From NCBI GenBank assembly GCA_031179305.1, contig JAPSHX010000001.1, positions 288,743 to 352,742 on the forward strand: a stretch of 64,000 nucleotides of DNA, written 5' to 3'. The notes below the pieces were generated by a model that saw nothing but the letters and a program-made list of their open reading frames with translations, had not been told where the DNA came from and searched no databases. Source of the stretch: Paenarthrobacter sp. (GTDB lineage: Bacteria; Actinomycetota; Actinomycetes; Actinomycetales; Micrococcaceae). Positions 1 to 64,000 of this stretch are shown here, one piece after another. The number at the start of each line of letters is the position of its first letter. The first letter of the stretch is position 1. The position numbers and the translations under genes are program-made.

Positions 1-219
1 TTTGTGGGGCCTGGTGTGCAGGGTATGGGGCACGCTATGGGTGCTGAGTGGGCCTCGCAACGCAGGGGGGTAATTTGTGGGGCCTGGTGTGCAGGGTATG
101 GGGCACGCTATGGGTGCTGAGTGGGCCTCGCAACGCAGGAGGGTAACTTGTGGGGCCTGGTGTGCAGGGTATGGGGCACGCTGAGGGCGCTGAGTGGGCC
201 TCGCAACGCAGGGGGTATC
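1..219. repeat. Tandem direct repeat, three copies with 73-bp period (1-73, 74-146, 147-219)
   Basis: Each copy reads TTGTGGGGCCTGGTGTGCAGGGTATGGGGCACGCT..GGG.GCTGAGTGGGCCTCGCAACGCAGG. Copies 1 and 2 are almost identical, copy 3 has a few changes. The array may extend left of the window. Confidence 0.95.
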
Positions 220-320
220 GAGACGCAAAACGGGACCAATCACGAAACGCGATAAACTCTCCGTATCCCACACCCGCGACACCACCCGCGACATTTACGC
301 GAACTAAGACGGAGACTTTT

Positions 321-1991
321 GTGAGCTTGACGCAGCTTGACCGTGTTCCCATCCGCCGTGCACTGATCTCGGTTTACGACAAGACGGGACTGGAGGAGCT
401 CGCGAAGGGCCTGCATGCAGCTGGCGTCGCCATTGTTTCCACCGGCTCCACCGCCAAGAAGATCGCCGCCGCAGGCATCCCGGTCAAGGAAGTCGAAGAA
501 GTCACCGGCTCCCCGGAAATGCTGGACGGCCGCGTCAAGACCCTGCACCCACGCGTGCACGGCGGCATCCTGGCTGACCGTCGCGTCCCGGCGCACATGG
601 ACACCCTCGCGGGCATGGAGATCGAGACTTTCGACCTCGTTGTGGTGAACCTCTACCCGTTCGTCGAGACCGTGAAGTCCGGCGCGGCACAGGACGATGT
701 TGTTGAGCAGATCGACATCGGAGGCCCCGCCATGGTGCGTTCGGCCGCGAAGAACCACGCAGCGGTCGCCATTGTCACGGACCCGAACTTCTACGGCGCA
801 GTAGTCGACGCCGCAGCACACGGCGGCTTCGACCTGAACACCCGTCGCCGCCTGGCTGCCAAGGCCTTCGCCCACACGGCCAGCTACGACAACGCTGTGG
901 CCAGCTGGACCGCCAGCCAGTTCCTGGACGAAGACGGCGACGGCATCATCGACTGGCCCGCTTATGCAGGTCTGTCCTTGGAACGCTCCGAGGTCCTCCG
1001 TTACGGCGAAAACCCGCACCAGCAGGCCGCACTTTACGCGGACAAGGCTGCCCCGGCCGGCATCGCCCAGGCTGATCAGCTGCACGGCAAGGCCATGAGC
1101 TACAACAACTTCGTCGACGCCGATGCCGCCCTTCGCGCTGCCTTCGACTTCGCAGAGCCCGCCGTTGCGATCATCAAGCACGCCAACCCGTGCGGCGTAG
1201 CTGTTGGTTCCGCCGACGCTGCGGATCCGATCGCTGACGCCCACGCCAAGGCCCACGCCTGCGACCCCGTCTCGGCTTTCGGTGGCGTCATTGCTGCGAA
1301 CCGTACGGTCACCGCAGGCATGGCCCGCACTGTTGCGAACATCTTCACCGAGGTTGTCATCGCCCCGGACTTCGAGCCAGAAGCCGTGGAGATCCTCTCC
1401 AAGAAGAAGAACATCCGCCTCCTCGCCCTGCCCGAGGGCTACGGCCGCTACCCCTCCGAGATGCGCCAGGTCTCCGGTGGCGTCCTGGTCCAGATGAGCG
1501 ACAAGGTGGACGCCGACGGCGACAACCCCGCCAACTGGACCCTCGCAGCCGGTGAAGCCGCCGACGAAGCAACGCTCGCCGACCTCGCCTTCGCCTGGAC
1601 TGCCTGCCGCGCCGCCAAGTCCAACGCCATCCTGATCGCCAACCACGGTGCAGCTGTGGGCATCGGCATGGGCCAGGTCAACCGCCTGGACTCCTGCCGC
1701 CTTGCCGTGGAGCGCGCCAACACGCTGGGCGTGAAGGTGGAGTCCGACGTCGAAGGTGCCGGCGGTGCGTCGAACGCCAGCGCTGGCGACGCACCTGAGC
1801 GCGCACGCGGTGCAGTTGCATCCTCGGACGCGTTCTTCCCGTTCGCTGATGGGCTGCAGATCCTGATCGACGCCGGTGTCCGCGCCGTCGTCCAGCCGGG
1901 CGGTTCCGTCCGCGACGAGGAAGTCATCGCCGCGGCCAACGCTGCCGGCATCACCATGTACTTCACGGGAGCACGTCACTTCTTCCACTAG
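321..1991 (+). CDS. purH: Bifunctional IMP cyclohydrolase / AICAR formyltransferase PurH
   Basis: Protein [37 protein letters not shown]...[14 protein letters not shown]...[11 protein letters not shown] is typical PurH. GTG start at 321; the ORF track start at 150 runs into the repeat array. Confidence 0.96.
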
Positions 1992-2050
1992 AAGAAGGCC
2001 CAGCCGCACGGCACAAAGCGGCGCAAAGCGGCACAAAGCAGCACAACGCA

Positions 2051-2084
2051 ACGGCGGCCGCCCCCGCAAGGGGACGGCCGCCGT
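2051..2084. terminator. GC-rich hairpin between purH and the convergent protease gene
   Basis: ACGGCGGCCG ... CGGCCGCCGT inverted repeat in the convergent intergenic gap. Confidence 0.7.
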
Positions 2085-2132
2085 CGTGCTTAACACGTAC
2101 TTAACAGGGACGTGCCAGATACATCAGAAGCG

Positions 2133-3137
2133 CTACGAAGCCGCCGCTGCAGTGTTGTACGTGGACTGGATCACGGTGCCCCAGTACGGGCCGTACATGG
2201 TGGTGGAGTTGCTGCCGTAACCGTAGCTGTTCACGGAGTTCTGGTAGCCGGTGGAGCTGGTGCCAATGAACCACGGACCGCCCGAGGACCCGCCGGTCAT
2301 GTTGCAGGGGATTCCCTGGCTGTTGAACTGCGGGTTGTAGGGATCGTTGGTGGCCTTGCCGGAGCAGCTCTTGAGCGATTCGCCGTTGAAGGGCGAGCCT
2401 GCCGGGTAGCCGAAGGCCTTGTAGCTCAGGCCGCGGGCTGCGTTGAACTGGACGCCGGAGGAACCTACGACGTCGGCGAGGCGCTTGCCGTTGAGGGTGT
2501 TCATGACGGCGAACGCGGTGTCGTACTGCATGTTGCCGTTGGAAGCCCACTGGGTGGGGGCGTACAGCGCCTTTGCCGTCCACTTCCCGTAGGGTGCTGA
2601 ACCGTTGAGGTAGGCGGGAACGAAGACGAAGTTGGTGGCGTAAGCGCCCGGGCCTTCGTTGAGGCAGTGTCCTGCGGTGGACACGGTGCTCTTGTTGGCT
2701 GCGGTGACGGAGTTGCCTGAGCAGACGTAGTTGGAGCCGCCCAGGGTGAAGAAGACCTTGCCGATGTGCTTGACCGGCGTTTCGCTCTGGTTCACCTTCC
2801 GGTCAATGGTCTTGGAGTCGGTTGCTGCAGGCTGTCCTGCGATGCTGCTGATGGCGCCCGGGGCTTCAGTGACCGGGGCTTTGCCGAGGTTGAGGAGCTT
2901 GCCGCGTTCCAGTGCTTTGGCGGCAAGAATTTCGCCGGATTGAGCATTCTTCATGCGTTCCGGCGTCCAGTAGTCTGCAGCGCCGGCGTCCGACACTACA
3001 TGGCTGCTGACCGCAGCGCCGCTGGAGTCTGAATTCTTGGCCGGGGCCGCGTTGGCACTGGTGGTTCCAACCAGCGCCAGGATTGCGGCAGCGGACAGAC
3101 TCAGCAGGCTTGTGGCCAGGGTCTTGGTTTTTGTCAC
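2133..3137 (-). CDS. Secreted trypsin-like (V8/glutamyl endopeptidase-like) serine peptidase
   Basis: Signal peptide (TLATSLLSLSAAAILALVGTTSANA), catalytic contexts STAGHCLNE and MTGGSSGGPW. GTG start chosen at 3137. Confidence 0.85.
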   Translation of the reverse strand: MTKTKTLATSLLSLSAAAILALVGTTSANAAPAKNSDSSGAAVSSHVVSDAGAADYWTPERMKNAQSGEILAAKALERGKLLNLGKAPVTEAPGAISSIAGQPAATDSKTIDRKVNQSETPVKHIGKVFFTLGGSNYVCSGNSVTAANKSTVSTAGHCLNEGPGAYATNFVFVPAYLNGSAPYGKWTAKALYAPTQWASNGNMQYDTAFAVMNTLNGKRLADVVGSSGVQFNAARGLSYKAFGYPAGSPFNGESLKSCSGKATNDPYNPQFNSQGIPCNMTGGSSGGPWFIGTSSTGYQNSVNSYGYGSNSTTMYGPYWGTVIQSTYNTAAAAS

Positions 3138-3371
3138 GTTGTTCCTACCTATCGAGGGAGTGAGGCGGTCAGTGATGGCGACCGCCGACTGACGAAACTG
3201 AAGGTATCGAACGTATGACAAGTTTGTAAAGAGATGTTTCATAGTTTGTGATAATTTGCTGTCACTTCCTTGTTAAGTGGCGAGGTCCTTTTGGCGTGCG
3301 GTTGCAAGGGCCGGGGATTGCATGAGTTACTAAGGGTACTGCGTATCTGGCTAGTGCGGATGGGAACTGAC

Positions 3372-3938
3372 ATGGCCCAAACCTCATCGGACAGGAAACC
3401 TGGCCGCAGGCTGGGGGATATCGGCCTACCGGGAATCATTCTGGGGATCGGCCTGGGTGGGTTCGTGGACGGAATCCTGCTCCACCAGATTCTCCAATGG
3501 CACCACATGCTGTCCAGTTCGGAGACGGCAAATATCGACGTCGGCGCCTACCCGGTGACCACCGTTCACGGTCTTCAAATGAACACGTTATGGGACGGGT
3601 TGTTCCACACGGTGACCTGGCTGGCGGTGTTGATTGGTCTCGGGATGCTCTACTCGCGGCTGAACAACACGCGCTCCCGGAACAGGGTCTGGGCCTCGCG
3701 ATTGTTGTGGGGCTGGATGTTGTTCGGCTGGGGTTTGTTCAACGTGGTGGAGGGCCTCGTCGACCACCAGATCCTGGGCATCCATCACGTCATCACCGGC
3801 GAGTTCCAAGTCCTGGCCGACGTCCTGTTCCTGGTGTTCGGGGCGCTGTTGATGGTGGGCGGTTGGCTGCTTCAGCGCAGCGCGGAACCCGCGCAGCGCG
3901 GAACCACTGAACGCGGAACCACTGAACAGGATCGCTGA
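3372..3938 (+). CDS. DUF2243-type integral membrane protein
   Basis: GIGLGGFVDGILLHQILQWHHMLS...VEGLVDHQILGIHHV, several TM helices. An alternative in-frame ATG lies at 3360. Confidence 0.75.
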   Translation: MAQTSSDRKPGRRLGDIGLPGIILGIGLGGFVDGILLHQILQWHHMLSSSETANIDVGAYPVTTVHGLQMNTLWDGLFHTVTWLAVLIGLGMLYSRLNNTRSRNRVWASRLLWGWMLFGWGLFNVVEGLVDHQILGIHHVITGEFQVLADVLFLVFGALLMVGGWLLQRSAEPAQRGTTERGTTEQDR

Positions 3939-3941
3939 GGC

Positions 3942-4781
3942 ATGCACCCGCACCACGCCGAGACCGGCCCGCCAGGCATCCTGATCGCCCTCGTTGCGCT
4001 GGCAGCCGTGTACTTTGTCATAGCCGCCAAGCAAAACAAGCAACCCAAGGGCTGGCCGCGCTGGCGAACGGCACTCTTCCTCTCAGGGCTGGCAGTCCTC
4101 GGATTCGGCCTGACCCCGCAGCTCTCGCCCTACCCGCACGGGAGCCTGCCTGCCCACATGTTCCAGCACCTCCTGATCGGCATGTATGCGCCGATTGGCC
4201 TGGTTCTCGGGGCGCCCGTGACGCTGCTGCTCCGGACTATTCCACGGAAGCAGGGCCGAAGGCTGGGGCGGGTCCTTCGCTCCAGACCCTTGCACGTCAT
4301 AGCGCACCCCGTCACTGCGTTGGTCCTCAACGTTGGCGGCCTCGCAGTCCTGTACTTCACCCCGCTGTACGAGGCGGCAACGCACAATCCCACCCTGCAC
4401 ATGCTCATCCACGTCCACTTCATCGCAGCCGGAATCCTCTTTGCCTGGGCAATTGCCGGACCGGATTCTGCTCCACACAGGCCCTCCGTCCCCGCCCGGC
4501 TGATGGTGTTGGGCGTGGCAATCGCCGGCCACGCGATCATTTCCCAATTGCTCTACGCGGGCCTCTTCGTCCAGGTGGCCGGATCCGCCGTGGAACGAAG
4601 GCAAGCGGGGGAGCTCATGTACTACGCCGGCGACATCGCCGAACTGTTGTTAGCGTTCGCCCTCGTTTCATCATGGCGACCCGCACGTGGCAACGGGAGG
4701 GGGAGGCAGGCCGGAACGGAAAGCAGCCAGCGCTCGACGACGGTGGGCAGCAACGGCGGTCAGGCCGCCGTCGGGCGTTAA
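3942..4781 (+). CDS. CtaG-like cytochrome c oxidase assembly factor (caa3_CtaG family)
   Basis: Polytopic protein with SPYPHGSLPAHMFQHLLIGMYAPIGLVLGAP...HMLIHVHFIAAG motifs. Confidence 0.75.
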   Translation: MHPHHAETGPPGILIALVALAAVYFVIAAKQNKQPKGWPRWRTALFLSGLAVLGFGLTPQLSPYPHGSLPAHMFQHLLIGMYAPIGLVLGAPVTLLLRTIPRKQGRRLGRVLRSRPLHVIAHPVTALVLNVGGLAVLYFTPLYEAATHNPTLHMLIHVHFIAAGILFAWAIAGPDSAPHRPSVPARLMVLGVAIAGHAIISQLLYAGLFVQVAGSAVERRQAGELMYYAGDIAELLLAFALVSSWRPARGNGRGRQAGTESSQRSTTVGSNGGQAAVGR

Positions 4782-4850
4782 TCACCGGAGAGTGGTAACG
4801 AACACGTGATCCCGGACACGAAGGGCCGTCAAAACGGTCTACTCGGGTAA

Positions 4851-7115
<2,265 letters not shown>

Positions 7116-7129
7116 TCCCGGCATAACGG

Positions 7130-7162
7130 AACCGGCCCGCAGGCAATGCCTGCGGGCCGGTT
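7130..7162 (+). terminator. Intrinsic terminator after icd
   Basis: AACCGGCCCGCAGGC-AAT-GCCTGCGGGCCGGTT followed by GCTTTT. Confidence 0.85.
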
Positions 7163-7178
7163 GCTTTTAAGTGTGGAT

Positions 7179-8288
7179 TCAGCGGTCCGCGTGGAACCGC
7201 TCTGGTGCCACACCGCCGTCGACGATGTCCTTCAAAACCCGGCCAATAGCCGGCGTGAACTTGAAACCATGACCCGAGAAACCAGCGCCCACCACCAGCG
7301 GACCGAAATGGTCCAGCACGAAGTCCTCGTTGGGCGTGGTGGTGTAAGTGCAGCTGATGGGAACCGCGGTGGAAGGGTCGACGCCGGGGAGCCACTCTTC
7401 TGCGTACCGCACCAACGCTTCCATTTGGTGGGGGATGGGCTCGAACGTGCGCTCGTCCGGATCCATGACCGGGCCGACTCCGTGCCAGCCGGCCTTCACG
7501 CCTTCGCCGGGGGTGAGCATTCCATAGACGGGGCTGTACCAGTATTCGTAGGCTTCGTTGTTCGGATCGGGGTCCGGGCTGTGGTTGAAGCTCGGCCACA
7601 CCAGCGTGTTATCCCTGGGCGTGAAGTGGGCTGGCTGCTCCTGGGTTACCACCAATGCCGGCAGATCCGTGAGCTTGCCGATGAGCTTCGGAGTCCAGGC
7701 ACCGGCCGTAACCACCACGCGGCTGGCCGTGTACTCCGTCTCTTCCGTCACCACCACCGCGGACTCGCCGCCAGTTACACGGATGTCCTTGACCGGCGTC
7801 GAGTACTTGAAAACGGCACCGTGGGCCTCAGCTGATTTCCGCAGCGCGAGCAAAGCGTCAGCGGAGCGGATCCGGCCCGAGCCTGGCACGAAGAGCACGT
7901 CGGTGGCGAAGTTCATCCCCAGCCAGCGGTTAGCGGCTTCGTCGGGGGAGATGAAGTAGCTTTCGATGCCACGGGCCTGGTGGGCCTCCCGAACCTGCTG
8001 CAGGAGGGGGACGTTTCCGTGGTTCACGAGCCCCACCATGTCCAGGAGCGGTGCGCCGTGCTCTGCCGCGAGCTCGTCCCAGAGGATCTTTGACTCGGCG
8101 AGCAGGTCCAGGTAGTCGGCTTCTGCGTACGCGGTGTTGAAGTTGCGCGTGGCGCCGTGAGATGCGCCGATGTGGTGACCGGCCTCGAACTGCTCCAACA
8201 GAACCACTGAGCGACCCGCCCGGGCGAGTTGCCACGCGGCAGCCGATCCCATGGCTCCTCCGCCAACAACTACAACGTCAATCTGCAT
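7179..8288 (-). CDS. Monomeric sarcosine oxidase / N-methyltryptophan oxidase-like FAD oxidase
   Basis: QIDVVVVGGGAMGSAAAWQLARAGRSVVLLEQF...GASHGATRNFNTAYAE...GFSGHGFKFTPAIG. ATG at 8288. Confidence 0.85.
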   Translation of the reverse strand: MQIDVVVVGGGAMGSAAAWQLARAGRSVVLLEQFEAGHHIGASHGATRNFNTAYAEADYLDLLAESKILWDELAAEHGAPLLDMVGLVNHGNVPLLQQVREAHQARGIESYFISPDEAANRWLGMNFATDVLFVPGSGRIRSADALLALRKSAEAHGAVFKYSTPVKDIRVTGGESAVVVTEETEYTASRVVVTAGAWTPKLIGKLTDLPALVVTQEQPAHFTPRDNTLVWPSFNHSPDPDPNNEAYEYWYSPVYGMLTPGEGVKAGWHGVGPVMDPDERTFEPIPHQMEALVRYAEEWLPGVDPSTAVPISCTYTTTPNEDFVLDHFGPLVVGAGFSGHGFKFTPAIGRVLKDIVDGGVAPERFHADR

Positions 8289-8364
8289 GCCTGCTCCATC
8301 CACCGTCGGCCCTCTCGAAAACGCGACCCCCCGAAGAGGGCCACCTCCCATTCTGCCCCTCCTC

Positions 8365-8432
8365 ACCCAACTAGGTAGCAGATCAGGTCGTTTTCAGCGC
8401 TGAGAACGACCTGAAGTGCTACCTAGTTGGGT
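8365..8432. repeat. 68-bp palindromic interspersed repeat, copy A
   Basis: ACCCAACTAGGTAGCAGATCAGGTCGTTTTCAGC|GCTGAGAACGACCTGAAGTGCTACCTAGTTGGGT; 31/34 arm positions pair. Confidence 0.95.
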
Positions 8433-8443
8433 CGGCAGGCACG

Positions 8444-9298
8444 TTACGCAGCTAGTCGCCTGCGGATCCACGCGGAGAACTGGTCCACCACGATGATCAG
8501 CACCAGCACGATCAAGATGTGCGTGAGCATGGAGTCGAACTGGAAAGACTTGATGGACTGGTTGATCAGGAGCCCAATACCACCGGCACCCACCAAGCCA
8601 AGGACCAGCGACGACCGTACGTTGACGTCGAAGCGGTACAGCAGCAGGCCCACGAACTGCGGAACCACCATGGGCAGCGTCGCGTTGGCTACCTGTTGGA
8701 TCCGGTTGGCACCGGCGGTCCGCAGAGCTTCCTGGGGGCCAGCGTCGATCTCCTCCATCGATTCCGCCCACAGCTTGCCCATCACCCCGGTGTTGTGGCA
8801 GATCAGCGCGAGCACGCCCGCAAACGGTCCAAGGCCGACGGCGGTGACGAAGATGAGCGCGAACACGATGTCCGGCACGGCGCGGAAGAAGGACAGGACG
8901 GCGCGCGCAGCTTGGTAGACGAGCCGGTGAGGGCTGGTGTTCTCAGCAGCCAGAGCTGCGAGCAGCAGCGCGAACGGCACGGACAACGTAGTTCCCAGCA
9001 GCCCGATCCACAGGGTAACAAGGGTTGCTTCGAGGCCGGGCTTGAGCGTCTTCTCCCAGCTGAGGTCCGGCGGGAAGGCGTCGCCAATGAACGCGGCCAT
9101 GCCCTTCCAGCCATCAACCAAAAGCTCCGGTTTGAAGTCGGTCCCTTCGATGGCCACGGCGTGAAGTCCGACGACGGCAGCCGCCACTGCCGCCGTCGTG
9201 ATCCACCGCAACGGCTTCTTCGGGCGGATCAGTGCCACCCGGGTTTGGGCAGAAGAGCCACGTCGCACGACGGCCGGGGTCAAGGTGTGGGGAGTCAT
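8444..9298 (-). CDS. phnE: Phosphonate ABC transporter permease
   Basis: PhnE-like permease (EIDAGPQEALRTAGANRIQQVANATLPMVVPQFVGLLLYRFDVNVRSSLVLGLVGAGGIG). ATG at 9298, 3' of phnC. Confidence 0.9.
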   Translation of the reverse strand: MTPHTLTPAVVRRGSSAQTRVALIRPKKPLRWITTAAVAAAVVGLHAVAIEGTDFKPELLVDGWKGMAAFIGDAFPPDLSWEKTLKPGLEATLVTLWIGLLGTTLSVPFALLLAALAAENTSPHRLVYQAARAVLSFFRAVPDIVFALIFVTAVGLGPFAGVLALICHNTGVMGKLWAESMEEIDAGPQEALRTAGANRIQQVANATLPMVVPQFVGLLLYRFDVNVRSSLVLGLVGAGGIGLLINQSIKSFQFDSMLTHILIVLVLIIVVDQFSAWIRRRLAA

Positions 9299-10068
9299 GC
9301 TGCCTGTGTCCTGTCTACGGAAGGGTTCCTGTCCGGGGCGTACAAGGTGTCGAGGTGCTCGGCCGTGATCTCTGTGGAGGGGAGGTCGAAAGTCATGGAG
9401 CCTTGGAGGAGCCCGATGGACCTGTCCGCGTACCTGAGTGCGAGGTCGGGCTGGTGCAGCACGGCGGCTACGGCCAGTCCTTCCGAATGCGCGAGTTCCC
9501 GCAGCAGCGCCATGACTTGTTCGGCGGCGTGCGGATCCAATGCGGACACCGGCTCGTCGGCGAGTACGACGTCGGCCCGTTGGCAAAGTGCCCGGGCTAC
9601 GGCCACGCGCTGCTGCTGTCCCCCGGAAAGCCGACCCACGCGGTCGAAGGCACGGTCCGCCAGGCCTACCCGGTCCAAGCAGTCGAGGGCTTCCTGCTGA
9701 ACGTCGGCCGGGAACAGCAAGGGAGTGAGTGAGCGGACGGTCGGGATCCGCGACAGGGCTCCTGCGCAGACGTTGTCCAAGGCCGTGCGACGGGGGACCA
9801 AATGGATCTTCTGGAAGATCATGGCCATCCGTTGCCTGGTCTGCTGGAGTTCACGGCCTTGCAAGGAATCCAGCGCAGCTCCGTCGATCCTGATGCTGCC
9901 CGAATCCGGCGAAGTGATACCCATGACGCAGCGCAACGTGGTGGACTTGCCGGAGCCGTTGGCGCCCAGGAAGGCCACCAGCTCGCCGGCTGCAACGGAG
10001 AAGTCGACACCCTCCAGGACGTTCCGCCCGTTGAAGGACTTACGCAAGCCTTGGACAGAAAGAAGCAT
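9295..10068 (-). CDS. phnC: Phosphonate ABC transporter ATP-binding protein
   Basis: Walker A GANGSGKST, signature LSGGQQQRVAVARAL, PhnC context between phnD and phnE. Confidence 0.9.
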   Translation of the reverse strand: MLLSVQGLRKSFNGRNVLEGVDFSVAAGELVAFLGANGSGKSTTLRCVMGITSPDSGSIRIDGAALDSLQGRELQQTRQRMAMIFQKIHLVPRRTALDNVCAGALSRIPTVRSLTPLLFPADVQQEALDCLDRVGLADRAFDRVGRLSGGQQQRVAVARALCQRADVVLADEPVSALDPHAAEQVMALLRELAHSEGLAVAAVLHQPDLALRYADRSIGLLQGSMTFDLPSTEITAEHLDTLYAPDRNPSVDRTQAA

Positions 10069-10982
10069 TACAGGTCCTTCTCGGTGAGGCCCATGGTCTC
10101 GGCAAGCTCAAACAAGGGCGTGTAGTTGTCCTTGGTGACCTCCAGTAAAGGTCCCGGAGGGGTGACATCAAGGAACTCGCCCACTTTGGCAATGTCCGCA
10201 GGATCAAGGCTCAGGAACGCATCCTTCACGGCCGCCTTGAATGCGGGATCGGCATCGCCGCGGACGGTGATGGGGTCGTTGGGGATGGGGTTGGACGTCC
10301 ACACCTGACGGAAGTCACCCGGAGTGAAGGTGCCAGCGGCAATCGCCGTAGCAAGCGTCTGCGAGTTGATTTGCGCTGCATCCACCTTGCCGTTGGTCAA
10401 TGCCAGCAAGGCTTCAGGATGACCGCCGGTGTAGTCCATCTTGATGTCGGCATCGGCGATTCCGGCTTCCCGGAGGCCGAAACGGGGCAGGACATCGCCT
10501 GAGGTCGAACCAACACTGCCCAAGGCGAGGGACTTGCCATTCAAATCACCAATCGCCTGGATGGAGCTGTCCTTGGGGACCCAAATCCCCGCGGTGTAGG
10601 TGCTGAGTTCCTTCTCCGCAGTGCCGAACGAAACCAGCGGCTCAGCACCCGCTTTGGCGTCAGCGAACACGTAGCCCAAGGGACCGAACTGGCCCAGGTC
10701 CAGCTTGCCGTTGCGCATGGCCAGGACCTCGGCCGCATAGTCTTCAACCACTTGGACGCTGACCGGGCATTCAAGCTTCTTGGACAGGGCTGCAGCCAGG
10801 ACATCGTAGGCCGGCTTGAGCTTGGCTGGGTCTTCGTAGGGCTCGATGCCGAACTTGATCTCGCCGTTCGGGCAGGTAGCCGTTGTGGTCTCGGGGGAGG
10901 ACTGTGCCGGGCCGCCGCAGGCAGTGAGCGCCAGGACGGTGGCGAGGGCAAGCGCGGAACCGGTGAGGAGCGTGGTTTTCAT
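10068..10982 (-). CDS. phnD: Phosphonate ABC transporter substrate-binding lipoprotein
   Basis: Lipobox-like LALTACGG; GIEPYEDPAKLKPAYDVLAAALSKKLECPVSVQVVEDYAAEVLAMRNGKLDLGQFGPLGYVFA. Confidence 0.9.
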   Translation of the reverse strand: MKTTLLTGSALALATVLALTACGGPAQSSPETTTATCPNGEIKFGIEPYEDPAKLKPAYDVLAAALSKKLECPVSVQVVEDYAAEVLAMRNGKLDLGQFGPLGYVFADAKAGAEPLVSFGTAEKELSTYTAGIWVPKDSSIQAIGDLNGKSLALGSVGSTSGDVLPRFGLREAGIADADIKMDYTGGHPEALLALTNGKVDAAQINSQTLATAIAAGTFTPGDFRQVWTSNPIPNDPITVRGDADPAFKAAVKDAFLSLDPADIAKVGEFLDVTPPGPLLEVTKDNYTPLFELAETMGLTEKDL

Positions 10983-11035
10983 GGGAATCCTTATGCGAAG
11001 GGGATTGAAGGGGGAGAACGGATGCCAAAGATGAA

Positions 11036-12289
11036 TCAGCGCAGGCGCGATACGTTGCGGTGTGCCAGGCCGAAGGACAGGGTCATGCCGACGCCGGAGG
11101 TCACGGACACCACCGTGACGCCGGGCTGGACTTCGCGGACCAGGATCGGCGCTACGTCGGAGGACGCGTAGATGCCCTGCCAGCGCTGGACGATTTCCAG
11201 TGGTGCTCCGATTCGGCCGGTGATTTCAGTGTTGAGTGTGTCGGTCACGGATTCGTCCAGGAACGGATCGGCCGTGCGGTGGTAGTGGTGCGAGTCGCCC
11301 AGGATGATGGTCCCGTCGGGGCGTTGGGTGAACATGACGTTGGCGCCGATCTCCAGCAGTTCCGGCTGCTTCGCCAATACTTCGGAGTACAGGGCCGCGG
11401 CGGCGGGCATTTCCGTGAAAGCCGGGTACCGCAGCATCGATGTCGCAGTGAGAACCGCTGGCGCGAACTCGATGCCGGACGGCTTGGCCGCCAGCGACAT
11501 CTGCAGGGCGCATCGTTGAATCCGGTGTTCCTCGGCCAGGTCCGGGAAGAGGTAGTCGACGTCGTGGCCGACGCACACGAAGACCTGCTGCGCGCGGAGC
11601 TCGCCGCGCGACGTCTGGACGGTGACACCGTCCGGATTCTGGTTGAAGCCCAGTGCGGCCGTGTTCCAGTGAAGTTCGACGCCGGGTTGCTGGCTTAGCC
11701 ACTCGGCCAACTTTGCGACTGTTGTACGGGGATCTACCCGGAGGTCGTCCCGGAGGAAAGCACCGCCCACCACGCCGGGCCATTCGCCGCCCGAAGTACC
11801 GCCGTCGTCGTGCGCTTCTTCTGCGGTGGACGCAGAAGCACCCAACAGGGCCCGCGTAGTGGCGGGGGAGAGCAGCTCGACCTGTCCCGGTTCCCGCACC
11901 GCGGAGAGCTCGCGAAGGACATTCATTTCGGCTTCAGATCGGGCAAGGACCACGGCTCCCGCTTCGGCAGCCCAGAATCCGGCGCGCTTGGCAAACTCGA
12001 GCCAGTACTTCCGGGAGGTCTGCGCGAGTTCATACAGTTCGCCGGATTGGGCCGTGATGCAGCAGTGGCCGAAGTTGCGCACGGAAGCGCCGGCTGCGTG
12101 GTGGTCGCGCTCGATGACGGTGACGGTCAGGCCGTTGGCAACAGCGTGGGCGGCGTGGGCCAGTCCCACAATTCCAGCGCCGACAATGACGACGTCGGCA
12201 GGCTGGCTGGGGCTGCTGTTGGCGGCTTTGGGAGAGGTGCTCGGGTTGTTCACACCACTGACATTGGCCGTTCCGGGAAGGGGAATCAA
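11036..12289 (-). CDS. FAD-dependent oxidoreductase, phosphonate-utilisation associated (TIGR03364-like)
   Basis: [51 protein letters not shown]; located in the phn cluster. Confidence 0.75.
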   Translation of the reverse strand: MIPLPGTANVSGVNNPSTSPKAANSSPSQPADVVIVGAGIVGLAHAAHAVANGLTVTVIERDHHAAGASVRNFGHCCITAQSGELYELAQTSRKYWLEFAKRAGFWAAEAGAVVLARSEAEMNVLRELSAVREPGQVELLSPATTRALLGASASTAEEAHDDGGTSGGEWPGVVGGAFLRDDLRVDPRTTVAKLAEWLSQQPGVELHWNTAALGFNQNPDGVTVQTSRGELRAQQVFVCVGHDVDYLFPDLAEEHRIQRCALQMSLAAKPSGIEFAPAVLTATSMLRYPAFTEMPAAAALYSEVLAKQPELLEIGANVMFTQRPDGTIILGDSHHYHRTADPFLDESVTDTLNTEITGRIGAPLEIVQRWQGIYASSDVAPILVREVQPGVTVVSVTSGVGMTLSFGLAHRNVSRLR

Positions 12290-12300
12290 GCCAGATCCGG

Positions 12301-12316
12301 ACTTGTATATACAAGT
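12301..12316. promoter_or_regulatory. Candidate GntR operator (perfect 16-bp palindrome)
   Basis: ACTTGTATATACAAGT between the divergent FAD oxidoreductase and GntR genes; related sequence ACTTGTATGATCAACT at 12400-12415. Confidence 0.6.
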
Positions 12317-12416
12317 TAATCTGAATTTAACATTTGTTTACCCGAGTTCACGACGAGTTCATCTGGAATGCCTCAATTGAGCCTCGGGAAGCCGCGCAGA
12401 CTTGTATGATCAACTC

Positions 12417-13184
12417 GTGAGCACGCAGCAGAACGCACCCCTTCATGTCCGTCTTAGCGAGGAATTCATGCGCCGGATCACTGACGGCGACTGGCCTCCG
12501 GGCTTCCAGCTGCCCAGTGAGGCGGAACTGTGCCGCGAGTTCGGAACATCGCGTGGTCCGATCCGCCAAGCGCTCGCATTTCTTCGTTCGGAAGGAGCCG
12601 TGACAGGCGGACGCGGGCGACCACCCATGGTTCGTTCGTCCGTGCCGTCGCAATCGTTCTCCACCTTCAACTCGTTCACCGAATGGGCCAGCGGGATCGG
12701 AAAAAAGCCCGGCCAGCGGACCCTGGAAGTGGCGCGGCGCGAAGCCAGTCCGGAAGCGGCCGAGGCACTGGCCCTCCTGCCCGGGACCACAGTGGTGGAG
12801 GTCCTGCGCGTCCGCTACCTGGATGAGGTTCCCGCCATGATCGAGCGCACCACGTTCATCCTGGATGTGGGCCGGAAGCTGTTCGACTTCGATACCGATT
12901 CCGGGTCCATTTTCGCGTTCCTCAAGGAACAAGGCGTAGACCTGCACAGTGCCCGCCACACCATCGACGCTGTCGCTGCCAGTGACGAGGACGCCGAACT
13001 GTTGGAGCAGCCCGAAGGCATTCCGCTCCTGCGTGAACGCCGCATTACCCGATCCGCCGACGGGCAACCCCTCGAATACTCCGAGGACCGCTACCTGCCG
13101 GCATTGACCAACTTCACCATCGACAACACCGTGGACCGCCGGGCCGCCCTGGTCCGCATCCATACTGAAGGAGCCACCCCATGA
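12417..13184 (+). CDS. GntR-family transcriptional regulator (HutC/UTRA type)
   Basis: GDWPPGFQLPSEAELCREFGTSRGPIRQALAFLRSEGAV wHTH plus UTRA-like domain. GTG start at 12417. Confidence 0.88.
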   Translation: MSTQQNAPLHVRLSEEFMRRITDGDWPPGFQLPSEAELCREFGTSRGPIRQALAFLRSEGAVTGGRGRPPMVRSSVPSQSFSTFNSFTEWASGIGKKPGQRTLEVARREASPEAAEALALLPGTTVVEVLRVRYLDEVPAMIERTTFILDVGRKLFDFDTDSGSIFAFLKEQGVDLHSARHTIDAVAASDEDAELLEQPEGIPLLRERRITRSADGQPLEYSEDRYLPALTNFTIDNTVDRRAALVRIHTEGATP

Positions 13185-13852
13185 TCCAGCTCGTTGCCTG
13201 CGATATGGCCGGAACCACCATTGACGAACACGGCGACGTATACGTAGCCCTTGCCCGCTGCGTTGAAGAAACCGGCGTGACCACCACAGCAGAGGCTGTG
13301 CAGGAATGGATGGGCGCGGACAAAGTTGAGGCCATCACGGCGCTCATTGAAGCCGGGGGAGGAGCGGCCACGCCGGAAGTAGTGGCTGCCGCCTTCAAGC
13401 GCTTCAAGGAATTGCTCGTGGAGTTCTACGACGCCAACCCGCCGGTTGCGCTCGAAGGCGTAGAAGACGCGTTCCGCGAACTCCGCCGCCAAGGCATCAA
13501 GGTGGCCTTGACTACCGGCTTCTCACGCGACGTCGCCGAACCGATCCTTGAGCGGCTGGGCTGGGGCGTGGAAGACGACAACCTGCTGGACGCCGTCGTT
13601 TGCTCCGACGAAGTAGCCGCTGGCCGCCCTGCACCGCACATGATCCACAGGGCCATGGAACTGACCGGTGTGCAGGATGTCCGCGCAGTCATTGCCGCTG
13701 GCGATACCGTCAACGACCTCGCCGCTGCCAATAACGCGGGCGTCACCGCAGTGGGTGTCCTCACCGGCAAGCTGGACCGCGACGCCTTGGCCGCGCACCC
13801 GCACCACCACATCCTGGATGGTGTGAAGGACATTCCTGCGCTGCTGTCGTAG
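13181..13852 (+). CDS. Phosphonatase-like HAD hydrolase (TIGR03351/PhnX-like)
   Basis: HAD motif LVACDMAGTTIDEHGDVY, VALTTGFSRDVAEPIL, VIAAGDTVNDLAAANNAGV; overlaps the GntR stop. Confidence 0.82.
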   Translation: MIQLVACDMAGTTIDEHGDVYVALARCVEETGVTTTAEAVQEWMGADKVEAITALIEAGGGAATPEVVAAAFKRFKELLVEFYDANPPVALEGVEDAFRELRRQGIKVALTTGFSRDVAEPILERLGWGVEDDNLLDAVVCSDEVAAGRPAPHMIHRAMELTGVQDVRAVIAAGDTVNDLAAANNAGVTAVGVLTGKLDRDALAAHPHHHILDGVKDIPALLS

Positions 13853-13906
13853 AACCAGCCGTGTTGGCGCAAGCCGTGTTGGCGGCAGGCACGCAGGCAT
13901 GGAAGA

Positions 13907-14356
13907 TTGGAATCCGTGAAATTCCTTCACCCGTCTCCCAAGTCCTCTGCCCGCGGCGTCACCATCCTGCGAGTGGTGTTCGGTGCGCTCCTCATGGTGC
14001 ACGGCTTCCAGAAGTTCATGGCAGGGCATGCTGCATTCGCCGCGTCGGTTGCTGCCATGGGCGTGCAGAAGCCGGAGATTGTGGCGTGGCTTGTGATCGC
14101 CGGTGAACTGGGCCTTGGCCTGCTCCTGGTACTGGGCGCCCTGACCCGAGTGGCTGGATTCCTGGCGGCGATCATGTTCGCGGGGATCTGGTTCGTGACG
14201 GAGGCGGGCAAACCCCTGCTCACCGGCAAGTCCGGCGTCACGGCCGAGCTCCTGATTATTTACGTCGCCATCTCCATAGCGTTCGTCTTCCTCGGGCCCG
14301 GCGCGCTGTCCTTGGACCGCAAGCTGGCTAGGCAACCAGCACGCCAAGGGCGTTAG
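13907..14356 (+). CDS. DoxX family membrane protein
   Basis: RVVFGALLMVHGFQKFMAG...ELGLGLLLVLGALTRVAGFLAAIMF. An internal GTG at 13916 could be the start. Confidence 0.8.
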   Translation: MESVKFLHPSPKSSARGVTILRVVFGALLMVHGFQKFMAGHAAFAASVAAMGVQKPEIVAWLVIAGELGLGLLLVLGALTRVAGFLAAIMFAGIWFVTEAGKPLLTGKSGVTAELLIIYVAISIAFVFLGPGALSLDRKLARQPARQGR

Positions 14357-14403
14357 TACAGTTGAGTTAACTCACGACGGCGGCACTCACCGGCCGGGGC
14401 GGG

Positions 14404-15474
14404 TCACCGTGCGTCGTTCGGATACCGGATCCCCAGCTGGGAGCGCACGCCGTCAAAAAGGCGCATGACGTTAATAGAGTCTTCCAACGGCATGACCGGG
14501 CTTTCGGTGAGGCCTTGTTGGATGCAGCGGGTCACTTCCCGGAGTTCATACGTGTAGCCGATGCCCACCACGTCAAAGTGCTCGCGACGCGGCTCGTCCC
14601 AACCAATTCGGATCATCAGCTCGCGGGGGTTGTTGACGGAGCCCACGGTTTGCAGGAAACCGAGCCCGCCGGCCACCGTTGCGGTCCGGGGTCCATGCGC
14701 CATCAGCGACGATGTCAGCTGCGCCTGTGCGCCGGTATCGTAGCCGAGGGTCAAGGCGTTCTGGCTGTCCACACCGTCGTCGTTGAGGGTGCCGATCGCG
14801 GTGACCGACTGCGGAAAGCCCAACGTTCCCAAGGCCCAGAGCAGTGGGTAGACGGTGATGTCCAGGAGCGCTCCACCGCCGTCGTTGAGGGCCCAAATTC
14901 GGGCGGCGGGATCGAAGGGTGCCGGGAAGCCGAGGTCGGCGCTGACCCATTGGATCTGGCCGAGCTCCCCGGAGGCCGCAATGGAAAATGCCCTCTGCAT
15001 GCTGGGCAGGAAACGGCTCCAAACGGCTTCCATGAAGAACACCTTCTGCTCCCGGGCAAGTCTCACCAGCTCGCTGGCTTCCCGGGCGTTGATGGTGAGG
15101 GCTTTCTCGCACAGAACATGCTTACCGGCCCGCAGAGCGGCGGCTGCGATCTGGAAGTGCTGGGCATGCGGCGTGGCAACGTAGACCACGTCCACGGCGG
15201 GATCGTCGAACAAGCGCTGGTAGCCGGGTACGCCGTCGTCGTCCCCGTAGCCCTTGGTAAAGCCAAGCGTATGGGCGAACGCATCCGCAGCAGACTGGGT
15301 GCGGGAACTCACGGCGTACAGCTCCGCATCTTCAAGCAACGCCAGGTCCTGGGAAACGCTGTTGGCGATGTTTCCTGTGGACACTACTCCCCACCGGAGG
15401 GACCGGCCTGTGGCCGCCCGGGGATCCTGGTTGGTTTGGGTGGAAAGCCACGGCACGGCGATAGGAAGTGTCAT
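14404..15474 (-). CDS. Gfo/Idh/MocA family oxidoreductase
   Basis: LRWGVVSTGNIANSVSQDL...DVVYVATPHAQHFQIAAAALRAGKHVLCEKALTINAREASELV. Confidence 0.87.
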   Translation of the reverse strand: MTLPIAVPWLSTQTNQDPRAATGRSLRWGVVSTGNIANSVSQDLALLEDAELYAVSSRTQSAADAFAHTLGFTKGYGDDDGVPGYQRLFDDPAVDVVYVATPHAQHFQIAAAALRAGKHVLCEKALTINAREASELVRLAREQKVFFMEAVWSRFLPSMQRAFSIAASGELGQIQWVSADLGFPAPFDPAARIWALNDGGGALLDITVYPLLWALGTLGFPQSVTAIGTLNDDGVDSQNALTLGYDTGAQAQLTSSLMAHGPRTATVAGGLGFLQTVGSVNNPRELMIRIGWDEPRREHFDVVGIGYTYELREVTRCIQQGLTESPVMPLEDSINVMRLFDGVRSQLGIRYPNDAR

Positions 15475-15519
15475 GCCGTTTATCCTCTCATTCCGCCCGC
15501 AATGACCGGAATGCTGGGG

Positions 15520-16515
15520 TCAACCGGCTAGCTGCAACTGCTCCAAGTCGGCCATAGCGCCTGTGGATTCAAAGGTCAGCCTGACGTTGACGTTGTAGGC
15601 ACCAGGCCTTCCGAGATCGGGGATCCAAATCTCCGCGACACCGGCATCGTGGGGCGTGGTTGCCACGATCCTGTACGCGAGGTTTTCGGCTTTCCAACTC
15701 TCGGATACATCGAGGCCATCCAAGGACCAGGTCAGGAGCATGGGGACGTGGGCCAGTCCCTCAAGATCGATCCTCACGGCGACGGTCCACCCCAAGGGGT
15801 CTTTGCCCTGGCTGCTTTCGATGACCATGACTTCCTCCAGCGCCTCCACCAGTTCTGCTGCCACTTGCGCAGGGGGAAGCAGTTCGCCATCCTCGTTGAC
15901 AGTTACGGGCGGAAGGAGGGCCGGGAGGATTACAAGGGCTCCGGAAACGTAGCCTTCCAACTCTTTCTGGTCCGAAACGGCGGAGCGATATTCCGGCGGC
16001 GGAGGAGTCGCGATCTTGTTCGCGATGGTGGGGTTGCCGGAGGAAGTGCTTTGTGTGGGAGATGTTGCCACAGGCGTGGCCGGAGGCGTCGAAGGCGTGG
16101 GTGTGATGGTTGCCGTGGACGTCGTCGGGGGAGGGGTGGTGGGTGGGATCGTGGTGGGTTCCGGCGTTGTCGTCCCGTTGGACGCCGTCAGATTTACGGA
16201 TGCCGCGAGATTTACGGAAGACGGTTCAAGGGCAGCCGCAGCCGGTTGAAGGGCCAAGTCCTTGCCCAAGTCTGCCGGCGCGAAGGCCGCGAGGGATGTT
16301 TGCTTGACGAGGGTGAGCGATTCGATGGTGGCAACGTCCTCGGTATTCGGGGGAATGATCCGGTCCCATAGGGCGATGATGCTGATAAGCGCTGCCGCCA
16401 CGGCCCCCGCGGTGATGATCAGTGTCTTGGCACGCCGAGACAACGGTGTCTTCTTTTTCTTTTTCCTTTTCTTTTTTGTTCGCGTCGATTGATCCGTGTT
16501 CTTAGGTGTAGCCAT
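15520..16515 (-). CDS. Hypothetical membrane-anchored protein with poly-Lys N-terminus and Thr/Pro-rich linker
   Basis: MATPKNTDQSTRTKKKRKKKKKTPLSRRAKTLIITAGAVAAALISIIALW then a long TPEPTTIPPTTPPPTTSTATITPTPSTPPATP linker and a globular C-terminal region. No family recognised. Confidence 0.7.
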   Translation of the reverse strand: MATPKNTDQSTRTKKKRKKKKKTPLSRRAKTLIITAGAVAAALISIIALWDRIIPPNTEDVATIESLTLVKQTSLAAFAPADLGKDLALQPAAAALEPSSVNLAASVNLTASNGTTTPEPTTIPPTTPPPTTSTATITPTPSTPPATPVATSPTQSTSSGNPTIANKIATPPPPEYRSAVSDQKELEGYVSGALVILPALLPPVTVNEDGELLPPAQVAAELVEALEEVMVIESSQGKDPLGWTVAVRIDLEGLAHVPMLLTWSLDGLDVSESWKAENLAYRIVATTPHDAGVAEIWIPDLGRPGAYNVNVRLTFESTGAMADLEQLQLAG

Positions 16516-16716
16516 GCCGCCACCTCCTGCCCCTGCTCACAGATTGCTCCTGCGCCGGAACAGCGTCAACCCTGCGCAGCAGTGGATTATGCGCGACACT
16601 TCCGTGTCGCGCGCTGTCAAGTCACACGGATGTCCGGACATGGAACTTTCCTCGCTTAGGCTTAGGCAATCATCCCTCGCAGAGGTTCTGTGGGGAGTTA
16701 CCGAAATGGAGCAGGG

Positions 16717-17811
16717 ATGGGTACTTTTCGGCGCGTCATTTTGCCGGTTGCCTGGTTGTTGGTTTTCGCGATTATTGCGGTGGCCTTGGTCAAGATTGCT
16801 TTTGTGGATGGACTGGAATCGGCCGCCGCCGAGCCCGCCCCTTTGGCGCAGGTGGATATCCCGGTAGTCCCGGCCACTCGAGCTACCGTTACCAACACCG
16901 TGGAAATCAAGGGCACCGTACAGAGCGACGCCGCCGAGACCGTCCGCAGCACCTCAGCGGGAAAAGTGGTCCAGGTGTTCGTGGAGCAAGGCACCACCGT
17001 CGCCAAGGGCGAGGTCCTTTTCCAGGTCAAGGCTGAGCGCGCGGTTACCCCCACGCAGACCTCACAGGAGGGGCCGCAAACGGCCCCCAAGCCGGTCTAC
17101 GACTACTTCGATATCCTCGCTCCGAGCGCCGGGACCCTGCAGCAGCTGACAACCCTCATTGACCAGCAGGTCACCGTGGGCGAGTCCGTGGGCAAGATCG
17201 ATCCCGGAACGTACACCGTTGCGGGATCCGTCACCGCCGCGCAGCAGTACCGCCTGCTGGGCAAACCCGGTCCTGCGGAAATCGCTTTGGTAGGTGGACC
17301 GGCGCCGTTCCAGTGCGCCGACGTGACGCTCAAGAACAATGCGTCCGACGACGGCGGAGCCGCCTCGGGCGGGCTGGCCGCCACAGGCGGCGGTGCCGGA
17401 ATGGGCGTCGGCGCAGCGATTGCGGGTCCCGGAGGAGGCAACCAACCGGAAGAGGGCGGCACTCCTACGGGAACGCTGAGCTGCCCGATTCCCTCAGGCC
17501 AACAGGTCTTCGCAGGACTTGGAGCCACCATGACAGTCAGCGCGGGTGTTGCACCTGACGTGGTGACTGTTCCGCTGACATCCGTGAAGGGCAGCGTGAA
17601 GGACGGGATCGTGTGGATTGCCGGCCCGGGAGGAACGGGGGCTGCTCCCGAGCAGCGCACTGTCCAGCTGGGGCTCAACGACGGTTCCGTGGTGGAAGTT
17701 ACCTCCGGCCTGACCGAAGGCGAACAAGTCCTCGAGTTCGTTCCCGGGGCACCGGCCGTTCAAGATCCCATGATGGGTCCGGGCCAGGCCGTCTACGGCC
17801 CGATGGGCTAA
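16717..17811 (+). CDS. HlyD/MacA-like periplasmic adaptor (efflux RND adaptor-type)
   Basis: N-terminal TM, biotinyl-lipoyl-like TSAGKVVQVFVEQGTTVAKGEVLFQV, C-terminal VQLGLNDGSVVEVTSGLTEGEQVLEF. Confidence 0.8.
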   Translation: MGTFRRVILPVAWLLVFAIIAVALVKIAFVDGLESAAAEPAPLAQVDIPVVPATRATVTNTVEIKGTVQSDAAETVRSTSAGKVVQVFVEQGTTVAKGEVLFQVKAERAVTPTQTSQEGPQTAPKPVYDYFDILAPSAGTLQQLTTLIDQQVTVGESVGKIDPGTYTVAGSVTAAQQYRLLGKPGPAEIALVGGPAPFQCADVTLKNNASDDGGAASGGLAATGGGAGMGVGAAIAGPGGGNQPEEGGTPTGTLSCPIPSGQQVFAGLGATMTVSAGVAPDVVTVPLTSVKGSVKDGIVWIAGPGGTGAAPEQRTVQLGLNDGSVVEVTSGLTEGEQVLEFVPGAPAVQDPMMGPGQAVYGPMG

Positions 17812-17825
17812 GGGCAACTAACAGC

Positions 17826-18554
17826 ATGGACGAAACAACCAAAGAAACCCTCGTCAGCCTCAGGTCAGTCACCCGATCCGTCAGGCTCCCCGATGACCAG
17901 CAACTGAATATCCTCAGGGGCATCGACCTCGAGGTCCACAGTGGAGACCACACCGCCATTGTTGGCCGTTCCGGTTGCGGCAAGTCAACACTGCTGAATC
18001 TGCTTGGCCTTTTGGACATCCCGACGTCGGGCGAGCTGGATTTCCTTGGCCAGCCCGCGGACCGGCTCGGCAACAACGCCCGAGCCCGGCTACGGGGCTC
18101 CACGGTGGGCTTCGTGTTTCAACAATTCAACCTGTTGCCCGGACGCAGTGCGCTGGACAACGTTATTACGCCGCTCTTTTACGCTAAAGGCAAGGAATTC
18201 TGGAGGCGTCGCGAGATTGCCATGGACATGCTGGACCGGGTTGGCCTGGCCTCCCGCGCCACGACCATGCCCAACATGCTTTCCGGTGGCGAGCAGCAGC
18301 GCGTGGCCATCGCCCGTGCCCTGGTCCGCAGGCCGAGGCTGATCCTCGCCGACGAACCAACCGGTGCGCTGGACGTGGAAACGGGGCAGTCCGTGATGGC
18401 CCTGTTGGATACCGTGGCCACGGAAACGGCAGCTGCGTTAGTAACCATCACGCACGACACCAACGTGGCAGCCTTGGCTCGGGCCTGCTACCGCTTGGAT
18501 TCCGGGGTGCTCAGCCCCCTGCCGGCGCCGGCTCCGGCAGGAGTCGGTACATGA
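17826..18554 (+). CDS. MacB/LolD-type ABC transporter ATPase
   Basis: [56 protein letters not shown]. Confidence 0.9.
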
Positions 18555-19732
18555 CCGGCTTCATTTCCACGCTCGTCGAAGCGTGGCAGGAACTCCGCAT
18601 CAACAAGGTTCGCATTCTCCTGGCCCTGCTGGGTGTTGCCTTGTCCGTTGCCGCGCTGACCTCGGTGGTGGGCGTAGGCAGTTTGGCCCGGGAAGGAATG
18701 AAAGTTCAGTCCGAACGTAACGGCGGCCGGGTGGCCACGCTGTCCTTGAACGTCCAAGGTCCAACCATGCCGGACCCGGTGAAGCTTGAGAAGGCCTACC
18801 AAGGTATTCAACAGCGCTACGGCATCACCACCTCCACACACGTTGGCCAGAGCCAAGCCGGTTTTCAGTTTCCCCGTGGAGTGACAACCGTGAACGTGAC
18901 CATTGTGGATGTCGGCTACGGCGTCATCCACCGGGTCCCGCTTCAGCAAGGAAGCTGGTTCGCTGCCGACGACGGCAAAAGGCTCGCACCCGCCGTCGTC
19001 GTCTCTGAATCCTTCTATAACCAAGCGGGCAGGCCCAACCTCACCACCCACCCCACGGTGAGCATCCCCGGAGATCAGCCGGCAACGGCGGTGATTATCG
19101 GGGTCGTGCCTGATTCCTACCCGGACTCGCCGCCTTCCGCGTTCATCCTTACCGAGGGCGCGGTCATGACCGGGATCAAGCCGCAGATGTCGGAGTTCAA
19201 AATGTGGGTTGGCGAGGCACAGGCCGGAGCCCTCACGGCTGCAATCACGGCCGATCTCCAAGGCCAGTTCCCCGGCTATTACGCCCACGCCAACCGTATG
19301 GACTATGCAACATGGGGAGATCCCCTTGCCCCCGTTCAGCTGGTGGTGGGCGGCGTGGCCGGACTGGTGCTCCTGCTCGGAGCCGTGGGAATGCTCAACA
19401 TTTCCATGGTGACCGTGCGCTACCGGGTCCGCGAGATCGGCATCCGGCGAAGCTTCGGAGCAACATCCGGACGGATTTTCGTGGGCGTCATGATGGAATC
19501 CGTGGTGGCCACGGCAGTTGCCGGCCTGGCGGGCGTCATGCTGGCGGTGGCAGTGGTGAAACACCCGTGGATCGAATCCAAGGTAGCGCCGGGGCTTACC
19601 GAATATCCGGCCTTCCCCATCGACGCCGCGTTGATGGGCTTTGGCGCGGCAGTCCTGGTGGGCGCACTCGCCGGAGCCATCCCGGCGCTCGTGGCGGTGC
19701 GCGTCAAAGTCATCGACGCGATCCGGTTCTGA
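18551..19732 (+). CDS. FtsX-like ABC transporter permease
   Basis: Four-TM MacB/FtsX organisation; VRYRVREIGIRRSFGATSGRIFVGVMMESVVATAVAG. Confidence 0.85.
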   Translation: MTGFISTLVEAWQELRINKVRILLALLGVALSVAALTSVVGVGSLAREGMKVQSERNGGRVATLSLNVQGPTMPDPVKLEKAYQGIQQRYGITTSTHVGQSQAGFQFPRGVTTVNVTIVDVGYGVIHRVPLQQGSWFAADDGKRLAPAVVVSESFYNQAGRPNLTTHPTVSIPGDQPATAVIIGVVPDSYPDSPPSAFILTEGAVMTGIKPQMSEFKMWVGEAQAGALTAAITADLQGQFPGYYAHANRMDYATWGDPLAPVQLVVGGVAGLVLLLGAVGMLNISMVTVRYRVREIGIRRSFGATSGRIFVGVMMESVVATAVAGLAGVMLAVAVVKHPWIESKVAPGLTEYPAFPIDAALMGFGAAVLVGALAGAIPALVAVRVKVIDAIRF

Positions 19733-20402
19733 CCTCCTCGGTGAGCCTGCCCTGCTGAAGACGGAAGCAGCGCTGGGTTTTCTGCGCCAGGCTGCGATCA
19801 TGCGTGACCACCAGGATGGTGGTGTTGTGATCGCGGCTCAGGGAACTCAGCAGCTCGATGATGTGCCCGCCGGTTTGCTCATCCAGGTTTCCCGTTGGCT
19901 CATCGGCGAGGATCAGCTTGGGCTCGTTGGCCAAAGCACGGGCAATTGCGACGCGCTGCTGCTCACCACCGGACAAGCGGTTGGTGCGTCGCGAATGCTT
20001 CTCCGGGTCCAACTGCACCTGCTCCAGCAGCTCCTTGGCCCGCTGCAGTCGCGCTGCTTTGCGGATGCCTGAGAACTCCATGGGCAGCATGACGTTGTCC
20101 ACGGCGCTGAGGTTGGGAATCAGGTTGAACTGCTGGAACACGAAGCCGATGTCCCGGCGACGGTACTCCGTCAGTTTGCCGTCCGGCAGTCCCGCGAGGC
20201 TGACGCCGTCCACGACGACGTCACCGGAGGTGGGCTTGTCCAGCGCACCCAGGAGGGACAACAGAGTGCTTTTGCCGCTGCCGCTCTTGCCGACGATGGA
20301 CGCCAGCGAGCCCTTGTCGAGCTCAAAGCTGACCCCGTTTACCGGCTTGATGGTCCGGTCACCGGACTTGAACTGACGAACCAGGTCCTTGACTACGATC
20401 AC
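19710..20402 (-). CDS. MacB/LolD-type ABC transporter ATPase
   Basis: [57 protein letters not shown]. Confidence 0.92.
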
Positions 20403-20404
20403 GG

Positions 20405-21907
20405 CTATTCTCCTCGGAGTACTTCGATAGGACGGATTCGGGCGGTCAGCAACGCCGGGACCAGCGCGCCGATGATGGCTACCGTGAAGACTGCGGCGAT
20501 GCCTGCAGCGAGGACGCCGGGGGAGACGTTCGCCGTGACGGAGGTGAGCAGCTGCGACGCGCCACCGAAGGGGCCGCCTTGGCCGTCGCCTGAGAGGCCG
20601 CCGCCGGGCATCCCGCCACCAGGGACTGTGCCGTTGGGCGTGGTCCCCGCAAGCCCGCCGCCGCGCTGGGTGGTGGCCGCCGTCGTGGTGGTGTTCGAAC
20701 TTACGAGTGCCGACGCGATACCGCCGCTGGCCAGTGAAGCGATCACCGCGCCAACAACACTGCCGAGGGCAACCAAAACCAGCGACTCGAGGACGAACTG
20801 CAGGCCGATAGTGCGGTTCCGGGCACCAATGGCCTTCAAGACGCCGATTTCGCGGCGGCGCTCGCGGACCAGCATCACCATGATGAGGAGGATGATGATT
20901 CCGGCGGTGGCTAGAGCCGCAATGAAGGCGATCATCGAGATGTTCTTGACGCTGTCCAGTGAATTGACGGCGGTCTCGAGGTTGCGCTGGCCTTGCGTGA
21001 CGTCTGCCTTGTCCGTGCCGAGTGCATCCTGGACCGCAGTTTTGGTGCTGTCCACGTTCTCCATGCTGTTGACCGTGACGATCATGGTGGACAGCTCGTC
21101 CGGGGTCTCCGCCAGCGTCTGCGCTTCAGGGAGCGTCACGTACACGGCGTTGTTTCCGAAGGTGGTGCCGGCGTCGAAGATGCCTGCCACGGTGAAGGTC
21201 TTGTCCTGGATGGTGAACGTGGAGCCTACGGTCAGGCCGTTCTTCTCAGCCAGGGACGTGCCCATCAGGGCCTTCGCCTCGGATGCCGTGTAGTCGCCCA
21301 AGCCTGTTCCGTTGGTGATCTCCAGGGCCTTGCCGGTGCTGTCCACTTCGGCGCCAATGCCCGTAGCGGTGATCGGCAGGGTGCGGGTCGCTTGAGAGCC
21401 GGTGTTTCCGCTCGCGTTGTTTCGGTTTCCCAGCGTGCCGGCGTCGACGGCGGCCGTCAGGTTGGTTGTGACCGTCGCCTGCTGCCCGGCCGGACCGAAG
21501 CCGCCGCCCGGGCCTGTCTGCTGGGTGGCTCCGGTGGCTGAATCGCTGTTGCTGGTGGCGGTGGTCGCTGTCTGCACGCGCAGTGCCTTTGTGCCAACTA
21601 CTGACGTCACGTTGGCGACCGACGCCGCAGTCTCAGCCTCCGCCGTCGTGAGGGGTTCGCCGCCACCTTCGAAACCTTGGCCGCCTGCCGGATTTACCGT
21701 CAAGGTGGTACCAACGGAGGCGTTGAGCTCCTGGATCTTGGCGCCCACTGCCTGGTTGGCCACGAGCATGGCCAGTGCCAGGCCGATGGCTAGGGCCAGA
21801 ACGGCGACAACCGCCGCCGTTCTGATTTTGTTGCGGAAGGCATTGCCTACACTTCGGGCAAGGACGCTCACGTTTCTCCTCTTGACCTGCAAATTCGTTG
21901 TTCCCAC
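20405..21907 (-). CDS. FtsX-like ABC transporter permease with Gly-rich extracytoplasmic loops
   Basis: VRERRREIGVLKAIGARNRTIGLQFVLESLVLVALGSVVGA; downstream ATPase partner. Confidence 0.87.
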   Translation of the reverse strand: MGTTNLQVKRRNVSVLARSVGNAFRNKIRTAAVVAVLALAIGLALAMLVANQAVGAKIQELNASVGTTLTVNPAGGQGFEGGGEPLTTAEAETAASVANVTSVVGTKALRVQTATTATSNSDSATGATQQTGPGGGFGPAGQQATVTTNLTAAVDAGTLGNRNNASGNTGSQATRTLPITATGIGAEVDSTGKALEITNGTGLGDYTASEAKALMGTSLAEKNGLTVGSTFTIQDKTFTVAGIFDAGTTFGNNAVYVTLPEAQTLAETPDELSTMIVTVNSMENVDSTKTAVQDALGTDKADVTQGQRNLETAVNSLDSVKNISMIAFIAALATAGIIILLIMVMLVRERRREIGVLKAIGARNRTIGLQFVLESLVLVALGSVVGAVIASLASGGIASALVSSNTTTTAATTQRGGGLAGTTPNGTVPGGGMPGGGLSGDGQGGPFGGASQLLTSVTANVSPGVLAAGIAAVFTVAIIGALVPALLTARIRPIEVLRGE

Positions 21908-21989
21908 TCGACATGGGCTGCAGATCCAACACTCGTGAAGGCTGCTGTGCGGGAAGCCTGCCGAAGCTATGCGTGGGCTGTGAAAGCAA

Positions 21990-22022
21990 AAGCCCCGGCC
22001 CGCCAGTGGCGGACCGGGGCTT
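21990..22022 (-). terminator. Intrinsic terminator after the sugar ABC operon
   Basis: AAGCCCCGGCCCGCC-AGT-GGCGGACCGGGGCTT; on the minus strand followed by a short T-rich stretch (TTTTGCTTTCA). Confidence 0.8.
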
Positions 22023-22047
22023 GCTGTGAAGCGGTGTTATTTGGTGC

Positions 22048-23157
22048 TTACTTGGTGATCGGGCCGAGTACCGGATCGTCGACGTAAGCGGTCTTGACGT
22101 TCTCCACGGTGACGATCTGTGGCTCAAGGAGGTAAGCCGGGACGGTCTTGACGCCGTTGTTGTAGGAGTCCTTGTCGTTGATCTCCAGTTCCTTGCCGGC
22201 CTGGAGGTCCTTCACCATGGTGATGGCGTGCTCAACGAGCTTGCGGGTGTCCTTGTTGATGGTGGAGTACTGCTCGCCGGCCATGATCGACTTGACGGAC
22301 TCAACCTCGGAGTCCTGGCCGGTCACCACGGGGAGCGGCTTGCCGGCGGCCTTGACGGACGTCAGCACTGCACGGGCCAGGGTGTCGTTCGGGGACAGGA
22401 CGCCGTCCAGCGAAGCGCTGCCGTAGCTGCCGGTGAGGAGCGTGTCAGCACGGCGCTGGGCGTTCTCTGCCTTCCAACCCTGGGTAACAGCCTGCTCGAA
22501 CGAGGTCTGGCCGGAGACAACCTTGAGGGTGCCGTCGTCGATCTTCGGCTTTAGGACGCTCATGGCGCCGTCAAAGAAGACCTTCGCGTTGGCATCATCG
22601 GGAGAACCGGCAAAGAGCTCGATGTTGTACGGGCCGGACGGCTTCTTGGCCATCATGCCGTCCAACAGCGCCTGGCCCTGGAGCTCACCAACCTTGAAGT
22701 TGTCGTACGCCACGTAGTAATCCACGTTCTCGGTGTTGAGAAGCAGGCGGTCGTAGGCAATGACTGTGGCGCCGGAGTCCTTGGCCTGCTTGAGCTGCGT
22801 ACCCAGCTGGGCGCCGTCGATGGCTCCCACGATGATCACCTTGGCACCCTTGGTGACCATGGCGCTGATCTGGTTCTGCTGCTCGGACACGCCGCCGTTG
22901 GCGAACTGGACGTCGGGCTTGAACCCGGCGCTGCTGAGGCCATCGTTGAACAGCTTCTCCGCGAGGACCCAGTTTTCACTGGTCTTCTGCGGAAGTGCGA
23001 CGCCGATCATTGAGTCCTTGGGGAACGCTTCCCCGCCTGCTGTGCTGCTGCTTGAGCCGCTGTCAGTGCGGCCGCAGGCTGTCAGCGCCAGTGCCGCGAT
23101 GGCAGCGACTGCTGCTGCCTTTCCTGCTTTACCAAACATTCGCATATCTTGGTTCAC
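22048..23157 (-). CDS. Multiple-monosaccharide ABC transporter substrate-binding lipoprotein (ChvE-like)
   Basis: Lipobox ALALTACG; GVALPQKTSENWVLAEKLFNDGL...AYDRLLLNTENVDYYVAYDNFKVGELQG. Confidence 0.87.
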   Translation of the reverse strand: MNQDMRMFGKAGKAAAVAAIAALALTACGRTDSGSSSSTAGGEAFPKDSMIGVALPQKTSENWVLAEKLFNDGLSSAGFKPDVQFANGGVSEQQNQISAMVTKGAKVIIVGAIDGAQLGTQLKQAKDSGATVIAYDRLLLNTENVDYYVAYDNFKVGELQGQALLDGMMAKKPSGPYNIELFAGSPDDANAKVFFDGAMSVLKPKIDDGTLKVVSGQTSFEQAVTQGWKAENAQRRADTLLTGSYGSASLDGVLSPNDTLARAVLTSVKAAGKPLPVVTGQDSEVESVKSIMAGEQYSTINKDTRKLVEHAITMVKDLQAGKELEINDKDSYNNGVKTVPAYLLEPQIVTVENVKTAYVDDPVLGPITK

Positions 23158-23198
23158 TTTCTGTGTGGGTGGGGTGGAGCGAGTCTGTTGGAAACCGG

Positions 23199-24467
23199 TC
23201 AGGATTCCTTGGAGATGACCTCTTTGGTGGAGGTGGTTTCATCGGGCTTGATGTCACTGTTGCGCTGGAAGTTCTGCATCAGCAGGCCGGTGATGGACCT
23301 CTTGCCCTGGGACTTGTTGTAGACATCGAAGGCCACTGCGGCCAGGAGAACCAGGCCCTTGATGATCTGGGTAAGGTCGGCGCCAACACCGAGGAGCTGG
23401 AGACCGTTGTTGAGGACGGCCATCACCAGGCCACCGACGATCGAGCCGATGACGGTACCAACACCACCGGTGACGGCGGCGCCACCGATGAAGACAGCTG
23501 CGATCGCGTCAAGCTCCCAACCGACACCATCGAACGGGCCGGAGGCTGTAGAACGGCCAACGAAGATCATGCCGGCCAGGCCGGCCAGGATGGACATGTT
23601 CATCATGACCAGAAAGTTGACCTTCTTGGACTGCACGCCGGAGAGTTCGGCTGCGTGGCGGTTGCCACCCACGGCGTAGACGTGACGGCCCAAGACCGTC
23701 TTGTCGGCGACGAATCCGTAAATGAGGACCAGCACGGCCAGGATCAGGCCGGGAATGGGGAAGGAAGTTCCGGGGCGGCCTGTAGCGAACAGGTACGTCG
23801 CGTAGAGGATGGCACCGCAGATCAGGACCAGCTTGGTGACCTCAACCCAAAGCTCGGGAACGTCGGCACCCAGTGCTTTGCTGGAGGCCCGGGCACGGAG
23901 GGACATGATGACTACCAGTGCGGCAGCTACCAGGCCGATAAGCAGCGTTAGGTTGTTGAAGCCCGTGTCCGGTCCTATTTCCGGAAGGTAGCCTGAGCCG
24001 AGGAACTGGAAGTCGGCGGGCACCGGGATCGTGTTGGACTTACCCACGAACTGGTTGAACCCACGGAAGAGGAGCATGCCCGCCAGCGTCACGATGAAGG
24101 CAGGGATACCCACATACGCTGTCCATAGCCCTTGCCAGGCACCGATCACCGCGCCCAAGAGCAGGCCGAACAGGACACCCATGTACCAGGGGAGGCCCCA
24201 GTCCCGCATGGCGAGAGCTACTGAAACTCCCACGAACGCTGCGACGGAACCCACGGACAGGTCGATATGGCCGGCAATGATGACCAGGACCATGCCGATC
24301 GCGAGGATCAGGATGTAGGAGTTGCCGTTGAACAGGTTGATCACGTTGCCGGGCGTCAGGGTGCGACCGTCCGTGAAGATCTGGAAGAAGACGATAAGTG
24401 CCACCAGGGCGAAGATCATGCCGAACTGGCGGGTATTGCCACCAAATAGCTTCTTGAGCGCGTTCAT
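23199..24467 (-). CDS. Sugar ABC transporter permease (MmsB/GguB/XylH-like)
   Basis: NLFNGNSYILILAIGMVLVIIAGHIDLSVGSVAAFVG...YAVGGNRHAAELSGV. Confidence 0.9.
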   Translation of the reverse strand: MNALKKLFGGNTRQFGMIFALVALIVFFQIFTDGRTLTPGNVINLFNGNSYILILAIGMVLVIIAGHIDLSVGSVAAFVGVSVALAMRDWGLPWYMGVLFGLLLGAVIGAWQGLWTAYVGIPAFIVTLAGMLLFRGFNQFVGKSNTIPVPADFQFLGSGYLPEIGPDTGFNNLTLLIGLVAAALVVIMSLRARASSKALGADVPELWVEVTKLVLICGAILYATYLFATGRPGTSFPIPGLILAVLVLIYGFVADKTVLGRHVYAVGGNRHAAELSGVQSKKVNFLVMMNMSILAGLAGMIFVGRSTASGPFDGVGWELDAIAAVFIGGAAVTGGVGTVIGSIVGGLVMAVLNNGLQLLGVGADLTQIIKGLVLLAAVAFDVYNKSQGKRSITGLLMQNFQRNSDIKPDETTSTKEVISKES

Positions 24468-24512
24468 TGTTTTGGTCCTTGTGTCAGGAAGGGGCGGGGC
24501 GGGGCCAAAGGG

Positions 24513-26069
24513 TCAGGCTGCTTTGCGGGCGGACGTCATAAGCTTCATCAGGCTTTCCTGGCTCGCTTCGTTCTTGTCCAGGACGCCTGTGATGGCGCCT
24601 TCAAAGATGGTGTAGATGCGGTCGGACAGGCCCAGAAGCTCAGGAAGCTCCGAGGAAATGACAATCACTCCCTTGCCTTGGTTCGCCAGCTTCTGGATGA
24701 TGCCGTAGATCTCGTACTTGGCGCCGACGTCAATGCCACGTGTGGGTTCGTCCAGGATCAGGAGATCCGGATCTGTGAACATCCATTTGGCCAGGACCAC
24801 CTTCTGCTGGTTGCCGCCGGAAAGCTTGGCAACGCCTTCTTCAACGGAAGGGGTCTTGGTCCGCAGCGACTTCCGATACTCCTCTGCAACCGTGAACTCC
24901 TTGCGGGTGTCCACCACCGTGTAGTTGCTGATGGCTCGGAGGTTTGCCGCCACCGTGGTGGTCTTGATGTCATCCAGGAGGTTGAGCCCAAGCGACTTGC
25001 GGTCCTCGGTGACATAGCCGAGTCCGGCGTCGATCGCTTGGCGAACGGTGCGCAGGTTGACTGGCTTGCCGTCCTTGTAGACCTGGCCCTTGATGAACCG
25101 GCCGTAGGAATGCCCAAACAGCGAGCGGGCCAGTTCCGTGCGGCCTGCCCCCATGAGCCCGGCGAACCCGACGATTTCACCGCGGCGTACGAAGAAATTG
25201 GAGCCTTTGCAGATCAGGCGGTCCTGGATCTGCGGGTGCCCAACGGTCCAGTCCTTCACCTCGAAGAAGACCTCGCCAATCTTGGGTTCGTGATCCGGGA
25301 AGCGGGACTCGAGCGTCCTGCCCACCATGCCCTTGATGATGCGGTCCTCATCCACGCCGTCACGCTTGACGTTCAGCGTTTCGATTGACTTACCGTCACG
25401 GATGATGGTGATCTCGTCAGCGATCTGTTCGATCTCATTGAGCTTGTGGGAAATGATGATGGACGTTATCCCGCGGCCCTTGAGGCCAAGGATCAGGTCC
25501 AGCAAGTGCTGGGAGTCCGATTCATTCAGCGCGGCCGTGGGCTCATCCAGGATCAGGAGCTTCACGGACTTGTTCAGGGCCTTGGCGATCTCCACCAATT
25601 GCTGCTTGCCAACGCCGATTTCCTTGATAGGGGTATCAGGGTCTTCACGAAGCCCCACTCGGGCCAGCAGCTCGGTTGAGCGCTTGCGGGCTTCGGCCCA
25701 GTCGATGACGCCCCACTTGGTGGGTTCGTTACCGAGGAAGATGTTCTCCATGATGGACAGTTCCGGGATCAGCGCCAGTTCCTGGTGAATGATCACGATC
25801 CCGGCCGCTTCACTGGCCCGGATGTCCTTGAACTGCTGGGTTTCGGCTTGGTACACGATGTCACCCGTGTAGCTGCCGTAGGGATAAACGCCGGAAAGAA
25901 CCTTCATCAAGGTGGATTTCCCAGCGCCGTTCTCACCGCAAATAGCGTGGATTTCGCCGGCCTTTACGCGCAGGCTCACATTCGACAAGGCCTTCACTCC
26001 AGGGAATTCCTTGGTGATGGAACGCATCTCCAAAAGGATGGGTTCACCTTGCGTGCCGAGGGTTGTCAT
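24513..26069 (-). CDS. Sugar ABC transporter ATPase, two nucleotide-binding domains (MmsA/GguA/XylG-like)
   Basis: [27 protein letters not shown] and C-terminal [36 protein letters not shown]. Confidence 0.92.
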
Positions 26070-26162
26070 CAGCCCTTACGCCTCCAATGCATGACTTCGT
26101 TGTCGGCTCCGCAAACGTCGGAGCTGTCTGATGAGAAAGTAAACTGGATCACGGGCCTTGTC

Positions 26163-26180
26163 GTCAAGACTTGAACGCAA
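26163..26180. promoter_or_regulatory. Candidate ROK operator upstream of the sugar ABC operon
   Basis: GTCAAGACTTGAACGCAA; matches 16 of 18 positions of 27423-27440 upstream of the ROK gene. Confidence 0.6.
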
Positions 26181-26199
26181 GACCCTGCTAACAATTTCG

Positions 26200-27390
26200 T
26201 TACCTGCCGGTAATTCCAGCGTGTTGGAACACGAGGGCCGCTGCGCCAAGAGCCTCTGCCCGCGCCCCCAACGAGGACATGGCGAGGTGCGTCGTTTCAC
26301 CCACCACGGGCACGGCATGCCGCACCAGGCCTCGACGGATGGGGTCCAGCAGCAGGTCGCCTAGTCCCGCAAGGGGTCCTCCGACAACGATCACTTCAGG
26401 GTTGATCAAGTTGGAAACGTTGCCCAAGGCGCGGCCCACTGCCAAGCCTGCATCGTCAACCACGCGCTGGGTCGCGGAGTCTCCGGCCAAGCAGTTGCGG
26501 ACAATGTCCTGCGGAGTCAGCAGCCTCTCCTGCCCGCGACCCAGCAGCTCAATCATGGTGGTGGTTGAGGCAATGGTTTCCAGGCATCCGCGGTTGCCAC
26601 AGCGGCATACCAGTCCATGTTCATGGATGGTTGCATGGCCGATTTCACCGGTGATGCCCACGTTCCCGTAGTAGGGAAGTCCATTAAGGATCAGCCCTGC
26701 ACCGATGCCCGAGCCGATCTTGAGAAACATGAGGTTCGAGACCCCGCTATGCGGTCCCCACGTTACCTCGGACAAGGCGCCGAGATTGGCGTCGTTGTCA
26801 ACAAAGACGGGACAGTTGAGCGCTTCCTCCAAGCGATGAAGTATGTCGATTCCCACCCACTCCGGGAGGATGGCGCCTTGGGCGACCGTGCCTGTGCGGC
26901 GGTCGATTGGCCCCGGAATACCGGCACCTGCTCCCACTACTGCGGTGCGATCGATGTCGTTTTCGCTCAGGAGCCGGTCAAGGAGGGGTACTGCGGCGGC
27001 GATCCCCTCTTCCGCTTGGTGACCCAGGGGCAGCTCTATGTAATCCTCGGCGATCACGTGGTAGCCGAGCGATGCCAACACCACCCTCAGGTGCCGGCGC
27101 CCGAAGTCGATTCCGACGGCGACAGCACCGTTGCTGTTCAGCCTCACGTTGGTTGCCCGGCGCCCGGAACTGGTGGTCGGCTCGGTGGAAACCAGTCCGG
27201 CGTCCTGCATGATTTTCACGATGTTGGAGATGGTGGCGGTGGAAAGTCCGGTCTGCCGGGAAAGCTCCGCTTGCGTGGACGGCCCGCTCAGCAAACATTC
27301 GATGATGCGCTGCTGGTTGAGGTGGCGGAGCGCGGACTGCGAGCCGGGCTTTCTTGGATGGCTCTTCGTTGAGCGCTGCGTAGCGGGCAT
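26200..27390 (-). CDS. ROK family transcriptional regulator (sugar-responsive)
   Basis: N-terminal HTH (LNQQRIIECLLSGPSTQAELSRQTGLSTATISNIV) plus ROK domain (GHATIHEHGLVCRCGNRGCLETIAS). Confidence 0.9.
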   Translation of the reverse strand: MPATQRSTKSHPRKPGSQSALRHLNQQRIIECLLSGPSTQAELSRQTGLSTATISNIVKIMQDAGLVSTEPTTSSGRRATNVRLNSNGAVAVGIDFGRRHLRVVLASLGYHVIAEDYIELPLGHQAEEGIAAAVPLLDRLLSENDIDRTAVVGAGAGIPGPIDRRTGTVAQGAILPEWVGIDILHRLEEALNCPVFVDNDANLGALSEVTWGPHSGVSNLMFLKIGSGIGAGLILNGLPYYGNVGITGEIGHATIHEHGLVCRCGNRGCLETIASTTTMIELLGRGQERLLTPQDIVRNCLAGDSATQRVVDDAGLAVGRALGNVSNLINPEVIVVGGPLAGLGDLLLDPIRRGLVRHAVPVVGETTHLAMSSLGARAEALGAAALVFQHAGITGR

Positions 27391-27422
27391 GACAAGAAGA
27401 TTGCCCCACAAGCCTTGTTGTA

Positions 27423-27440
27423 GTCAAGAAGTGAACGCAA
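27423..27440. promoter_or_regulatory. Candidate ROK auto-operator
   Basis: GTCAAGAAGTGAACGCAA, 33 bp upstream of the ROK start codon. Confidence 0.6.
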
Positions 27441-27494
27441 CGAGTCAACGCTGCCCGACATACTCCAACGCAAGAACAAGGGCTACGTACCCCC

Positions 27495-27558
27495 TGTGGG
27501 GCCCACTCTGCGCTCTATGAACCCATGTTTGCCTGCAGAGCGGGCCCCGCAACGCAGG
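27495..27558. repeat. Solitary copy of a 64-bp repeat unit related to the tandem array at 1-219; contains a long inverted repeat
   Basis: TGTGGGGCC...GGGCCCCGCAACGCAGG, same ends and same 64-bp length as unit 3-66; internal arms GGGGCCCACTCTGC (27498-27511) and GCAGAGCGGGCCCC (27535-27548) pair with one mismatch. Confidence 0.8.
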
Positions 27559-27694
27559 GGTGTGTGCATTGCGTCCCGATCCGGAGGCCCCCGGGTCCAA
27601 TTGCCTCACCCGATGCGTGGGTGCCGCACCTAGGCTGGAAGCAAGAAACGTCCCGGGCCCGTGTACGAGGCCCTCGGCAACAGGAGAAACGAAG

Positions 27695-28504
27695 GTGGTA
27701 ATGATGCTGCTCTCAGTCCTACAGGCGAACGCTTCCGTCATGGACGTTGAGGCGAACCTGCGCACAATAGACGACGCCGCGCAGCGCGCCGCCCAAGCCG
27801 GGGCCGGGCTGCTCCTCACTCCGGAGCTGTTCCCTGTGGGCTACGCACCCTTGCGCCTCCACGTCGAACTGGACCCGTCCACGCTCCCCGGCATCCGTGA
27901 ACGGCTGGCCGGGATCGCCCGGACCAACGGCATTGGCTTGGTGTACAGCCTTCCGGCGCCGGCAGCGGGAAGCGAAGGAAGCTGGCACATCACCGCCACC
28001 CTCCTCGACGCCGAAGGCAACGAGGTCCTCAACTACGCCAAGGTGCACCTCTTCGGTCCGGAGGAGCACAAAGCGTTCGTCGGCGCCCAAGAACCTCCCG
28101 CCGTCGTGGATTTCAACGGGATCCGCACATCGATGCTGATTTGCTACGACGTCGAGTTCCCGGAAGCCGTGCGTGCCGCTGCCACAAGAGGTGCCGAACT
28201 CCTGCTGGTGCCAACTGCCCTTTCCGCCGGTTTCGACAACGTGCCGCAGGTCCTGATCCGTGCCCGCGCATTGGAGAGCCAACTCAACGTGGCCTACGCC
28301 AACCACAGTGGGCACGAGGACATCTACAACTTCCTGGGCGGTAGCGTTGTTGCCGGACCAGACGGATCGTTGCTTGCCGCTGCGGGGGAGTCCGCCACGC
28401 TGTTGTTCGCAGAGGTCGGCACGGACACAGTAAAAGCGGCACGCGAAGAAGTCCCGTACCTGCGCGAACGCCGGCCGGAGCTCTACGAGGAGTGGGACAG
28501 CTAG
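27695..28504 (+). CDS. Nitrilase-superfamily carbon-nitrogen hydrolase (5-aminovaleramidase DavA-like by context)
   Basis: Glu-Lys-Cys type motifs: LLLTPELFPVGY, NYAKVHLFGPEEHK, SMLICYDVEFPEAVR. Start among GTG 27695 / ATG 27701 / ATG 27704 is uncertain. Confidence 0.8.
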   Translation: MVMMLLSVLQANASVMDVEANLRTIDDAAQRAAQAGAGLLLTPELFPVGYAPLRLHVELDPSTLPGIRERLAGIARTNGIGLVYSLPAPAAGSEGSWHITATLLDAEGNEVLNYAKVHLFGPEEHKAFVGAQEPPAVVDFNGIRTSMLICYDVEFPEAVRAAATRGAELLLVPTALSAGFDNVPQVLIRARALESQLNVAYANHSGHEDIYNFLGGSVVAGPDGSLLAAAGESATLLFAEVGTDTVKAAREEVPYLRERRPELYEEWDS

Positions 28505-30114
28505 TCGCCCGTCGAATCACCGGAAAGGCCGGCGACCAGCTCATCCACGTACTGCAAAGCAAACCACAACTCGGCCCGAACCTGTGCCTGGTTGAGGTCC
28601 ATGTCCAGCAGCTCGCCGAGCACGCCGATCTGCCGCCGAACGCTGTTGCGGTGCAGCCCCAGTAGCTTGGCCGAGCCGTCCCAGCTGCCATTTTCGCTGA
28701 GCCAACCGTGCAAAACGGCAAGGAGCGGGTCCCGGCGGTCCGGTTCAAGCGCGAGCACGGGGGCAAGGAATCGTTCGGCCAGCATGGTCCCGGCTTCGCG
28801 TCCCAACAGTCCTGTGACAGACCACGTGACTTCGTCAACGCGAGCACTCTTCCCGGTGGTCACCACGCGGCTACGCAGGGAGTTCGCCCGTTGGTAGGCG
28901 GCCTGGAGCCCCAGGAGTTCCGTCGGCTCGCCAATCACCAGCCGCCAGCCCAGCTTCTCCACATCGGAGAGCAGCGAGTCATCCACCTTCAGCCGGGTAA
29001 TGGCAGCGAAGCCGTAGTCTGTGAGCTCCACCAGCTTGGTGTCGAAAAGCCTCCGCCACTGCAGCAGCTCACGGACCGGCCCATCGTCTGCCGCGCCGTT
29101 CACCCTGATGCCCTGCACCACCCGCAGCTGTGCCGAACGGGTGGAGGACAAGCTCTGTGCCAGCAGGTCTTTGAGCCCGTTGACGTGTTTAGTGCCACCC
29201 GACGCAAGCGAATCCGGGTGCAACAGTACAGCCGTAGCCAGCTGGCTCGGTGCCAACGAGCCACTGGTCCGCTGCCTCACCAACAACTCCAGCAAGCCCA
29301 CGGCCGACTGCACCACATTGTTCTGCGCAGGCGTCAGCGGCGCATCCGAGCCGAGAATCAAGGCGCCAAGGTTGGCGTCCTTGGTGCTACGCAACGGGTG
29401 CCCGAACACCAGCGCCGAACCTGGCTGTTCGAAACCGTCCATCTCCACCCGCGGACCGCTGCCGGACAGCAACCGCTCCAGCAGAGGACCCAACAAGGAA
29501 TGCTCGACGCCGCTGCTGCCGCCGGCGTTGTGCCCCCGGGCACGGACTCGTCCGTCAGCGCCCACGAGAACAGCCCATACGGGCACCCTCTGGACCAGGG
29601 CCGCCAAAAGTTCATGTTCCGGCCGGGGGGACAGGACCGCCCGCATGAGTTGGCGGTTTGTCTCGGCCAGTTGCCGGAAGACCCTCGCGTTGTCAGTCTC
29701 CAGGAGCTGCGAGAACTCCAAGCCGATCGCCGCGAAAGGCACAGACTCCGGTACCTCGAACAAGGTGAGGTTGTGCTTGCGGCAAGCGTCCAGCAGGACG
29801 TCCGGGACGGCGTCGAAATAGGGTCTGATCCCGAAACCGAGCGCCGCAACTTTTGCACCCACTAGCCGCCGCACGTAGGCATCCACCTTGGCCGCCGAGC
29901 CACCCTTCCCAAGGAAAGGCAGCCCGGCGGTGAGGAGGAACTCGCCCTCCGGCAGGTACGGCGTGGGGTCTTCGAGCTCACTCGGTTCCACCCACCGCAG
30001 CAGCGAGGCGCCACTGCCGCCGTCGTGAAGCATTTTCAACTCCGGCGGCAACTGCTCCAGGAACTGTTCGAGCGTGACGAAACTCAGGCGGGCGGTTGCG
30101 GGCTCAGGCGACAT
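28501..30114 (-). CDS. PucR family transcriptional regulator
   Basis: N-terminal PucR-like domain and C-terminal HTH (LLAVLHGWLSENGSWDGSAKLLGLHRNSVRRQIGVLGELLDMDLNQAQVRAELWFAL). Confidence 0.85.
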   Translation of the reverse strand: MSPEPATARLSFVTLEQFLEQLPPELKMLHDGGSGASLLRWVEPSELEDPTPYLPEGEFLLTAGLPFLGKGGSAAKVDAYVRRLVGAKVAALGFGIRPYFDAVPDVLLDACRKHNLTLFEVPESVPFAAIGLEFSQLLETDNARVFRQLAETNRQLMRAVLSPRPEHELLAALVQRVPVWAVLVGADGRVRARGHNAGGSSGVEHSLLGPLLERLLSGSGPRVEMDGFEQPGSALVFGHPLRSTKDANLGALILGSDAPLTPAQNNVVQSAVGLLELLVRQRTSGSLAPSQLATAVLLHPDSLASGGTKHVNGLKDLLAQSLSSTRSAQLRVVQGIRVNGAADDGPVRELLQWRRLFDTKLVELTDYGFAAITRLKVDDSLLSDVEKLGWRLVIGEPTELLGLQAAYQRANSLRSRVVTTGKSARVDEVTWSVTGLLGREAGTMLAERFLAPVLALEPDRRDPLLAVLHGWLSENGSWDGSAKLLGLHRNSVRRQIGVLGELLDMDLNQAQVRAELWFALQYVDELVAGLSGDSTGD

Positions 30115-31351
30115 TGCCCTGCCCGGCGGCGGCCGGCTCCTGGTAGTCGGGGCACTCGTACGCGGTATCCTGGTTGGCACTGCTTGAGTAGGCGCGTGGC
30201 AGGCGCGGTGCAATCCTGTTGATGATCTCGTCGCCGTGGCTTCCGATCGCGGCACCCCAGTCGTCGGCGCTCGCCGCCCCGCAGGCCGGGTCACCGAACA
30301 ACACTGCGGTGTCCCCGACGTCGATTCCCGAAGCGTCCGGTCCGAGGTCCACCATGAACTGGTCCATGCAGACCTTGCCGATCACCGGCACCGCGCGTCC
30401 GGCCACGTTCACAACGGAACGGCCGCTGATGCCCTTGGGGATACCGTCCGCGTAACCCAGCGGGATGAGCCCGAGGTAGCGCGGTTCGTAGGTGATCGCC
30501 TGGTGTTCGTAGCTGACGCCTGTGCCTGCGGGAACCTTCTTGACCATGACCAGCGGAGCAGTCACGCTGAGTGCCGGACGCAATCCAAAGTCAGCCGGGT
30601 TCAGGTGATCGGCCGGGGCGAGTCCGTAGATGGCGAGCCCGGCGCGGACCATGTCGAAATGGAATTCGGGCCTGTCAAGGATGTTCGCCGAACTGGAAAC
30701 GTGCCTGAGCTCCGGGGCCAGTCCTGCCTCCCGTGCTTGCCGAACTGCGTCTTCGAACTCCGCGACGGCGGTGACGTTACCGGGGTGGGCTGGGACATCG
30801 GCCCAGGCGAGATGGGTCCATAGGCCTCGTACCCGCAGGGTCCCATCGATTTCGGCTTGCCGTGCCTGTGCCACAAGTTCAGCCCAGTCTTCCTTGCGGG
30901 CGCCTCCGCGGCTGAGGCCGCTATCGAGTTCCAAATGCACGACGGCGGGACGGCCAAGGCGTGTCGCGATCCCTGCGAGCACCTCCAGTTGGCTGATGCT
31001 TCCGAGGGAAACATCAATGTCGTATTTCAGTGCCTCAAGGATGGTGGCACTTGTCTGGGATGCCAGATACAGCCAGGAAAGGATGGGGACAGTGATGCCT
31101 GCTTGGCGGAGTGCGATAGCTTCACTGAGCTGGGCTGTGCCAAGCCAGTCCGCCCCGGCATCCACTGCCGTGCGGGCGACTTCAACCAGCCCATGGCCGT
31201 AGGCGTTGCCCTTGACTACGGCCATGAAATGCGGAGCTTGGGTGCGCATTTTCAGGGCTTTGACATTGTCTGAAATGGCGGACAGGTCCACGTTGACCTG
31301 CCCGGAAAGGGCCGCAGGGGCAGCCTCTTGATAGTGTGCATTACGTCTCAT
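30104..31351 (-). CDS. Alanine racemase family PLP enzyme
   Basis: VNVDLSAISDNVKALKMRTQAPHFMAVVKGNAYGHGLVEVA, VCMDQFMVDLG, GLIPLGYADGIPKG. Substrate not determinable. Confidence 0.88.
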   Translation of the reverse strand: MRRNAHYQEAAPAALSGQVNVDLSAISDNVKALKMRTQAPHFMAVVKGNAYGHGLVEVARTAVDAGADWLGTAQLSEAIALRQAGITVPILSWLYLASQTSATILEALKYDIDVSLGSISQLEVLAGIATRLGRPAVVHLELDSGLSRGGARKEDWAELVAQARQAEIDGTLRVRGLWTHLAWADVPAHPGNVTAVAEFEDAVRQAREAGLAPELRHVSSSANILDRPEFHFDMVRAGLAIYGLAPADHLNPADFGLRPALSVTAPLVMVKKVPAGTGVSYEHQAITYEPRYLGLIPLGYADGIPKGISGRSVVNVAGRAVPVIGKVCMDQFMVDLGPDASGIDVGDTAVLFGDPACGAASADDWGAAIGSHGDEIINRIAPRLPRAYSSSANQDTAYECPDYQEPAAAGQGNVA

Positions 31352-31449
31352 GGTTGAACACTATAGGTCATTTTGCACCGCGGTGAGAGGTGGCTCACAT
31401 GCCAGTCTTGTGGAGGGGAAATCGAAACTACTTTGAAGGGACGTCAAGG

Positions 31450-32976
31450 GTGACTGTGCCTGTGAACACCAAAAACCCGGCCGCGGCAAGCGTCGCCAGG
31501 CCGAGCCTCGGCGCGCAACTGCTGCGCCGCAAGCCAATTGGCCAGATGGTCAGCGAAGCCGGAAGCGGCGAAGGCGGAACGCCGCTGGTCCGCAGCTTTG
31601 GCGTCCTTCAGCTGACCATGATCAGCGTCGGCGCCACGCTCGGCACCGGCATCCTGGTCATCCTTGGCGAATCCGTGCCGCTGGCCGGTCCGGCCATCTG
31701 GATCTCGTTCGTGATCGCCGGGCTGGCTGCACTCCTTTCCGCTGTGTCCTACGCTGAGATGGCGGGTCTGGTCCCGGTGGCCGGTTCCAGCTATTCCTAC
31801 TCTTACGCCACCATGGGCGAGGGCATGGCCTGGATTTGTGGCTGGTGCCTGGTCCTGGAATATGCAGTCTCCGTAGCGGCCGTGTCCGTGGGCGCGGGCC
31901 AGTATGTCAACGAAACGTTGGCCGCTTTCGGAGTGTTCCTCCCGGATGCCATCAGCCAGCCACCCGGAGAGGGCGGCGTGGTGAATGTTTCGGCCATGGT
32001 GATTGTGCTGCTCGCCATGGTGCTGCTGGTCCGGGGCGCCCGTGAGAGCGCGTGGGTCAATACAGCGATCGTGGCCATCAAGGTGGGCATCCTGCTCTTC
32101 TTCTGCGCCGTGGCCTTCACTGCATTCAGCGCCGGCAACTTCGAGCCACTCCTGCCCATGGGTGCAGCCGGGGTGTCCGCTGCCGCCTCGAGTGTCTTCT
32201 TCTCCTACATCGGCTTTGATGCCGCCTCCACTGCCGGCGAGGAAGCCAGGAACCCCAAGCGCGACCTGCCGCGGGCCATCATGCTCTCCATGGTCATCGT
32301 CACCAGCATCTATGTGTTAGTAGCCGTGGCCGCAATTGGCGCGCGGCCATGGGGCTGGTTCGAGGGTACTGAAGCCGGCTTGGTGCAGATTTTGCATGAG
32401 ATCACCGGCCAACCCTGGATAGCCCTGGCATTCTCCGCCGGTGCTGTGCTCGCCATTGCCAGCATCGTGCTGACCGTTCTTTACGGACAGACACGCATCC
32501 TGCTCTCCATGTCCCGCGACGGAATGGTGCCCAAGGTCTTCGGCCGAGTGTCCCGCCGCACCGGCACTCCGGTGGCCGGAACGCTGATAGTGGGTATCGC
32601 CGTTGCTGTCACCGCCGGTTTGGTTCCCCTGGGAACGTTGGCGGACGCCACCAGCATCGGCACGTTGTTTGCCTTCGCATTGGTCAACGTTGCTGTGATC
32701 TACCTGCGGCGGAACCGACCGGACCTTGAACGGAGCTTCCGCGTTCCGCTGTACCCGCTGACTCCCGTCCTCGGGACCCTGATGTGCGCCTTCCTGATGC
32801 TAAACCTCGGAGCCGATACCTGGATCACCTTCGGTATTTGGATGCTGGTGGGCATCGCCATCTACTTCGGCTACGGACGCCGGAACTCCAAGGTAGCCAC
32901 GCTCAGCGAGCAGGACTACCGTGAACTAACCACCAGGGCCGTGAGCCCGGAACCTGTGAAAGCAGACAACTCATGA
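31450..32976 (+). CDS. APC family amino acid permease
   Basis: MISVGATLGTGILVILGESVPLAGPAIWISFVIAGLAALLSAVSYAEMAGLVPVAGSSYSYSYATMGEGMAWICGW; about 12 TMs. Start chosen at GTG 31450. Confidence 0.88.
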   Translation: MTVPVNTKNPAAASVARPSLGAQLLRRKPIGQMVSEAGSGEGGTPLVRSFGVLQLTMISVGATLGTGILVILGESVPLAGPAIWISFVIAGLAALLSAVSYAEMAGLVPVAGSSYSYSYATMGEGMAWICGWCLVLEYAVSVAAVSVGAGQYVNETLAAFGVFLPDAISQPPGEGGVVNVSAMVIVLLAMVLLVRGARESAWVNTAIVAIKVGILLFFCAVAFTAFSAGNFEPLLPMGAAGVSAAASSVFFSYIGFDAASTAGEEARNPKRDLPRAIMLSMVIVTSIYVLVAVAAIGARPWGWFEGTEAGLVQILHEITGQPWIALAFSAGAVLAIASIVLTVLYGQTRILLSMSRDGMVPKVFGRVSRRTGTPVAGTLIVGIAVAVTAGLVPLGTLADATSIGTLFAFALVNVAVIYLRRNRPDLERSFRVPLYPLTPVLGTLMCAFLMLNLGADTWITFGIWMLVGIAIYFGYGRRNSKVATLSEQDYRELTTRAVSPEPVKADNS

Positions 32977-34679
32977 CCATCGCCACAGAACTCCCCCTCA
33001 TCGAGGAACCAGGCGCGCCCGACGCGGCCGCCGGAGCACCGATCACCATGCTGAACCCGGACTTCCCGTTCAGCTACGACCACTACTTGGCGCACTCCGA
33101 CGGACTCGGCTCAATCCCGGAAGAGCTCTACGGCACGGAAGTAGCCATCATCGGGGCAGGCCTGTCCGGGCTGGTCACGGCCTACGAGCTGATGAAGCTT
33201 GGTCTCAAGCCGGTCATCTACGAGGCCGACCAGATTGGTGGACGCCTCAGGACCGCGAGCTTCCCCTCGGCTCCCGGCGTTGTGGCGGACCTGGGCGGCA
33301 TGCGCTTCCCGGTTTCGGGCAAGGCCTTCTACCACTACGTGGACCTGCTTGGCCTGGATACCAACGAGTTCCCAAACCCCATGGCGCCGGCAACCTCTTC
33401 TACGGTGATCGAGCTTGCGGGCAAAAAGCACTACGCCACCACTGCAGATGAGCTACCGGAGTTCTTTCTCGAAGTAGCCGACGCCTGGAAAGCAGCAGTC
33501 AACGATGGCGCCGCCTTTGCGGAGATGCAGGAAGCCATCAAGGCCCGCGACACCAAGCGGATCAAGGAACTCTGGAATGCGCTCCTCCCGGAACTGGACG
33601 AGCAAACCTTTTACGGCTTCATCGCCGCCAGCAAATCCTTCAAAGAGGCTGGTTTTGCGCATCGCGAGGCCTTCGGCCAGGTGGGCTTCGGTACTGGCGG
33701 TTGGGACACCGATTTCCCCAACTCCATCCTCGAAATCCTCCGCGTGGTCTACACCGACGCCGACGACCAGCACCGCTCCATTGCGGGAGGAGCGCAAAGG
33801 CTCCCTGAGGCACTCTGGAACCACGCGCCGTCGGGCCTTACGTACTGGCCCGAGGGCACCTCGCTCGCATCCCTTCACTCCGGCTCGCCCCGCGGAGCCG
33901 TGGACAACATCCGCCGGGTTGAGAACGGCGACCTCCTGGTCCGCGAGAACTGGGGCCGCGAAGCTACCTATCAGGCCGTGGTGACCACCTGCCAGTCCTG
34001 GTTGCTGTCCACCCGCATCCACACTGAGGAAGCGCTGTTCCCGGCCGAACTGTGGACCGCGATCGAGCGCTCGCATTACATGCAGTCTTCAAAGACTTTT
34101 GTGATGGTGGATCGCCCGTTCTGGAAGGACATCGATCCTGAGACCGGACGCGAAGTCCTTTCCATGACCCTCACCGACCGCCTCAACCGGGCCACGTACC
34201 TGCTCGACGACGGCCCGGACAAGCCCGCTGTCATGCTCCTGTCTTACACATGGAACGACGACGCCCTGAAATGGCTGGCCCTGACCGCGGACGAGCGAGT
34301 GAAGCTGATGCTGCACTCCTTGGAACAGATCTACCCGGGCGTGGACATTGCGAGCCACATCGTCGGGCAGCCGATCACGGTGTCTTGGGAAGCGGACCCT
34401 AACTTCATGGGTGCGTTCAAAGCCAACCTGCCCGGCCACTACCGGTACCAGCAACGCTTGTTCACCCACTTCAAGCAGGACCAGCTGCCAGAGCACCAGC
34501 GCGGTATTTTCCTGGCCGGTGACGACGTGTCCTTCACCGCCGGCTGGGCTGAGGGTGCTGTGACCACGGGCCTGAACGCCGTATGGGGAGTGGTGAATCA
34601 CCTGGGCGGTTCGTCGGCTGCCGGAAACCCCGGACCGGGTGACCTCCTTGACGAGCTCGGCCCGATCTCCCTGGACTAA
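32973..34679 (+). CDS. Flavin monooxygenase/amine oxidase, L-lysine 2-monooxygenase (DavB)-like
   Basis: NPDFPFSYDHYLAHSDGLGSIP...GTEVAIIGAGLSGLVTAYELMKLGLKPVIYEADQIGGRLR...GGMRFPVSGKAFYHYVDLLGL...YMQSSKTFVMVDRPFWKDIDPETGREVLSMTLTDRLNRATYL closely resembles the recalled Pseudomonas DavB sequence over its length. Confidence 0.82.
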   Translation: MTIATELPLIEEPGAPDAAAGAPITMLNPDFPFSYDHYLAHSDGLGSIPEELYGTEVAIIGAGLSGLVTAYELMKLGLKPVIYEADQIGGRLRTASFPSAPGVVADLGGMRFPVSGKAFYHYVDLLGLDTNEFPNPMAPATSSTVIELAGKKHYATTADELPEFFLEVADAWKAAVNDGAAFAEMQEAIKARDTKRIKELWNALLPELDEQTFYGFIAASKSFKEAGFAHREAFGQVGFGTGGWDTDFPNSILEILRVVYTDADDQHRSIAGGAQRLPEALWNHAPSGLTYWPEGTSLASLHSGSPRGAVDNIRRVENGDLLVRENWGREATYQAVVTTCQSWLLSTRIHTEEALFPAELWTAIERSHYMQSSKTFVMVDRPFWKDIDPETGREVLSMTLTDRLNRATYLLDDGPDKPAVMLLSYTWNDDALKWLALTADERVKLMLHSLEQIYPGVDIASHIVGQPITVSWEADPNFMGAFKANLPGHYRYQQRLFTHFKQDQLPEHQRGIFLAGDDVSFTAGWAEGAVTTGLNAVWGVVNHLGGSSAAGNPGPGDLLDELGPISLD

Positions 34680-34696
34680 TCTCCCCGCATTCGTGG

Positions 34697-35215
34697 TTAG
34701 GCGTGCATTTCCCTGTGCGCCGCAGCGAGTTCCTTGTAATGCGCGGCGTTGTGCTTGACGCCCTCGAACTCTTCGTCGGTGAGTTCACGGCGGACCTTGG
34801 CGGGTACACCGGCAACCAGTGAGCGCGGGGGAACGACGGTACCTTCCAACACCACCGCCCCGGCAGCGATGAGCGAGCCTGTGCCGATCACCGCGCCGTT
34901 GAGGATGGTGGCGCTCATGCCGATGAGGCAGTCGTCCTCCACAGTGCATCCATGGACCACCGCGCTGTGCCCAACGGAGACGCGCTCGCCTACCGTGCAG
35001 GGGAAGCCGGGGTCGGCGTGGAGCACTACGTTGTCCTGGAGGTTGGAGCCCGCGCCCACGCTGATCGCGGCTGTATCGGCGCGGACGGAGACACCGTAGA
35101 ATGCACTTGAGCCTTCGGCCAACGTGGCCTTGCCAATAATGGAAGCTGTGGGCGCCACGAAGGCGGTTTCGTGGATGGCCGGGGTGTCCCCGGCGAAAGT
35201 GTAAGAGGGAGCCAT
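34697..35215 (-). CDS. Gamma carbonic anhydrase-like hexapeptide-repeat protein
   Basis: PAIHETAFVAPTASIIGKATLAEGSSAFYGVSVRADTAAISVGAGSNLQDNVVLHADPGFPCTVGERVSVGHSAVVHGCTV. Confidence 0.9.
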   Translation of the reverse strand: MAPSYTFAGDTPAIHETAFVAPTASIIGKATLAEGSSAFYGVSVRADTAAISVGAGSNLQDNVVLHADPGFPCTVGERVSVGHSAVVHGCTVEDDCLIGMSATILNGAVIGTGSLIAAGAVVLEGTVVPPRSLVAGVPAKVRRELTDEEFEGVKHNAAHYKELAAAHREMHA

Positions 35216-35229
35216 GGAGCCAGCTTAGT

Positions 35230-35297
35230 TCCCAACTGGGTCGCAGATCAGGTCGTTCTCAGCGCTGGGAACGACCTGATCTGCGACCTACTTGGGT
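35230..35297. repeat. 68-bp palindromic interspersed repeat, copy B
   Basis: TCCCAACTGGGTCGCAGATCAGGTCGTTCTCAGC|GCTGGGAACGACCTGATCTGCGACCTACTTGGGT; 30/34 arm positions pair. Confidence 0.95.
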
Positions 35298-35953
35298 GCG
35301 GGGGTGCGGAGGACCAGGAACTGGTAGTGCTGGGACCAGTTTCCTGCGCCCGGGCCGGACTCCACGCCCAGGCCCTCCGGCCACGTCCGGAAGTGCTCCA
35401 CCGCGCCGTGCTCACCAAAAATCCGCTGGACTGTATCGTCGCTGCGGCGGCTAAAGAATCGCCGCGGTTCCTCAAGGTCTTCCGGGTTCAGTACTTCGTC
35501 GTCCTCACCTGACCAGAGCCCGACGGCGATTGGCGCACCAGGTGCGGTGACCCGCACAAGTTCGCGGACGACGTCGTGAATCCCGCTGTTGGGGACGTGC
35601 AGAAGAGTGCTCATGGTCCAGGCAGCTGAAAAGACGGCATCCGGAAACGGCAGGCTGCGGCCGCTGGCAACAGTGGCCTCAAGCCTGGCCGAGCGCGCCA
35701 AATGAACGCTCTCCGAGGACAGATCCACGCCGGTGTAGTGCAAGCCGGCGCGGACAAACTCCACGCCCTCAACCCCAGTGCCGCAACCCAGCTCAAACAA
35801 CGAAAGACGATGTTCGGACTTCAGCAGCCGGATGAACCACTCCCGGCATTCAACCCGATGCGGCGTCAGCGCGCGGGTGTTCCTCGCCGGTGCTTGGCGG
35901 TCGTAGAAGACAGCCAGGTCAGCCTCATGGTCGGCGTCAGGGATGCCCCGCAT
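35288..35953 (-). CDS. Class I SAM-dependent methyltransferase
   Basis: LSLFELGCGTGVEGVEFVRAGLHYTGVDLSSESVHLAR. Confidence 0.83.
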   Translation of the reverse strand: MRGIPDADHEADLAVFYDRQAPARNTRALTPHRVECREWFIRLLKSEHRLSLFELGCGTGVEGVEFVRAGLHYTGVDLSSESVHLARSARLEATVASGRSLPFPDAVFSAAWTMSTLLHVPNSGIHDVVRELVRVTAPGAPIAVGLWSGEDDEVLNPEDLEEPRRFFSRRSDDTVQRIFGEHGAVEHFRTWPEGLGVESGPGAGNWSQHYQFLVLRTPAPK

Positions 35954-35974
35954 ACCCCCAGCATAGGAGTGGCG

Positions 35975-36826
35975 TCAGTTGAACACCACGGTGCGAGTCC
36001 CATCCAGGAGCACACGGTGTTCGGCGTGCCACTGGACTGCCTGAGCCAGCGTGCGGCCTTCGACGTCGCGGCCCATCTGGACGAACTGGGCAGCCGTGCG
36101 CGCGTGGTCAACGCGGATGACTTCCTGCTCGATGATCGGACCCTCGTCGAGGTCCGCCGTCACGTAGTGGGCAGTGGCACCGATGATCTTCACGCCGCGG
36201 GCGTGTGCCTGGTGGTACGGCTTGGCGCCCTTGAAGGAGGGGAGGAACGAGTGGTGGATGTTGATGGCCTTGCCGTTCAACTCCGTGCAGAGATCGTTGG
36301 AGAGGACTTGCATGTATCGGGCCAGGACAGTGAGTTCCACGTCGTGCTCGGCAATCAGTTTCAGCAACTGCGCCTCGGCCTGGGGCTTGGTTTCCGGCGT
36401 CACCGGGATGTGGTGGAACGGGATGCCATAGAACTCCGCCAACGACTCCAAGTCCCGGTGGTTGGACACGATGGCCGGAACGTCAATGGGCAAGGTGCCT
36501 GTGCGCTGCTGGAACAGGAGGTCGTTGAGGCAGTGCGCGTCCTTGGAGCACAGGATGATCGTGCGGACCTTTTCGCCAACAGGGTTGATCTGCCAGGTCA
36601 TGCCGAAGGATTCGGCCACCGGCCGGAGGGCAGTGGCCAGTTCTTCCTGGGAGGACGACGTCGTTGCCTCCACGCGCATGAAGAAGTTGCCTGTGCTGGG
36701 GCTTCCGTACTGCTGGGAGTCGGCGATGTTGCAGCCGGCGTCGAGGAGGGCTCCGGCTACGGCGTGGACGATGCCGGGGCGGTCGGGGCAGGAAAGTGTT
36801 ACAACGAAAGCGGTGGAATCAGTCAC
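35975..36826 (-). CDS. purU: Formyltetrahydrofolate deformylase
   Basis: ACT-like N-terminus (FVVTLSCPDRPGIVHAVAGALLDAGCNIADSQQY) and formyltransferase domain (LARYMQVLSNDLCTELNGKAINIHHSFLPSFKGAKPYHQA). GTG at 36826. Confidence 0.95.
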   Translation of the reverse strand: MTDSTAFVVTLSCPDRPGIVHAVAGALLDAGCNIADSQQYGSPSTGNFFMRVEATTSSSQEELATALRPVAESFGMTWQINPVGEKVRTIILCSKDAHCLNDLLFQQRTGTLPIDVPAIVSNHRDLESLAEFYGIPFHHIPVTPETKPQAEAQLLKLIAEHDVELTVLARYMQVLSNDLCTELNGKAINIHHSFLPSFKGAKPYHQAHARGVKIIGATAHYVTADLDEGPIIEQEVIRVDHARTAAQFVQMGRDVEGRTLAQAVQWHAEHRVLLDGTRTVVFN

Positions 36827-36860
36827 ACGATCAAGCCTACCTGTGCCGCGTTGTTGTACT

Positions 36861-36945
36861 GTTAACGGGTCGCAACTGGCGTTGGGTGGACTACCACCAG
36901 GGAGCGGCAATCATGAAGACCACGGATCGTACGCCTGGGCCGAGG
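36861..36945 (+). ncRNA. ZTP (ZMP/ZTP, pfl motif) riboswitch aptamer upstream of glyA
   Basis: Conserved cores GGGTCGCAACTGGCG ... CCACCAGGGAGCG ... ACGCCTGGGC match the pfl/ZTP consensus (GGGUCGnnACUGGCG / CCACCnGGGAGCG / CCGCCUGGGC). It lies upstream of glyA, a classical ZTP-regulated one-carbon gene. Confidence 0.9.
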
Positions 36946-37062
36946 GTCATGTCTTACCGCTGCACGCAAGTGACCGATCCCTCAGCAACCAAGGGGACGC
37001 GGGAATGCTGCTGCCGGTAGCCTGACCTGTAGCACCACCCGTTGCCTAGCCAGGAGATCTCC

Positions 37063-38358
37063 GTGACTACCACAACCACTTCCGCGTCTGTCAGCAACCA
37101 GTCGCTCGCCGATCTCGATCCCGAGATCGCAGCAGTCCTCAACCAGGAACTCGGCCGCCAGCGCGGCACCCTGGAAATGATTGCGTCCGAAAACTTCGCC
37201 CCCCGCGCCGTCATGGAAGCCCAGGGCTCCGTCCTGACCAACAAGTACGCCGAGGGCTACCCGGGCCGCCGCTACTACGGCGGTTGCGAATACGTCGACG
37301 TCGCCGAGCAGCTTGCGATCGACCGCGTCAAGGAACTCTTCGGCGCCGAGTACGCCAACGTCCAGCCGCACTCCGGTGCCCAGGCCAACGCTGCAGCACT
37401 GTCCGCCATGATCACTCCGGGCGATAAGATCCTGGGCCTCTCGCTGGCACACGGCGGCCACCTGACCCACGGCATGAAGCTTAACTTCTCCGGCAAGCTC
37501 TACAACGTCGCTGCTTACCAGGTTGAGGAAGACAACTTCCGCATCGACATGGACAAGCTGCGCGAGCAGGCCATCGCCGAGAAGCCGCAGGTCATCATCG
37601 CCGGCTGGTCCGCGTACCCGCGCCACCTTGACTTCGCTGCCTTCCGCTCCATCGCGGACGAAGTTGGCGCCCTCCTCTGGACGGACATGGCACACTTCGC
37701 CGGCCTGGTTGCAGCAGGCCTGCACCCGAGCCCGGTCCCGTACTCCGACGTCGTCACCTCCACGGTTCACAAGACCCTCGCAGGTCCGCGTTCCGGTGTG
37801 ATCCTGGCCAAGCAGGAGTGGGCCAAGAAGCTCAACTCCAACGTCTTCCCGGGCCAGCAGGGTGGACCGCTCATGCACGTCATCGCCGCCAAGGCTGTTG
37901 CCTTCAAGATCGCCGGCAGCGAAGAGTTCAAGGAGCGCCAGGAGCGCGTCCTCGAAGGTGCCAGGATCATCGCTGACCGCCTGAACCAGTCCGACGTCGC
38001 CGAAGCGGGCGTCTCGGTCCTCACCGGCGGCACCGACGTTCACCTGGTCCTCGTTGACCTCCGTAACTCGCAGCTGGACGGCCAGCAGGCCGAAGACCTC
38101 CTGCACTCCGTGGGTATCACCGTGAACCGCAACGCTGTTCCGTTCGACCCCCGCCCGCCGATGGTCACCTCCGGCCTCCGCATCGGTACACCTGCCCTGG
38201 CTACCCGCGGATTCGGTGCAACCGAGTTCACCGAGGTTGCCGAGATCATCGCCACCGCGCTCAAGGCAGGCTCCGCCGCCGACGTCGAAAGCCTCCAGGC
38301 CCGCGTCGACAAACTGGCCGCTGACTTCCCGCTGTACCCGCAGCACGAGCAGTGGTAA
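37063..38358 (+). CDS. glyA: Serine hydroxymethyltransferase
   Basis: LELIASENF-like [43 protein letters not shown]...[18 protein letters not shown] at 37063 with AGGAG upstream. Confidence 0.97.
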
Positions 38359-38409
38359 TCCGCTTTTCCGCGGATAAATAAGCACCACCCGGGCCTTGAA
38401 CCGGAGCCT

Positions 38410-38447
38410 ACGGGATCCGCCGCCACACCTACGGCGGCGGATCCCGT
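38410..38447 (+). terminator. Strong hairpin between glyA and folD (terminator or processing signal)
   Basis: ACGGGATCCGCCGCC...GGCGGCGGATCCCGT; no clear T-tract. Confidence 0.55.
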
Positions 38448-38489
38448 TGGCATGAGCCATTAGGTCACCCACCAGAAAGAGCAGATGGA

Positions 38490-39383
38490 ATGACACAGTC
38501 CACCGCACAGATCCTTGACGGCAAGGCCACCGCCGCAGCCATCAAGGCAGAACTGACCACTCGCGTTTCCGTCCTGGCCGCCAAGGGAATCGTCCCGGGC
38601 CTGGGCACCATCCTGGTGGGTTCCGACCCAGGCAGCACCTGGTATGTCGGCGGCAAGCACAAGGACTGCGCCGAGGTTGGTATCCAGTCCATCCGCCGCG
38701 ACCTCCCCGAAGACATCAGCCAGGAAGACCTCCTGAAGGTGGTCCGCGAGCTCAACGACAACCCGGAATGCACCGGCTACATCGTCCAGCTGCCGCTGCC
38801 CAAGCACATCGACCAGGACGTCATCCTGGAAGCCATGGACCCTGACAAGGACGCCGACGGCCTGCACCCCATGAACCTTGGCCGCCTGGTGGCCAACGTC
38901 AACGGCGAAATGAAGTCGCCGCTGCCCTGCACGCCCAAGGGCTGTGTGGAGTTGCTCCGCCGTCACAACATTGAGCTCAAGGGCAAGCGTGTCCTGGTGG
39001 TTGGCCGCGGCGTAACGATCGGCCGCCCCATCGGCCTGCTGCTGACCCGCAAGGAAGTCAACGCCACGGTCATCCTCGCCCACACCGGAACGGTGGACCT
39101 GCCCGCGGAACTCAAGCAGGCCGACGTCGTGATTGCCGCTGCCGGCGTGCCGCACATGATCAAGGCCGGAGACCTCAAGCCGGGTGCCATTGTGCTCGAC
39201 GTCGGCGTCAGCCGTGTGGACGACGGCAACGGTAAGGCTGTTGTCACCGGAGATGTGGACCCGGCAGCTGCCGACGTCGCCGCCTGGCTGTCCCCGAACC
39301 CCGGCGGCGTGGGCCCGATGACCCGTGCCATGCTGCTCGCGAACGTCGTGGAGAGTGCGGAGCGCCAGGCGGGCATCGCGTAG
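38490..39383 (+). CDS. folD: Bifunctional methylene-THF dehydrogenase/cyclohydrolase
   Basis: [69 protein letters not shown]. Confidence 0.96.
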
Positions 39384-39572
39384 GTTTCCGCGAACCACAG
39401 CAAGGCCCATTACGGGGCTAAGCTGCCGAAGATGCCGTTCGCACGGCATCTTCGGCAGGGAACCCTCGAAATGGCCTCGCATAAGTCGGTGGGCGCTACT
39501 AGTCTGCTGAGGGTGCACAATGAAGCAATCCGCTCCGCAACTCCCACTGAATCGCCCCAATCCGGCTTCGAC

Positions 39573-40502
39573 ATGAACCGACCACTCGTCATCAGCGCGC
39601 GGAACCTCACCAAGGCCTATGGTGATCTCACCGCCGTGGACAACATCTCCTTCGACGTACCGGCGGGGGAGTCCTTCGGGCTGCTGGGCCCCAACGGTGC
39701 CGGCAAATCCACCACGATGAAAATGATCGGCGGCGTCTCCCAACGCACCTCGGGCACACTCAACATTATGGGCTTGGATCCTGAGTCTCACGGTCCGGAA
39801 GTCCGGGCGCATCTGGGTGTGGTCCCACAACAGGACAACCTGGATGAAGAGCTCAAGGTTCGCGAGAACCTGATCGTCTATGGACGCTATTTCGGCCTGC
39901 CTTTGAGCTATTTGCGCCCGAAAGCTGACGAGCTGCTGGAATTCGCGCAGCTGACGGACAAGGCCAATTCCAAGGTGGACGCGCTCTCCGGGGGCATGAA
40001 GCGACGGCTCACAATAGCCCGGTCGCTTATTAACGAGCCCCGCATTCTTCTCCTCGACGAACCCACCACGGGCCTGGATCCGCAGGCACGCCACATCCTC
40101 TGGGACCGGCTGTTCCGGCTCAAGGAAAGCGGGGTCACGCTCATCCTCACCACGCACTACATGGACGAGGCTGAGCAACTCTGCGACCGCCTAATCGTGG
40201 TGGACAAGGGCAGGATCATGGCCGAGGGATCGCCGGCCGCCCTGATTCGTGAGCATTCCTCGCGCGAAGTACTCGAGCTCAGGTTCGGGTCCGAGCGGAA
40301 CGCCACCATCGGCGTCGAGCTTCAAGGCATCGGTGAGCGGCTGGAGACGCTGCCCGACCGCGTACTCGTCTACGCACACGACGGCGAGGCCGCCTTGGAG
40401 CAGGTCACTGCCCGCGGGCTGCACCCCTTGACTTCCTTGGTGCGTCGCTCGTCGCTGGAAGACGTGTTTCTGCGGCTTACCGGTAGGAGCCTCGTTGACT
40501 GA
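39573..40502 (+). CDS. ABC-2 type exporter ATPase (NodI/DrrA-like)
   Basis: LLGPNGAGKSTTMKMIGGVSQRTSG; LSGGMKRRLTIARSLINEPRILLLDEPTTGLDPQARH. Confidence 0.9.
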   Translation: MNRPLVISARNLTKAYGDLTAVDNISFDVPAGESFGLLGPNGAGKSTTMKMIGGVSQRTSGTLNIMGLDPESHGPEVRAHLGVVPQQDNLDEELKVRENLIVYGRYFGLPLSYLRPKADELLEFAQLTDKANSKVDALSGGMKRRLTIARSLINEPRILLLDEPTTGLDPQARHILWDRLFRLKESGVTLILTTHYMDEAEQLCDRLIVVDKGRIMAEGSPAALIREHSSREVLELRFGSERNATIGVELQGIGERLETLPDRVLVYAHDGEAALEQVTARGLHPLTSLVRRSSLEDVFLRLTGRSLVD

Positions 40503-41358
40503 GTCGGTGAACAAACCACGCACGACGGCGGAGCTGCCGTTGCGTGCCCACTCACCTGAGGTTTCGGCCGCCCGGGCGCGACGCTGGGGTTCCTTTTTCT
40601 ATGCAGAGCAAGTGCTCCGCGTCATGCGTAACTACGGCTGGTCCGTGATCCTGTACAGCGTGGGGCAGCCCGTGGCGTATCTCTTTGCCATGGGAGTGGG
40701 GCTCGCCAGCTTGGTGGACGCCAACAGCGCAGCGGCGTTCGGAGGTGTCAGCTACCTCGAGTTCGTGGCGCCTGCGCTGCTGGTTTCTGCGGCGGTGATG
40801 ACGGCGTCGGGGGAATTCTCCTACCCCGTCATGGACGGGTTCAAATGGCGCCGGGTGTTCTATGGCCCGCATGCCTCGCCGCTGATTCCGGAGCAGATTG
40901 CCAGTGGCCACATCATGGCCAGTTCCCTGCGCTTCCTGTTGCAGTCGGTGGTCTATTTCGTGGTGGTGGCCATGTTTGGTGCTTCGCCGAGCCCGTGGGG
41001 TTGGGTGTCCGCGATCGTGGCCACAGTGGCAGCCCTGTCCTTCGGCCTGCCGTTGATGGCGTACGCGGCCAGCATCAAGCAGGACAAGGGGCAGTTCGCG
41101 TTGGTACAACGGTTCATCGTCATGCCCCTCTTCCTGTTCTCCGGGACCTTCTTCCCGCTTGATACGTTGCCGATCGCAGTTCGTTGGATCGGTTGGATCT
41201 CGCCCGTGTGGCACGGAACAGAGTTGGGCCGGGTGTTCACCTACGGCATGGACCACAACCCGCTGCTGACCATCACGCACGTGGTGTTCCTGCTGGTGAC
41301 CGCCACTGTTGGTTGGGTGCTGGTCCGCCGCCAATTTGTGAAGAGGATGGGCTCATGA
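40495..41358 (+). CDS. ABC-2 type permease (NodJ-like)
   Basis: Six-TM protein overlapping the ATPase; FVAPALLVSAAVMTASGEFSYPVMDGFKW...FSGTFFPLDTLP. Confidence 0.85.
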   Translation: MTESVNKPRTTAELPLRAHSPEVSAARARRWGSFFYAEQVLRVMRNYGWSVILYSVGQPVAYLFAMGVGLASLVDANSAAAFGGVSYLEFVAPALLVSAAVMTASGEFSYPVMDGFKWRRVFYGPHASPLIPEQIASGHIMASSLRFLLQSVVYFVVVAMFGASPSPWGWVSAIVATVAALSFGLPLMAYAASIKQDKGQFALVQRFIVMPLFLFSGTFFPLDTLPIAVRWIGWISPVWHGTELGRVFTYGMDHNPLLTITHVVFLLVTATVGWVLVRRQFVKRMGS

Positions 41359-42188
41359 GCGTCCTGACCGGTGGCCACAGCGCCACGGATCTTGCCCGTG
41401 AGCGTAAGTTCGGTTCGCTCTACTCCCGCAACGCAAAAGCCGTGGTGGGCCGCGGGCTGACGGCTGCCAAGAGCAGCACGTGGCTGGTGATGGTGTCCGG
41501 GTTCTTTGAACCTGTGCTGTTCCTACTGGCCATGGGCGTGGGCATGGGCTCCATCGTGGGTACGGTCCAAGGTCCAGGCGGCGAGGAAATCAGCTACGCG
41601 GCGTACATTGCCCCGGCGCTACTTGCCGTTTCGGCCATGAATGGAGCCATCTATGACTCCACCTGGAACGTTTTCTTCAAGATGAACTTCGCCAAGCTGT
41701 ACCAAGGGATGCTCTACACATCCCTGGGGCCGCTGGACGTTGCGATCGGCGAAATCTTCCTGGCTCTCCTTCGGGGCCTGCTGTACGCCACGGGATTCAC
41801 CGCCGTCATGGGGGTGATGGGCCTGCTCACCAGTTGGTGGGCCATCCTGGTTATTCCCGCATCAGTGCTGATCGCGTTCGGTTTCGCGAGCTTCGGGATG
41901 GGCATCACCAGCTTCATGAAGACGTTCCAGCAGATGGACTGGATCAACTTCTTCCTGCTGCCCATGTTCCTGTTCAGTGCCACGTTCTACCCGCTCAGTG
42001 TCTACCCGCAGGTCATCCAGTGGTTCATCCAGGCCATGCCGTTGTGGCACGGGGTGGAACTTCTGCGCCAAATCAGCGTGGGCTCGTTCAGCCCGGCCAC
42101 TGCCATCCACGTGGGTTACTACCTGGTGATGATCGCGCTAGGGATCATGCTGACCACCGCGAGGCTGCGCCAGCTGTTCCTGAAATGA
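41355..42188 (+). CDS. ABC-2 type permease (NodJ-like), second copy
   Basis: YIAPALLAVSAMNGAIYDSTWNVFFKMNFAKLYQGML...FLFSATFYPLSVYPQ. ATG at 41355. Confidence 0.85.
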   Translation: MSVLTGGHSATDLARERKFGSLYSRNAKAVVGRGLTAAKSSTWLVMVSGFFEPVLFLLAMGVGMGSIVGTVQGPGGEEISYAAYIAPALLAVSAMNGAIYDSTWNVFFKMNFAKLYQGMLYTSLGPLDVAIGEIFLALLRGLLYATGFTAVMGVMGLLTSWWAILVIPASVLIAFGFASFGMGITSFMKTFQQMDWINFFLLPMFLFSATFYPLSVYPQVIQWFIQAMPLWHGVELLRQISVGSFSPATAIHVGYYLVMIALGIMLTTARLRQLFLK

Positions 42189-42251
42189 CTCCTGTGTTCG
42201 CCGTCCGTGGAAGCGGACGGGGCACCTTTCCGCATTTGAGAGAATGGGTTC

Positions 42252-42818
42252 ATGCAATCTCTCGGTGACCCGCACCCGTCCACGTCCCCCGCCGGTAAAG
42301 GCATGTTCAAGGGCTTCCGCATCGGCGGCCTGGGGATGACAGTCGTCATCATCGCTTTCCTGGTAGCCGTCATCTTTGCGGCCAACCAGAACGATGTTGT
42401 GGGCTGGGTTGTGGCTGTGGTTGCTTTCGGGTGGCTTGCCCTTGCAACGTTCGTGGTGCTGAGCATCCGCAAGGCCGCGCAGCGGGCCGGCGCCAAGCTG
42501 ACCGAAGCGCAAAATGCCTTCAACGCCGCAGCTGGCCGCGCGCCGTCGTCGTCCGCCGCTGACAACGGTGGCACGCGCGTAGTTGCCGAGCGCAGCAAAG
42601 CCGATGAAGTCCGTGACCTCAAGCTGGACCACTCATTCAAGATTGTCCAGGTGCAGGTCCGCGTGGTGGACGAGGAACGAGCCAAGGGGGCGACGGCCAA
42701 CCAGGACACCATCAATCGGGCGCTGGAAACCATCGCTATTACAGCAACAAATGCACGGGACATGATCAAGTCTTCGGGTGGCTCGGACGAGCCCGTTGCC
42801 GGCACCATCATCGACTAG
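42252..42818 (+). CDS. Hypothetical protein with two predicted TM helices
   Basis: Hydrophobic GLGMTVVIIAFLVAVIFAANQNDVVGWVVAVVAFGWLALATFVVLSI; no family recognised. Confidence 0.65.
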   Translation: MQSLGDPHPSTSPAGKGMFKGFRIGGLGMTVVIIAFLVAVIFAANQNDVVGWVVAVVAFGWLALATFVVLSIRKAAQRAGAKLTEAQNAFNAAAGRAPSSSAADNGGTRVVAERSKADEVRDLKLDHSFKIVQVQVRVVDEERAKGATANQDTINRALETIAITATNARDMIKSSGGSDEPVAGTIID

Positions 42819-42828
42819 AGTAGAGCGG

Positions 42829-44807
<1,979 letters not shown>

Positions 44808-44811
44808 GTCC

Positions 44812-45489
44812 ATGTGCTCAGCTGGCCAGCTCAACGTCAAGACCGGCACCCGAGAGGGTGCCGGTCCGGACGACTCCCGCCAGCCCGCTGTTTCCGGCAC
44901 CGATTGCGGCGCTGGAGACACCATGTGCGTCGGCGTGATCCTTGGCTTCCCACCGGAGATCGCCCGTGAACTCCAGGAATGGAGGGCCTCCTTCGGTGAT
45001 CCGATGGCTGAGGTCATTCCTGCCCACATCACCCTGATCACCACCACACCCACCCAGGACTGGGCCGCCACCCGGGAGCACGTCAGGGAAGTCGCAAGGA
45101 CCCAGGAACCTTTCGAAATCACCATTTCAGGCACGGGATCTTTCCGTCCCATCTCGCCGGTGGTGTTCGTGAACGTCGAGGAAGGCTTTGAGGAGTGCGT
45201 GCAGTTGCACGAGAAACTTCAAACAGGCCCACTCGAGCGGAGGTTGCCCTTCCCGTACCACCCGCACGTGACCGTAGCGCACGATGTCGCCCAGGAAAAC
45301 CTTGACGAGGCCGAAACGGTCCTCAGGGATTACCGGGCGACGTTCCCTGTGGTTAGCATGGGACTTTACGAGCACGACACCAATGGAATTTGGCAGCTAC
45401 GGGAAGAGCTCGACTTTGGCGGCGATACTGACGAAGCACAGCAAGCGGATCCAAGCCGCAGAGGCGGACGTTCCTCCGCTGCCAACTGA
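44812..45489 (+). CDS. 2'-5' RNA ligase family protein
   Basis: HxT-type motifs AHITLI and HPHVTVAH. Alternative ATG at 44923. Confidence 0.8.
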   Translation: MCSAGQLNVKTGTREGAGPDDSRQPAVSGTDCGAGDTMCVGVILGFPPEIARELQEWRASFGDPMAEVIPAHITLITTTPTQDWAATREHVREVARTQEPFEITISGTGSFRPISPVVFVNVEEGFEECVQLHEKLQTGPLERRLPFPYHPHVTVAHDVAQENLDEAETVLRDYRATFPVVSMGLYEHDTNGIWQLREELDFGGDTDEAQQADPSRRGGRSSAAN

Positions 45490-46501
45490 GCTGGCGAAAC
45501 TCAAACTCCAACTTCTCCGCAAAAGGCAGGAATGGGGCCATGCGAAGCGCGCAGGCGAGGGCTTGCCGAAGAAGGTTGGTGCCTTCTTTGCACTCTTTCT
45601 CGCGAGGCTGAACACCAACCGGGCCATGCGTTCCTTTCAGCACTACACCCGGCAGCACGGGCCATTGTTGAGCGCCGGTATCGGCTTCAACATGTTTTTC
45701 TCCGTGACCGGTCTGCTCACTACTGGCTTCGCCATTGCAGGAATAGTTCTGGGCGGTAATCCCGCACTGCAGGATGCCGTAATCGAGAGTGTGGCAGCGG
45801 CTGCCCCGGGGCTCCTTCAGGTGGATGGCGGCGAAGGGCTGGTGGATCCACAATCCTTGCTTAACCCGTCGGGGCTCGGGTGGACGGCCCTCATCGCAGC
45901 GGTTGTCACAGTTTTTGTTTCCCTTGGCTGGATTGCCAGCATCAGGGAAGGTCTTCGGGGGATCATGAAAGCTGATCCCCTGGTGCGCAATCCGATCCTT
46001 CAAAAGCTCATCGACGCCGGCACCCTGCTGCTCCTCGGCGTCATCCTTGTGATCAGCGCAGGTGTCTCGCTCGTCTTTGGCACCGCAGCGGGCTGGCTCA
46101 TAGCTTTGCTCAAATTGGACGAAGGCGTTGCCGAGCCCGTAGCAGCCACGGTCAAGATCGTCGTCCCGCTCCTCCTGAACTGCGCGACGGCGGCAGTGCT
46201 GTTCCGCATTGCAGGTGGGCTGAAGCTGGGGCGCCGCTCATTCCTGGAGGGCGTGGTGCTGGCAGGCGTGGGGACAACGGTCCTGCAATTCTTCAGCACC
46301 GAACTTTTGGCCCGGTCAGGCAACAATCCGGTTCTGGCATCGTTTGCCATTATCATCGGCCTGCTCATCTGGTTCAATCTTGTGAGCCAGGTGTACCTCG
46401 TCTCGGCGTCGTGGTCTGCTATTCGCGAGGCTGACACGGCGTCGGGGGAGTCGCCGCGCAAGAAAGTCCTGGGTTCGCGGCGCGTGGCGCCCCGCACCTG
46501 A
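45383..46501 (+). CDS. YihY/BrkB family membrane protein
   Basis: MRSFQHYTRQHGPLLSAGIGFNMFFSVTGLLTTGFAIAG and multiple TM helices. Start uncertain; overlaps the preceding gene. Confidence 0.83.
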   Translation: MEFGSYGKSSTLAAILTKHSKRIQAAEADVPPLPTELAKLKLQLLRKRQEWGHAKRAGEGLPKKVGAFFALFLARLNTNRAMRSFQHYTRQHGPLLSAGIGFNMFFSVTGLLTTGFAIAGIVLGGNPALQDAVIESVAAAAPGLLQVDGGEGLVDPQSLLNPSGLGWTALIAAVVTVFVSLGWIASIREGLRGIMKADPLVRNPILQKLIDAGTLLLLGVILVISAGVSLVFGTAAGWLIALLKLDEGVAEPVAATVKIVVPLLLNCATAAVLFRIAGGLKLGRRSFLEGVVLAGVGTTVLQFFSTELLARSGNNPVLASFAIIIGLLIWFNLVSQVYLVSASWSAIREADTASGESPRKKVLGSRRVAPRT

Positions 46502-46521
46502 AAGTTTTAGCTGGAGGCCGC

Positions 46522-46674
46522 ATGAACAACCAACTGTGGATCGCCTGCCTGCTTGGGGCTGCAGCCGGACTCGTCGTTGGCCAGCTGATCTTCAATTCGC
46601 CCTTTCTGGGCATCCTCATTGGCGTTGGCCTTGGTGCCTTGGTGGGCGCCGCTTTGGGACCCCGCCGGGGTTAG
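46522..46674 (+). CDS. Small 50-aa membrane protein (not in the supplied ORF track)
   Basis: MNNQLWIACLLGAAAGLVVGQLIFNSPFLGILIGVGLGALVGAALGPRRG; preceded by GGAGG-like CTGGAGGCCGC; Gly-zipper-like hydrophobic protein. Confidence 0.65.
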   Translation: MNNQLWIACLLGAAAGLVVGQLIFNSPFLGILIGVGLGALVGAALGPRRG

Positions 46675-46726
46675 CAGGCGAGGTCCTGTTGCGATAATAT
46701 CCCAAGGCGGCCATCGGCAAGTAAGT

Positions 46727-46794
46727 ACCCATGTAGGTCGCAGATCAGGCCGTTATGAGTGCTCAGAACGACCTGATCTGTTACTTACTTGGGT
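46727..46794. repeat. 68-bp palindromic interspersed repeat, copy C (most diverged)
   Basis: ACCCATGTAGGTCGCAGATCAGGCCGTTATGAGT|GCTCAGAACGACCTGATCTGTTACTTACTTGGGT; 27/34 arm positions pair. Confidence 0.93.
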
Positions 46795-46803
46795 GGGGGC
46801 GGG

Positions 46804-47580
46804 TTATCCAGCGTCGCTGACCTCGAGGTAGGGGTCCGCCCAAGCGCTGATGATCCGTGCAACCCGTGCTGCCTGACCCTTCCCGGTGAGGAGATGTTCG
46901 CTGCCCTCCAGGGAGATAAAACTCCGGGGGTGGCGGGCGGTGCGGAAAATTTCGCTGGCGTTATCGATCCCCACAGTGTTGTCGGTGGGGGAGTGCATCA
47001 CCATCAGCGGCTTGTGGAGGGTGCGGATGCAGTCGCGCAGATCGGCGCGTTCCACATCCTCCACAAAGTGGCGCCGGACCTCCATGGGCCGTCCCCCAAG
47101 GTCAACCACAGCGCTGCCGTCCCGCAGGATGGAGTCGATTTCCGTGTCGAACATGTGCTCAACGTGTTTGGGTTCGTAGGGTGCACCAACCGTCACCACG
47201 GCGTTGAGGCCGGGGATGTCGCGGGCTGCGGCGAGAACCGCTGCACCTCCGAACGAGTGGCCCACCAAGAGTGAGATTCCCCGGCCTTCCTCCCGCATGA
47301 AGTCCGCAGCCAGGATGGTGTCGGCTACTTTGACGCTGAACGACCCCGCAGACCATTCACCTGCGGAGTTGCCCAAGCCGAGGTTGTCGAAGCGCAGCAT
47401 CCCCACACCCTGCTCGGCGAGTCCTTTGCAGATCCGGGATGCGGCGGGGCTGTCCTTGCCGAGCGTCAGGCCGTGCGAGTACAGCCCCCAACCCCGGACG
47501 GGTCCTTCGGGCACGTCCACGATGCCGGCCAGGGTGTCGCCAGTACTTCCCGTGAAGCTGATCTTCTCAGAGCGTGACAC
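46804..47580 (-). CDS. Alpha/beta hydrolase
   Basis: VPEGPVRGWGLYSHGLTLGKDSPAASRICKGLAEQGVGMLRFDNLG; nucleophile elbow LVGHSFGGAA; MHSPTDNTVG; GSEHLL. Confidence 0.87.
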   Translation of the reverse strand: MSRSEKISFTGSTGDTLAGIVDVPEGPVRGWGLYSHGLTLGKDSPAASRICKGLAEQGVGMLRFDNLGLGNSAGEWSAGSFSVKVADTILAADFMREEGRGISLLVGHSFGGAAVLAAARDIPGLNAVVTVGAPYEPKHVEHMFDTEIDSILRDGSAVVDLGGRPMEVRRHFVEDVERADLRDCIRTLHKPLMVMHSPTDNTVGIDNASEIFRTARHPRSFISLEGSEHLLTGKGQAARVARIISAWADPYLEVSDAG

Positions 47581-47637
47581 GCTGATCTCCTTGCGTTGGA
47601 TGAGGGTTGCGGTGATGACAGGCTACGACACTGGATT

Positions 47638-47687
47638 AACGACGACGGCGCCGCTCACCATCAGTGGTGAGCGGCGCCGTCGTCGTT
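47638..47687 (-). terminator. 22-bp perfect inverted repeat terminator downstream of sdhB
   Basis: AACGACGACGGCGCCGCTCACC-ATCAGT-GGTGAGCGGCGCCGTCGTCGTT, just 3' of the sdh operon on the minus strand. Confidence 0.75.
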
Positions 47688-47711
47688 TGGTTCCTTAGGA
47701 GACCGGCAAAA

Positions 47712-48494
47712 CTAGATCTTGCGGGCCAGAATGGCCTGCTTGACCTCGGCGATTGCTTGGGTCACCTGGATGCCACGGGGGCATGCTTCCGAGCAGTTGA
47801 AGGTGGTGCGGCAGCGCCACACGCCTTCTTTGTCGTTCAGGATCTCAAGGCGCATGTCTCCGGCGTCATCACGGGAATCGAAGATGAAGCGGTGTGCGTT
47901 GACGATCGCTGCCGGGCCAAAGTACTGGCCATCGGTCCAGAAGACCGGGCAGGAGGACGTGCACGCAGCGCACAGGATGCACTTGGTGGTGTCGTCAAAG
48001 CGCTCACGGTCCTCAACGGACTGCAGGCGTTCCTTGGTGGGCTCGTGGCCCTTGTTGATCAGGAACGGCATGACTTCGCGGAAGGACTGGAAGAAGGGTT
48101 CCATGTCCACAATCAGGTCCTTCTCCACGGGAAGGCCCTTGATGGGCTCCACGGTGATGGGCTTGGTGGTGTCCAGGTCCTTCAGGAGAGTCTTGCAGGC
48201 CAGGCGGTTGCGGCCGTTGATGCGCATGGCATCAGAACCACAAACACCGTGGGCGCAGGAACGGCGGAACGATACGGAGCCGTCGATTTCCCACTTGACC
48301 TTGTGGAGGGCATCCAACACGCGGTCCGTGCCGTACATGGTCAGTTTGTAGTCGTCCCAGCGTGCTTCGTCCGAGATTTCGGGATCGTAGCGGCGCACGC
48401 GCAGCGTGATATGGAACGTGGGAATTTCACCGTCGCCGGCAACACTTGCCGGAAGCTCGATCTTGGAAGCGGGCTCTGCCATTTCGGTCGTCAT
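47712..48494 (-). CDS. sdhB: Succinate dehydrogenase iron-sulfur subunit
   Basis: FRRSCAHGVCGSDAMRINGRNRLACKTL; CILCAACTSSCPVFW; CSEACPRGIQVTQAI. Confidence 0.97.
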   Translation of the reverse strand: MTTEMAEPASKIELPASVAGDGEIPTFHITLRVRRYDPEISDEARWDDYKLTMYGTDRVLDALHKVKWEIDGSVSFRRSCAHGVCGSDAMRINGRNRLACKTLLKDLDTTKPITVEPIKGLPVEKDLIVDMEPFFQSFREVMPFLINKGHEPTKERLQSVEDRERFDDTTKCILCAACTSSCPVFWTDGQYFGPAAIVNAHRFIFDSRDDAGDMRLEILNDKEGVWRCRTTFNCSEACPRGIQVTQAIAEVKQAILARKI

Positions 48495-50293
48495 TAGTAC
48501 TTACGCTCCATCGGCTCGTAACGGGTGAAGATGACGGGCTTGGTCTCAAGACGGATGCCCGCGACGGATTCCGCCGAGGAGTCGACGGTGACGGACGTGT
48601 CCAGGTAAGCCATGGAGTGCTTCATGAACTTTTCGTCGTTGCGGTCCGGGAAGTCCTCGCGGTAGTGACCACCGCGGGATTCTTCACGGTGGAGGGCACC
48701 AACGGTCATGACCTTGGCCATGTCCAGCAGGAAGCCAAGCTCCACGGCCTCCAGGAGGTCAAGGTTGAAGCGCTTGCCCTTGTCCTGCACAGTGACGTGC
48801 TTGTAGCGCTCTTCGAACGAGGCGATGTCGCGAAGGACCTGCTCCAGCGATTCCTTGGTGCGGAACACCTGCATGTTGGCGTCCATGGTGTCCTGCAGTT
48901 CCTTGCGGATTTGGGCAACACGCTCGGTGCCATTGCCCGTCAGCAGGCCGTCCAGGATGCCGCGGGTCATTGCCTCAGGGTCCTCGGGAAGCTCGACGAA
49001 CTCAGCGGTCTTCGAGTACTCCGCAGCGGCAATACCGGCGCGCTTACCGAACACGTTGATGTCCAGTAGCGAGTTGGTGCCGAGACGATTCGAACCGTGC
49101 ACGGAAACGCAAGCAACTTCACCGGCTGCGTAGAGGCCCGGCACAATGGTGTCGTTGTCCTGCAGCACTTCGGTGGTGATGTTGGTGGGGATGCCGCCCA
49201 TAGCGTAGTGCGCCGTGGGGAAGACGGGGACAGGGTCGGTGAACGGCTCCACACCCAGGTAGGTGCGGGCGAACTCCGTGATGTCCGGAAGCTTGGCCTC
49301 GATGTGTGCAGGCTCAAGGTGGGTCAGGTCCAGGAGGACGTAGTCCTTGTTGGGGCCGCAGCCGCGGCCTTCGCGCACTTCGTTGGCCATGGCGCGGGCC
49401 ACGATGTCGCGGGGTGCGAGGTCCTTGATGGTAGGGGCGTAACGCTCCATGAAGCGCTCACCCTCCGAGTTACGCAGGATGGCACCTTCACCACGTGCGC
49501 CCTCGGTAAGGAGGATGCCCAGGCCGGCGAGGCCGGTCGGGTGGAACTGGAAGAACTCCATGTCTTCCAAGGGGATGCCGCGACGGAACGCGATGCCCAT
49601 GCCATCACCGGTGAGGGTGTGTGCGTTGGAGGTGGTTTTGAAGACCTTGCCGGCGCCGCCGGAGGCGAACACCACGGACTTGGCCTGGAACACGTGCAGT
49701 TCGCCGGAGGCGAGGTCGTAGGAGACCACGCCGGCGACACGCTTCTGCTTGTAGGGGGTTCCGTCTTCGCGTACTGCGTCTTCTTCGACGATCAGCAGGT
49801 CCAGGACGTAGTACTCGTTGTAGAACTCAACGTTGTGCTTGACGCAGTTTTGGTACAGCGTCTGCAGGATCATGTGGCCCGTACGGTCGGCTGCATAGCA
49901 AGCGCGGCGGACGGGTGCCTTGCCGTGGTCACGGGTGTGGCCACCGAAGCGGCGCTGGTCAATCCGGCCCTCGGGCGTGCGGTTGAAGGGCAGACCCATC
50001 TTTTCCAGGTCCAGCACGGCGTCGATGGCTTCCTTCGCCATGACCTCGGCTGCGTCCTGGTCAACCAGGTAGTCGCCGCCCTTGATGGTGTCAAAGGTGT
50101 GCCATTCCCAGTTGTCTTCTTCGACGTTGGCCAGTGCTGCGCACATTCCACCCTGGGCCGCACCGGTGTGCGAGCGGGTGGGGTAGAGCTTGGTCAGTAC
50201 CGCGGTGCGTGCTCGCTGACCGGATTCGATCGCGGCGCGCATGCCGGCGCCACCTGCACCGACAATGACGACGTCGTACTTATGGACCTGCAT
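48494..50293 (-). CDS. sdhA: Succinate dehydrogenase flavoprotein subunit
   Basis: [21 protein letters not shown]...[19 protein letters not shown]...[33 protein letters not shown] at 50293. Confidence 0.97.
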
Positions 50294-50391
50294 ACCAGAT
50301 GCTCTCTCTTTCAAAATTCAGATGGTCGGCGGAGGCTGCTCCGCTACGTCAGGCGAACCGGTTCACTCAAAGGAGTAACCGGAGGGCGCCG

Positions 50392-50868
50392 CTACGGGGC
50401 CGGGCAGAAACCGCCAGGCAACTGGACGCCGTCGACGACGGGGCACGGGTCGAAGGTGAAGATCACCAGTGTGCCGAGGATGATGATGACCAGGGTGGCC
50501 GCGTAGAGGACCATCTTGAGCCAGAAGCGCGTGGAATCCTTCTCGGCGTAGTCGTTGATGATGGTGCGGACGCCATTGGTTCCGTGCAGCATGGCAAGCC
50601 ACAACATGGCAAGGTCCCAGAACTGCCAGAACGGATCGGCCCACTTGCCGGCAACGAAGCCGAAGTCGATGGCGTGGATGCCCTCGCCCACCAGCAGGTT
50701 CACGAACAGGTGGCCGAAGATCAGCACCACCAGGACGATGCCGGAGAGGCGCATGAAGAGCCAGGCGATCATTTCGAAGTTGCCACGGCTGGAGCCGGTG
50801 CGGTTGTACTTCGGAGCGATCTTGCCGGAGCCGATTTTTCCACTGCGTGGGGATTCGATGGTTGTCAT
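50392..50868 (-). CDS. sdhD: Succinate dehydrogenase hydrophobic membrane anchor subunit
   Basis: EMIAWLFMRLSGIVLVVLIFGHLFVNLL...WLAMLHGTNGVRTIINDY. Confidence 0.9.
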   Translation of the reverse strand: MTTIESPRSGKIGSGKIAPKYNRTGSSRGNFEMIAWLFMRLSGIVLVVLIFGHLFVNLLVGEGIHAIDFGFVAGKWADPFWQFWDLAMLWLAMLHGTNGVRTIINDYAEKDSTRFWLKMVLYAATLVIIILGTLVIFTFDPCPVVDGVQLPGGFCPAP

Positions 50869-50871
50869 GGC

Positions 50872-51252
50872 TTAGTGGCCTCCCAGCGCGAGGGAAAGGT
50901 GGCGGATGGCGAAGCCTGCGAACGTGACAAGCCACAGCGCAAGCACGACCCACAGCAACTGGCGCTGGTACTTCGCGCCCTTCTTCCAGAAGTCGATGGC
51001 GATCACACGCAGGCCGTTGAAGGCGTGGAAAATGATCGCGGCGACCAGGCCCGTTTCACCCAGGGCCATGAGGGGGTTCTTGTATGCGCCAATGACGGCG
51101 GTGTAGGCCTCAGGGGACACGCGCACCAATGAGGTGTCCAGCACATGGACCAACAAGAAGAAAAAGATCACTACACCTGTAATGCGGTGTCCAACCCAGG
51201 ACCACATGCCTTCACGGCCGCGGTACAAGGTGCCAGCTGGTTTTGTCGGCAC
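50872..51252 (-). CDS. sdhC: Succinate dehydrogenase cytochrome b556 subunit
   Basis: GTLYRGREGMWSWVGHRITGVVIFFFLLVHVLDTSLV...FHAFNGLRVIAIDFW. Confidence 0.92.
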   Translation of the reverse strand: MPTKPAGTLYRGREGMWSWVGHRITGVVIFFFLLVHVLDTSLVRVSPEAYTAVIGAYKNPLMALGETGLVAAIIFHAFNGLRVIAIDFWKKGAKYQRQLLWVVLALWLVTFAGFAIRHLSLALGGH

Positions 51253-51507
51253 TGATTAAACCTTCCTGCAACACAGCGGCGCTGGCATGGGATCCACGCG
51301 GGGGGAACGCCTGCTGCGAGAGCACTCGTAGCTCACGCCTAAATCTAGGCTTCGCTAACAGCATATTCAATTTAGGACGGGCTTCTCTGCTTGTTAATTC
51401 CATGTTTCCTGCCGATATTCAGGCGATTTTCGGCAGTGCCTGAGACGAACGCCACACGTGTGTCCCGCTGCGGGGGCTTGTCGCCCGGCACAGGATAAAG
51501 TGTTGCG

Positions 51508-52641
51508 GTGAGTACAGAAGACGCGAAATACCCGGAATCGCCATTGAACCGCTTCCATGCGGTTATTCCGGCGGGCGGTGTGGGGACCCGGCTATGGCCA
51601 CTCTCGCGTGCCGCTGCGCCCAAGTTCCTCCACGATCTGACCGGTTCGGGCAGCACGTTGTTGAGGGCTACCTATGACCGCCTGGAACCGCTGGCCGGTG
51701 AACGGGTCCTTGTTGTTACCGGCGAAGCGCACCGCGCAGCCGTATGCCGCCAACTCCCCGAAGTCGGGGACGACGAGTTGGTGCTGGAAAGTGAGCCCAA
51801 GGACTCCGGTGCCGCCATCGGGCTCGCCGCAGCCATCCTTTACCGTCGCGATCCGGACACCATCATGGGTTCGTTTGCGGCGGACCATGTCATCAGCCCG
51901 GACAACCTGTTTCAAGAGACTGTGCGCGAGGCCATCTACACCGCGGCTACAGGGAAGATCGTCACCATCGGCATCAAGCCCACTCATCCATCTGTCGGAT
52001 TTGGATACATCCGCTCCGGTGCGGCGTTGAATGTTGACGGTGCCCCGAACGCACTTGCTGTTGCTGAGTTCGTGGAGAAGCCCAGCCAGGAAGTGGCTAA
52101 CAAATACGTCGAAGCGGGGGACTACGTCTGGAATGCGGGCATGTTTGTCGCTCCGGTGGCGCTCATGCTCAAGCACCTGGAAGCCAACCAGCCGGAGTTG
52201 TTCAAGGGCCTCCAGGAAATCGCCGAGGCGTGGGACACGCCGGAGCGCTCGGAAGTGACGTCGCGCGTGTGGCCCACGTTGCCGAAAATCGCCATCGATT
52301 ACGCCGTGGCTGAGCCCGCAGCGGAAGCTGGCGACGTCGCCGTCGTGCCTGGTACTTTCCGTTGGGACGACGTCGGCGACTTCGCCGCGATCGGCCGCCT
52401 CAACAATGCCGGCGATGTTGATGAAGTGACGGTGCTTGGTGAAGGTGCACGTGTGTTCGCGGAGAATGCCAGTGGCGTGGTGGTTTCCGATACCAAGCGC
52501 GTCATCGCGTTGATCGGCATCAAGGACGTGGTCATTGTGGACACGCCGGACGCGCTCCTTGTTACAACCAAGGAACACGCGCAACTGGTCAAGGGCACTG
52601 TTGACGCCCTCAAAGCCAGTGGCGACACGGACGTGCTCTAA
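51508..52641 (+). CDS. manC: Mannose-1-phosphate guanylyltransferase
   Basis: FHAVIPAGGVGTRLWPLSRAAAPKFLHDLTGSGSTLLRATYDRL; FRWDDVGDFAAIGRL. Confidence 0.9.
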   Translation: MSTEDAKYPESPLNRFHAVIPAGGVGTRLWPLSRAAAPKFLHDLTGSGSTLLRATYDRLEPLAGERVLVVTGEAHRAAVCRQLPEVGDDELVLESEPKDSGAAIGLAAAILYRRDPDTIMGSFAADHVISPDNLFQETVREAIYTAATGKIVTIGIKPTHPSVGFGYIRSGAALNVDGAPNALAVAEFVEKPSQEVANKYVEAGDYVWNAGMFVAPVALMLKHLEANQPELFKGLQEIAEAWDTPERSEVTSRVWPTLPKIAIDYAVAEPAAEAGDVAVVPGTFRWDDVGDFAAIGRLNNAGDVDEVTVLGEGARVFAENASGVVVSDTKRVIALIGIKDVVIVDTPDALLVTTKEHAQLVKGTVDALKASGDTDVL

Positions 52642-52660
52642 GGCATCCGCTTATACCGTG

Positions 52661-52723
52661 AGCCACCTCTTTGGTTGTCCTGCGTCTGAACGCAGCGTAA
52701 CCAAGAGGTGGCTTTCGTTCTTC
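52661..52723 (+). terminator. Terminator with nested stem-loop after manC
   Basis: AGCCACCTCTTTGGTT ... AACCAAGAGGTGGCT then TTTCGTTCTT; inner CTGCGT-CTGA-ACGCAG stem. Confidence 0.8.
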
Positions 52724-52751
52724 GGGTCCCCCGCATGGCTAGAGTTGTGAC

Positions 52752-53957
52752 GTGCGCAATTACACGACTGAAACCGAGCCCGCTCCCGTTGTGAGTCCTT
52801 GGGTTGATGAACTGCTTCCCGGACTCATCGACTTCCGGCGTGACCTCCATGCGCACCCCGAGCTTTCCTTCAAGGAATTCCGCACCACCGACAAACTGGT
52901 GGAGCGGCTTGAAGCAGCCGGATTGAAGCCGCGGCGCCTGGAGGAGACCGGACTGACGGTGGACGTGGGCGAGGGCCCCATTGCTACGGCCCTTCGCGGG
53001 GACATCGACGCACTGCCGATCATTGAGGAAACCGGCCTGCCGTTCGCGTCGAAGAACCATGGCGTTACCCACGCTTGCGGCCACGACGTCCACACCACTG
53101 CGATGCTCGGCATTGCCTTGACGCTGCAACGGATGCACAAGAACAATCCGCTGGGCGGGACGGTCCGGATCATCTTCCAGCCTGCCGAGGAGACCATGCC
53201 CGGCGGTGCACTGTCCTGCATTGAGCAGGGAGTGCTTGAAGGTGTGCCGCGTATCCTGGCGCTGCACTGCGATCCCCGGATCAACGTGGGCCAGATCGGC
53301 ACCCGCATCGGTGCCATCACCTCCGCCTCGGACACCATTAAAATTGAGCTCTCCGGCCGAGGCGGACACACGTCGCGGCCGCACCTGACCGAGGACCTTG
53401 TCTTCGCGTTGGCGCAAATAGCGGTCAACGTGCCGGCTGTCCTTTCCCGCCGGGTGGATGTCCGCAGCGGCGTATCGGTGGTGTGGGGCCAGATTTCAGC
53501 GGGCTCCGCACCGAACGCCATCCCGGGCACCGGCTACATGGCGGGCACCATGCGTTGCCTCGATCGCGATGCCTGGCACAGTGCGGGGGAGCTGCTGGAC
53601 GACGTCGTGAGGCAGGTCGCCGCGCCCTACGGCGTGGACGTCCACTTGGAGCACACCCGTGGCGTACCGCCTGTAGTGAACTCTGAGCACGAAACGGCCC
53701 TCATCGAAGCCTCAGCCCGCGCGGAACTTGGCGAAAATGCGGTGGTCCTCACGCCGCAGTCCATGGGTGGCGAGGACTTTGCCTGGTTCTTGGCCGACCT
53801 GCCAGGGGCCATGATGCGGCTGGGCACGCACACCCCCGGCGGCGAAGAATACGACCTCCACCGTGGCGACTTCATCGTTGACGAGCGTGCTCTCGGCTAC
53901 GCCATCCGCGTCCTGACAGCAGCTGCCCTGCGCACCATCCGCGACCTCGAACCGTAA
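52752..53957 (+). CDS. M20-family amidohydrolase (N-acyl-amino acid / hippurate hydrolase-like)
   Basis: LIDFRRDLHAHPELSFKEFRTTDKL; ALRGDIDALPIIEETGLPFAS; HACGHDVHTTAMLG; MGGEDFAWFL. Confidence 0.92.
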   Translation: MRNYTTETEPAPVVSPWVDELLPGLIDFRRDLHAHPELSFKEFRTTDKLVERLEAAGLKPRRLEETGLTVDVGEGPIATALRGDIDALPIIEETGLPFASKNHGVTHACGHDVHTTAMLGIALTLQRMHKNNPLGGTVRIIFQPAEETMPGGALSCIEQGVLEGVPRILALHCDPRINVGQIGTRIGAITSASDTIKIELSGRGGHTSRPHLTEDLVFALAQIAVNVPAVLSRRVDVRSGVSVVWGQISAGSAPNAIPGTGYMAGTMRCLDRDAWHSAGELLDDVVRQVAAPYGVDVHLEHTRGVPPVVNSEHETALIEASARAELGENAVVLTPQSMGGEDFAWFLADLPGAMMRLGTHTPGGEEYDLHRGDFIVDERALGYAIRVLTAAALRTIRDLEP

Positions 53958-54024
53958 CCCAGCTGAGTCGCAGTTCAGGTCGTTCTCAGCGCTGAGAACG
54001 ACCTGAACTGCGACCCAGTTGGGT
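53957..54024. repeat. 68-bp palindromic interspersed repeat, copy D
   Basis: ACCCAGCTGAGTCGCAGTTCAGGTCGTTCTCAGC|GCTGAGAACGACCTGAACTGCGACCCAGTTGGGT; 32/34 arm positions pair; first base is the last base of the amidohydrolase stop codon. Confidence 0.96.
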
Positions 54025-54044
54025 AAGCACGGCATACTTCGGTT

Positions 54045-54065
54045 GTGCACAATTGAATTGTGCAC
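54045..54065. promoter_or_regulatory. Candidate OhrR operator
   Basis: Perfect inverted repeat GTGCACAATT-G-AATTGTGCAC immediately upstream of the MarR/OhrR gene. Confidence 0.7.
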
Positions 54066-54078
54066 TATCGTTTTATCC

Positions 54079-54513
54079 ATGAGTGATGCACCACGCCTCC
54101 GCCATCAGGTCTGCTTTGCGCTGTACTCAGCGTCCAAGGCAGCGACGGCGGTCTACCGCCCGGTATTGGAAGACCTCGGCCTGACGTACCCGCAGTACTT
54201 GGTGATGCTGGTCCTCTGGGAGCAGGAACCGCGCAGTGTCCGCGACCTCGGTGCGGAACTGGGCCTCGACTCCGGCACCCTATCGCCCCTGCTCAAGCGC
54301 CTGGAGGCCATGGGGCTGGTGGAACGCCATCGCTCGGCAGAGGATGAACGCCGGGTGGACGTGGTCCTTACCGACGCCGGCACCGCCTTGAGTGCCCGGG
54401 CACAGGCTGTGCCCAAGCGTCTCGCCGACGCCGCCGGCCTATCGCCCGAAGAGATCGAGCAGCTACATGCCACACTCGGCAAGCTCACGGCAGCACTGAA
54501 TAGCTCACTCTGA
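54079..54513 (+). CDS. ohrR: MarR family regulator, OhrR-like
   Basis: LRHQVCFALYSASKAATAVYRPVLEDLGLTYPQYLVMLVLWEQ (single N-terminal Cys context typical of OhrR), adjacent to an Ohr gene. Confidence 0.88.
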   Translation: MSDAPRLRHQVCFALYSASKAATAVYRPVLEDLGLTYPQYLVMLVLWEQEPRSVRDLGAELGLDSGTLSPLLKRLEAMGLVERHRSAEDERRVDVVLTDAGTALSARAQAVPKRLADAAGLSPEEIEQLHATLGKLTAALNSSL

Positions 54514-54564
54514 CAGACTCCCGAAAATCCCGGGACATCCATTCCCAAAGAGAACGGAAACACC

Positions 54565-54996
54565 ATGAAGACTCTTTACACCGCCGAGGCATTGGCATCC
54601 GGCGAAGGCCGCGACGGCAACGCCCGCACCAACGACGGAAAATTGGACGTCGCCCTCGCCAGCCCCGTGGAGCTCGGAGGCAACGGGGAAGGAACCAACC
54701 CCGAGCAGTTGTTCGCAGCTGGCTACGCAGCGTGCTTCCACTCGGCTTTGCGCCTGGTGGGCCGTAAGGAACGCGTCGACCTCAGCGACTCGGCCGTTGC
54801 AGCCAAAATTCACTTCGGTGCACTGACGGACAGCGAAGGATATGGACTGGCCGCCGAACTCGAAATCGCGCTGCCCGCCCTGGACCGCGGTACTGCGGAG
54901 CAGTTGATGGCCAAGGCGCACCAGATCTGCCCCTACTCCAACGCAACGCGCGGCAACATGGCCGTAGACCTCAAGCTCGTGGAGTTCGCAGCATGA
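54565..54996 (+). CDS. ohr: Organic hydroperoxide resistance protein (OsmC/Ohr)
   Basis: KTLYTAEALASGEGRDGNART...NPEQLFAAGYAACFHSAL...AHQICPYSNATRGN. Confidence 0.93.
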   Translation: MKTLYTAEALASGEGRDGNARTNDGKLDVALASPVELGGNGEGTNPEQLFAAGYAACFHSALRLVGRKERVDLSDSAVAAKIHFGALTDSEGYGLAAELEIALPALDRGTAEQLMAKAHQICPYSNATRGNMAVDLKLVEFAA

Positions 54997-56006
54997 GCGC
55001 CGTGACAACCGAAACCCGCGAAATCCAGCTTGCCTCCCGCCCGGTCGGCCGCCCTGCTCCGGAGAACTTCCGGCTGGCAACAGCGCCCCTTCCCGAGCTC
55101 GCGGAGGGCCAGCTCCTGGTGAAGAACCAGTTCATGTCCGTGGATCCGTACATGCGTGGCCGCATGAACGACGTCAAGTCGTACTCGGCGCCCTTCCGCC
55201 TGGATGCAGCGCTCGACGGCGGTGCGGTAGGTGAGGTGATCGCGTCCCGTTCGGACGCGCACAAGGTGGGTGACGTCGTCGTGCATCAACTTGGCTGGCG
55301 CGAGCACGCGGTGGTGGACGCCGCGGCGACTACGCCGGTCCCCAGTGGCCTTGCCCCAACATCAGCGTTTCTTGGTGCTTTGGGAATGACCGGCCTGACT
55401 GCCTACGCTGGTTTGCTGAAAGTTGCCGAGTTCAAAGAGGGCGATGTGGTCTTCGTGTCCGGAGCGGCAGGTGCCGTCGGTTCGATGGTTGGCCAGATCG
55501 CCAAGGCCATGGGCGCTGCCAAGGTCATCGGCAGTGCCGGATCGCCGGAGAAGGTGGCCCGCTTGTTGGAGCTCGGCTTCGATGCTGCCTTCAACTACAA
55601 TGATGCTCCCGTGCTGGACCAGCTGACGGAAGCAGCAGGGGAGCGCGGCATTGACGTCTACTTCGATAACGTGGGCGGCGAGCATCTCGAAGCAGCCCTG
55701 GCAACGCTCACGGTTGGCGGGCGGGTAGCAATGTGTGGCGCCATTGCCCAGTACAACTCTACGGAGCCTCCGGTGGCTCCGAGGAACCTGGCGGTTGCTA
55801 TCGGGAAGCAGCTCACCCTGCGCGGATTCCTGGTGGGCGGGCAGCGACAGCACGCCGCCGAATTCGCGCAGAAGATGGCCGGTTGGCTCGCCGATGGGTC
55901 TGTCAGCTACGACGAAACAATCGTGGATGGACTGGAAAATGCTCCGCAGGCATTCATGGACCTGTTGGACGGCGCGAACACGGGGAAGATGCTGGTTCGC
56001 CTCTAG
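54993..56006 (+). CDS. MDR-type NADP-dependent oxidoreductase (CurA/PTGR-like)
   Basis: FMSVDPYMRGRMND; GDVVFVSGAAGAVGSMVGQIAKAMGAAKVIGSAGS; YFDNVGGEHLEAAL. Confidence 0.9.
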   Translation: MSAVTTETREIQLASRPVGRPAPENFRLATAPLPELAEGQLLVKNQFMSVDPYMRGRMNDVKSYSAPFRLDAALDGGAVGEVIASRSDAHKVGDVVVHQLGWREHAVVDAAATTPVPSGLAPTSAFLGALGMTGLTAYAGLLKVAEFKEGDVVFVSGAAGAVGSMVGQIAKAMGAAKVIGSAGSPEKVARLLELGFDAAFNYNDAPVLDQLTEAAGERGIDVYFDNVGGEHLEAALATLTVGGRVAMCGAIAQYNSTEPPVAPRNLAVAIGKQLTLRGFLVGGQRQHAAEFAQKMAGWLADGSVSYDETIVDGLENAPQAFMDLLDGANTGKMLVRL

Positions 56007-56252
56007 CCCATACGTAAAAACGCGTGTGACTTGCGCACCCGGCTACTGCTTGGTAACAAAAGGTCAACAATCTGACCTGCAGTGATCATTTGTGGTAGCT
56101 GGGTGTGTTGCAGGCCACTAGTGTTGGTTTCATCAATGCGCTTCGGCGCAGCTGCGAGCATCAGTGAAAACAGAATTTCTGCCTCGGGTATAGGAAACGG
56201 ACACTCATTGACCATCCGTCGTAGCGCCAATCACTTTCTTCCTGGAGGAAAA

Positions 56253-57359
56253 TTGAAGAAACCACTGCGTGCCACCCTGAAGCGCGGTTCAATGGCCGGT
56301 GTTGCCACCCTCGGTGCAGCAGCGCTCCTGCTGACCAGCTGCGGCCAAGCTCCCGACGCCGGATCCGGTGCGGCGACCAAGAGTGACTTTACGGGCTGCA
56401 TCGTGTCGGACTCCGGCGGATTTGATGACCAGTCCTTCAACCAGTCCTCGTTCGAAGGCCTCAAGAAGGCAGAGACTGATTTGGGCATCACGGTGAAGTC
56501 GGCCGAATCCAAGGCCAACAGCGACTTCGAGACCAACCTCAACGGCATGATTTCCGCCGGCTGTAACCTCACTGTCACCGTTGGCTTCCTCTTGGGCGAT
56601 GCCACGAAGGCCGCCGCAGAAAAGAACACCGACAAGCACTTTGCGATCGTCGACTACACATACGAGACTCCGATCGCCAACGTCAAGCCGATCGTCTATG
56701 ACACGGCACAGGCGGCATACTTGGCAGGCTACGCAGCTGCCGCAACGTCCAAGACCGGCAAGGTGGGTACCTTCGGCGGCATCAAGATCCCCACGGTAAC
56801 CATCTTCATGGACGGCTTCTACGACGGTGTGCAGGCCTACAACACGGCCAAGGGCAAGAGCGTCCAGGTTGTTGGCTGGGACAAGAACACCCAGGACGGT
56901 TCGTTCACGGGCGACTTCGAGAAGCAGGACACGGGCAAGCAGGTCACCATCAACCTGCTGGATCAGGGCGCGGACATCATCATGCCCGTAGCCGGACCGG
57001 TTGGTAAGGGCGCCGGTGCTGCGTTGAAGGAAGCCAAGGCTGCCGGCAAGGACGTCAAGCTCATCTGGGTTGACTCCGATGGCTACCTCACCGCTCCCGA
57101 GTACAAGGACCTGATGCTGACCTCCGTGGTCAAGCAGATGGGCGAAGCCGTTGAAGCCGTGGTGAAGGACGACACGGAGGGCAAGTTCAACAACGAAGCC
57201 TACGTCGGCACGTTGGAAAACGATGGTGTTGCCATCGCTCCGTTCCACGATCTCGACTCCGCCGTCCCCGCTGAAACCAAGTCCGAGCTCGATGCCCTGA
57301 AGGCTGACATCGTCTCCGGCAAGCTGGTTGTCGAATCGGCAGCGAGCCCCAAGAAGTAA
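56253..57359 (+). CDS. BMP family (nucleoside-type) ABC transporter substrate-binding lipoprotein
   Basis: Lipobox ALLLTSCG; CIVSDSGGFDDQSFNQSSFEGLKKAETDLGI. Likely TTG start at 56253 with GGAGG upstream. Confidence 0.87.
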   Translation: MKKPLRATLKRGSMAGVATLGAAALLLTSCGQAPDAGSGAATKSDFTGCIVSDSGGFDDQSFNQSSFEGLKKAETDLGITVKSAESKANSDFETNLNGMISAGCNLTVTVGFLLGDATKAAAEKNTDKHFAIVDYTYETPIANVKPIVYDTAQAAYLAGYAAAATSKTGKVGTFGGIKIPTVTIFMDGFYDGVQAYNTAKGKSVQVVGWDKNTQDGSFTGDFEKQDTGKQVTINLLDQGADIIMPVAGPVGKGAGAALKEAKAAGKDVKLIWVDSDGYLTAPEYKDLMLTSVVKQMGEAVEAVVKDDTEGKFNNEAYVGTLENDGVAIAPFHDLDSAVPAETKSELDALKADIVSGKLVVESAASPKK

Positions 57360-57371
57360 ATCAATTCCTGG

Positions 57372-57414
57372 ACGCGCCGCCAGTACCGAGCCCCGGTACT
57401 GGCGGCGCGTTTTT
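57372..57414 (+). terminator. Intrinsic terminator-like hairpin between the BMP gene and its ATPase gene
   Basis: ACGCGCCGCCAGTACC...GGTACTGGCGGCGCGT followed by TTTT; probably attenuates downstream expression. Confidence 0.8.
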
Positions 57415-57485
57415 GCCCTGACTACGCTGGGCCTCAAAGCCAGTGGCTTTGGAGCAGTACAGCCGTCCCTCGGACTCACAGAACG

Positions 57486-59015
57486 GTGGGAGTTGTGAAA
57501 CTCGAATTGAAGGGGATCTCGAAAGCCTTCGGGACCTTCTACGCCAACCAAGACATCGACCTCGTGGTCGAATCCGGCCAGATCCATTGCCTCCTCGGCG
57601 AAAATGGTGCCGGCAAATCAACCCTCATGAACGTGCTGTACGGGCTGTACGAGCCCACAGCCGGCCAGATCCTGGTGGATGACCAACCGGTCAATTTCCG
57701 CGGACCCGGGGATGCCATGGCTGCCGGAATTGGCATGGTGCACCAGCACTTCATGCTGGTTCCCGTTTTCACTGTTGCTGAGAACGTGGCCCTCGGCGCT
57801 GAGCCGACCACGTTCGGAGGTGTCCTCGGCATCGAAGAAACCCGCAAGAAGATCCGGGAGATTTCGGACAAGTACGGTTTCGACGTCGATCCCGACGCCT
57901 TGGTGGAGGACCTGCCCGTGGGCGTCCAGCAGCGAGTCGAGATTATCAAGGCGCTGGTGCGTGAGGCGAAAGTCCTTATTTTGGACGAGCCCACCGCCGT
58001 GTTGACGCCTCAGGAAACCGATGAACTCCTGGACATCATGAGGCAGCTCAAAGCTGGAGGCACGTCCATCGTCTTCATCTCACACAAGCTTCGCGAAGTG
58101 AAGGCCGTCTCTGATGTCATCACGGTGATCCGCCGCGGCAAAGTTGTGGGGGACGCGCCTCCCACGGCATCAGCCACGGAACTGGCCTCCATGATGGTGG
58201 GCCGCCCGGTGAGCCTGAGCCTGAACAAAGCTCCAGCCCAGCCTAAGGAAACCACGTTCGTCGTGGAAAACCTGACGGTGCGCGCGGCCAACGGCACCAA
58301 CGTGGTGGACGGGATCAGCTTCGACATCGCCCAAGGTGAGATCCTCGCCGTCGCCGGTGTCCAGGGTAATGGCCAGACGGAACTGACCGAGGCAATCCTG
58401 GGTATTCAGGAACACGTGACCGGTTCCGTGACACTGGACGGCAAGCAACTGCTGGGCCTTCCCGTCAAGGATGTCCTGCGTTCCGGCGTTGGGTTTGTTC
58501 CAGAGGACCGCTCGGTGGACGGACTGGTTGGTCCGTTCTCCGTGGCAGAGAACCTGGTCCTCGACCTTTACGACCAAGCCCCGTTTGCCAGCGGCATCAG
58601 CATGAAGCCTGCAAAGGTTGTGGAGCACGCGAACTCCAAGATTGAGGAATTCGATATCCGGACTCCTTCCGCGGCATCGGCCGCCGGAACGTTGTCCGGC
58701 GGCAACCAGCAAAAAGTGGTCATGGCCAGGGAACTGTCCCGGCCCTTGCGGTTGTTTATCGCGAGCCAGCCCACGCGCGGCGTGGACGTCGGCTCCATCG
58801 AGTTCCTGCACAAGCGCATTGTTGCCGAGCGCGACGTCGGAACGCCGGTCATGATCGTTTCCACTGAACTTGATGAGGTCATTGAGCTCGCCGACCGGAT
58901 TGCCGTGCTTTACAAAGGCAAGCTCGTGGGCATTGTCCCTGCTGGAACACCGCGCGACACCCTTGGCTTGATGATGGCCGGCGTCGGCCCTGAAGGAGGC
59001 TCCGATGACAACTAA
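57486..59015 (+). CDS. Nucleoside ABC transporter ATPase, two NBDs (NupA/YufO-like)
   Basis: [71 protein letters not shown]. Confidence 0.92.
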   Translation: MGVVKLELKGISKAFGTFYANQDIDLVVESGQIHCLLGENGAGKSTLMNVLYGLYEPTAGQILVDDQPVNFRGPGDAMAAGIGMVHQHFMLVPVFTVAENVALGAEPTTFGGVLGIEETRKKIREISDKYGFDVDPDALVEDLPVGVQQRVEIIKALVREAKVLILDEPTAVLTPQETDELLDIMRQLKAGGTSIVFISHKLREVKAVSDVITVIRRGKVVGDAPPTASATELASMMVGRPVSLSLNKAPAQPKETTFVVENLTVRAANGTNVVDGISFDIAQGEILAVAGVQGNGQTELTEAILGIQEHVTGSVTLDGKQLLGLPVKDVLRSGVGFVPEDRSVDGLVGPFSVAENLVLDLYDQAPFASGISMKPAKVVEHANSKIEEFDIRTPSAASAAGTLSGGNQQKVVMARELSRPLRLFIASQPTRGVDVGSIEFLHKRIVAERDVGTPVMIVSTELDEVIELADRIAVLYKGKLVGIVPAGTPRDTLGLMMAGVGPEGGSDDN

Positions 59016-60351
59016 AGACGAGTCAGGCAAGGACCAAACACCCGAAGAATCCACCTCCGAAGTGCGGGCGGCAGACGTCGCATTGGACACCGCCGGAGGG
59101 ACCCTGGAACCTTCCATAGTGCCTGTTTCCTCCCAAAGCGGGGACCCCGGACACCAGCAAGGCGGCCTCATGCGCCGTATCGTGATGGGCAACGGCTTTG
59201 TCTCCATCCTGGCGGTCGTTGTGGCGCTGTTCCTCGGCGGCCTGTTGATCGCCAGCACGGACGCCCAGGTGGCCAAAACAGCCGGCTACTTGTTCGCACG
59301 CCCCACGGACTTCCTGAGCGCGTTGTGGACAGCCATGACCGAGAGCTATGTTGCACTCTTCCAAGGCGCCGTGTTCAATCCACGTGAAGGCTTCAAGCCC
59401 GTGCTTGAAACCATGACCGTGGCAACCCCGCTGATCTGTGCCGGCCTTGGTGTCGCACTGGCGTTCCGCGCCGGCCTGTTCAACATCGGCGCCCAAGGGC
59501 AGATCATCATCAGCGCTACGCTCGCTGCCTACGTAGGGTTCGCCTGGCACTTGCCGTTCGGCCTCCACCTGCTGGTAGTCATCGTCATGGGCGTCTTGGG
59601 CGGTGCTCTGTGGGGTGCCATTGTGGGCATCCTTAAAGCCCGGACCGGCGCGCATGAGGTCATTGTCACCATCATGCTGAACTACGTGGCCTTGTTCTTG
59701 CTCGACTTCCTGCTGAACACTGCTGCGTTCCGGCGTCCGGGGGACAACAGCCCCATTTCGCCCCGCCTCGACGAATCGGCAACCTACCCTGTCCTCATCC
59801 CGGGATCCCGACTCCACGTGGGCTTCCTGGTAGCAATCGCGCTGACCTACGGCGTGTGGTGGCTGCTGAACCGATCCACCATCGGCTTCGAGTTCCGTGC
59901 CGTGGGTGCCAACCCCGTCGCAGCGCGGACCGCCGGCGTCAAAGTATCCCGCGCCACCATCCTGGTGATGGCCATGGCCGGCGCCCTCGCCGCGTTCGGT
60001 GGTATTGCCCAAGTGGCCGGTACCGAAAAGGTGCTGACAGGCGGCGTCGCTGCCCAGATCGGCTTCGACGCGATCACTGTTGCCCTGTTGGGGCGCAGTA
60101 CACCATGGGGAACGTTCTTTGCGGGACTGCTGTTCGGAGCTTTCCGTGCAGGGGCAGTGCAGATGCAGATCCAGACCGGAACGCCTATCGACATTGTGCT
60201 GGTGGTGCAATCGCTGATTGTGCTCTTCATCGCTGCTCCACCCCTCATCAGGTCGATCTTCCGGCTTGAGCCCAAAAAGAAGAACAAGAACAAGACACCG
60301 AAGGCGGCCCGGAAAGCTGCCCTTGCCAACGCCACCGGAGGTGCCAAGTGA
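59005..60351 (+). CDS. Nucleoside ABC transporter permease (NupB/YufP-like)
   Basis: TATPLICAGLGVALAFRAGLFNIGAQGQ-like motif (TVATPLICAGLGVALAFRAGLFNIGAQGQIIIS). Confidence 0.9.
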   Translation: MTTKDESGKDQTPEESTSEVRAADVALDTAGGTLEPSIVPVSSQSGDPGHQQGGLMRRIVMGNGFVSILAVVVALFLGGLLIASTDAQVAKTAGYLFARPTDFLSALWTAMTESYVALFQGAVFNPREGFKPVLETMTVATPLICAGLGVALAFRAGLFNIGAQGQIIISATLAAYVGFAWHLPFGLHLLVVIVMGVLGGALWGAIVGILKARTGAHEVIVTIMLNYVALFLLDFLLNTAAFRRPGDNSPISPRLDESATYPVLIPGSRLHVGFLVAIALTYGVWWLLNRSTIGFEFRAVGANPVAARTAGVKVSRATILVMAMAGALAAFGGIAQVAGTEKVLTGGVAAQIGFDAITVALLGRSTPWGTFFAGLLFGAFRAGAVQMQIQTGTPIDIVLVVQSLIVLFIAAPPLIRSIFRLEPKKKNKNKTPKAARKAALANATGGAK

Positions 60352-61637
60352 GCGCGACAACCACCGCTCCAAAGTCGGGATCCACGGCTTTGCCGGCATT
60401 CCGGCCTTCCATGAAAGTTCCGCTTTCGCTCGGCATCCTGGCGCTCATTGCGTTGGTTTTCTTCGGGTTCCTTGGCCCGGACCAGACTGCCGAGATGAAG
60501 ATCAGCGACGCGGGCGACGCCGTTGCCGTTCCTGCGTTGATGATTCCGGGGCAGGTGGGCGGCATTGTCCTAGGCATCCTGCTGCTCGCCATGGCCGCCT
60601 ACTCGATTTACCTCTGGACGCAAGGGGAGAGATCACCCAAGTGGCTGCCCATCGCCTTCGCCGTGGTGTTCGTCTTCGCCTTGCTTGTATGGATCGTGGC
60701 AGGCGCCCGCCAGCCCTCCATCTCACTGGCAGGCCTCGTCGCCGGCTCGGTGACACTTGCAGTCCCACTGGTTTTCGGCTCGCTCTCCGGCGTGCTCTGT
60801 GAGCGTGTGGGTGTTGTGAACATCGCCATCGAGGGGCAGCTCCTCGGCGGAGCCTTCACTGCCGCCCTGGTGGCCACCATGACGGGCAGTCCGTACATCG
60901 GCCTGATTGCAGCCGCTGCGGCTGGTGCTGCTGTGTCAATGGTTTTGGCCGTGTTCAGCATCAAATACCTGGTCAACCAAATAATCGTAGGTGTGGTCCT
61001 GAACGTCTTGGTGTCAGGCCTCACGGGCTTCCTCTACGGCACGCTGATGGTGCCCAACAAGGAGCAGTTCAACACTCCGGGCCGCTTGGACATCCTGCCG
61101 ATCCCGCTGCTTTCGGACATCCCTATCATTGGGCCCATCCTCTTCGAGCAGTCCATCGCGGGCTACCTCATGTACATTGCGGTGGCCGTGGTGTGGTTCG
61201 GCTTGTTCAAGACCCGCTGGGGCTTGCGGGTCCGTGCCGTCGGCGAACACCCGCAAGCCGCCGACACGTTGGGTATCAACGTCAACGCAACCCGTTTCTG
61301 GAATGTCACGTTGGGTGGTGCGATCGCGGGCATCGGTGGTGCCGTGTTCACGTTGGTGACCATTGACTCCTTTACCAAGGACATCTCCGGTGGTCGCGGC
61401 TTCATTGCCTTGGCTGCCCTGATCTTTGGCCGGTGGAACCCGATCGGCGCCTTCCTGGCCTCGCTGCTGTTCGGCTTCGCCTACAACCTGCAGTCCATCC
61501 TGGGCATCATCGGTACCCCGGTACCGAGCCAGTTCATGGCCATGCTGCCGTACCTGGTGACCATCTTCGCCGTCGCCGGTCTAGTGGGTAAGTCGCGGCC
61601 ACCGGCCGCAAGCGGCATACCGTACGTGAAGGGTTGA
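60348..61637 (+). CDS. Nucleoside ABC transporter permease (NupC/YufQ-like)
   Basis: FGSLSGVLCERVGVVNIAIEGQLLGGAFTAAL; GLRVRAVGEHPQAADTLGINV. Confidence 0.9.
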   Translation: MSATTTAPKSGSTALPAFRPSMKVPLSLGILALIALVFFGFLGPDQTAEMKISDAGDAVAVPALMIPGQVGGIVLGILLLAMAAYSIYLWTQGERSPKWLPIAFAVVFVFALLVWIVAGARQPSISLAGLVAGSVTLAVPLVFGSLSGVLCERVGVVNIAIEGQLLGGAFTAALVATMTGSPYIGLIAAAAAGAAVSMVLAVFSIKYLVNQIIVGVVLNVLVSGLTGFLYGTLMVPNKEQFNTPGRLDILPIPLLSDIPIIGPILFEQSIAGYLMYIAVAVVWFGLFKTRWGLRVRAVGEHPQAADTLGINVNATRFWNVTLGGAIAGIGGAVFTLVTIDSFTKDISGGRGFIALAALIFGRWNPIGAFLASLLFGFAYNLQSILGIIGTPVPSQFMAMLPYLVTIFAVAGLVGKSRPPAASGIPYVKG

Positions 61638-61639
61638 CG

Positions 61640-62044
61640 ATGCCAGCGGAAGATATCGACTGGCCCGCCTTGGAAGATGCGGCCAAGCAGGCCATGCAAC
61701 GGGCCTATGCTCCGTATTCCAAGTTCCCGGTGGGGGCTGCGGCGCTCACCGACGACGGGCGGATTGTCAGCGGCTGCAACGTAGAGAACGCCAGTTACGG
61801 GCTGACCCTCTGTGCCGAGTGTGCCCTTGTAGGGCAGCTCCACATGACAGGGGGCGGAAAAATCGCCGCGTTCTACTGCGTGGATGGCCAGGGCAACATC
61901 CTTATGCCGTGCGGGCGTTGCCGCCAACTGCTCTACGAATTCAGGGCGCCCGGAATGCAGCTCATGACAACTCAGGGAATCAAATCCATGGACCAGGTGC
62001 TGCCTGACGCCTTCGGTCCCGAACATCTGGAGGAAACCACGTGA
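61640..62044 (+). CDS. cdd: Cytidine deaminase
   Basis: AYAPYSKFPVGAAALTDDGRIVSGCNVENASYGLTLCAE; MPCGRCRQLLYEF. Confidence 0.95.
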   Translation: MPAEDIDWPALEDAAKQAMQRAYAPYSKFPVGAAALTDDGRIVSGCNVENASYGLTLCAECALVGQLHMTGGGKIAAFYCVDGQGNILMPCGRCRQLLYEFRAPGMQLMTTQGIKSMDQVLPDAFGPEHLEETT

Positions 62045-63351
62045 CCAGCACAGAAGCGTTCGACGCCGTCCAGATCATCTCGATTAAACGGGACAAAGGC
62101 ACGCTCACTCCCGAGCAGATCGACTGGACCATCGACGCCTACACCCGCGGCGTGATTGCCGAGGAACAGATGGCGGCACTGAATATGGCCATCCTGCTCA
62201 ACGGCATGGACCGTTCTGAGATCTCGCGGTGGACTTCCGCCATGATCGCCTCGGGCGAGCGGATGGACTTTTCGTCCCTGACAAGGCCCGACGGCGGCAT
62301 GAAAGCTACCAGCGACAAGCACTCTACCGGTGGGGTGGGGGACAAGATCACGTTGCCGCTGGCGCCGCTGGTGGCAGTTTTCGGCGTGGCTGTTCCGCAG
62401 CTTTCGGGTCGCGGCCTCGGCCACACCGGCGGGACGCTTGACAAGCTGGAGGCCATTCCCGGGTGGCGTGCCAACCTGAGCAACGACGAAATCATGGCCC
62501 AGCTTCAGGACGTAGGCGCAGTCATCTGTGCCGCAGGTTCAGGGCTCGCCCCCGCGGACAAGAAGCTCTATGCCTTGCGTGACGTCACTGGAACGGTGGA
62601 AGCCATTCCGTTGATTGCCTCCTCGATCATGAGCAAGAAGATTGCCGAAGGAACCGGCTCCTTGGTGCTGGACGTCAAAGTGGGTTCCGGTGCCTTCATG
62701 AAAGACGAAGCACGGGCCCGGGAGCTTGCAGAGACCATGGTGGCTTTGGGCAAGGATGCAGGCGTGCACACCGTCGCGCTGATCACGGACATGTCCACGC
62801 CACTAGGGTTGACCGCGGGTAACGCCATCGAGGTTGAGGAATCTGTGGAGGTCCTTGCCGGCGGCGGTCCGGAAGACGTCGTCGAACTGACCGTCCGTCT
62901 GGCCGAGGAGATGCTCGCCGGTGCCGGAATCCACGACGCCGATCCCGCAGCCGCCCTGAAGGACGGACGAGCCATGGACGTCTGGAACCGGATGATTGAA
63001 GCCCAGGGCGGAGATCCCCGGGCCGCGCTGCCCGTGGCCAGGGAATCCGAGGTTGTCTACGCGCCGGCGGACGGCGTCCTGGTGGAACTGGACGCGCTGT
63101 CCGTGGGTGTTGCCGCCTGGCGCCTGGGTGCTGGCCGTGCCCGCAAGGAAGACCAAGTCCAAGCCGGGGCCGGTGTCCGCCTGCACGCCAAGCCCGGCGC
63201 CCTGGTCCGTGCCGGCGAGCCCCTCATGACGCTCCTCACCGACACTCCGGAGAAGTTCGAACGGGCCAAGGAAGCGCTTCAGGACGCTGTAGTGATCGCG
63301 CCTGAGGGGTCACGCCCGGCACGTCAGCTGATCATCGACCGCATCGCCTAG
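62041..63351 (+). CDS. deoA: Thymidine / pyrimidine-nucleoside phosphorylase
   Basis: GGMKATSDKHSTGGVGDKITLPLAPLVAVFGVAVPQLSGRGLGHTGGTLDKLEAIPG. Confidence 0.95.
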   Translation: MTSTEAFDAVQIISIKRDKGTLTPEQIDWTIDAYTRGVIAEEQMAALNMAILLNGMDRSEISRWTSAMIASGERMDFSSLTRPDGGMKATSDKHSTGGVGDKITLPLAPLVAVFGVAVPQLSGRGLGHTGGTLDKLEAIPGWRANLSNDEIMAQLQDVGAVICAAGSGLAPADKKLYALRDVTGTVEAIPLIASSIMSKKIAEGTGSLVLDVKVGSGAFMKDEARARELAETMVALGKDAGVHTVALITDMSTPLGLTAGNAIEVEESVEVLAGGGPEDVVELTVRLAEEMLAGAGIHDADPAAALKDGRAMDVWNRMIEAQGGDPRAALPVARESEVVYAPADGVLVELDALSVGVAAWRLGAGRARKEDQVQAGAGVRLHAKPGALVRAGEPLMTLLTDTPEKFERAKEALQDAVVIAPEGSRPARQLIIDRIA

Positions 63352-63359
63352 GCTTAAGT

Positions 63360-63391
63360 GTTCCGGGCTGTTTCCAGGAACAGCCCGGAAC
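63360..63391 (+). terminator. Hairpin after deoA
   Basis: GTTCCGGGCTGTT-TCCAGG-AACAGCCCGGAAC. Confidence 0.7.
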
Positions 63392-63435
63392 ATTAGCCAT
63401 CCGGCGCCCGTGGGGCCGTCTACCGTAAGGAAACC

Positions 63436-64000
63436 GTGCAGGGCATCAATGATTTCATCCTCGCCGCGGCGGAACAGCCGTGGGTGTTGGTCCTGGTGCT
63501 GGCGTGCTGCGTGATCGATGGTTTCTTCCCCCCCATCCCCAGCGAATCCGTGGTGGTGGGCTTGAGCGCTGTTTCCGGCAGCAGCGGCTCACCCAACGTG
63601 TGGCTGCTGGGCGTGATGGCAGCCATCGGCGCGTTCTCCGGGGATAACATCGCCTACATCATTGGGCGTCGGATCGGAATCCGACGCTGGCGGTGGATGC
63701 GCACCCAGCGGATGCAGGGCGCCTTTCGTTGGGCGGGCAAGGAACTCCGACGCCGGTCAGCCTCGCTCATCATGGTGGCCCGGTTCATCCCTATCGGCAG
63801 GGTGGCCGTCAATCTGACGGCCGGCGCCACGCACTTCCACCACCGCAAATTCGTAGCCCTTACCGGCATGTCGGCCGTCCTGTGGGCAACGTATTCGGTG
63901 ATCCTCGGCTACTTCTTCGGTGTCTGGTTCGAGGACAACCACCTCCTGGGTGCCGTCATAGCGATCGTGGTGGCCGTGATCCTCGGGATCATCATTGATC
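63436..64000 (+). CDS. DedA family membrane protein, truncated by the window end
   Basis: VQGINDFILAAAEQPWVLVLVLACCVIDGFFPPIPSESVVVGLSAV...SGDNIAYIIGRRIG...MVARFIPIGRVAVNLTAGATH. Open to the window edge, so absent from the ORF track in this frame. Confidence 0.88.
   Translation, partial: MQGINDFILAAAEQPWVLVLVLACCVIDGFFPPIPSESVVVGLSAVSGSSGSPNVWLLGVMAAIGAFSGDNIAYIIGRRIGIRRWRWMRTQRMQGAFRWAGKELRRRSASLIMVARFIPIGRVAVNLTAGATHFHHRKFVALTGMSAVLWATYSVILGYFFGVWFEDNHLLGAVIAIVVAVILGIIID

Follow-up and report, generated by a model that had tools for sequence, protein, structure and literature searches.

Which basic amino acid is consumed by the five-gene locus at positions 27695 to 34679 of the window, i.e. 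the whole 64,000-nucleotide stretch of DNA analysed here, from the soil bacterium Paenarthrobacter sp.? The sequence-only reading had proposed lysine, degraded to 5-aminovalerate by a DavB-like oxygenase and a DavA-like amidase, with a racemase feeding in D-lysine. The gene families that it named are all borne out by coordinates and profiles, and all five genes lie at the expected positions. The nitrilase-superfamily amidase of DavA size (27701-28504, plus strand, start at 27695 or 27701; PF00795, 135 bits) has the Nesterenkonia-type amidase 5JQN/3HKX as closest structure (230 bits). It shares the CN_hydrolase fold and the catalytic positions of DavA and these amidases, and the alignment to 5JQN shows Glu, Lys, Glu and Cys retained at their places. 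These features fit a DavA-like enzyme, whereas its substrate specificity is not assignable by sequence alone. Convergent with it lies a PucR-family regulator (28501-30117, minus strand; PF07905 and PF13556), the start of which is overlapped by an alanine-racemase-family gene (30104-31351, minus strand; TIGR00492, 289 bits against a cut-off of 168). An APC-superfamily permease of the cationic-amino-acid-transporter type follows (31450-32976, plus strand; PF13520 and PF13906 AA_permease_C). Its reading frame is open from 31390, but the GTG at 31450 is the more likely start, and its similarity to TIGR00909 and TIGR00906 stays below the cut-offs. It overlaps by 4 bases with the gene for a flavin L-amino acid oxidase/monooxygenase of 568 residues (FMO; 32973-34679, plus strand), the predicted L-arginine 2-monooxygenase. 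Permease and FMO occur together in 80/80 related Arthrobacter-group loci, in which PucR is conserved wherever the contig is long enough and the nitrilase is found nearby in nearly all.

The FMO matches the flavin amine-oxidase family PF01593 (170 bits), and its best structural match is the L-amino acid (lysine) oxidase/monooxygenase of Pseudomonas AIU813 (3WE0/5YB6-8; 802 bits, E 2e-240), with 60% identity over 548 aligned residues. The AIU813 enzyme and DavB have the same FAD fold and length as the FMO, and the AIU813 enzyme agrees with it at Arg102, Trp235, Asp238, Tyr416, Trp418, Phe473 and Trp516. Asp238 binds the terminal cation of lysine, ornithine or arginine (PMC5832979). The FMO differs from the AIU813 enzyme in that Cys254 is replaced by Ala, Gln258 by His and Ala515 by Gly, which gives the pocket class D238/A254/H258/G515. 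The change of Ala515 to Gly is among the substitutions by which the pocket becomes wider in TMO and PAO (PMC5832979), and the FMO thus combines the cation-site Asp238 with the wider-pocket Gly515, as expected for an arginine-type enzyme. In the phylogenetic tree, which includes no biochemically proven arginine monooxygenase sequence (also not the Streptomyces one), the lysine-type enzymes (AIU813, L148, L164 and L133-135) form one clade with a support of 100/100, and the FMO stands outside of it, grouping instead with a ureohydrolase-linked enzyme (L149; support 100/99). Members of the lysine clade, a small sample of six sequences, carry Gln258 and Ala515 where the FMO has His258 and Gly515, and T237, H359 and Q484 on the side of the FMO versus S237, R359 and N484 in the lysine clade separate the two groups completely. 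The FMO therefore has neither the clade membership nor the Q258 and A515 of the lysine type. The lysine-type clade includes a Micrococcaceae gene beside a GABA transaminase, and neighbours typical of the glutarate route (davT/davD or glutarate genes) are seen beside its member L148.

The FMO has other neighbours than the AIU813 enzyme and DavB, and ureohydrolases are linked to its relatives. Among the loci with FMOs of the Asp238/Gly515 class outside the Arthrobacter set, 17/56 contain a ureohydrolase within 9.5 kb, mostly as adjacent gene on the same strand and in at least five families. No ureohydrolase was found near the FMO in the 5 lysine-clade loci or in the 11 loci of an Asn238 class, and none is located next to the cluster in the 80 Arthrobacter-group loci. 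An amidase lies near the FMO in 38/53 loci of the DHG class, sampled by genome search and plasmids. The linkage expected for an arginine-type system, to an amidase and a guanidinobutyrase-type ureohydrolase, is observed, with the amidase in the window itself and the ureohydrolase in relatives. A single locus of one genome (L207 in G708) combines amidase, permease, FMO, XRE regulator, Na-symporter, ureohydrolase and TPP decarboxylase, with 80% identity to the FMO and 71% to the permease of the window. This locus joins the FMO cluster to a block of symporter, XRE, ureohydrolase and decarboxylase genes that the genome of the window carries itself (L136, at about 138-146 kb of contig C21), on the same contig but unlinked, at a distance of 178 kb. 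In the PDB, this ureohydrolase matches the guanidinobutyrase 3NIO best (278 bits) and agmatinases less well, although functions in this group are assigned by similarity and the NCBIfam name for these proteins is agmatinase. The top matches of the adjacent decarboxylase include 5-guanidino-2-oxopentanoate decarboxylase, below the cut-off. The ureohydrolase is also present in all 14 FMO-less genomes tested and thus core to the genus, so that a genome-wide co-occurrence of FMO and ureohydrolase is uninformative.

From the observed gene content, clade, pocket residues and linkage in relatives we infer substrate, product and regulation, and we consider it likely, with a probability of roughly 80%, that the cluster encodes uptake and the first two steps of an arginine oxygenase pathway leading from L-arginine toward GABA and urea. 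In this pathway, the permease would import L-arginine, and the FAD enzyme, as an arginine 2-monooxygenase of the EC 1.13.12.1 type, would convert L-arginine and O2 to 4-guanidinobutyramide, CO2 and H2O. The amidase, a predicted 4-guanidinobutyramide hydrolase, would release NH3 to give 4-guanidinobutyrate, which the distant ureohydrolase could cleave to GABA and urea. GABA would then be carried on by a GABA transaminase encoded elsewhere, and such a gene is found over the cut-off in the genome. For the AruI-like decarboxylase encoded beside the ureohydrolase, a possible role is the salvage of the 2-oxo acid that arises from an oxidase side activity of the FMO. Enzymes for the two steps from arginine via 4-guanidinobutyramide to 4-guanidinobutyrate are established in Streptomyces (PMC5082578), where the arginine monooxygenase/4-guanidinobutyramide hydrolase pair of azalomycin producers performs the same chemistry as predicted here and supplies a polyketide starter unit (PMC5082578, PMC10322714). 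For the window cluster, in contrast, the permease, the PucR gene and the ureohydrolase encoded elsewhere in the genome argue for a catabolic role. A limited literature search for arginine 2-monooxygenase in Arthrobacter gave nothing useful.

The lysine pathway draws on the high identity to the AIU813 enzyme and the retained Asp238, amidase and cationic permease are compatible with either substrate, and the GABA transaminase of the genome could act as DavT. The general type of chemistry that had been proposed, in which a basic amino acid is oxidatively decarboxylated and the resulting amide is hydrolysed, is supported, as are the gene families. In contrast, lysine as the substrate, and with it the DavB/DavA/5-aminovalerate pathway, is probably wrong, because the FMO lies outside the lysine clade, lacks all of its residues Q258, A515, S237, R359 and N484, and has relatives that are operon-linked to guanidinobutyrase-type ureohydrolases instead; the proposed racemase is moreover absent from many clusters. 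Glutarate genes were found near the cluster neither in the window nor in the related Arthrobacter loci, and the remark that davT and davD are missing near the cluster was correct. CsiD is absent from the genome and four close genomes, a weak negative. Matches to the succinate-glutarate CoA-transferase family stay below the cut-off even in a likely lysine genome, which makes the family a poor marker of the route. Overall, we regard lysine degradation as unlikely. It also has to be considered that the AIU813 lysine enzyme oxygenates arginine as well (kcat/Km of 24, compared to 74 for lysine and 200 for ornithine; PMC5832979), which counts against the arginine assignment in that a single enzyme can accept various basic amino acids as substrates. 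The FMO might accordingly be a promiscuous oxidase/monooxygenase for arginine, ornithine and lysine with no single physiological substrate, the products of which are sorted by later enzymes; recognition of any terminal cation by Asp238 and the generally cationic type of the permease would fit. As pocket residues and neighbours are both clade-specific, suggesting separate specialisation, we think that this is slightly less probable still than lysine degradation.

Returning to the arginine pathway, the racemase gene is an optional member of the cluster, present in 32/80 related clusters and absent from 48/80, with 6 gains or losses. Its best structural match is the alanine racemase 1VFH, and the positions of the PLP lysine and the catalytic tyrosine are present. 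The genome contains three Alr genes over the cut-off, among them a separate housekeeping alr on contig C28 beside tsaE/tsaB/tsaD-like genes, and the cluster gene is thus not the sole essential Alr. Its patchy occurrence, its ordinary Alr-family score and the separate housekeeping gene leave D/L-lysine interconversion, and a racemase step in the route in general, unsupported. A dedicated lysine or arginine racemase that makes D-amino acids usable would suit either pathway, and the gene is distinct from the housekeeping alr, overlaps the pucR start and is divergent from permease and FMO. We nevertheless consider it improbable, given that the protein scores as an ordinary Alr (108 against a cut-off of 434 in the PRK13340 subfamily model) and is so irregularly distributed; its specificity is unreadable from sequence.

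PucR is the probable regulator of the cluster and may act via a conserved element common to the permease and amidase promoters. A putative operator/promoter element, TGTGCATTACGTCTCATG...CACTATAGGTCATTTTGCAC, is located upstream of permease and FMO (31335-31393), and its core is conserved upstream of the permease in 74/78 loci, irrespective of whether alr is present. A second copy of a 15-base element, TGTGCATTGCGTCCC, lies upstream of the nitrilase (27563-27577, plus strand) as putative shared operator. When up to 2 mismatches are allowed, the 15-base element occurs just twice in the 64-kb window, a number that 12/100 shuffles also reach, and it is found upstream of the nitrilase in about a third of the loci only. 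Being strong upstream of the permease and partial upstream of the amidase, the motif is offered as a lead only.

An FMO 97% identical to that of the window is carried by a culturable relative, Paenarthrobacter aurescens TC1. Actinobacteria with large genomes have many loci of this residue class in which an FMO is paired with an amidase, and most sampled actinobacterial DavB-like genes look like arginine enzymes. This would correct a tempting misannotation, by which such genes are labelled or used as lysine/5-aminovalerate (nylon-monomer) genes, and for the Arthrobacter group, the classical arginine oxygenase pathway gains a set of candidate genes. Residues 258 and 515 together with the neighbours would provide rules to separate the lysine, arginine and possibly citrulline types. 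As a tentative view, for which we see somewhat less than even chances, the family may be split by a few pocket-residue changes into amide-forming catabolic modules for lysine (Asp238/Ala515), arginine (Asp238/Gly515, as in the window) and citrulline (Asn238/Gly515). In the latter, a predicted citrulline 2-monooxygenase would form 4-ureidobutyramide, an amidase would convert this to 4-ureidobutyrate, and the adjacent M20 carbamoylase would yield GABA. The location of the Asn238 paralogue clade beside a carbamoylase suggests such an undescribed citrulline version: amidase, carbamoylase and an asparagine-permease-like gene are present in 11/11 Asn238 loci, and Asn238/Gly515 sister clusters occur in other Arthrobacter-group strains and in one more distant actinobacterium.

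The five genes that the sequence-only reading had grouped as a lysine/5-aminovaleramide (DavB/DavA) cluster are all present within 27695-34679: a nitrilase-superfamily amidase on the plus strand, a PucR-family regulator and an alanine-racemase-family gene on the minus strand, the latter overlapping the pucR start, and, again on the plus strand, an APC permease and a 568-aa flavin amine-oxidase-family protein (FMO; 32973-34679), which has a four-base overlap with the permease stop. Permease and FMO are paired in 80 of 80 related loci of the Arthrobacter/Paenarthrobacter/Pseudarthrobacter group (FMO identity 84-99%), and PucR accompanies them wherever the contig is long enough. An FMO is carried by 135 of 150 genomes of the GTDB genus, and the cluster is found in Arthrobacter globiformis NBRC 12137 (L034). 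The nitrilase is a looser member, because in several relatives (L004, L009, L012 and L020-L022, ~2-5 kb from the left end) genes for an ABC-transporter ATPase, a ~475-aa membrane protein and a ~175-aa protein separate it from pucR. Sugar-type ABC permease and ATPase genes, next to a ROK-family repressor on the minus strand, were recognised by eye at 23199-27411; they immediately precede the nitrilase and are seemingly unrelated to the cluster.

The FMO shares 60% identity and Asp238 with the crystallised L-lysine oxidase/monooxygenase of Pseudomonas sp. AIU813, but Gln258, Ala515 and Cys254 of that enzyme are His258, Gly515 and Ala254 in the window. In the AIU813 structures, Lys, Orn and Arg bind with their positively charged end at Asp238, and the pocket for the side chain is bordered by Ala515; an Ala515-to-Gly exchange is among the changes that make this pocket wider in enzymes for tryptophan and phenylalanine (PMC5832979). 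In a maximum-likelihood tree of 45 sequences, a clade with Gln258/Ala515 (100/100) unites AIU813 with two proteins from actinobacteria (L148, L164) and three encoded on rhodobacterial plasmids; the window FMO lies outside it, grouped with L149 (100/99). Positions 237, 359 and 484, which played no part in the class definition, split the six sequences of the Lys clade from the 54 of the window's class without exception. One of the two actinobacterial loci of the Lys clade, L148 (G375, Micrococcaceae), combines a DavB-type FMO, a nitrilase and an AsnC/Lrp-like regulator with a GABA transaminase (over cut-off), an acyl-CoA dehydrogenase and a gene whose best match, below cut-off, is a succinate-glutarate CoA-transferase. 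The transaminase and the transferase-like gene match the needs of a route from lysine via 5-aminovalerate to glutarate, and L148 is likely a true lysine cluster in an actinobacterium.

The window cluster, on the other hand, probably serves arginine. Arginine 2-monooxygenase (EC 1.13.12.1) has been known for decades from Streptomyces and Arthrobacter-like bacteria. From the observed gene content, FMO clade, residues and linkage in relatives, we infer the substrate, products and regulation of such a route here: the permease would take up arginine, the FMO would decarboxylate it oxidatively to the amide, the nitrilase-type amidase would hydrolyse the amide, and cleavage to GABA and urea would fall to an enzyme encoded 178 kb away. 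The permease contains an AA_permease_C domain, and cationic amino acid transporters are among its best subfamily similarities, below cut-off. The conversion of arginine via 4-guanidinobutyramide to 4-guanidinobutyrate is established in Streptomyces azalomycin producers (PMC5082578; PMC10322714). The route itself was already known; the window adds a probable Arthrobacter-group gene set for it.

Loci were sampled from the class (395 genomes) and the order (396 genomes), and the surroundings of the FMO were read in them. Excluding the 80-locus Arthrobacter set, a ureohydrolase lies at most 9.5 kb away in 16 of 53 Asp238/His258/Gly515 loci and in one of three Asp238/Gln258/Gly515 loci, and within this distance in none of five Lys-clade and none of 11 Asn238 loci. 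By our own estimate, about one such linkage per 56 loci is expected by chance at 2-3 ureohydrolases per ~4.5-Mb genome; several linked loci are closely related, so that the independent evidence comes from about five or six lineages. The ureohydrolase is the adjacent same-strand gene in L210-L214, L225 and L219-L223, and on a Tsukamurella plasmid a ureohydrolase (annotated as agmatinase), a CAT-type permease, a nitrilase and an FMO are contiguous. In genome G708 (L207), whose FMO and permease are 80% and 71% identical to those of the window, an XRE regulator, a Na-symporter, a ureohydrolase and a TPP decarboxylase adjoin amidase, permease and FMO.

The window's own genome has the corresponding symporter/XRE/ureohydrolase/TPP block on the contig that carries the cluster, at a distance of 178 kb. 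This locus (L136, C21:136000-151000) encodes a Na-symporter, a cupin-XRE regulator, a guanidinobutyrase-like ureohydrolase and an AruI-like TPP decarboxylase. The closest solved structure to the ureohydrolase is guanidinobutyrase 3NIO (278 bits), followed by 3-guanidinopropionase, proclavaminate amidinohydrolase and agmatinases. Leading matches of the TPP enzyme include 5-guanidino-2-oxopentanoate decarboxylase, below cut-off; the 2-oxo acid in question is the expected product of the FMO's oxidase side reaction on arginine. A GABA transaminase is over cut-off in the same genome. Against the arginine reading stand the promiscuity of basic-amino-acid enzymes of the FMO family and the fact that none of the 80 Arthrobacter-group loci itself has a linked ureohydrolase. 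Moreover, the ureohydrolase is a genus core gene found also in FMO-less genomes, and it may therefore serve a second arginine route.

The cluster racemase scores as an ordinary Alr (PDB match 1VFH). Another alr in the same genome lies where a housekeeping copy usually does, beside genes whose translations look, by eye, tsaE/tsaB/tsaD-like, and a third Alr homologue is over cut-off. Only 32 of the 80 loci have the cluster alr, and the tree shows six gains or losses of it, so the gene is dispensable. In L061, only a ~68-aa alr remnant is left between pucR and the permease (~8000-8350), which suggests decay of the gene. Upstream of the permease lies a conserved element of ~60 bases (TGTGCATTACGTCTCATG ... 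CACTATAGGTCATTTTGCAC; window 31335-31393), whose 15-base core is shared by 74 of 78 loci irrespective of whether alr is present. The core also precedes the nitrilase, both in the window (27563-27577) and in roughly one locus in three. Both sites are candidate PucR operators, and control of the cluster by PucR is plausible.

A more novel lead than the window's own cluster is a sister FMO clade with Asn238/Gln258/Gly515 (L188-L192, L194-L197 and L153, with the FMO near the middle of the locus). Each of its 11 copies has a nitrilase, an asparagine-permease-like gene and a hydrolase of the M20 hydantoinase/carbamoylase family (TIGR01879, over cut-off) as neighbours. As the D238N mutant of AIU813 showed no activity on any substrate tried (PMC5832979), the natural Asn238 enzymes presumably use another substrate. 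The module would fit a candidate citrulline 2-monooxygenase pathway ending in GABA; we found no paper on such an enzyme in the literature searched, and it would be undescribed. A third variant, Ser238, occurs without an adjacent carbamoylase in L193 and L198 (FMO near 8000-9720), where it is accompanied by a nitrilase and an asparagine-permease-like gene.
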